NCBI GenBank assembly: GCA_001723855.1 | Contig: MCBC01000108.1 | Coordinates: 1-30,582, forward strand | DNA: 30,582 bases | Direction of reading: 5' to 3' | Source: Candidatus Altarchaeales archaeon WOR_SM1_86-2 | GTDB taxonomy: Archaea; Altiarchaeota; Altiarchaeia; IMC4; MCBC01 | In this document: positions 1-30,582 of the stretch, one piece after another | Layout: every line of letters begins with the position of its first letter | Position numbering within the stretch: the first letter of the stretch is position 1 | Position numbers and translations under genes: made by a program | The notes under the pieces: generated by a model | The model's input: only the letters and a program-made list of their open reading frames with translations | Databases searched by the model: none | Told to the model about the DNA's origin: nothing

Positions 1-32
1 TTTGTCCCAATTCGTTCATACATCCTTTCCAT
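1..32 (-). CDS. N-terminal fragment of an unidentified gene running off the left edge
   Basis: Reading the minus strand, an ATG at 32 opens a frame MERMYERIGT that runs off the window. A strong Shine-Dalgarno-like AAAGGAGGT (complement of about 41-49) sits about 8 bases upstream, which favours this ATG over one at 38, where the spacing would be only 2 bases. Only about ten residues are visible, so no function can be assigned. The gene is divergent from the metallophosphoesterase at 161. Confidence 0.5.
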   Translation of the reverse strand, partial: MERMYERIGT

Positions 33-100
33 TGCCATATACCTCCTTTTTTAATTATACTTTCTGATTATGTTTTAAGTTGGGGGTCATATGGCACTAT

Positions 101-150
101 TTTAAATAAACAATGGCAATAAATAAACAATCAATTAAAAATCGGAGGTG
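101..150 (+). promoter_or_regulatory. TATA-like element and Shine-Dalgarno upstream of the metallophosphoesterase
   Basis: The short divergent intergenic region holds an AT-rich TTTAAATA at 101-108 that could act as an archaeal TATA box. A clear Shine-Dalgarno GGAGGTG lies at 144-150, ten bases before the ATG at 161. The Shine-Dalgarno is seen directly; the TATA assignment is inference. Confidence 0.4.
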
Positions 151-160
151 TTTTTAATAG

Positions 161-895
161 ATGAAAATAGCACACATATCTGACATACATTACGGGCAAG
201 TTGGATTTAATGAAGGAATGCTTTCCAGGTGCATTGATGAAGTAAATGATCTTGATCCTGACATGACCATAATAACCGGTGATCTGAGTATGGACGGTTT
301 AAAAAAGGAACTTGAGAGGGTGTTTGAAAGGTTGAAAGAGATTAATACGGAAAAGATGGTTATTCCCGGAAACCATGACTCAAGGAATGTCGGCTACCTG
401 GCCTTTGAGCGTCTTTTCGGGGAAAGATACTCAGAGAAGATTATTGATGACATCCAGATCATCTGCTGCGACAGCAGCGAGCCTGATCTGGACACTGGAC
501 AGATCGGCAGGGAAGGGCAGCGGTGGTTAAAGGAAAGGTTAGAGAAAGGTGACGCAAAATATAAGATTATCGCGTTGCATCATCACCTCATCCCGATTCC
601 ATTCACAGGAAGGGAAAGAAATGTGTTACATGATGCAGGAAGTGTTTTAAAATTGATTTATGATGCCGGGGTGAATCTTGTTTTGAACGGTCATAAGCAC
701 GTTCCCCATAACTGGGTAATGGAATCTTCTTCAGGGATTACAGTGTTCTGCACCGCAGGATCCGTGTCAAGCGACAAGTTAAAGGCAGATTACATTAATT
801 GCTATAACATAATCGATGTATCTGAAGACAGGATTAAGATAGAATTGAAGAATGTTGGCAAAGAAAGCACTGTTGTTGTGGACAGAAAATTTTGA
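161..895 (+). CDS. Calcineurin-like metallophosphoesterase
   Basis: A 244-residue cytoplasmic hydrolase of the dinuclear-metal calcineurin-like superfamily (Icc/CpdA-like branch), whose members cleave phosphomono- or diesters. The metal-binding motifs appear in the standard order: D-x-H at D8/H10, GD at G40-D41, GNHD at 70-73, a His cluster at 139-141 and GHxH at 176-179. There is no signal peptide or membrane segment. The start is set by GGAGGTG ten bases upstream. It ends 28 bp before the P-type ATPase and is probably co-transcribed with it. The substrate cannot be read from the sequence; cyclic nucleotides, nucleotide sugars or phosphoproteins are all possible in this family. Confidence 0.88.
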   Translation: MKIAHISDIHYGQVGFNEGMLSRCIDEVNDLDPDMTIITGDLSMDGLKKELERVFERLKEINTEKMVIPGNHDSRNVGYLAFERLFGERYSEKIIDDIQIICCDSSEPDLDTGQIGREGQRWLKERLEKGDAKYKIIALHHHLIPIPFTGRERNVLHDAGSVLKLIYDAGVNLVLNGHKHVPHNWVMESSSGITVFCTAGSVSSDKLKADYINCYNIIDVSEDRIKIELKNVGKESTVVVDRKF

Positions 896-923
896 TTGGT
901 TTTTATAAACCGGAAAGGTAAAA

Positions 924-3590
924 ATGGCCTGGTATCAGCTTGATGTAAAAGAGATATTCCAGAATCTTAAAACCTCGGAGGAGGGATTAACAGACAGGGA
1001 AGCAGAGGAACGTCTCACGCATTATGGCCTGAATAAACTTGTCAGGGAAGAGAAGATAAGCAAAATCCGCATACTTCTTAATCAATTCAAAAACCCGCTG
1101 ATTTATATTCTTATTATCGCCGCAGTGGTAACATTCTTTATCCGCGAATACATAGACATGGGTGTAATTCTTGCGGTTGTTATTCTTAATGCGATTATCG
1201 GTTATGTCCAGGAGTTCAAGGCAGAGGAGAGTGCAAGAGCGCTCCGGAAAATGCTCGTGCCAAAGGCGAGGGTTATAAGAGACGACAGGGAGGAAGAGAT
1301 AAACAGCGAAGAACTTGTCCCGGGGGATATTGTTTTACTTACATCGGGGTCCGTGGTGCCGGCAGATGTCCGTTTGTTCAAAACAGTTGAATTAAAGATT
1401 GAAGAAGCAATGCTCACGGGGGAGTCAATCCCTGCAGAAAAAATCACCTCGCATATAAAACAGGATAACTTAACCCCCGGCGACCAGAAGAACATGGCTT
1501 TTATGGGCACGATTGTTGTAAGCGGCAGGGGGAGGGGCGTTGTTGCAGAAACGGGGTCAAAGACAGTTCTCGGCAGCATCGCCAGGGAAGTTAAAGAGAT
1601 AGGTTATGTAAAAACACCGCTTCAGGAAAAGTTTGACAGGTTTGCAAAGGTGATAGGAGTAATTGTTCTTGCAGCGTCTTTAGTGCTTTTTTTAATGGGC
1701 ATGTTGATCGGGGAAAGCATAAAGGAGATGTTTATGACGGCGGTTGCTGCTGCTGTTGCAGCCATACCTGAAGGACTCCCCATAGTTGTGACGATAGCGA
1801 TGGCTGTAGGCGTAGCAAGGATGGTGAGGAGAAATGCCATAATACGGAAACTTCCTGCCGTGGAAACTCTTGGTAGTACAACAGTTATATGCTCCGACAA
1901 AACGGGAACCCTGACTAAAAATGAGATGACTGTGAGGCTTATCTATGACGGACAACACACCTATGAGGTTACGGGAAGCGGGTATGAACCAAAAGGGGAG
2001 ATGCTTCACGAAAAACTACCTGTCAGACCCAGGGAACTTGAGAATCTACAGCAGGTTCTGAGGATAGGGCTTCTCTGCAATGAATCCGATGTATATGAGG
2101 AGGACGGGCTTTATAGGGTTGAAGGAGACCCTACGGAGGGGGCCCTCATTGTTGCCGCTATGAAGGCGGGCCTCAATCCTGTTGAGGAAAGGGAAGATTA
2201 CCTGCAGTTATCGATCCTGCCTTTTGAATCTGACAGGGGTTACATGGCAACCCTTCATAAACATAAAAATAAGAGGTTTATTTTCGTCAAGGGGTCCCCC
2301 GAGAAAGTGCTTGATATGTGCACCGAATGTATGATTGATGCAGAGCTAAAGGAAAAAAAGGTTATACGGGCAGCGGATACACTTGCAAAAGAGGGTTTAA
2401 GGGTTCTTGCCATGGGATATAAAGAAGTTCCCATGGATATGGAGGAAATCACCCACAAGGACGTGGAATCCGGGATAATCTATGCCGGTTTGCAGGGCAT
2501 GATAGACCCGCCAAGAATTGAAGCCATAGAAGCTGTTGGGGGATGCAAAAGAGCAGGCATCAGGGTTATCATGATAACAGGCGACCATTCAGCAACCGCT
2601 GTTGCAATAGCAAAAAAACTGGGGATCGGCGGCGATGACCCCGGGGTGCTCAGGGGCAAAGAACTTGAATCAATGAGTGATGAAGAATTATTTGATAATG
2701 TAAAAGAAGTATCGGTGTATGCAAGGGTCTCGCCGGATCATAAATTAAGGATAGTCCGGAATCTAATGAAGCATGGGGAGGTGGTTGCTGTTACAGGTGA
2801 CGGCGTTAACGATGCCCCAGCTCTTAAAGCGGCACACATAGGTATCGCGATGGGCAGGACAGGCACGGATGTGTCAAAGGAAACATCCGACATGATCCTC
2901 ACGGACGATAATTTCGCAACCATTTTTTCAGCGGTTGAAGAGGGGAGAGTGATATACGACAACATAAGGAAGGTCACTTTCTTTCTTATCCCGACAGGTA
3001 TCGCTGCCATATTATCCATTGTAATGACCATGATCATGGGGCTGCCGATTCCCTATGTGGCTGCGCAGCTTTTGTGGATAAACCTTGTTACCAACGGCTT
3101 GCAGGATGTAGCCCTTGCGTTTGAACCTAAAGAAAGGGATGTGGTCAACAGACCTCCCAGGAAGCCGAAAGAGGGCATAATGTCCCGGGTTTTGATAGAG
3201 AGAACAATCATCGTGGCTTTCTTAATCTCACTGGGGGTGGTCTATAACTTTGCCAGTGCATTAAATGGCGGAGCATCCATTGAGCAGGCGAGAACGGTTG
3301 CGGTCACAACCATGGTCTTTTTCCAGTTCTTCCAGGCATGGAACAGCCGCTCGGAGAAGCAGTCCGTTTTCTCTATAAATCCGGTAAGCAACCCGTTTTT
3401 ATTTTACAGCATGATAGCCGCGTTTTTTGCCCACCTTGCTGTCCTTTATGTTCCTGCGTTTCAGTGGATATTCAGGACGGAGCCGCTTACGGCAATTGAG
3501 TGGATAAGGATATTAGCGGTTGCAGCGAGCGTTATAATTGTTGTTGAGATAGATAAATGGGTCAGAAGAAAGAGAAAATTAAATCTTTAG
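924..3590 (+). CDS. P-type cation-transporting ATPase (type II-like)
   Basis: An 888-residue ATP-driven cation pump of the plasma membrane. Domains in order: N-terminal cation-transporter domain, membrane pair near 57-97, actuator domain with TGES at 165-168, membrane segment with PEGLP at 282-286, phosphorylation domain with DKTGT (acceptor D325), nucleotide-binding KGSPE at 456-460, hinge TGDGVNDAP from 624, and six C-terminal membrane segments. The length is normal for type II pumps. Aligned without gaps to my recollection of SERCA M5-M6, the ion-site residues N768, E771 and D800 are replaced here by G692, A695 and N724, while the M4 Glu (E283) remains. The transported ion is therefore uncertain and classical two-site Ca2+ transport is unlikely. 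A GGAAAGGT Shine-Dalgarno precedes the ATG. Confidence 0.93.
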   Translation: MAWYQLDVKEIFQNLKTSEEGLTDREAEERLTHYGLNKLVREEKISKIRILLNQFKNPLIYILIIAAVVTFFIREYIDMGVILAVVILNAIIGYVQEFKAEESARALRKMLVPKARVIRDDREEEINSEELVPGDIVLLTSGSVVPADVRLFKTVELKIEEAMLTGESIPAEKITSHIKQDNLTPGDQKNMAFMGTIVVSGRGRGVVAETGSKTVLGSIAREVKEIGYVKTPLQEKFDRFAKVIGVIVLAASLVLFLMGMLIGESIKEMFMTAVAAAVAAIPEGLPIVVTIAMAVGVARMVRRNAIIRKLPAVETLGSTTVICSDKTGTLTKNEMTVRLIYDGQHTYEVTGSGYEPKGEMLHEKLPVRPRELENLQQVLRIGLLCNESDVYEEDGLYRVEGDPTEGALIVAAMKAGLNPVEEREDYLQLSILPFESDRGYMATLHKHKNKRFIFVKGSPEKVLDMCTECMIDAELKEKKVIRAADTLAKEGLRVLAMGYKEVPMDMEEITHKDVESGIIYAGLQGMIDPPRIEAIEAVGGCKRAGIRVIMITGDHSATAVAIAKKLGIGGDDPGVLRGKELESMSDEELFDNVKEVSVYARVSPDHKLRIVRNLMKHGEVVAVTGDGVNDAPALKAAHIGIAMGRTGTDVSKETSDMILTDDNFATIFSAVEEGRVIYDNIRKVTFFLIPTGIAAILSIVMTMIMGLPIPYVAAQLLWINLVTNGLQDVALAFEPKERDVVNRPPRKPKEGIMSRVLIERTIIVAFLISLGVVYNFASALNGGASIEQARTVAVTTMVFFQFFQAWNSRSEKQSVFSINPVSNPFLFYSMIAAFFAHLAVLYVPAFQWIFRTEPLTAIEWIRILAVAASVIIVVEIDKWVRRKRKLNL

Positions 3591-3691
3591 CGACCCTTTA
3601 TTGTGCGTATGATGTCTGATGCTGTTAAAAATTCCCGCCCATACGGAAACCTGGTCTAATATATAATACTGGTAAAATAAGTAATAATACT

Positions 3692-3699
3692 ATTTTATA
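3692..3699 (+). promoter_or_regulatory. Putative TATA box for the DUF21-CBS gene
   Basis: The 140-bp gap between the ATPase and the next gene is AT-rich. ATTTTATA lies about 35 bases before the ATG at 3731, consistent with a start of transcription close to the start codon and a short leader. No Shine-Dalgarno is visible. Inferred from composition and spacing only. Confidence 0.35.
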
Positions 3700-3730
3700 C
3701 ATGTTTATTAATTTTTACTAAAAATCTAAC

Positions 3731-4735
3731 ATGGACTTGATTTACACGCTTGCCTTCCTGACAGCGTCGGCGGCAGTATTGATATATCTGTCCGGATGGT
3801 TTTCAGGCACCGAAACGGCACTAACCAACTTAAACATCGCCCAGATAGCCGAAATGAGGAGAAACAATGAAAAGAATGTGGAGTATATAATAAAATTAAA
3901 AAAAGAGATAGACAGGGCAATTGTAACAATACTTATAGGAAATAATATCGTTAATATCGTTTTATCGGCGCTTGCGGCATTGATTGCCAATTCGCTGTTT
4001 CACGCACTGGGCGTTTCAATAATGATCGGCGTTATCACATTTTTGATACTGGTTTTTGGCGAAATTACTCCAAAAGCCAATGCCATCGCAAACAGTAAAA
4101 AAATATCGCAGAAGAATGCAAAAGCAATTTATTATCTAATGCAGGTGTTAAATCCGATAATTACAGTGTTCATGGCAATTTCCACAGAGATTATAAGATT
4201 AACCGGCGGAAAAATAAGAGAAGAACACCCGCTTGTGTCTGATGAAAGCATTAAGGAGATGGCAACCCTGGGTGAAGAAGAAGGAGCCATAAAAAGCATT
4301 GAGAGGGATATTATCCATAAAGTGTTCGTTTTTGGCGATAGAAAAATCAGGGAGATCATGGTGCCAATGTCCGATGTGTTTTATCTTAAGAAGGACCATA
4401 CAATACGGGATGCTAAAAAAATAATTGCACAGCGCGGTTTTACCAGGATCCCCGTTATTAATAAAAACGGGGAGGTAAATGGCATATTATACAGCAAGGA
4501 TCTTCTTGGCAAAAAAGAAGCGCAGATAAAGTCGTTTATGAGAAAACCCTTTGTTGTATCCGCAAACAGCGACGTAACGGATATTTTTAATGCCATGAAA
4601 CGGAAGAGAATCCATATGGCAGTCGTTAAAGACGAAGACGGGAAACATATAGGTATTGTCACGCTGGAGGACATACTAGAAGAACTTTTGGGGGAGATTC
4701 ATGATGAGTACTTCGAGGTTAAATATAAAAAATAG
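3731..4735 (+). CDS. CNNM/CorC-type membrane protein (DUF21 plus paired CBS domains)
   Basis: A 334-residue integral membrane protein. The N-terminal DUF21 (CNNM) transmembrane domain covers about 1-160 and includes the characteristic SGxETALT stretch near 24-33 and GEITPKA near 113-119. An acidic helical linker follows, then two CBS motifs at about 205-260 and 265-320, ending in TLEDILEELLGEI, a typical CBS end. Family members move or regulate Mg2+ (some Na+), with ATP or nucleotide binding at the CBS pair. The C-terminal CorC_HlyC domain found in many bacterial relatives is missing, as in short archaeal CNNM proteins. It lies 5 bp before the MFS gene and follows a P-type pump, suggesting an ion-homeostasis group. 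The transported ion is inferred from the family. Confidence 0.88.
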   Translation: MDLIYTLAFLTASAAVLIYLSGWFSGTETALTNLNIAQIAEMRRNNEKNVEYIIKLKKEIDRAIVTILIGNNIVNIVLSALAALIANSLFHALGVSIMIGVITFLILVFGEITPKANAIANSKKISQKNAKAIYYLMQVLNPIITVFMAISTEIIRLTGGKIREEHPLVSDESIKEMATLGEEEGAIKSIERDIIHKVFVFGDRKIREIMVPMSDVFYLKKDHTIRDAKKIIAQRGFTRIPVINKNGEVNGILYSKDLLGKKEAQIKSFMRKPFVVSANSDVTDIFNAMKRKRIHMAVVKDEDGKHIGIVTLEDILEELLGEIHDEYFEVKYKK

Positions 4736-4739
4736 TTAA

Positions 4740-6218
4740 ATGAAATTCCCTGTTAAAGACACCCTGACGGAAGAAGAAGTTGAAAACGGACTTAGAAGCG
4801 TCATCAAAGATGGTTTAACCACTCAAACGATGGTGACGCTGACGGGGGGTGTCTTTCTGGTCGCATTTGCATTGAAGCTTGGAGCGTCTAACATTGTGAT
4901 CGGACTTCTGGCTGCCATTCCCCCTTTAGCACACCTGATCCAGATTCCTGCGATTTATCTGGTTGAGAAATACCGGGTCAGGCGGGCAATTACCGTGTAT
5001 GCAGCCGCCTTGAGTAGAATATTCTGGCTGTTAATTGCATTAATTCCATTTCTGTTCTCCATTGAAGCAGGCTTAATATTTCTAATTATAGCACTATTAC
5101 TACATTCAGCTTTCGCTGCGGTTGGGGGATGCAGCTGGAATTCCTGGATGCACGACCTCGTGCCTCAACGCCGATTAGGTTCGTTTTTCTCTAAAAGGAT
5201 GAGTTTCGCCATGGCATTGGCTATCCCTCTTAGTTTAGCTGCCGGAGTTTTCATTGACTACTGGGGGAAGTCATTTGTTGATTACGAGTTATACGGATTT
5301 TCAATTCTCTTTTTCCTTGGGTTCCTTGCGGGTATGCTCGGCGTTTACTTCATCTCAACTATACCTGAGCCGCGTATGGCACTATCGGAGAAAAAAACAG
5401 GATTTTTTAAGTTGATTTTACAGCCGTTTAAGGATTCCAATTTCAAACAGCTTATCATGTTTCTGGGCTCGTGGAATTTCGCCGTCAATTTAGCTGCTCC
5501 ATTTTTTACGGTCTATATGCTTAAAAGACTGGAATTTGACATGTCGTTTATTATCGCTCTCCTTGTATTGAGTCAGATAATGAATCTCGCGTTTTTACGA
5601 ATCTGGGGTAGATTTTCGGATCGTTTCAGCAACAAATCGGTGCTTGGCGTGAGCGGTCCTTTGTTCATGTTGTGTATTCTTGCATGGACTTTTACAACCC
5701 TGCCTGAGAAATACTTTTTAACCACTCCCTTGCTGATAGTAATACATATCTTCATGGGCATCTCCACGGCAGGAGTGTCTCTGGCTTCGGGAAATATAGG
5801 ACTTAAACTTGCACCAAAGGGGCAGGCAACATCTTATCTTGCTGCTAATGGTCTAATTAATTCGCTGGCAGCGGGTACTGCACCTATTTTAGGAGGTATT
5901 TTTGCAGACTTCTTTGCAGAGCGTGAACTTTCCATGACGCTTAAATGGATAGATCCGGAAGGAGAACTGGTTATTCAAACATTGAACCTCCAGCAGTGGG
6001 ATTTCTTCTTTTTCCTAGCATTCTTGATTGGATTGTATTCCATCCATCGCTTGGCTATGGTAAAAGAAGTGGGCGAGGTTGAAACAAAAATTGTCTTAAA
6101 TGAACTTATTTCAGAGGCGAAAAGAGAGACGAGAAGTCTTTCCACTGTTAGCGGACTCCGGCAGATGGTTTACTTTCCGTTTTCACTTGTCACGCACCTG
6201 AAAAGGAGGAAAAAGTAA
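4740..6218 (+). CDS. Major facilitator superfamily transporter
   Basis: A 492-residue polytopic membrane protein with about twelve hydrophobic segments arranged as two bundles of six around a central cytoplasmic loop near 215-230. The charged loop with RRLGSFFSKR near 145-155 corresponds to the conserved MFS cytoplasmic loop between helices. The N-terminus (about 35 residues) and the C-terminal tail (about 60 residues, basic) are cytoplasmic in character. It starts 4 bp after the stop of the DUF21-CBS gene, so the two are almost certainly co-translated. The substrate cannot be predicted; the protein resembles uncharacterised prokaryotic MFS members more than any named exporter. Confidence 0.85.
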   Translation: MKFPVKDTLTEEEVENGLRSVIKDGLTTQTMVTLTGGVFLVAFALKLGASNIVIGLLAAIPPLAHLIQIPAIYLVEKYRVRRAITVYAAALSRIFWLLIALIPFLFSIEAGLIFLIIALLLHSAFAAVGGCSWNSWMHDLVPQRRLGSFFSKRMSFAMALAIPLSLAAGVFIDYWGKSFVDYELYGFSILFFLGFLAGMLGVYFISTIPEPRMALSEKKTGFFKLILQPFKDSNFKQLIMFLGSWNFAVNLAAPFFTVYMLKRLEFDMSFIIALLVLSQIMNLAFLRIWGRFSDRFSNKSVLGVSGPLFMLCILAWTFTTLPEKYFLTTPLLIVIHIFMGISTAGVSLASGNIGLKLAPKGQATSYLAANGLINSLAAGTAPILGGIFADFFAERELSMTLKWIDPEGELVIQTLNLQQWDFFFFLAFLIGLYSIHRLAMVKEVGEVETKIVLNELISEAKRETRSLSTVSGLRQMVYFPFSLVTHLKRRKK

Positions 6219-6448
6219 ATCCATAAATGCATTTTTCAATGTAATTTCTCAACGGTCTGGTTTCTGAGGGTAGTTATAATAAAATAATTATAGTTTATAA
6301 TTTTATTATGAGTTATATAAATATATTAATGCCCATATATAACTTATAACCTTTTTTTTAAAAAGTATAAACCTGTCATAGCATTACGATTTTTTGCCTA
6401 AAATTTTAGTGTTTTTATTTACAAATTGCATTAAAATATTTAGAAAAA
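6219..6448 (+). promoter_or_regulatory. AT-rich intergenic region with the heat-shock gene promoter
   Basis: A 230-bp strand-neutral AT-rich gap. It contains TTATATAAAT at 6313-6322 and a second TATA-like stretch near 6412-6420, about 30 bases before the Hsp20 ATG, which would give a nearly leaderless transcript. No Shine-Dalgarno precedes the ATG at 6449. No tRNA or other RNA gene is visible. Element calls are inference from base composition and spacing. Confidence 0.35.
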
Positions 6449-6967
6449 ATGGCGAAGAAAAAGAAGGAAGAAAAAGGGGAAATGGTCCCGAGGGAGTACT
6501 GGAGTCCGTCAAGCATGATGAGAGAACTGGACAGAATGTTTGATGATTTCCGGGGCGATTTCGAGGATATGTTCTGGGGCAGCGGCTTTGGCAGACCCTG
6601 GAGATTTCCAGGAATCAGAATGCCCGAGCTGGAGACAAAAGAGCCATTGGTTGATCTGGTTGATAAGGGAAATGAATTCCTGCTGACCGCAGAACTTCCG
6701 GGGATAGCAAAGGATAAGATAGATATTAATGTATCGGAGAACAGCGTTGAGATCAGGGCAGAGGAGAAAGTGGAGAAGGAAGAGAAGGAGGAAGGTTATG
6801 TCTGCAGGGAAAGGTCTTATCAGGGATTCTACAGGAAATTATCCCTTCCGGAAGAAGTTGCTGCGGATAAGGCAAACGCAGAGATGAAAAATGGCGTGCT
6901 CAAGGTTACAGTGCCAAAGAAAAAGCCAATTCCAAAACCCAAAGCGCGCAGGTTAGAAATTAAATAA
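6449..6967 (+). CDS. Small heat-shock protein, Hsp20/alpha-crystallin family
   Basis: A 172-residue ATP-independent holdase chaperone. A lysine/glutamate-rich N-terminus leads into an aromatic-rich arm (about 15-55), then the alpha-crystallin domain at about 62-152 with AELPGIAKDKI, the IDINV strand and the closing GVLKVTVPKK motif near 148-157. A proline-rich basic C-terminal tail ends in LEIK, an IXI-like anchor for oligomerisation. The length is normal for archaeal Hsp20. It is followed by a T-run terminator and lies upstream of the thermosome, so this is a protein-folding stress locus. Heat induction is inferred. Confidence 0.95.
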   Translation: MAKKKKEEKGEMVPREYWSPSSMMRELDRMFDDFRGDFEDMFWGSGFGRPWRFPGIRMPELETKEPLVDLVDKGNEFLLTAELPGIAKDKIDINVSENSVEIRAEEKVEKEEKEEGYVCRERSYQGFYRKLSLPEEVAADKANAEMKNGVLKVTVPKKKPIPKPKARRLEIK

Positions 6968-6981
6968 TTTTTTTCTTTTTT
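6968..6981 (+). terminator. T-run terminator after the Hsp20 gene
   Basis: A nearly uninterrupted run of T (one C) directly after the Hsp20 stop codon, the usual form of an intrinsic archaeal terminator. No stable hairpin is needed or seen. Confidence 0.55.
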
Positions 6982-7044
6982 ATTATACCAAATAAACTAA
7001 ACTTCTTAAAAAAAACTTCTTACAAAAAGTAACAAAATAAAAAA

Positions 7045-7218
7045 ATGCCAAAGTGTTGCAGGGAATGCTGGGATTATGAGGGATGTGAAAATAGGAACGG
7101 CTGTTGCGAAAAATGCCATTACTATGAAGAAGAAAATGATGAATGCGCCCACGAGGAGGAAGAATATTTTAGCGAGTATGAAGATGAACATGGTAGATAT
7201 TATGATGAATATTATTAG
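7045..7218 (+). CDS. Small Cys-rich, acidic-tailed protein, copy 1
   Basis: A 57-residue protein of unknown function. The first 33 residues hold eight cysteines (CCxxC, single C, single C, CCxxC, C: positions 4, 5, 8, 14, 20, 21, 24, 33), suggesting a zinc or iron-sulfur site. The rest is almost entirely Glu, Asp and Tyr. A homologue lies at 9779 and a decayed third copy at 16837, which supports this as a real gene family although it is short. It sits between Hsp20 and the thermosome, 39 bp before the latter. I do not recognise the family; metal storage, redox sensing or a chaperone partner are only guesses. Confidence 0.8.
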   Translation: MPKCCRECWDYEGCENRNGCCEKCHYYEEENDECAHEEEEYFSEYEDEHGRYYDEYY

Positions 7219-7257
7219 AGAAAATTCAAAATAACAAAAAATTAAAATAAATTTAAA

Positions 7258-8883
7258 ATGGCACAACAATACCCGATTTTGGTGCTCCCGGAGGGGGCAC
7301 TTAGGACAAGGGGCAGGGATGCCCAAAGGAACAATATCATGGCAGCACGACAAGTTGCAGATGCTGTCAAGACGACTCTTGGACCGAGAGGAATGGATAA
7401 GATGCTGGTTGATTCCTTGGGGGATATCACCATAACGAATGACGGCGCAACCATAGTGGATGAGATGAATGTTGAGCACCCGGCAGCGAAGATGATGGTC
7501 GAGGTAGCAAAAACCCAGGACGACGAGGTCGGGGACGGCACCACAACCGCGGTGGTTCTGACAGGGGAATTGTTGAAAGGGGCGGAGTCACTGCTGGACC
7601 AGAATATACATCCCTCGGTGATCGCGAAGGGTTTCAGAATGGCTGCCCATAAATCCCATGAGATTTTGGATGAGATCGGGAAGGAAGTGGGCATGAAGGA
7701 TGAAAAGTTGTTAAAGAAAATCGCAGAGACGGCAATGACGGGAAAAAGTGCCGAAGTTGCAAAGGAAGGATTAGCGGATTTGGCGGTAAATGCCGTTAGA
7801 CAGGTAGCGGAGGACGAGAACGGAAAAGTCAGGGTGGATATGGACAATATAAAGGTTGAGAAAACCAAGGGCGGAAGTATTTCTGATTCGGAGTTGATCA
7901 GGGGGATAATAATTGACAAAGAAAGAGTGCATTCGGGAATGCCAAAGAAGGTTAAAAATGCAAAGATCGCTTTGGTTGACGCCGCAATTGAAGTTAAAAA
8001 AACAGAGACCGATGCAAAGATACAGATAAATGATCCGATGCAGATCCAGGCATTTCTTGATCAGGAAGAGCACATGATCAAAGAGATGGTGGAAAAGATC
8101 GCTAAGTCAGGAGCAAATGTTTTGCTGTGCCAGAAGGGTATTGATGATCTTGCACAGCATTACCTGGCAAAGAAAGGGATTTTCGCGATAAAAAGTGTGA
8201 AGAAGTCGGATATGCAGAAACTTGCAAAAGCAACCGGTGCAAGGATTGTGACAAGTTTGGATGATTTAAGCAAAAAAGATTTAGGCAGCGCGGAAGAGGT
8301 TGAAGAAGAAAAGATTTCAGGTGATGAGATGACCTTTGTGAGGGGATGTAAGGATCCGAAGGCGGTGAGCGTTCTCGTGAGGGGCGGGACAGAGCATGTT
8401 GTTGATGAAGTGGAGAGAGCCATGACCGATGGTCTGGGGGGTGTAGCTTCGGCTTTAGAAGTGGGTAAAATTGTAACGGGGGGCGGAGCTGTTGAGATCG
8501 AACTTGCCAGGAGGTTGAGGGATTATGCAAATGAGGTCGGCGGAAGAGAACAATTAGCAATAAATGTGTTTGCGGATGCGATAGAGGTTATACCAAGAAC
8601 TCTGGCTGAGTCGGCGGGAATGGATGCCATCGATACGCTTGTTAAATTAAGGGCAGAACACGAGAAAGGAAACACGGACGCGGGAGTGGATGTTCTGGGT
8701 GCAAAAGTTAAAGATATGGGAAAAGACGGGGTCATTGAGCCGTTAAAGATCAAGACCCAGGCGATCAAATCGGCATCCGAGGCGGCAGAGATGCTGTTGC
8801 GCATAGACGATATTATCGCGGCATCCAAGAGGGAAACGCCTCGTATGCCGCCTGGCGGCGGGGGAATGGAAGACATGTATTAA
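7258..8883 (+). CDS. thsA: Thermosome subunit (group II chaperonin)
   Basis: A 541-residue subunit of the archaeal group II chaperonin, an ATP-driven double-ring folding machine in the cytoplasm. Visible motifs: LGPRGMDKM near 41-49, the NDGATI loop at 61-66, the nucleotide-binding GDGTTT at 92-97, and the GGG-rich C-terminal end followed by MEDMY. The equatorial, intermediate and apical domains are all present at normal length, including the helical-protrusion region near 240-270. Which of the paralogous subunits (alpha, beta or gamma) it is cannot be decided. It follows the Hsp20 and Cys-rich genes and precedes an NAD(P)H repair enzyme, consistent with a stress-response cluster. Confidence 0.96.
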
Positions 8884-8917
8884 ACTAATTTTTTAAAGAG
8901 CAAATTAAAATCTGAAA

Positions 8918-9772
8918 ATGCGCACTGTATCTGTAGAGGACATATACCCAATACTTAAGGAGAGGAAAAAGGATGCTGAGAAGGGCGATCATGGAAGGTT
9001 GATGATCGTAGGCGGCTCCTACAGGTGCATTAACGCTCCCGTTCTCACGGGAATTGCCGCTTACAGAGCGGGAGTTGATGCGGCAACTATATGCACCCCA
9101 AGAAGGGTTGCTCCAATAATCCAAACCCTTTCTTTGGATGTCAGAATAAGAGAATTAATGTCCGATTCATTTATAACCCCCAGGGATGTGCCTTTGTTAA
9201 TTGAAGAGGTAAATAAACATAATTCGGTAATTATCGGTCCGGGCGGTGGAGGAAGTGCAGACACAAAGAAGGCATACAGGCGGTTTATAGGTAATGTTAA
9301 AAAGAGCATTGCCATAGATGCATCAGGTATATCATCTCTAAAGAAAAATATCAATAAAATCAATGGAAGAAAAATAGTTCTGACGCCCAACATTAAAGAG
9401 TTCAGGAAACTGACAGGTAAAAAAATTGAAAGTTTTGAGGAAGCATGCGACGAGGTCAAGAAATTCTGTAAGGAACACAGGACAGTGGTTGTTTTAAAGG
9501 GTGAAAAAGACATAATTTCAGACGGCAATAAATTGTTTGTGAATGAAACAGGCAACCCCGGTATGAGCTGCGCGGGCACAGGTGATGTTTTTGTCGGGGT
9601 GCTGGGTGCATTTATGGCAAGAAAAATAGGCAGATTTGATGCTGCAACAGCAACGGCGTTTATTGTCGGAAGGGCAGCAGATGATCTGTACGAGAGGTAT
9701 GGTTACGGATACACGGCATCTGATCTGGCATTAGAGATAGCGTTCACGATAAAAAATATACCCACAAAATAA
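8918..9772 (+). CDS. nnrD: ADP-dependent NAD(P)H-hydrate dehydratase
   Basis: A 284-residue ribokinase-fold enzyme that restores NAD(P)H from its hydrated, damaged form using ADP. Seen: GGSYRCINAPVLTG near 31-44 (the usual GGS...Y.GAP...A segment), the GPGGGG loop near 107-112, TPN..EF near 150-156, VLKG near 188-191, and the signature NPGMSCAGTGDVFVG near 211-225 with the catalytic Asp in GTGD. The N-terminal epimerase (NnrE) domain found in many bacterial Nnr fusions is absent, so this is a stand-alone dehydratase. It begins 34 bp after the thermosome and is followed 6 bp later by the second Cys-rich gene. Confidence 0.9.
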   Translation: MRTVSVEDIYPILKERKKDAEKGDHGRLMIVGGSYRCINAPVLTGIAAYRAGVDAATICTPRRVAPIIQTLSLDVRIRELMSDSFITPRDVPLLIEEVNKHNSVIIGPGGGGSADTKKAYRRFIGNVKKSIAIDASGISSLKKNINKINGRKIVLTPNIKEFRKLTGKKIESFEEACDEVKKFCKEHRTVVVLKGEKDIISDGNKLFVNETGNPGMSCAGTGDVFVGVLGAFMARKIGRFDAATATAFIVGRAADDLYERYGYGYTASDLALEIAFTIKNIPTK

Positions 9773-9778
9773 GAAAAA

Positions 9779-9967
9779 ATGCCAAAGTGTTGTGAGAGAT
9801 GCCGGGATTATGAGGGATGTGAAAACAGGAATGGCTGCTGTGAAAAATGCCATTACTATGATGAAGAAAACGACGAATGCACCTACGAGGAGGAGGAATA
9901 TTTTGATGAGTATGAAGATGAAGAGGAGCATGAAGATGAATACGACAGATACTGTGATGAATATTAG
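9779..9967 (+). CDS. Small Cys-rich, acidic-tailed protein, copy 2
   Basis: A 62-residue protein, close in sequence to the one at 7045: the same CCxxC...C...C CCxxC...C framework and an acidic tail of Glu, Asp and Tyr, here lengthened by an EEEHEDEYD insertion and with an extra Cys near the C-terminus (RYCDEY). It starts 6 bp after the NAD(P)H-hydrate dehydratase, apparently in the same transcript. Function unknown. The tail is low complexity and probably disordered. Conservation of all eight N-terminal cysteines between copies argues for a metal site under selection. Confidence 0.8.
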   Translation: MPKCCERCRDYEGCENRNGCCEKCHYYDEENDECTYEEEEYFDEYEDEEEHEDEYDRYCDEY

Positions 9968-10227
9968 GGAGCAATGAAACTCACGGAATGTTCCGGTTCA
10001 TACACAGCCGAGGTGTTTATACGAACAAAGCGTAAGAGATAAGGATGAAAGAAGAAGCATCAAAGGGCAAACCACAACAAAATTGAGTAAGAGCGTCAAG
10101 AGCAATGGAATCACCAGGACATGTCCCGAACTTGGAAGAGCATGTGCATTCCGATTGGCTGCGCCGGATATTTAGTTCAAAATAACTATTTATTAAATAA
10201 TCCAATACATGGCATCATATAAAATAA
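9968..10227 (+). other. 260-bp intergenic region
   Basis: No convincing gene. A 22-codon frame at 9974-10042 has no recognisable product. An AT-rich tract from about 10170 to 10220, with TATAAAAT just upstream of the ATG at 10228, probably holds the promoter of the five-gene operon that follows. No tRNA-like fold and no repeat was found. Confidence 0.35.
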
Positions 10228-12336
10228 ATGAAACAAAAAAACACCGAACTTGAACCCCCGCCGGATAGCAGACAACCGGTTTATGAAAGGTTGAAACAAT
10301 TGGGTGCTGATCTTGAAGAAATCACCAGGGTAAAAAGAAAGTACCCGATGAAGATATCCCCCTACTACCTTGGGCTAATACAGGCCAAGGATGACCCGAT
10401 ATGGAAACAATGTGTCCCGCACAAGGAGGAACTTGAGGACACTTTTAATGTTGAAGACCCCTTAAAAGAGGAAGAATACACACCAGTTCCCTATCTCGTC
10501 CATAAATACCCTGACCGGGTTCTACTTCTAATAAGCAGTAAATGCGCGGTGTACTGCCGATTCTGCACGCGAAAGCGTAAAGTAGGGAGGATACAGCAAA
10601 TACCGATGGAAGACATTTTCCGCGCAATAGAATACATAAAAGAGCACAAGGAAGTCAGGGATATCATAGTTTCGGGAGGAGACCCGCTCATGAGAAGCGA
10701 CAGTGAAATTGAAACAATTCTTAAGCGCCTGCGAGAAATACCCCACCTTCAGGTAATCCGCATCGGAACGAGAATGCCGTGCGTAAAGCCGTCGCGGGTA
10801 ACCCCCAGGCTTGCAAACATGCTTAAGAAATACCACCCACTGTATGTTAACATTCACTTTAACCACCCAAGAGAAATAACAGGGGAGTCAAAAAAGGCAT
10901 GCGAGATACTTGCAAACGCAGGAATTCCGCTCGGAAGCCAGACCGTTTTGTTAAGGGGCGTGAACGACTCGCCAGAGTTAATGAAGGAACTCGTAATAAA
11001 ACTGCTCAAGATGAGGGTTAAGCCGTACTACATATACCAGTGCGATCTCGTAAAAGGCGTTGATCATTTCAGGACACCCGTTGAAACGGGAATTGACATC
11101 ATGAAGCACATACAGGGATTCACTTCGGGTTTAAGCCTGCCACATTTCGTTATAGACGGTCCCGGCGGGAAGGTACCGATATCCCCGCAGTATGTAAAAG
11201 ACATAACCCCCGACCAGATTATCGTGACAAACTACCTCGGCAACATGTACAAGTATCCGGGCGTCAGAACCGAAACAAATAAACAGCTGTTTAACAAAAA
11301 AGTCTCGCATGTGGGCATAGCATTCAACCTCAAAAAAGACGCATCAAAAGGCGAGCGTTTTGACAAGTATGCAGAGTTTGATGACATAGAAACCATTGGT
11401 GCCATCACTAAGGCAATTGAAGCTGCTGGCTACGAGACAGTGCTTCTTGAAGCAGACCAGGACTTTTTCAATCGTGTGAAAACAAGCAATGTCGATTTCG
11501 TTTTTAATATAGCGGAAGGTATAAGCGGGGAGTCAAGGGAATCCCATGTGCCTGCTGTGCTTGAAATGCTTAACATTCCTTACTCCGGCTCTGGGGTTCT
11601 GACGCAGGCGATCACGCTTAACAAGAGCAGGAAAAAAGAGATATTAAATTACTATGGCATCCCGACGCCGAAGTTCCAGCTTTTCAGGAGCGCCCACCAG
11701 AAGATGGACCCTGAACTTAAATTCCCGCTTATTGTGAAACCCGATGCTGAAGGGTCAAGTGTGGGGATAACAAACAAGTCCCTTGTGTGTGACCTCCCGT
11801 CACTGAAGAAACAGGTCAGCCATGTAATAAAAACCTACTCGCAGAATGCCCTTGTCGAGGAATACTGCAACGGCAGGGAGTTTACAGTGGGGCTTCTCGG
11901 CAACAACGGTAAACTGCGGGTGCTTCCAATCGTTGAAATAAACTTTGAGCATCTTCCGGATAACCTGCATAAATTTGAGTCTTATGAGTCCAAGTGGATT
12001 TACGACAACCCGAAAAACCCGCATGATCCGCTTGTATGCCCCGCGATCCTGAAACCTAAGCTAAGAGCCCAGCTGGAGAAACTTGCCCGCACTACATTTT
12101 CAAAACTCGGGTGTGTTGACCTCTGCAGGATTGACATGAGACTGGACTCTAAAGGAATTCCGAATGTAATCGATGTTAATGCAATACCCGGGCTTATGCC
12201 TGACCCGAGAAGCAATTCACGCTTCACGCGGGCGTGCTATGCCGCAGGTATGACCTACGATCAGATGATTCTTGAGATACTTAACGCCGCATTAATCAGG
12301 TACAATCTTCTTATGCCATCCTCTAAAAAACAATGA
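10228..12336 (+). CDS. Fusion of KamA-type radical-SAM aminomutase and Ddl-like ATP-grasp ligase
   Basis: A 702-residue two-domain enzyme. Residues 1-350 match lysine 2,3-aminomutase: the SAM iron-sulfur motif C106xxxC110xxC113, SGGDPL at 149-154, the PLP lysine K315 in GPGGK, and D273 and D310, counterparts of the two lysine-binding aspartates of the clostridial enzyme, so L-lysine to L-beta-lysine is the likely reaction. Residues 358-695 are a D-Ala-D-Ala-ligase-like ATP-grasp module: NIAEGISGE near 427-435, IPYSGSG, K504 in IVKP, EGSSVGIT, VEEY, RIDMR and DVNAIPG. The fusion suggests that beta-lysine is directly ligated to another amino or carboxyl compound; that step is inference. It overlaps the next gene by 4 nt (ATGA). 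The PLP glycine loop is two residues shorter than in the clostridial enzyme. Confidence 0.88.
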   Translation: MKQKNTELEPPPDSRQPVYERLKQLGADLEEITRVKRKYPMKISPYYLGLIQAKDDPIWKQCVPHKEELEDTFNVEDPLKEEEYTPVPYLVHKYPDRVLLLISSKCAVYCRFCTRKRKVGRIQQIPMEDIFRAIEYIKEHKEVRDIIVSGGDPLMRSDSEIETILKRLREIPHLQVIRIGTRMPCVKPSRVTPRLANMLKKYHPLYVNIHFNHPREITGESKKACEILANAGIPLGSQTVLLRGVNDSPELMKELVIKLLKMRVKPYYIYQCDLVKGVDHFRTPVETGIDIMKHIQGFTSGLSLPHFVIDGPGGKVPISPQYVKDITPDQIIVTNYLGNMYKYPGVRTETNKQLFNKKVSHVGIAFNLKKDASKGERFDKYAEFDDIETIGAITKAIEAAGYETVLLEADQDFFNRVKTSNVDFVFNIAEGISGESRESHVPAVLEMLNIPYSGSGVLTQAITLNKSRKKEILNYYGIPTPKFQLFRSAHQKMDPELKFPLIVKPDAEGSSVGITNKSLVCDLPSLKKQVSHVIKTYSQNALVEEYCNGREFTVGLLGNNGKLRVLPIVEINFEHLPDNLHKFESYESKWIYDNPKNPHDPLVCPAILKPKLRAQLEKLARTTFSKLGCVDLCRIDMRLDSKGIPNVIDVNAIPGLMPDPRSNSRFTRACYAAGMTYDQMILEILNAALIRYNLLMPSSKKQ

Positions 12337-13895
12337 AAATAGGAATTCTTTATAATCTGGTGGACCGCATAGAACGCGGTTTTGAAATTGATGCGTTGTC
12401 CGATAATGAAATCGTGGAAACCGTTGGATATATACAAAAAGTTCTTGAGAAAAAGCATGAGGCAGTCCCGGTCCGCATCAGAAGAGAACTTCTCCCGATG
12501 CTTACGCAAGATAGTTTTGATTTTGTTTTTAACCTGTGTGAAGGAATCGAAGGGGATGTGAAGGGGGAAGCATTGATTCCTGCACTTCTTGATGTAATTA
12601 AAATTCCTTATACTGGGGCGGACTCTTTAACTCTTGGATTATGCCTTGATAAAATAAAAGTAAAACAGCTGCTTATCGCGAATAATATTCCTACCCCAGA
12701 TTACCAGATGTTTCATAACTCATCGGAAAAATTAAACCGAAAATTAAGATTCCCCCTCATCGTAAAGCCCGCTAACGAGGATGCGAGCGTCGGCATTACG
12801 GTTGATTCTGTTGTAAACAATGAGACGGATTTGTTCAGGGGAATTGAATTTATACTCAAAAATTACCACCAGCCGGCTCTTGTTGAAGAATACATTGACG
12901 GCAGGGAACTGAATGTTGCTATATTGGGCAACGGGAACTCTACTGAAGTGCTGCCTTTTTCAGAAATCATATACAATTTCAATGAAAATTTCCCGAAAAT
13001 ACTGACCTATGATGCAAAATGGATTGCGGATTCTGAAATGTTCAAAAAAACTACAGGGGTATGCCCTCCGCCCGTAAAACTTACCCGGGAAGTTGAAGAG
13101 CATATAAAAAAGCTTGCTGTTTCAGCATATAACATTACGGGATGCAGGGATTATGCAAGGGTGGATTTTCGTTTGAAGGGCAATATACCTTATGTTCTTG
13201 AAGTTAATCCCAATCCCGCAATCAATGTGGAAAGAGACAGCGGTTTTGTGAGAAGCGCGAGAGTAAGCGGTTTATCTTACGACGAACTCATTTACAGGAT
13301 ACTATCTCTGGCGATGGAAAGATACAAGATGAAGGCAGATTCTTCAGGTGAAAAAATTGATGACGCATACACAACCAACAATCTTATTGCAGTTGATGTC
13401 AAATTGAAACATATAGATATTTTGATGGAATGGTTCAATAACCCGGAAATATCTAAATATATGGATATGCCAGATGAAACCTATTCAAGGGAGAAACTCA
13501 TTGAGGGGTTTTTCGTAGCGAACCGGGATAAAAATTTTATTATAATTGAAAAAGAAAGCAATAAGGAGATTGGCTATTGCTCAATTTACGGCATAAACCG
13601 TTCAAATCAAAGTGCGGAATTTTCATATCTCATAGGCGAAAAACAATTCCAGGGGAAGGGTTATGGGAGGGAGATAGTTGAACTTTTACTGCATATGGGA
13701 TTTCACAAAATGGGACTTAACAGCATCACGGCTATCGTGACCCAGCAAAACACCAGATCTGTAAGGGTGTTTGAAAAGATGGGTTTTCGCAAAGTCGGGA
13801 TAAGGCGAGAGTACCATTTTATAAATGAAGAAAGACTTGATGAAATCCTTTTTGAAATAATCAAAAAGGATTATATAAAAAATAATTTAACATGA
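12333..13895 (+). CDS. Fusion of Ddl-like ATP-grasp ligase and GNAT acetyltransferase
   Basis: A 520-residue two-domain enzyme. Residues 1-335 form a second D-Ala-D-Ala-ligase-like ATP-grasp module similar to the C-terminal half of the preceding gene: FNLCEGIEGD near 66-75, IPYTGA at 91-96, K145 in IVKP, ASVGIT, VEEY, ARVDFR near 275-280 and EVNPNP at 290-295. Residues about 350-515 form a RimJ/RimL-like GNAT domain with the acetyl-CoA loop QFQGKGYG at 438-445 and N473...VFEKMGF near 479-485. The gene overlaps both neighbours by 4 nt, so it is translationally coupled. A plausible role is ligation and then N-acylation of an amino compound made by the aminomutase. N-acetyl-beta-lysine chemistry is known in archaea, but the substrate here is inferred. 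Confidence 0.86.
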   Translation: MKIGILYNLVDRIERGFEIDALSDNEIVETVGYIQKVLEKKHEAVPVRIRRELLPMLTQDSFDFVFNLCEGIEGDVKGEALIPALLDVIKIPYTGADSLTLGLCLDKIKVKQLLIANNIPTPDYQMFHNSSEKLNRKLRFPLIVKPANEDASVGITVDSVVNNETDLFRGIEFILKNYHQPALVEEYIDGRELNVAILGNGNSTEVLPFSEIIYNFNENFPKILTYDAKWIADSEMFKKTTGVCPPPVKLTREVEEHIKKLAVSAYNITGCRDYARVDFRLKGNIPYVLEVNPNPAINVERDSGFVRSARVSGLSYDELIYRILSLAMERYKMKADSSGEKIDDAYTTNNLIAVDVKLKHIDILMEWFNNPEISKYMDMPDETYSREKLIEGFFVANRDKNFIIIEKESNKEIGYCSIYGINRSNQSAEFSYLIGEKQFQGKGYGREIVELLLHMGFHKMGLNSITAIVTQQNTRSVRVFEKMGFRKVGIRREYHFINEERLDEILFEIIKKDYIKNNLT

Positions 13896-15229
13896 AAGCT
13901 TTAATAATTGCGGCTGGAAAAGGAAGCAGGTTGAATGATCTAACTATGGATAAACCCAAGGCATTAGCTCAACTTTTGGGTTTAACTTTAATTGAAAGGA
14001 TAATCTTGACCGCAAAACAAGCATGTATTGATGATTTTATCATAGTCACGGGATTTCGCGGTGGAAAGATAAAAGAGAAATTAGGTGACGGAGAAAGGTA
14101 TGGGGTGAAAATAACTTATATTGAAAATAATGACTGGAAGAAAGGAAACGGCGTCTCTGTTTTAAGTGCCAAGGAATTGTTGGATGAGCCGTTTATTTTG
14201 TTAATGTCGGACCACATCTTTGAGCATAGAATACTGGAAGATTTAAGGGAAACAAAATTTGAAGGCGATGAGTGCTTTCTGTGTGTTGATAAGGCACCTG
14301 CACAGTATATTGATATGGAGGATGCGACCAAGGTTAAGATAGAAAATGACAGAATAATTGATATTGGCAAGGAACTGAAGGAATATGATGCTGTTGACTG
14401 CGGTATATTCCTATTGTCCCCAATTGTTTTTGAAGCGCTTAAGGGGAGCATTAAGGAAGGTGATGAAACATTATCCGGCGGGATAAGAACTCTTGCAGGG
14501 AGGGGTAAAATGAAGCCCTTTGATATTAAAGACGGTTTCTGGATTGATATTGACACGAAAGTTAACTATGGAAATGCTGAAAAGATTTTATGCAAACGAC
14601 TAGTAAAGCAGTCTGACGGCCCCGTATCCCGGTTGTTGAATAGAACTGTATCGATACGCATATCCAAACCTCTGTTAAAGACCAAAATAACCCCTGATAC
14701 TATTTCAATTATAAGTTTCGGGATCGCCGTATTATCTGCCCTCTTTTTTTCTCTGGGTAATTATTCAAGTGTTATTATCGGCGGTCTGCTGGCCCAATTT
14801 TCATCAATAGTTGACGGCTGCGACGGTGAAGTTGCGCGGCTGAAGTTTCAACAAACGGATTACGGGGGCTGGTTTGACGCGGTTCTTGACAGGTACGCTG
14901 ATGCATTAATCATCCTCGGAATGACATACGGCTGCTGGCGTCTGAACCAAGATATCGAAATATGGCTCATCGGTTTTATTGCACTTGTCGGCAGTTTTAT
15001 GAACAGTTACACTGCAGACAGGTACGATGCTGCCTTCAGAAAGAAAATCAAAACAACGGGATTTAGAATAAGGATTGGAAGGGATGTGAGATTATTCCTG
15101 ATCATGACGGGGGCATTATTTAATCAGGTCTTTTATACTTTAATAATTATAGGAATATTAACAAATATTGAATCAATAAGGAGATTAATTTGTTTGAAGG
15201 AGAAACATCCAATAATTGGAGCAAATTAG
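13892..15229 (+). CDS. Fusion of sugar/alcohol-phosphate nucleotidyltransferase and CDP-alcohol phosphotransferase
   Basis: A 445-residue bifunctional protein. Residues 1-235 are a nucleotidyltransferase with the N-terminal LIIAAGKGSRL motif, KPKAL at 21-25 and metal-binding D107. Residues about 245-440 form a membrane-embedded CDP-alcohol phosphotransferase with the complete motif D308xxDGxxAR, then G325xxxD329xxxD333, and several hydrophobic helices. The same architecture is known in the IPCT/DIPPS enzyme that makes di-myo-inositol phosphate in hyperthermophiles, where the first domain makes CDP-inositol and the second joins it to another polar alcohol. Here the companions suggest a different acceptor or head group. 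It overlaps the preceding gene by 4 nt; no inositol-phosphate synthase is present in the window. Confidence 0.85.
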   Translation: MKALIIAAGKGSRLNDLTMDKPKALAQLLGLTLIERIILTAKQACIDDFIIVTGFRGGKIKEKLGDGERYGVKITYIENNDWKKGNGVSVLSAKELLDEPFILLMSDHIFEHRILEDLRETKFEGDECFLCVDKAPAQYIDMEDATKVKIENDRIIDIGKELKEYDAVDCGIFLLSPIVFEALKGSIKEGDETLSGGIRTLAGRGKMKPFDIKDGFWIDIDTKVNYGNAEKILCKRLVKQSDGPVSRLLNRTVSIRISKPLLKTKITPDTISIISFGIAVLSALFFSLGNYSSVIIGGLLAQFSSIVDGCDGEVARLKFQQTDYGGWFDAVLDRYADALIILGMTYGCWRLNQDIEIWLIGFIALVGSFMNSYTADRYDAAFRKKIKTTGFRIRIGRDVRLFLIMTGALFNQVFYTLIIIGILTNIESIRRLICLKEKHPIIGAN

Positions 15230-15245
15230 AAAAACCCATACAAAG

Positions 15246-16277
15246 ATGAAAAAACAGGATTTTTTGCAAAGGAAAATTCAGCATATTGATATAAAGAGTT
15301 TTAATTCCACCCCAATGGTTGAGCAGTTTGAAAACATGTCTTTCCAGGCAAGAAATCTCGCGAGAGCGGCAAAGATATATGATAAGATGCTTTCCGATAA
15401 AGAATGCACGATTATATTGTGTCTTGCAGGTTCTTTATTTAGCGCGGGCTTGAAGAAAGTGGTTTATGATCTGGTGGATAATAACATGGTTGACGTTATT
15501 GTTTCAACAGGAGCAATAATGGTTGACCAGGATTTCTTTGAAGCCCTTGGATTTAAACATTATTCTGGCACACCCTTTGTTGACGATAACGAATTAATGG
15601 AAATGCGAATAGACAGAATATATGACACATTTATTGATGAAAATGAGTTGAGGATATGCGATATGACTATTGCAGAGATCGCAGATGACCTTACACCAGG
15701 AGCGTATTCTTCAAGGGAATTCATAAGTTTTATGGGCGAATATTTAGATAAAAATAATAAAGGAAAAGGCTCTGTTGTCTGGAAAGCGTATAAAAAAGGA
15801 GTCCCCCTCTTTGCCCCCGCATTTTCCGACTGCTGTGCTGGTTTTGGTCTGGTTTATCACCAGTGGAAAAGAAAAGACAAACCAAATGCCTCTATTGACT
15901 CCGTAAAGGATTTCCTGGAACTAACAAAAATAAAGATTGCTTCAAAAGAAACCGGATTATTTATAGTTGGAGGAGGTGTTCCGAAAAACTTTGCACAGGA
16001 TGTAACCATAGCTGCCGATATTATCGGAAAGGAAGTCAGTATGCATAAATACGCTGTACAGATCACGGTGGCTGATGAAAGGGATGGTGCTTTATCGGGT
16101 TCAACTTTAAAGGAAGCCCATTCATGGGGCAAAGTGGATGAAGAGTTTGAGCAAATGGTATTTTCGGAGGCGACTATCGCATTTCCATTGATCGCCGGTT
16201 ACGCGTACTACAAAGGCAACTGGAAAAATCGCGGTCAAAAAAATTTCAATAACTTACTTAATAAAAACGAAAAATGA
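15246..16277 (+). CDS. Deoxyhypusine-synthase-family protein
   Basis: A 343-residue NAD-dependent enzyme of the deoxyhypusine synthase fold. Counting from the ATG at 15246: GGGVPKN near 242-248, then DERDGALSG and the catalytic SWGK motif with K296, the counterpart of Lys329 in human DHS. D280 and E290 match human D313 and E323, but the counterpart of human D316 is a Leu. Family members move the aminobutyl group of spermidine to aIF5A, or make homospermidine. Which applies here is open; the neighbouring arginine decarboxylase fits a polyamine role either way. A TTG at 15216 would add ten residues and overlap the upstream gene by 14 nt. I prefer the ATG. Confidence 0.85.
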
Positions 16278-16828
16278 ACAGCATGGTACCAAAAAAGGTA
16301 TTCCTCACAAGAGGAGCGGGGGTACATAAAGACAGATTGGCATCTTTTGAGCTGGCGTTAAGAAACGCCGGGATAGAGAGGTATAATATTGTTTATGTCT
16401 CAAGTATTTTCCCGCCCAATTGCAAAATAATAAGCAGGGAAAGAGGGTTGGGATACTTAAAGCCAGGGCAGATCATCTACTGTGTTATGGCAAGAAATGA
16501 AACAAATGAGCTAAACAGGCTTATATCTGCTGCTATCGGTTTGGCGGTTCCCAATGACAAAGATCAATACGGCTATTTGTCGGAACATCATGCTTTTGGA
16601 GAAAAAGCCAAAGTATCTGGCAATTATGCCGAAGATTTAGCAGCCACAATGCTTGCCACAACCTTTGGTATCCCCTTTGATCCGGATCAGGCATGGGATG
16701 AGAGAAAACAGGTTTACAAAGCAAGCGGGCATATATTTAGAACGAGGAACATATGTCAATCCGCTGAGGGCAATAAAGACGGCCTATGGACTACTGCGAT
16801 TGCAGTGGCCGTTTTCATTATGGATTAA
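16274..16828 (+). CDS. pdaD: Pyruvoyl-dependent arginine decarboxylase
   Basis: A 184-residue proenzyme that decarboxylates L-arginine to agmatine, the first step of archaeal polyamine synthesis. It self-cleaves between adjacent serines to make the pyruvoyl group; the site YVSSIFPP is at 41-48, with cleavage expected between S43 and S44. E110, in AFGEK, matches the catalytic Glu of the Methanocaldococcus enzyme. The length is close to characterised archaeal members (about 165). The ATG overlaps the stop of the deoxyhypusine-synthase-like gene by 4 nt, linking agmatine production directly to that enzyme; no agmatinase gene is in the window. Confidence 0.93.
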
Positions 16829-16836
16829 TAAAAAAA

Positions 16837-16995
16837 CCAAAGTGTTGTGAGAGATGCCGGGATTATGAGGGATGTGAAAACAGGAATGTCTGCTGCGAAA
16901 AATGCCATTAATATGATGAAGAAAACGACGAATGCACCTGCGAGGAAGAGGAATATTTTGATGAGTATGAAGATGAAGATGAATACGACAGATAA
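16837..16995 (+). pseudogene. Decayed third copy of the small Cys-rich gene
   Basis: The sequence follows copy 2 (9779) closely from the second codon (CCA AAG TGT TGT) to an acidic tail ending before TAA at 16993, but two changes disable it. The ATG is replaced by AAA, and a codon that is TAC in the other copies is TAA (16909-16911), immediately after the last Cys-x-x-Cys unit. One glycine codon has also become Val. It lies 8 bp after the arginine decarboxylase, just as copy 2 lies just after its upstream gene. Similarity is seen directly at the nucleotide level; inactivation is inferred. Confidence 0.8.
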
Positions 16996-17000
16996 TTAGA

Positions 17001-17020
17001 GAAAAGTTTTTATTTATATT
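17001..17020 (+). promoter_or_regulatory. Putative BRE/TATA promoter of the 16S rRNA unit
   Basis: A purine-rich GAAAAG at 17001-17006 is followed by TTTATATT at 17013-17020, the arrangement of an archaeal BRE and TATA box. Transcription would start near 17045, upstream of the 5' arm of the rRNA processing stem at 17099. Inferred from sequence pattern and position. Confidence 0.45.
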
Positions 17021-17098
17021 TTTAAATTACTTAATAATATAATAATAATGAGAACCACTAGTGAGATACTATGGTTTGATGCAGAAATATGAGGCAAA

Positions 17099-17109
17099 AC
17101 CTGGTGTGA
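17099..17109 (+). other. 5' arm of the pre-16S processing stem
   Basis: ACCTGGTGTGA here is the exact reverse complement of TCACACCAGGT at 18674-18684, so the two sites can pair over 11 bp around the 16S gene. This is the expected position for the archaeal pre-16S helix with its bulge-helix-bulge processing site. The pairing is seen directly; use as the maturation stem is inference from known archaeal rRNA processing. Confidence 0.75.
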
Positions 17110-17191
17110 TTCTACACCAACACCTAATAAACTTTTAAAAAAAGTTTAATCAAAATTCCCAGTGTGCAAACATTATAATTAATCCGCCAAC

Positions 17192-18660
17192 AACTCCAGT
17201 TGATCCTGCTGGCGGCTACTGCTCTTGGGGTTCGATTAAGCCATGTGAGTCCAGGAATCTTTGATTCCTGGCGAACGACTCAGTAACACGTGGATAACCT
17301 GCCCTTAGGAAGAGTATAACCTCGGGAAACTGAGGACAATCCTCTATAGGTGAGAAGTTCTGGAATGACTCTCACTCAAAGCTTCGGCGCCTAAGGATGG
17401 GTCTGCGGTGGATTAGGCTGATGGCGGGGTAACGGCCCACCATACCTATAATCCATACCGGCTATGGGAGTAGGAGCCGGGAGATGAGTACTGAGACACG
17501 GACTCAGGCCCTACGGGGCGCATCAGGCGCGAAACCTTTGCAATGCACGCAAGTGTGACAAGGGAACCCTGAGTGTCTTCTCTTTGAGGGGACTTTTATG
17601 ATGTGCAAAAAGCATCATGAATAAGGGCTGGGTAAGACCCGTGCCAGCCGCCGCGGTAACACGGGCAGCCCAAGTGGTAGCCATGTTTATTGGGCTTAAA
17701 GCGTTCGTAGCCGGTCTGGTAAGTCCTCCGTGAAATCCTGTCGCTTAACGATAGGAATTGCAGAGGATACTACCTGACTTGGAGCCGGGATGCGTCAGAG
17801 GTATTCCTTGGGTAGGGGCGAAATCCGTTGATCCCTGGAGGACCACCAACGGCGAAGGCATCTGACTTGAACGGGCTCGACGGTGAGGAACGAAAGCTAG
17901 GGGAGCAAACCGGATCAGATACCCGGGTAGTCCTAGCCGTAAACGATGCGGACTGTATGTTGCTAAAGCTTTATGTTTTAGCAGTGTCGAAGGGAAACCG
18001 TTAAGTCCGCCGCCTGGGAAGTACGGTCGCAAGGCTGAAACTTAAAGGAATTGGCGGGGGATCACCACAAGGGGTGGAGTCTGCGGTTCAATTGGATACA
18101 ACACCGGGAAACTTACCAGGGACGACGGCAGGATGAAGGTCAGGCTGAAGGTCTTACCGAACGAGCCGAGAGGTAGTGCATGGCCATCGACAGCTCGTAC
18201 CGTGAGGCGTGCGGTTAAGTCCGCTAACGAGCAAGACCCGTGCCTTTATTTGCCACCCTTTTCTTTTGAAGAGGAGCACTATAAAGGGACCGCTGGCGAT
18301 AAGTCAGAGGAAGGTGCGGGCGACGGTAGGTCTGTATGCTCCGAATTTCCTGGGCTACACGTGGACTACAATGGCACAAACAGCGGGATGCAACTCCGAG
18401 AGGAGAAGCCAATCTCTTAAATTGTGTCTTAGTTCGGATTGAGCCTTGAAACTCGGGCTCATGAAGTTGAAATCCCTAGTAATCGCTCTTTATTAGAGAG
18501 CGGTGAATATGTCCCCGATCCTTGCACACACCGCCTGTCAAACCAATCGAGTGGACTTAGGTCGAGGCTCTCTCATCTGGGAAGGTCAAGATCTAGGCTT
18601 GCAAGAGGGGTTAAGTCATAACAAGGTAGCCGTAGGGGAATCTGCGGCTGGATCACCTCC
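17192..18660 (+). rRNA. rrs: 16S ribosomal RNA, complete
   Basis: About 1,470 bases with archaeal 16S landmarks from end to end: TCCAGTTGATCCTGCTGG at the 5' end, the 530-loop GTGCCAGCCGCCGCGGTAA near 17641, ATTAGATACCC-region variant GATCAGATACCC near 17915, AAACTTAAAGGAATTGGCGG near 18038, ACACCGCCTGTCA near 18527 and the anti-Shine-Dalgarno GGATCACCTCC at 18650-18660. Several normally conserved archaeal positions differ, for example GGGGGATCACC after the 915 region, pointing to a divergent lineage. Exact ends are estimates. No tRNA-Ala, 23S or 5S follows, so the rRNA genes are unlinked in this organism. Open frames inside this gene are spurious. Confidence 0.98.
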
Positions 18661-18673
18661 ATGAAAATAAGGG

Positions 18674-18684
18674 TCACACCAGGT
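18674..18684 (+). other. 3' arm of the pre-16S processing stem
   Basis: TCACACCAGGT, 14 bases beyond the mature 3' end, pairs perfectly with 17099-17109 to enclose the 16S gene. See the 5' arm for details. Confidence 0.75.
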
Positions 18685-18690
18685 GCTATA

Positions 18691-18739
18691 TCATATTTCT
18701 ATCATATTTCTTCATCTTTTTCCACTTCTGTTTTTTTTT
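18691..18739 (+). terminator. T-rich terminator of the 16S transcript
   Basis: A pyrimidine-rich stretch ending in nine consecutive T at 18731-18739, starting a few bases after the processing stem. This is the typical form of an archaeal intrinsic terminator and supports the 16S gene as a single-gene transcription unit. Confidence 0.6.
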
Positions 18740-18785
18740 GTAATTACAGACTGTATGTTTTTTCTGTTTAAATACTCTGCTACGG

Positions 18786-18877
18786 GTGCTATTGAGCGTA
18801 GCGAAATAGCACTTGATGGTCAACCGTCGCAGAATTTGCAAAGCAAATTCTGGAACACAAAATTTGAATAAATTTTG
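18786..18877 (+). repeat. Three consecutive perfect hairpins between 16S and the surface-protein gene
   Basis: Three inverted repeats lie in a row within 92 bases: GTGCTATT/AATAGCAC at 18786-18812 (11-base loop), CAGAATTTGC/GCAAATTCTG at 18830-18852 (3-base loop) and CAAAATTT/AAATTTTG at 18858-18877 (4-base loop). They end about 50 bases before the start codon at 18927. They could form a structured leader, an attenuator, a small RNA, or be a decayed mobile-element end. The inverted repeats are seen directly; the role is unknown. Confidence 0.6.
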
Positions 18878-18926
18878 CTGTTTCTGAAGGTTGTCTTTTA
18901 TTTTTATGATCTTAATCAATGAAAAA

Positions 18927-21428
18927 ATGAAAACAAGAAAAATTCTGACATTAGTTATGGTTTTATTGAGCGCGTCTGCTCTTGCTCACGGGGCGGCGGA
19001 TGTTTATGTGGACAATGAAAACAATGCGGCGATTAAGGAAGTTGATACCGGGTATGATTATGGTATGAAGGACATAGATGTACTTTTAGCACTTGATCTG
19101 GTAGATGGGTTGGGGATCATAAACGGGCATATAACCCACGGGGATCTGGGTCCGGGCGATACGGGAAGTTTTTACATGGACGTTGAAGGGGATAAGGCAG
19201 AAGCTGTCGGGAGTTTTGACATAGACCCCTCTTCATTAGATGATTTTCAGGAAATAGGGGGGTATTTGAAATGGCTGGAGGATTCTAAAGATTCTGTTGC
19301 AGAGGGTAATTTAACGCTTAAAATAGAAAAAGATTATCCCGGAGAAGCGGCAATCTCGTCGCTCACGGTAAAAGGTGAATTTAATACAACCGGCACGACC
19401 ATGTCAACCTCGGGAACATTAACGGTGAGGGGTGAGGCAGTTGAGGAGGTGCCGATAAATGAAATAAGGATTAGAATAACAGAAGCGGGGGATGAAAAAA
19501 TAGAAACAAAGATAGATATACACCTGGATGTCCCAAATACATGGGAGTCGAAAAGTTTGATAGAGATGATGGAGGAAGCAAAAACAAGCCCCGATATGAT
19601 GGAGATGATGATATCGCAGCAGATCGGCATGGTTGGGATTGCGGCATCTGATGTATCCGTGGATAATGTGGCTGTGACGGACGAGTACGGCATGATGGAT
19701 GTTTCAATAACAATAGATGGGCTGCGGCAGAGTATAAGAACCATCGCCACCTATGAACTGGCAAATATGGGGTCCATGGGTTATATGGGGGGGGACTCCA
19801 CAATGGATACGAAAAAGATGCTTGATAATCTCGATCTTATGCTGGAGCTCAGGGTCGATGAATTTGAGATAAGCATGGAAAGGGAGGGGGACAGATTGAC
19901 GGCAGACTGGAATATGAAGTTCCTGAACACGGATAAAGCGGCGATCGGTTACCTTGGCTTGTATATCGAGATGATGGGCACATACGAGGACATGTTCGAT
20001 TATAGTGATTATGGCTATGATGAAATGGTCGTTGAGCCAGTGGAAATCGGGGATTACTTATTTATAATAGCCCCCTATGGTGTGGATGTGGGAGAAGATA
20101 TCGAGTTGGAGGTAACCGACATTTATGACGGGGGGGTTGAAGGTGTAAACGTCATCGCGGTTATGCCGGACGGGGATGTAAATGAATATGTAACGGATGA
20201 TAACGGAGCCGTAATAATCCCGGCTCTGAATGAATCCGGAATGCTCCTGATAGGGGCTGTGAAGGACGGCTACAGCCCGGATACGGGTTGGGTGGATGTC
20301 GGGTATGTGGATTACGGGAATCTCAGCGGATTGGAAGTTATCGTGCCGTGGGAGGTTAGCAAATGGGACGCTGTCGAGGTAAGGATTCTTGATGCGGACC
20401 GCAATCCTGTATTCAATGCATCCGTTGTCGCGTTATCTGCCGAAGGCGGATACGAAACTTATATGACCGACGACAACGGTGCGGTGAAATTTGTTGTAAC
20501 CCAATCCGGAACGATCTATCTGCTGGCTGCCAAGAAGGGTTATTCCCCGGGTGAAGAAAGTATAAGCATTGACAGCTACGAACCCGTGCCGCCTGCCAGA
20601 CCGGAACCTGCGATGGCATCATTCGGGGGGTTCATGAAAGTATATTTTAGAATGTTGGAGGGTATGATGGAGGACAGGAAACGGCTCATAGAAATAATGG
20701 CCGAGACGGATCTTTCAACCCGCACGGAGTTTGATCTGGACTATAAAGAAAATTCCGGCGGGTATGATCTCGGTGCATCATTTACATACGCCGCCGTAAA
20801 GAACTACCCGGAATATTATCAAAGAGCAAAGGACGAAGAGCTTCTCCAGTATGACAGCGGCAGAGCATACTTGAGCGTTGAGACAGAGGACGGGAGGCTG
20901 AAAGGGGAGGGTTATACGGAGGTTGTTCTTTCGCCAGGATACAGTGCCAGGATGAACGATAGATTGATGGATGCTGCGGCTGACGGCGAAAAAGAAATGT
21001 CCGATATGCTTAAAGATCTTGAGTTTCACGATGCGAAATTTGCACTAACGGTAAAGAACGGGCACATTGACATGAAAGGCTACTTTGACACATCCGACCT
21101 CTCCAGGATAACAAACTATATGTTGAAGGGGATATACCCCGGGTTTGAAGGATCCCTGACCGATTTGGAGGTAAGTGCTTCAGGTGCAGATGAATATACA
21201 ACTGAAATGAACATTTACTGTAAGGATTTTATGGCAGGGAAATCCGGGGATGAGATAAAAGAACTTGATATTGTCGGTTACGGTGCTGAAGTCCATATGG
21301 GTGCGTCAAGCAGCGATACGACCCGTGCCGGGGGGGCTGGCATAGACAGGACATTGATTTTGATTATAGCTGCCGCGGTTATAGGGGTGGCGATAATATG
21401 CCTTTTGTTTCTGAAGAGAAGTAAATGA
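18927..21428 (+). CDS. Large secreted, C-terminally membrane-anchored surface protein
   Basis: An 833-residue protein. The ATG at 18927 is preferred over an in-frame one at 18891 because it places a classical signal peptide first (MKTRKILTLVMVLLSASALA, then HGA). The extracellular part is acidic and methionine-rich, with an alpha/beta-looking region near 1-370. Two tandem beta-sandwich segments of the carboxypeptidase-regulatory or Ig-like type follow near 380-460 and 470-545; each contains a TDDNGAV motif and ends with a KxGYSP motif. A second helical region runs to about 790. A single transmembrane helix at about 806-828 is followed by a short basic tail. It is probably a cell-envelope or adhesion protein. 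I do not recognise a named family. Confidence 0.85.
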   Translation: MKTRKILTLVMVLLSASALAHGAADVYVDNENNAAIKEVDTGYDYGMKDIDVLLALDLVDGLGIINGHITHGDLGPGDTGSFYMDVEGDKAEAVGSFDIDPSSLDDFQEIGGYLKWLEDSKDSVAEGNLTLKIEKDYPGEAAISSLTVKGEFNTTGTTMSTSGTLTVRGEAVEEVPINEIRIRITEAGDEKIETKIDIHLDVPNTWESKSLIEMMEEAKTSPDMMEMMISQQIGMVGIAASDVSVDNVAVTDEYGMMDVSITIDGLRQSIRTIATYELANMGSMGYMGGDSTMDTKKMLDNLDLMLELRVDEFEISMEREGDRLTADWNMKFLNTDKAAIGYLGLYIEMMGTYEDMFDYSDYGYDEMVVEPVEIGDYLFIIAPYGVDVGEDIELEVTDIYDGGVEGVNVIAVMPDGDVNEYVTDDNGAVIIPALNESGMLLIGAVKDGYSPDTGWVDVGYVDYGNLSGLEVIVPWEVSKWDAVEVRILDADRNPVFNASVVALSAEGGYETYMTDDNGAVKFVVTQSGTIYLLAAKKGYSPGEESISIDSYEPVPPARPEPAMASFGGFMKVYFRMLEGMMEDRKRLIEIMAETDLSTRTEFDLDYKENSGGYDLGASFTYAAVKNYPEYYQRAKDEELLQYDSGRAYLSVETEDGRLKGEGYTEVVLSPGYSARMNDRLMDAAADGEKEMSDMLKDLEFHDAKFALTVKNGHIDMKGYFDTSDLSRITNYMLKGIYPGFEGSLTDLEVSASGADEYTTEMNIYCKDFMAGKSGDEIKELDIVGYGAEVHMGASSSDTTRAGGAGIDRTLILIIAAAVIGVAIICLLFLKRSK

Positions 21429-21475
21429 TCTGTTATTCCTTTTATTTTAATTTTTTAAAATAATTAATCTATAAA

Positions 21476-22105
21476 ATGGGGATTAAAGACATTGAGATTT
21501 TGGATAAGCGGCAGAATCCGCTGCTTAACCGTGAAGAGATAGACTTCAGGATAGTATATGAAGGTCCGACTCCTAGGAGAAATGAGGTTCGAGATGCACT
21601 GATTGCAAACCTTAAACTCAAACCGGAGTTGACGATTTTAGACGGCGTGAAAACAAGATTCGGGTCCAATGCGGCGACCGGTTATGTCAAGGTCTATAAG
21701 GACAGGGATTCCATGGGGGTTGAGCAGGCCCATAAGATAAAGAAGAATTTTCCGGCGGAGAAAAAGAAAGAGGTGAAAGAAGCAGATGAGGAGAAAAAAG
21801 AGGCGGTAGAAGAGAAAAAGGAAGTCAAGGAAAAGGAGGGTGAGAAAGAAGCAGAGGAGAAACCGGTGGAGAAAAAAGAGGCGGTAGAAGAGAAAAAGGA
21901 AGTCAAGGAAAAGGAGGGTGAGAAAGAAGCAGAGGAAAAACCAGGGGAGAAAAAAGAGGAAAAAAATGAGGTGGCAGGAGAGGATAAAAAAGAAATTGCA
22001 GAAGAAAAAGTGGGGGAAAAACCCGGGAAGGAAGAGGATGTTGGAAAGAGAAGAAAAAACCCCTGTGAAAGAAGAAAAAACCAGAAAGGAGGTGAAAAAA
22101 GATGA
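21476..22105 (+). CDS. rps24e: Ribosomal protein S24e with a long charged C-terminal extension
   Basis: A 209-residue protein. Residues 1-97 are a normal archaeal S24e of the small ribosomal subunit: IEILDKRQNPLLNREEIDF, then PTPRRNEVRDALIA, TRFGSNAATGYVKVY and the closing KIKKNF. S24e is usually about 100 residues, but here another 110 follow, almost all Lys and Glu. They include two tandem 26-residue copies encoded by a 78-bp DNA repeat at 21794-21949, and end in a basic RRKNPCERRKNQKGG tail. The tail is probably disordered or a long charged helix. The stop overlaps the S27ae start by 4 nt, so the tail is translated up to the next gene and is not a misread end. Confidence 0.92.
   Translation: MGIKDIEILDKRQNPLLNREEIDFRIVYEGPTPRRNEVRDALIANLKLKPELTILDGVKTRFGSNAATGYVKVYKDRDSMGVEQAHKIKKNFPAEKKKEVKEADEEKKEAVEEKKEVKEKEGEKEAEEKPVEKKEAVEEKKEVKEKEGEKEAEEKPGEKKEEKNEVAGEDKKEIAEEKVGEKPGKEEDVGKRRKNPCERRKNQKGGEKR
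21794..21949 (+). repeat. Two tandem 78-bp repeats in the S24e tail
   Basis: Units 21794-21871 and 21872-21949 are almost identical. Each encodes KKEAVEEKKEVKEKEGEKEA followed by EEKPVE or EEKPGE. The near identity at the nucleotide level suggests a recent duplication or replication slippage. Tail length may vary between strains. Confidence 0.9.
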
Positions 22106-22272
22106 GTGAGAAATGGAAATCCTATAAGATTGAGGGAGATAAGATTGAGCGGGCAAACAAGTTTTGCCCCAAGTGCGGCGCAGGGGTGTTTATGGGACAT
22201 CACGAAAACAGGTATTCATGCGGGAAATGCGGGTATACCGAGTTTAGAAAAAAAGCAGATAAAAAAGTATGA
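22102..22272 (+). CDS. rps27ae: Ribosomal protein S27ae (zinc ribbon)
   Basis: A 56-residue small-subunit ribosomal protein with the zinc ribbon C22-P-K-C25 and C40-G-K-C43 and the typical GVFMGHHENRYSCGKCGYTEF core. It starts with an ATG overlapping the S24e stop (ATGA), preceded by a strong GGAGGTGA Shine-Dalgarno at 22088-22095, and its length is normal for the archaeal protein. S24e followed by S27ae is the standard archaeal order. The KEOPS genes that often come next are absent; the accessory island begins immediately after the stop. Confidence 0.95.
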   Translation: MSEKWKSYKIEGDKIERANKFCPKCGAGVFMGHHENRYSCGKCGYTEFRKKADKKV

Positions 22273-22475
22273 TTCACGGAATCATTCGGACTATTCGAGA
22301 GCTCACGGGGACTGCATAAAAAAAAACGCGGCATATTCTTCGGCATATCCTGTCCTGTCTGCCGACCCTATCCTTTCGGGATATTCATTCTCTTTATTTG
22401 TTTTTATTCTAATATTAAAAATAAACAATAAAAATTTAGTGCAAAAAGCACTAAATTAAAAATCAATGAATTAAA
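22273..22475 (+). repeat. Island boundary with intermodule repeat R1 and shared toxin-antitoxin leader
   Basis: This gap between S27ae and the first antitoxin contains no gene. It holds one copy of the AATATCC...GGATAG palindromic junction (CCTATCC...GGATATTCA at 22367-22387), followed by an AT-rich leader of about 70 bases. The leader is closely similar to the one at 28822-28920 before the second toxin-antitoxin operon. A short CGGCA...TGCCG inverted repeat lies just before it (about 22341-22364). It marks the left end of the accessory island. Confidence 0.65.
22433..22457 (+). promoter_or_regulatory. Perfect palindrome, candidate autoregulatory operator of toxin-antitoxin operon 1
   Basis: AATTTAGTGC, five A, GCACTAAATT: two perfect 10-base arms, 18 bases before the UPF0175 ATG. 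The same arms occur at 28887-28911 before an unrelated antitoxin gene, with a different 5-base centre (CGAAA). This is typical of an operator bound by an antitoxin dimer or of an RNA hairpin in the leader. The palindrome is seen directly; the role is inferred. Confidence 0.65.
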
Positions 22476-22751
22476 ATGGAAACAATAACTGCGGAAGTTA
22501 CTCTGCCAAGAAGTGTTTTTACTCTATTTAAAACAAGGAGGAAGGAGTTAAGCCATCTGATAAAAAAATCATTTGTTTTAGAGCAGTACAGGGAGGGCAA
22601 AGTATCCATAGGAAAAGCAGCAGAATTATTGGACATAACAAAATGGGAGATGTTTGGTCTGCTGAAAGATCATAAAATACCTGTAAATTATGATGTTGAG
22701 GAGTTTGAAAAGGATATTGAAACATTAAAAAAACTAAACTTGCTGAGATGA
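22476..22751 (+). CDS. UPF0175-family antitoxin
   Basis: A 91-residue helical protein. The pattern EQYREGKVSIGKAAELLDITKWEMFGLLKDHKIPVNYD at about 36-73 is characteristic of UPF0175, a winged-helix-like family usually found as the antitoxin partner of DUF3368/PIN-like toxins in archaea and cyanobacteria. Its stop overlaps the start of the following toxin frame (ATGA at 22748-22751), the usual coupling in such pairs. A palindrome lies just upstream and may be its own operator. Confidence 0.85.
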   Translation: METITAEVTLPRSVFTLFKTRRKELSHLIKKSFVLEQYREGKVSIGKAAELLDITKWEMFGLLKDHKIPVNYDVEEFEKDIETLKKLNLLR

Positions 22752-23226
22752 TCGTTGTAAGTAATTCATCGCCCCTCATATTTCTTTCTGCAACGGGGTT
22801 TTTAGACCTTCTAAAAGAGGAATCGGAGAGGTAATAATTCCTAAAAAGGTTTATGAAGAGATCGTTGTGGAAGGAAAAGGTAAAGATGGTTCAGAGGATA
22901 TTAAAAATGCTGAATGGATAAAGGTAAAGGATGTGGGGGATGAATTCGTAAGGGAAGTTTTAGTTTTTGGTCTGGATGATGGGGAAACAGAGGCTATTGC
23001 ATTGGCAACTGAGATTAAGGCGGATTTGATTTTGATGGATGATCTGGCTGGAAGAATATCTTCTGAAGCGTATGGTTTGAATGTTTTGGGTACAGTTGGT
23101 TTTCTCTACAGAGAGTACAAGGTCGGAAAAATAGATGATTTTGATTCTGCACTAAACAAACTAAGGGATGCAGGATTCTGGATAAGCGATGAGTTATATA
23201 AGTTCTACAGAGAAAGGGACAGGTAA
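22748..23226 (+). pseudogene. DUF3368 (PIN-like) toxin with a one-base frameshift
   Basis: The ATG at 22748 opens MIVVSNSSPLIFLSATGFLDLLKEE, the typical DUF3368 N-terminus. The frame then stops at TAA (22832-22834). The rest of the family sequence (VIIPKKVYEEI, then GLDDGETEAIALA, LILMDDLAGR and the GTVGFLYREYK end) continues in the +1 frame to 23226. Restoring one T near 22823 (GAATCGGAG to GAATTCGGAG) would join the two parts as EEFGEVIIPKK. The predicted nuclease residues (D in SNSSP-type motif, E in GETEAI, D in MDDLAGR) are otherwise present. It is either an inactivated toxin or an assembly error. A frame starting at 22867 covers only the C-terminal part. Confidence 0.85.
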
Positions 23227-23236
23227 ATTTACCAAC

Positions 23237-23363
23237 CCTATCCTTTATGGATATTCATTTTTTGTTATTATTGGAATAAAGATAAATAAAAATTAAGGGG
23301 TTTGCTTGGGAGGAGGGTGCTGGGGCAACGCTACGGAGTGGCTTTGGTGGTGCTATTGCCAAT
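23237..23363. repeat. Intermodule repeat R2 (junction palindrome plus hairpin)
   Basis: Starts with the palindromic CCTATCCTTTATGGATATTCA at 23237-23257, continues through an AT-rich tract and a G-rich block, and ends in the conserved hairpin CAACGCTAC-GGA-GTGGCTTTG near 23327-23347. It is closely related to 25272-25391 and 26982-27103. On the minus strand it lies directly after the HEAT-repeat immunity gene. Confidence 0.75.
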
Positions 23364-23443
23364 ATCAAGTTTGGTTTTGAAGTTGTAGTGTGCGGTCGAT
23401 TTTATGTATCTTAGGATTCAACGCGTTCAATATGTGAAATGGA

Positions 23444-24043
23444 TCAATATAAACTTTCTAAATATTCAATTGCTTTTTCCATATCCTCCATAGTGGATTT
23501 ATTTTTTTCTTTTTGCAATGACTTTTTGATGTGTGGAATAACTTTTTTATCACCTAAATTACCTAATGCTCTTGTAGCACATCTCCTAACAACGGCATCC
23601 TCATCCTCTAAATTTTTAATCAATACTTTCTTGGCTCTTTGCCATTTTATTTCACCTAATGCCCAACTGGCAGCACCTCTAAGTCTTGAGTCAGGATGTT
23701 CGGCATAATTAATAAGAATTTCAGCACCATAATTGGAGCCTATCTCCCCAAGCGCATCAATCAATTTAAGTTTGATATCAAGGTCTTCATATCTCCTTAA
23801 AAGTTCCAATAAAAGTGGAACACTTGCGGCAACCATACCTTTACCCAGCACTCGATGAACCAAAAGATAAGATATTTTTATGTTTTCTTGGAATCGTGTG
23901 TCAAGATAATCCAATATTTCATATAGATACTCTGGATCAGTGAGCTCATCGACCAACCTAAGTTCTTCACCTACAGAGTCAAACTTTGATTGATCAACAT
24001 TTTTAATTTCTTCAATGATCTCTTGAAATGTTTTATTTTTCAT
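23444..24043 (-). CDS. HEAT-repeat protein, probable immunity protein of RHS module 1
   Basis: A 199-residue protein made of HEAT or PBS-lyase-like helical repeats over about 70-190. Repeat units include IDALGEIGSNYGAEILI, AASWALGEIKWQRAKKVLI and CATRALGNLGDKKVIPHI. The N-terminal 60 residues are helical and charged. It starts 46 bp after the stop of the RHS-toxin gene at 24089-25270 in the same direction. HEAT-repeat proteins of this size are commonly found as immunity proteins next to polymorphic toxins, so that role is inferred from position. There is no signal peptide, consistent with a cytoplasmic inhibitor. Confidence 0.8.
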   Translation of the reverse strand: MKNKTFQEIIEEIKNVDQSKFDSVGEELRLVDELTDPEYLYEILDYLDTRFQENIKISYLLVHRVLGKGMVAASVPLLLELLRRYEDLDIKLKLIDALGEIGSNYGAEILINYAEHPDSRLRGAASWALGEIKWQRAKKVLIKNLEDEDAVVRRCATRALGNLGDKKVIPHIKKSLQKEKNKSTMEDMEKAIEYLESLY

Positions 24044-24088
24044 CTTCTTTTTAATTATATTAAATCCTCTTTATCTTTCCTTTATTTT

Positions 24089-25270
24089 TTAGCCATGGTG
24101 TATGGTTCCATCATGTTTAACATTTATATGCGTTCCATCTTTAAGTTGAACATCCCAATGCCCCGGATCGCTTGGATTGTTTTTGTTATAACTCCATTCC
24201 CACCTATTACCGTCTTTATCTATAAAACCTTTGCCATCTGGGTGCTTAACAACATCAGTATCTTTGACACCTTTTTGTTTTGGTGGCACGTAAGGATGAT
24301 CCCCCCCAGTTGGCAACTTATCTTTAGGGTGTTTTAAGTGGGGTCGAGGGGTTGTCCATTCTGTGTGCCTGTCTTTATTTTTTACTTTACCTTTCCTAAA
24401 TGCCACAAGAAGTGTGATTCCCACTGCTCTATCCTCTGCACTAAGCTCGCTGCCGGGATCAAATAAATCTACTATATCATCTACATCCGACTCCTCATAA
24501 GCCGCTTCAGTATCCCCTGTTTCAAGACCTGTTATCGTCCCCGAGTAAAGTCCAAAACTGATAAGGTCTGCAGCAGTACTGAAAGCAGCAACAGCACAGG
24601 CTCCTGTTTCCCCTGTTTTGCTTTCATCTACATTCCCTTTCCATTCATTATATGGATCAACAATAACAGACTGGATAATATTGCCCATAATATCCTCATT
24701 ACAATCACCAAAACACGAAATCTCATGCCCTGTTGGATCAATGTATATGAGAGGATTATTCAAAACATAAGAATAACGATTCAAGTATTGGGGATCGTAA
24801 GGATTAGGCACTATCGTATCCGGCTGCACAAACCTCCTCACCTCCGGCGAATAATACCTCGCCCCATAATAATAAAGCCCCGTCTCGCTGTCATGCTCCT
24901 GCCCCGTGAACAAATACTTCTCCTTACTTCCTCCCTCCCTTGTCGCCCCGAACGGGTAATACTTCGTCTTCTCAACCTGATTTCCCGACTCATCGGTAAT
25001 AACGCTTGTACTGCCCAGATGATCCGGATGAATGAAGTATTTCTTTGTTGTTGTTCCGTCGCTTGTTTTCTTCGCAACTCTTTCTCCGTTGGCGTAGTAG
25101 TAGGATGTGTTTATTTCCGTGCCGTTTGAGTAGATTGTTTTTTCAAAGTGGCGGCCTATGTAGTATGTTGTTTTAGTTACTCCTCTATCGAGGTATTCTT
25201 TCTTTATTGTTCTTTTTCCTGCAAAGTTGTAGGTGTATTCTGCGATTGTTGTTCCACTTTTATTTGCCAA
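24089..25270 (-). CDS. Orphan RHS tip with C-terminal polymorphic toxin, module 1
   Basis: 393 residues read from a TTG at 25270. Residues 1-180 are the last part of an RHS/YD-repeat protein: YD-type repeats (YTYNFAGKRT, TYYIG, SYYYANG) and the RHS-core DHLGST...YYPFGATRE...FTGQE...YYYGARYYSPEVRRFVQPD...NPLIYIDPTGHE. A variable region follows. The last ~70 residues (GKGFIDKDGNRWEWSYN, then GHWDVQLKDGTHINVKHDG) look like a small RNase-type polymorphic toxin domain; the exact class is uncertain. Only the RHS tip is present: no signal, no long YD-repeat shell, and an in-frame stop lies just upstream in the junction repeat. It may be silent unless joined to a full-length RHS gene. Cognate immunity is probably the HEAT gene downstream. 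Confidence 0.8.
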   Translation of the reverse strand: MANKSGTTIAEYTYNFAGKRTIKKEYLDRGVTKTTYYIGRHFEKTIYSNGTEINTSYYYANGERVAKKTSDGTTTKKYFIHPDHLGSTSVITDESGNQVEKTKYYPFGATREGGSKEKYLFTGQEHDSETGLYYYGARYYSPEVRRFVQPDTIVPNPYDPQYLNRYSYVLNNPLIYIDPTGHEISCFGDCNEDIMGNIIQSVIVDPYNEWKGNVDESKTGETGACAVAAFSTAADLISFGLYSGTITGLETGDTEAAYEESDVDDIVDLFDPGSELSAEDRAVGITLLVAFRKGKVKNKDRHTEWTTPRPHLKHPKDKLPTGGDHPYVPPKQKGVKDTDVVKHPDGKGFIDKDGNRWEWSYNKNNPSDPGHWDVQLKDGTHINVKHDGTIHHG

Positions 25271-25271
25271 T

Positions 25272-25391
25272 CCTATCCTTTATGGATATTCATTGTTATT
25301 TATTTTACGAATAAAGATAAATAAAAATGAAGGGGGTTGGTTGGGAGGCGGGTGCTGGGGCAACGCTATGGAGTAGCATTGGTGGTGCTAA
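25272..25391. repeat. Intermodule repeat R3 (junction palindrome plus hairpin)
   Basis: CCTATCCTTTATGGATATTCA at 25272-25292 abuts the first codon of the module-1 RHS tip. An AT-rich tract, a G-rich block and the hairpin CAACGCTAT-GGA-GTAGCATTG (about 25361-25381) follow. It lies just downstream, on the minus strand, of the SMI1/KNR4 gene. Confidence 0.75.
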
Positions 25392-25456
25392 CCCCTCGTC
25401 ATAGGGGCATTTGTTAAGTGATTTGATTGATTTCATTAATGTCGCCATCATTTTGA

Positions 25457-25957
25457 TTATTGCTCTTGCTTATATTCCAACCACGATTCAACTTTTTTAT
25501 TCAACCATTCAATGAAATTTTTGTTTATAACTTCATAGTTTTTAGTTAGATCATTTAAGTTTTCAAAAAATGTTTCATGATTCCATACCACAACTGGACA
25601 TTCTCCTTCCTCAAATTTATTGGTGTCAAAACAGTCATAATCTCCGTTCCCATAATCATAAAAGGGGATCAAGTTATTAGGGATATAGTAATTCGGTCGA
25701 TAATCATTTCTCAGTTCTAAAGTCAGCTTTACAATATTCATACCTTGATAATCAGGGTGGTCTTCACCTATCCCACAAATTACAAAGTGCCCGATACCCC
25801 CTCCATTAAAATCCTGTAGGAAACGTTTATAGCTCTCTGGTAATTTTACACCTAATATCTTCTCTGCTTCTTTTATTTCCTCTATATTTGCCCCTTTCCT
25901 AAATTTGGTATCCTCTTGTATGGATAACAACTTAGTTTTTAGTTTTTTGTAATCCAT
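25457..25957 (-). CDS. SMI1/KNR4 (SUKH-1) immunity protein, module 2
   Basis: A 166-residue protein with the SUKH-1 signature: EIKEAEKILGVKLPESYKRFLQDFNGGGIG near 24-53, a central LIPFYDYGNGDYDCFD near 97-112 and CPVVVWNHE near 119-127. SUKH proteins are common immunity partners of nuclease toxins delivered by RHS and related systems. It begins 13 bp after the stop of the HNH-toxin RHS cassette at 25970, in the same direction. Inhibition of that nuclease is inferred from family and position. Confidence 0.9.
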   Translation of the reverse strand: MDYKKLKTKLLSIQEDTKFRKGANIEEIKEAEKILGVKLPESYKRFLQDFNGGGIGHFVICGIGEDHPDYQGMNIVKLTLELRNDYRPNYYIPNNLIPFYDYGNGDYDCFDTNKFEEGECPVVVWNHETFFENLNDLTKNYEVINKNFIEWLNKKVESWLEYKQEQ

Positions 25958-25969
25958 TTTATATTTAAT

Positions 25970-26791
25970 CTATGATCGTGCATGTAGTTCTCCGAAGTTT
26001 TCTAGATGTTCTGTCATAGTCATCGGCTCCAAATTACTAAAGTCATTTGTTCCACCTTCACTTAATAGTTTTTTGTGATGTAAGACCATTGGTTTCCCAT
26101 CGGACCCGTATGGGGCTTTGCCTTGCTTCATAAGTTCTAAATTTTGTTTACTCCATTTATCTGGATTCTTTGCAGCCTCTTGCTTCCAGTATTCTGGCTT
26201 TACTGTATTCTCAAATTCGGCCCTCTTCTTTTGCAATTCTTCCCCTGTCACTTTGGTTTGTTTTGAAGCATCTGCGCCTTTATCAGCATTACCTGCATCG
26301 CTCGCCTTATCCGTAGCCTTTGAAGCATCTGCTGTTTCATCCCCTGCCTTTGAAGCATCAGCCGCTTTATCCCCTGCCTTCGTAAACTTCAGACTCTTTA
26401 GTGGTTTGGTAGGGGGAAAATTCGTAAGAGCCCAAAAAGCATTCCCTGCTGAGGGCTCCTCTAGGAAATTTACAACATCAGCCCCTCCAAGAACCTCCCA
26501 TACTAAATCAGAAACCGTATCACCCTCACTCTGGACTTGGTATTGGTATAACGAGTCATAGAATGTTCCTTGCTCTTCGCATGTTGGACAGTATGTGCTC
26601 TCATGCCCAGTCGGATCAACATACTTCAACGGATTATTCAGCACATACGAATATCTATTTAGATATTGAGGGTTATAAATGTCAGGAATCACCGAATCGG
26701 GCTGCACAAACCTCCTCACCTCCGGCGAGTAATACCTCGCCCCATAGTAATACAACCCCGTCTCAGCATCCCTTTCCTGCCCCGTAAACAA
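25970..26791 (-). CDS. Orphan RHS tip with C-terminal HNH-type nuclease toxin, module 2
   Basis: 273 residues from a TTG (at 26791) inside FTGQERDAETG. RHS-core similarity continues upstream in the same frame to 26978 with no ATG, GTG or TTG, so the true start is unclear. The RHS core ends at NPLKYVDPTGHE. A linker with repeated short Ala/Asp/Lys units (KAADASKAGDETADASKATD) follows. The last ~90 residues form an HNH/LHH-type nuclease: PYGSDGKPMVLHHKKLLSEGG, then NDFSNLEPMTMTEH..NF, with the paired His residues typical of these DNases. Next to the SMI1/KNR4 gene it forms a complete toxin-immunity pair. Expression may need recombination onto a full RHS gene. Confidence 0.82.
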   Translation of the reverse strand: MFTGQERDAETGLYYYGARYYSPEVRRFVQPDSVIPDIYNPQYLNRYSYVLNNPLKYVDPTGHESTYCPTCEEQGTFYDSLYQYQVQSEGDTVSDLVWEVLGGADVVNFLEEPSAGNAFWALTNFPPTKPLKSLKFTKAGDKAADASKAGDETADASKATDKASDAGNADKGADASKQTKVTGEELQKKRAEFENTVKPEYWKQEAAKNPDKWSKQNLELMKQGKAPYGSDGKPMVLHHKKLLSEGGTNDFSNLEPMTMTEHLENFGELHARS

Positions 26792-26978
26792 ATACTTCTC
26801 CTTGCTCCCTCCTTCCCTTGTCGCACCATACGGGTAATACTTCGTCTTCTCAACCTCCTCTCCCGACTCATCGGTAATAACACTCGTACTGCCTAAATGA
26901 TCCGGGTGGATGAAGTATTTCTTTTCTGCTGCGCCGTCGCTTGTTTTCTTCGCAACTCTTTCTCCATTTATTTTTACT
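26792..26978 (-). repeat. 5' continuation of the module-2 RHS tip without a start codon
   Basis: Translating the minus strand gives INGERVAKKTSDGAAEKKYF, then IHPDHLGST..., in frame with the cassette at 25970-26791 and nearly the same as modules 1 and 3. The frame stays open through the adjoining repeat but contains no usual start codon. The similarity to the other tips ends abruptly at the junction repeat near 26978. Confidence 0.7.
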
Positions 26979-26981
26979 AAT

Positions 26982-27103
26982 CCTATCCTTTTGGGATATT
27001 CATATTTGTTAATTATTCTTGGAATAAAAATAAATAAAAATAAGGGAGGTGCTTGGGAGGAGGGTGCGGGGGCAACGCTACGGAGTGGTGTTGGTGATAC
27101 TAT
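26982..27103. repeat. Intermodule repeat R4 (junction palindrome plus hairpin)
   Basis: CCTATCCTTTTGGGATATTCA at 26982-27002, an AT-rich tract, a G-rich block and the hairpin CAACGCTAC-GGA-GTGGTGTTG (about 27073-27093). It separates the module-2 RHS tip from the membrane immunity gene of module 3. Confidence 0.75.
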
Positions 27104-27194
27104 GGCACTAATAGTCTCCAGTGGCTTGACTTAGAGCGATCCATTGTATTCATATTTGCTTTGATCAGTAGTAATCACTTTTACTTTGGGATGA

Positions 27195-27674
27195 TTATGG
27201 GCATGTAAGTGGTATCCTCAGCATCAAAAATATGTAAAAGACATAGATTATAATAAATGCCTTTTTTAATCCAAGTTTATATTTCTTTTGAAATACCTCT
27301 CCAACAAGTGAACCCGCCCATGTTGAGATAATCCCTAATGATAGGATACATAAAATATACCCAATTCTGAAATAACAATGCTCACCAATAGCCATGTATA
27401 ATAATAGCACTGTAAAATTAGATAATCCATAACCAAGTCCCGCTCTTGTTGAAACATCCTTTGATGTAAAGAAACCGACAACTGCAGCAGGAATGGAGAA
27501 CATAAAGTATATCCCTATGATAGCAACATCAAAAAGAGAAATTTCACTCGGAAGCGTAACCATTGTTAAAAAAATCAATATGAGGGAAAGAAAAAACATC
27601 GCTATGCTAATATATACATGGTAAATACTGGTTTCCCATATTTTCCTGATCAATCTCGTGTTAAACATTTTCAT
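27195..27674 (-). CDS. Small membrane protein, probable immunity protein of RHS module 3
   Basis: A 159-residue protein with four or five hydrophobic segments. I choose the ATG at 27674 because it overlaps the RHS stop as TAATG; a further-upstream start at 27695 would add seven residues. No family is recognised. Its position directly after the module-3 cassette, as with the HEAT and SMI1 genes of the other modules, points to an immunity role. A membrane immunity protein would suit a toxin acting at or through the membrane; this is inference. Confidence 0.7.
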   Translation of the reverse strand: MKMFNTRLIRKIWETSIYHVYISIAMFFLSLILIFLTMVTLPSEISLFDVAIIGIYFMFSIPAAVVGFFTSKDVSTRAGLGYGLSNFTVLLLYMAIGEHCYFRIGYILCILSLGIISTWAGSLVGEVFQKKYKLGLKKAFIIIYVFYIFLMLRIPLTCP

Positions 27675-28570
27675 TATATTATAGAATCTACCCAAGATTT
27701 TGCCCCAGAAACAACATTTGAAACGCCCTCTGAGATATAATATGCCGGCGTTCTTCTTTCTACCGGTTCTACATAAATATCTTCCTGTTCAGGAAGGTTA
27801 CTATACCAATTAGGTGCCTGACTTGGATTCTCATTCCAAGATTCTTTGTTAACTTCTTGTACACCTATTTCTCCCATGAATGCCTTAAAATTTTCCTCAA
27901 ATGATTTATCGGGATGGTCTAGGAGGTATAGCCCAAACATTGCACCTGCTGCATTAGATCTTGTGTCTTCATATGAAAAAGCACTCTTCCATTGGTTTTG
28001 GAAAAAATCTTCTCCTAATAATGGGAAATATGCCCCCCCTAATCCTGAATATATTTCGACTCCTGCTCCACATACCCCTTGTCCAACTTCAAGAAGTTCT
28101 CCCCCTCCCATCGCGAACCCAGCACCCACTACATCATAATTTTTGGATAGTTGAGCAGCATCAAAGAAATGATACATATCAATATGTCCATATTGAATTG
28201 TATAAACATATCTTTGTACATCTGGGTTTCTATGGTTCGCTGGATTATCGTAATATGCTCTGGTATCAGAGAGGGAATTAAATAGTGTTATATCGCTCAC
28301 ACTTCCCATCTGAGCCTTATTGGGTTCACGCCCAGTTGGATCGTTATACATTAATGGGTTGTTTAGAACATAAGAATACCGATTCAGATATTGGGGGTCA
28401 TAAGGTTCCATAATTACTGGATCCGCCTGCACAAACCTCCTAACCTCAGGCGAGTAATACCTCGCCCCGTAGTAATACAACCCCGTCTCGCTGTCATGCT
28501 CCTGCCCCGTGAACAAATACTTCTCCTTACTCCCGCCTTCCCTTGTCGCACCATACGGGTAATACTTCAT
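27674..28570 (-). CDS. Orphan RHS tip with unclassified C-terminal toxin, module 3
   Basis: 298 residues from an ATG (MKYYPYGATRE) inside the RHS core; the RHS reading frame extends upstream to about 28818 without a start codon. The RHS core ends at NPLMYNDPTGRE. The C-terminal ~220 residues are unlike modules 1 and 2: they include YTIQYGHIDMYHFFDAAQL near 103-121, a glycine-rich stretch (GAGFAMGGGELLEVG) and FSYEDTRSNAAGAMFG. Its HID and ED-SN motifs faintly recall DUF4056-type proteins, but I would not assign a family. It is probably a toxin by position, next to a membrane immunity gene. Confidence 0.75.
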   Translation of the reverse strand: MKYYPYGATREGGSKEKYLFTGQEHDSETGLYYYGARYYSPEVRRFVQADPVIMEPYDPQYLNRYSYVLNNPLMYNDPTGREPNKAQMGSVSDITLFNSLSDTRAYYDNPANHRNPDVQRYVYTIQYGHIDMYHFFDAAQLSKNYDVVGAGFAMGGGELLEVGQGVCGAGVEIYSGLGGAYFPLLGEDFFQNQWKSAFSYEDTRSNAAGAMFGLYLLDHPDKSFEENFKAFMGEIGVQEVNKESWNENPSQAPNWYSNLPEQEDIYVEPVERRTPAYYISEGVSNVVSGAKSWVDSII

Positions 28571-28818
28571 CTCCTCAACCTCCTCTCCCGACTCATTGGT
28601 GATAACACTTGTACTGCCTAAGTGATCCCCATGAATGAAGTATTTCTTTTCTGCTGCGCCGTCGCTTGTTTTCTTCGCAACTCTTTCCCCGTTGGCGTAG
28701 TAGTAGGATGTATTTATTTCCGTGCCGTTTGAATAGACCGTTGTTTCAAAGTGTTTGCCGATGTAGTATGTTGTTTTATTTGCTCCGTCATTGTTTTTGT
28801 CGCTTGAGTTTTTTTACT
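28571..28818 (-). repeat. 5' continuation of the module-3 RHS tip without a start codon
   Basis: The minus strand encodes NSSDKNNDGANKTTYYIGKH, then FETTVYSNGTEINTSYYYANG and the core, closely matching module 1, in frame with 27674-28570. A TAA stop in the junction repeat precedes it and no usual start codon occurs. The 5' break point differs from those of modules 1 and 2. Confidence 0.7.
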
Positions 28819-28821
28819 AAT

Positions 28822-28920
28822 CCTATCCTTTTGGGATATTCACTCTCTTTATTTGTTTTTATTCTAATAATAAAATAAATAATAAAAATTTAGTGCCGAA
28901 AGCACTAAATTAAAAACAAT
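28822..28920. repeat. Intermodule repeat R5 and shared toxin-antitoxin leader
   Basis: CCTATCCTTTTGGGATATTCA at 28822-28842, then the same AT-rich leader as at 22367-22457 and the palindrome at 28887-28911. It lies back-to-back with the module-3 RHS tip on one side and the antitoxin ATG at 28926 on the other. Confidence 0.75.
28887..28911 (+). promoter_or_regulatory. Perfect palindrome, candidate operator of toxin-antitoxin operon 2
   Basis: AATTTAGTGC, CGAAA, GCACTAAATT: the same 10-base arms as at 22433-22457 with a different centre, 14 bases before the ATG at 28926. Conservation of the arms with a changed centre suggests selection on the palindrome itself. Confidence 0.65.
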
Positions 28921-28925
28921 CAAAA

Positions 28926-29165
28926 ATGAAAGGTAGCGTATCAGTACAAACAACCTTGGAAAAGACGAAATATGAGCAACTTTTAGGATTATCAGATAGT
29001 TTAGGGTTGAGTGTGGAGGCGGTTGTGAGAAAGGCCATCACTATGTTGTTGAAGGAAAAAAAAGGCGAAAAGGAGGATCCTCTGTTTACAACAAAACCTG
29101 TTGACTTTGGAACAGTCACATCGCCCGAAATGATAGATGATGTGATTTACGGGAAGGTAAAATGA
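28926..29165 (+). CDS. Probable VapB-like antitoxin of the PIN-domain toxin
   Basis: A 79-residue protein. The N-terminal VSVQTTLEKTKYEQLLGLSDSLGLSVEAVVRKAI has the strand-helix-helix character of a ribbon-helix-helix DNA-binding domain. The C-terminal half (DPLFTTKPVDFG, then MIDDVIYGKVK) looks like the toxin-binding tail seen in VapB proteins. It overlaps the PIN gene by 4 nt (ATGA). The palindrome just upstream is a likely operator. Family assignment is by architecture, not a confident motif match. Confidence 0.75.
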   Translation: MKGSVSVQTTLEKTKYEQLLGLSDSLGLSVEAVVRKAITMLLKEKKGEKEDPLFTTKPVDFGTVTSPEMIDDVIYGKVK

Positions 29166-29575
29166 TGGTTGATACTTCTGCATGGGTGGCATATTACAAT
29201 ACCAAAGATGTGAATCATGAAAATGCCGTTAAGATAATCGATGATATAAAGAAGGGTCTTTTTAAACTCAAGAAATTATACACTACTGATTATATATTTG
29301 CAGAGACCATAATCATGATTTTAAGATCTACTAAAAGACCAGAAATAGCCGAGATGGTTGGTGAAGTTATATTAAATTCCAAATATGTGGAAGTTTTAAA
29401 AGTTACGGAAAATGACATCAAAGAAGCATGGAAATTCTTTAAGAAGCATAAACATCGATTTTACAGTTTTACGGATTGCACAACCTTTGTCTTGATGAAA
29501 AGATATGGAATAAAGAGAGCATTTACATTTGATGAACACTTCAGAGAGGCAGGGTTTGAGTTGGCGGGGGAATAA
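29162..29575 (+). CDS. VapC-like PIN-domain RNase toxin
   Basis: A 137-residue PIN-domain protein. Metal-binding acidic residues are visible in order: D4 in MVDTSAW, E47 near DYIFAET, D101 in FTDCTTF and D118 in TFDEHF. The length is typical for VapC, whose members cut tRNA or rRNA. It is coupled to the antitoxin by an ATGA overlap. The ATG at 29165 (M2) is an equally possible start. Unlike the DUF3368 toxin of operon 1, this frame is intact. Confidence 0.9.
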   Translation: MMVDTSAWVAYYNTKDVNHENAVKIIDDIKKGLFKLKKLYTTDYIFAETIIMILRSTKRPEIAEMVGEVILNSKYVEVLKVTENDIKEAWKFFKKHKHRFYSFTDCTTFVLMKRYGIKRAFTFDEHFREAGFELAGE

Positions 29576-29593
29576 AAACAAGTAAATAAAATT

Positions 29594-29643
29594 GGAGGAG
29601 GGTGCGGTGGCAACGCTACTGGGGAGTAGCGTTGGCTGTGCTA
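29594..29643. repeat. Partial intermodule repeat R6 with a perfect hairpin
   Basis: GGAGGAGGGTGCGGTGGCAACGC and following bases match the G-rich and hairpin part of repeats R2-R4, but the junction palindrome half is missing. The hairpin CAACGCTACT-GGGG-AGTAGCGTTG (29611-29634) is perfect here. It lies at the 3' end of the leucine-rich gene on the minus strand. Confidence 0.7.
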
Positions 29644-30441
29644 TTGCCAATAGTGTTTTTGGTCTTTCCCTTTATAATTTTTACAATTAAATACCTCCAC
29701 CTTGACATCTTTATTCTTTAACCAATCCAAATCCGTCAAATGGGGTTGTGTATCAAAGGTTAAATGCTTTAAATACTTCATGTTATTAATTGGTTCTAAG
29801 TTCTCAATTTTTAATAATCTCACCCGAGTAAAACTCAATTTTTCAATTTTTCCAATCCGCGGCAAATCATATAAATTTTTTGTGCCCCCTAGCATGAAAT
29901 GAAGTTCTTTCAAATTTTCAAGAGGGTAGAGAAATTTTAATGATTTCAAGGTCATCATTGAAAATGTCAACTTTTCAAGTTGAGGCATATTTCCAATTAT
30001 TTCTATATCCTTTATTTTCCCACATGCAAACAAACTCCTCAGATTTTTTTGATTTTGTATTTCATGGATCCTAATTATCCTAATTACTCCACCAATTCCC
30101 AAACTTTCCAAATCCAAGTACTTATTAATTGGTTTTAATGGAATTTGATCGTATAAATCAACCCCTAAATTTTTAAGGCTGGGGAGGAACTCCAAGAAGT
30201 CAAGATTATCAAACGCCCATTTACCATTAAATACATTCCTAAGACCCGCAGTTGGATATTTAGTAAGTATGTAATCATTGATTAGTTTTAATGTATACGG
30301 ATCCACTTCAAAACGATGCATAAACTGAATTTGTCTAATGCCCCATTGGGGATTGACTTTCCCTAATATTTTGTCAATATCTTCCTTGGCGATGTTATCT
30401 CTTAGATTTAATACAACACCATTCAAACTCCATTTATCCAT
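29641..30441 (-). CDS. Leucine-rich-repeat-like protein, probable immunity gene of a fourth module
   Basis: A 266-residue protein with irregular leucine-rich-type repeats over about 85-250: LEFLPSLKNLGVDL, LESLGIGGVIRI, MPQLEKLTFSMMTLKSL, LENLKELHFML and MKYLKHLTFDT. The first 80 residues form a separate alpha/beta region. There is no signal peptide or membrane segment. By analogy with the HEAT, SMI1 and membrane genes it occupies the immunity position, being followed by the conserved intermodule hairpin. Its toxin partner would lie upstream, at or beyond the right edge. Confidence 0.7.
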   Translation of the reverse strand: MDKWSLNGVVLNLRDNIAKEDIDKILGKVNPQWGIRQIQFMHRFEVDPYTLKLINDYILTKYPTAGLRNVFNGKWAFDNLDFLEFLPSLKNLGVDLYDQIPLKPINKYLDLESLGIGGVIRIIRIHEIQNQKNLRSLFACGKIKDIEIIGNMPQLEKLTFSMMTLKSLKFLYPLENLKELHFMLGGTKNLYDLPRIGKIEKLSFTRVRLLKIENLEPINNMKYLKHLTFDTQPHLTDLDWLKNKDVKVEVFNCKNYKGKDQKHYWQ

Positions 30442-30575
30442 ATTCTCTTTTTTATTAAATTTGTTTCCATTTTATTTTTAACCCATGTTTCCCACCCAAA
30501 ACGAAAACCAACCCCCTCTAAGGGGATTGTTCTTTTAATTTTCGGTATTACATAACTTCTTTCTTCACTATTTTC
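30423..30575 (-). CDS. Possible C-terminal end of the upstream toxin gene
   Basis: The minus strand encodes NSEERSYVIPKIKRTIPLEG, then VGFRFGWETWVKN and a basic tail ending INGV before TGA at 30423-30425, overlapping the start of the leucine-rich gene by about 19 bases. The composition looks like real protein and the overlap fits a toxin-immunity pair. However, a TAG lies in the same frame near 30575, so this is either a decayed gene or a coincidence. No family recognised. Confidence 0.3.
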   Translation of the reverse strand, partial: ENSEERSYVIPKIKRTIPLEGVGFRFGWETWVKNKMETNLIKKRIWINGV

Positions 30576-30582
30576 CTACCTT

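What the first reader, a model, noticed from the sequence alone, without database searches (positions are those of the whole stretch)
10228..16828. Five-gene overlapping operon that looks like an undescribed conjugate-biosynthesis pathway
Four junctions are ATGA overlaps or near-contacts, so the enzymes are almost certainly expressed together: aminomutase-ligase, ligase-acetyltransferase, nucleotidyltransferase-CDP-alcohol transferase, DHS-like and arginine decarboxylase. Together they could make a beta-lysine or agmatine/polyamine-containing compound attached to a phospho-alcohol head group (osmolyte or lipid). I know of no described pathway with this enzyme set.
Basis: partly seen in the sequence, partly recalled or inferred. 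Interest (0 to 1): 0.85.

Follow-up and report, generated by a model that had tools for sequence, protein, structure and literature searches.

The report
Composite beta-lysine, inositol, polyamine operon
Five overlapping archaeal genes are real and probably read together, but they look like three separate small-molecule pathways placed side by side; the unstudied one, which seems to make beta-lysine and then link and acetylate it, has relatives in many bacteria and some archaea and may make an unknown protective compound.

Summary
The five genes and their tight spacing are confirmed: three ATGA overlaps and one 16-nt gap. A single pathway is not supported; the block falls into three modules. 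(1) g1+g2: lysine 2,3-aminomutase (KAM) fused to a Ddl-type ATP-grasp (LIG1), then a second ATP-grasp (LIG2) fused to a GNAT acetyltransferase. g1 and g2 stay linked elsewhere. KAM+LIG occurs in 46 of 80 KAM loci, 37 of 46 with a GNAT within 1 kb, against 0 of 34 KAM-only loci. (2) g3: a relative of the inositol-phosphate enzyme IPCT/DIPPS, below its cut-off. (3) g4+g5: caldomycin synthase and arginine decarboxylase, a known agmatine-coupling route (PMC10981699). No g3-g5 homologue was found in the 46 module loci. Best reading: a composite stress-solute operon between ~170-bp direct repeats, containing an apparently undescribed module that probably makes an N-acetylated beta-lysine peptide. 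That product and role are inferred, not tested. The listed rows of five open-access searches showed no description of the module.

The parts
9770..9951 (+). Left copy of flanking direct repeat; overlaps an intact 62-aa Cys-rich acidic ORF (9779-9967)
   Evidence: 162 of 169 aligned bases identical to right copy; D1 family; a 29-mer from it occurs twice in the window, up to 3 mismatches allowed; ORF
10189..10199 (+). TATA-box-like TTTATTAAATA about 30 nt before the g1 ATG; possible archaeal promoter
   Evidence: sequence inspection; not tested
10228..11307 (+). g1 N-terminal part: lysine 2,3-aminomutase (KAM), radical SAM/PLP
   Evidence: PF04055, PF12544; TIGR00238 295.9 bits over cut-off 199.2; 2a5h E 2e-111
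11344..12336 (+). g1 C-terminal part: LIG1, D-Ala-D-Ala-ligase-type ATP-grasp
   Evidence: PF07478 E 3e-33; model matches DdlB structures
12333..13337 (+). g2 N-terminal part: LIG2, second ATP-grasp
   Evidence: PF07478 E 5e-32; model pLDDT 91.9, pTM 0.88, matches Ddl structures
13368..13895 (+). g2 C-terminal part: GNAT acetyltransferase (called type A here)
   Evidence: PF13302 E 3e-24; no AblB (TIGR03827) match
13892..14611 (+). g3 N-terminal part: nucleotidyltransferase
   Evidence: PF00483; relatives 4mnd and 2xme
14612..15229 (+). g3 C-terminal part: CDP-alcohol phosphotransferase
   Evidence: PF01066; AF2299 4o6m E 1e-46
15246..16277 (+). [quoted passage not shown]
   Evidence: NF002699 577.5 bits over cut-off 500; Phe in place of human DHS Asp243, SWGK Lys kept
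16274..16828 (+). g5: pyruvoyl-dependent arginine decarboxylase
   Evidence: NF009064 212.5 over 207, TIGR00286 130.7 over 106.95
16826..16994 (+). Right copy of the flanking repeat; its small ORF has lost the start codon and carries a stop

Best explanation
A composite, probably co-transcribed operon of three independently evolving biosynthetic modules, each predicted to make a small protective solute or cation. Module 1 (g1-g2): KAM turns L-lysine into beta-lysine, LIG1 and LIG2 make one or two ATP-driven amide bonds with it, and the GNAT caps an amine, giving an N-acetylated beta-lysine peptide that probably acts as a compatible solute. Module 2 (g3): activates inositol-1-phosphate with CTP and transfers phospho-inositol to an alcohol (di-myo-inositol-phosphate type). 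Module 3 (g5 then g4): arginine to agmatine, two agmatines to caldomycin. Shown here: the enzyme families, the gene order, g1-g2 linkage, the KAM/LIG/GNAT association, and conservation of the two Asp that align with the lysine-binding Asp of KAM. Inferred: co-transcription, all substrates and products, the solute role, and arrival of the block as a unit.
For: g1-g2 linkage: 19 contig lengths shared between the two 120-row hit lists, control mean 0.46, max 4. Module: LIG in 46 of 80 KAM loci; GNAT-B within 1 kb in 37 of 46 against no such GNAT in 34 KAM-only loci. LIG1 and LIG2 split cleanly in a tree of 91 domains (48 vs 43, no errors, support 1.0). The window's GNAT and the GNAT-B family are not detectably alike (E 2-3), and a LIG2-GNAT fusion also exists with the other type (L015), so acetylation joined the module at least twice. 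D273 and D310 align with 2a5h D293/D330 and are invariant in 32 hand-chosen rows. g3: homologues at 38-44% lie directly downstream of inositol-phosphate synthase in G302 and G303; 19 of 29 genomes of the nearest phylum have that synthase. g4/g5: curated cut-offs passed; adjacent in the same order in G253 and G182; PMC10981699 (outline and passages seen) reports that CdmS couples two agmatines.
Against: No expression or metabolite data. The solute role of module 1 rests on analogy: no transporter or mechanosensitive channel among the neighbouring ORFs sampled (10, 3 of L020), and no osmotic-type riboswitch in 18 of the 46 loci (a TPP riboswitch in L013). The substrates of LIG1 and LIG2 are unknown. 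g3 scores far below the NF041135 cut-off and no inositol-phosphate synthase lies in the operon. ADC was found next to CdmS in only 2 of the 6 genomes of that phylum with a close CdmS (in G235 the contig ends about 500 nt after it). Nine of 46 module loci lack the GNAT-B neighbour, and L005 and L018 show only one LIG. g1 differs in GC3 (0.53) from g2-g5 (0.38-0.43). The g1 model has pTM 0.54, so its domain arrangement is uncertain. All 80 loci were picked through KAM patterns, so KAM-free LIG pairs would be missed.
Confidence: 0.62

Rival explanations
1. One pathway: the ATP-grasp enzymes join beta-lysine to agmatine or caldomycin and g3 adds a phospho-alcohol, giving a single conjugate.
For: Tight spacing of all five genes. 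CdmS homologues at 53% identity or more in 16 of 45 module genomes.
Against: No linkage of g3 with g1 or g2 above control; no g4/g5 homologue in 80 KAM loci; 20 of 45 module genomes have no DHS-family match at E 0.001; a single hit spanning both g3 domains in 1 of 45 (G319, 41%); g4-g5 sit beside an agmatinase-type gene in G182.
Confidence: 0.08
2. g1-g2 make something other than an osmolyte: a beta-lysyl tag on a protein, wall or lipid component, or an antibiotic-like peptide.
For: Ddl-type ATP-grasps are best known from wall and peptide synthesis (family knowledge); beta-lysine is used for EF-P and in antibiotics (recalled).
Against: The few neighbours sampled show no wall, NRPS or export genes, though L003 has a histidine kinase and response regulator beside a stray LIG; the module looks self-contained in many phyla. 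No direct test of the target.
Confidence: 0.25
3. The five-gene run is a misassembly at the 170-bp repeat.
For: The block is bounded by a 96% direct repeat, and no whole genome is held for the window.
Against: Overlaps inside the block are exact; the repeat copies have diverged; identical or near-identical g1, g2 and g3 proteins are listed from other records (P0001, P0121, P0241), though independence of samples and spanning of the flanks were not shown.
Confidence: 0.05

Closest known systems
AblA/AblB N-epsilon-acetyl-beta-lysine pathway (osmolyte of methanogens and 'Ca. Methanoperedens'; PMC11337218, passages seen)
   Same: Lysine 2,3-aminomutase plus a GNAT acetyltransferase encoded together
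   Different: Two ATP-grasp ligases are added; the GNAT does not match TIGR03827 (AblB); g1 is below the AblA equivalog cut-off (434.7 vs 525.4)
Caldomycin / homospermidine route of Thermus thermophilus (CdmS; PMC10981699, outline and passages seen)
   Same: Agmatine-coupling DHS homologue; arginine decarboxylase supplies agmatine
   Different: Here in an archaeon next to unrelated modules; no ureohydrolase among the 19 window ORFs scanned with Pfam, so the end product of this locus may be caldomycin itself
Bifunctional IPCT/DIPPS of Thermococcales and Archaeoglobus (NF041135; 4mnd)
   Same: Same two-domain order; both domains align
   Different: 315.5 bits against a cut-off of 580; no inositol-phosphate synthase beside it
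D-Ala-D-Ala ligases (Ddl)
   Same: ATP-grasp fold, PF07478
   Different: Below the TIGR01205 cut-off; fused to KAM or GNAT; two paralogues in separate clades
N-acetylglutaminylglutamine amide synthesis (recalled)
   Same: ATP-grasp and GNAT functions combined to make an acetylated peptide osmolyte (recalled)
   Different: No aminomutase (recalled); relation not tested here

Membership tests
Caldomycin synthase (NF002699) | Score over curated cut-off | tested here: met
   577.5 vs 500 bits
Caldomycin synthase (NF002699) | Phe where human DHS has Asp243; catalytic Lys in SWGK kept | tested here: met
   Alignments to 7cmc and human DHS; residues named in PMC10981699. The Leu at the Asp316 position is shared with 7cmc and does not discriminate
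Caldomycin synthase (NF002699) | Couples two agmatines | not testable with these tools
   needs enzyme assay
Pyruvoyl-dependent arginine decarboxylase | Score over curated cut-offs | tested here: met
   NF009064 212.5/207; TIGR00286 130.7/106.95
Pyruvoyl-dependent arginine decarboxylase | Ser at the self-cleavage position | tested here: met
   'VSSIFPP' aligned to 'ISAIMPP' of 1n2m; that 1n2m is an S53A mutant is recalled
Lysine 2,3-aminomutase | Asp pair binding the lysine side chain, CxxxCxxC, PLP Lys | tested here: met
   D273, D310, C106/C110/C113, K315 invariant in 32 hand-chosen rows, aligned to 2a5h; roles of the residues recalled
Lysine 2,3-aminomutase | AblA equivalog cut-off (TIGR03820) | tested here: not met
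   434.7 vs 525.4; the wider KamA family cut-off is met (295.9/199.2)
N-epsilon-acetyl-beta-lysine pathway (AblA/AblB) | AblB acetyltransferase (TIGR03827) | tested here: not met
   not among the 23 families reported for the window GNAT at E 0.001
Bifunctional IPCT/DIPPS (NF041135) | Score over curated cut-off | tested here: not met
   315.5 vs 580
Bifunctional IPCT/DIPPS (NF041135) | Linked inositol-1-phosphate synthase | tested here: inconclusive
   none among the five genes; adjacent to 38-44% homologues in G302 and G303
D-Ala-D-Ala ligase | TIGR01205 cut-off | tested here: not met
   155.3 (g1) and 147.2 (g2) vs 245.65

The most novel reading that the evidence does not exclude
KAM-LIG1-LIG2-GNAT is a widespread, undescribed pathway that builds an N-acetylated beta-lysine di- or tripeptide used as a compatible solute by bacteria of many phyla and by some archaea; in this archaeon it has been combined with inositol-phosphate and guanidino-polyamine synthesis in a single stress-solute operon carried between direct repeats.
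Probability: 0.4. Interest if true: 0.75.

Novelty: new variant of a known kind. Interest (0 to 1): 0.55.

Why it matters
A module of four functions recurs in loci titled Ignavibacteria, Bacteroidetes, Deltaproteobacteria, Acidobacteria, Planctomycetes, Chloroflexi, Neomarinimicrobiota and others; archaeal and Omnitrophota loci also have KAM with two LIGs, but without the GNAT-B neighbour (titles). One carrier of KAM, LIG1, LIG2 and GNAT is a named strain, Prolixibacter denitrificans DSM 27267 (L006), so its product can be looked for directly. [quoted passage not shown] kamA genes inside this module may serve something else.

Tried and rejected
One-pathway reading: rejected on linkage. Lipid head-group reading of g3: weakened because 38-44% homologues lie directly after inositol-phosphate synthase in two genomes, but not excluded. 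Viral or plasmid origin: an IMG/VR scan gave 44 loci with KAM relatives, 2 of them (L139, L146) with a LIG hit; not pursued. Empty-site search around the 16S gene: the nine 16S regions of relatives showed no hit to the small Cys-rich ORF or g1-g5; one of them (L272, G300) has Hsp20 and thermosome genes about 6 kb from its 16S, so part of the neighbourhood is shared, but the order differs and no clean empty site could be shown. Salt riboswitch search in 18 of 46 module loci: none. Neighbour search for a transporter or wall link: none among those sampled; the RecG and glycerol-3-phosphate genes near several Ignavibacteria loci look lineage-specific. g3 in 117 Omnitrophota genomes: one match at E 1e-60 or better, not informative. 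Taxonomy: no genome is held for the window; the closest 16S found is 83% (G219, G308, G303) in an unnamed archaeal phylum of 29 held genomes; its name was not established.

Full report
OBSERVATION. The five ORFs exist as described: g1 10228-12336, g2 12333-13895, g3 13892-15229, g4 15246-16277 (best start), g5 16274-16828. Three junctions are ATGA overlaps and g3/g4 is a 16-nt gap. A TATA-like stretch lies about 30 nt before g1. The window is archaeal: thermosome gene, ribosomal S24e, and a complete archaeal 16S gene at 17193-18661.

WHAT THE ENZYMES ARE. g1 is a KamA-family lysine 2,3-aminomutase joined to a Ddl-type ATP-grasp. The Asp residues that align with 2a5h D293 and D330 (lysine side-chain binding, recalled) are D273 and D310, invariant in 32 hand-picked rows, so lysine is the likely substrate. 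g2 is a second Ddl-type ATP-grasp joined to a GNAT. g3 has the domain order of the IPCT/DIPPS enzyme. g4 passes the caldomycin-synthase cut-off and has Phe where human DHS has Asp243, as CdmS does. g5 passes two arginine-decarboxylase cut-offs.

ARE THEY ONE PATHWAY? Linkage was looked at in four ways. (a) Contig lengths in the three protein hit lists: g1-g2 share 19 (control with shifted lengths: mean 0.46, max 4), g1-g3 share 1 (0.75, max 3), g2-g3 share 1 (0.92, max 4). The lists are cut at 120 rows, so weak or distant linkage could be missed. (b) 80 genome loci with a KAM relative: 46 carry LIG; none shows a g4 or g5 homologue at E 1e-4, and only one (L057, a KAM-only locus) has a weak CDP-alcohol hit (flanks up to 10 kb, less at contig ends). 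(c) Whole genomes of 45 of the 46 module carriers: 42 of 45 have some match to g3 (mostly single domains), but a single hit spanning both domains in 1 of 45 (G319, 41%), with N- and C-domain hits on one contig in G337; DHS-family matches in 25 of 45, of which 16 at 53% identity or more. (d) The nearest phylum by 16S (29 genomes): no fused g1; unfused KAM, LIG1 and LIG2 together only in G306; a close g3 (82% over residues 206-440, cut by a contig end) only in G308, which has no g1 match and no close g4; close CdmS (66-80%) in 6 of 29, with g5 directly after it in G253 and G182, and in G182 an agmatinase-type gene directly before it. Completeness of these genomes is not told, so absences are soft. 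Closer g3 relatives than that of G308 exist as proteins (96% and 79%) but their context could not be seen. Together the results point to three modules.

THE UNDESCRIBED MODULE. LIG1 and LIG2 form two clean clades, 48 and 43 domains, no misplacement, support 1.0; labels were set by similarity to the window's own domains, so the clean split is supportive rather than independent. A GNAT of one family (type B) lies within 1 kb of KAM or LIG in 37 of 46 module loci, and none of the GNAT queries hit within 1 kb in 34 KAM-only loci. Of the nine without it, L004 and L016 run close to the contig end and L005 and L018 show only one LIG; the two archaeal loci (L001, L032) and the Omnitrophota locus L017 are also among the nine. 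The window's GNAT (type A) is not detectably related to type B beyond the fold (E 2-3), yet both are found fused to LIG2 (window and 12 listed relatives; L015). Separate recruitments of an acetyltransferase argue that acetylation is part of the chemistry. Among the neighbours sampled no transporter, wall or NRPS gene appeared; what did appear varied (RecG and glycerol-3-phosphate genes in Ignavibacteria, a histidine kinase and response regulator in L003, PEP carboxylase, helicases, glycosidase). No riboswitch of the osmotic kind was found in 18 loci. The simplest mechanism is lysine to beta-lysine, one or two amide ligations, then N-acetylation, giving a low-charge soluble peptide. The known beta-lysine osmolyte pathway (AblA/AblB; PMC11337218, passages seen) makes the solute reading the first guess, but the window's GNAT does not match AblB.

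FLANKING REPEAT. A direct repeat (162 of 169 aligned bases) lies on both sides of the block (9770-9951, 16826-16994). The left copy holds most of an intact 62-aa Cys-rich acidic ORF, the right copy is decayed. In G308 the close g3 homologue lies directly before a NAD(P)H-hydrate dehydratase gene 84% identical to the one that precedes the left repeat here, so this neighbourhood has been rearranged. Duplication with partial loss, or insertion by recombination, would both fit; neither was shown. g1 also differs from g2-g5 in GC3 (0.53 vs 0.38-0.43).

LITERATURE. Searches for the aminomutase plus ATP-grasp or D-Ala-ligase module listed 20, 20, 12, 12 and 12 papers out of 31, 28, 169, 29 and 177 holding enough terms; none of the listed titles and abstract starts describes it. 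Passages of PMC2412884, PMC11337218, PMC9337991 and PMC2922099 do not either, and PMC4431377 does not hold the terms. The library is open-access PMC only, and one possibly relevant paper was not held. Caldomycin is in one held paper.

VERDICT. The operon is best read as a bundle of three small-solute pathways, two known in kind and one apparently undescribed but widespread.

Noticed in passing
9770-9951 and 16826-16994: Direct repeat flanking the five-gene block, with an intact small Cys-rich acidic ORF on the left and a decayed copy on the right.
   Followed up: partly
25457-26791 (- strand): LHH-type nuclease ORF followed by a SUKH (SMI1/KNR4) ORF, looking like a toxin-immunity pair in an archaeal window.
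   Followed up: no
17193-18661: Complete 16S gene; ARAGORN found no tRNA in the window. Best 16S identity among the genomes searched is 83%, so the lineage looks deep.
   Followed up: partly
L261 (G154) 8910-12719: A LIG1 homologue (55%) heads a run of overlapping genes with two proteins of 485 and 451 aa that match no Pfam family at E 0.001.
   Followed up: no
L262 (G134) 6541-9452 and L264 (G174) 9542-12456: LIG1-like genes (41%) beside a gene of about 616-619 aa, a glycogen debranching enzyme in L262.
   Followed up: no
6449-9772: Hsp20, thermosome and NAD(P)H-hydrate dehydratase genes lie directly upstream of the operon, suggesting a stress-related region.
   Followed up: no
18891-21428: 845-aa ORF with one carboxypeptidase-regulatory-like domain and no other Pfam match at E 0.001, downstream of the 16S gene.
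   Followed up: no
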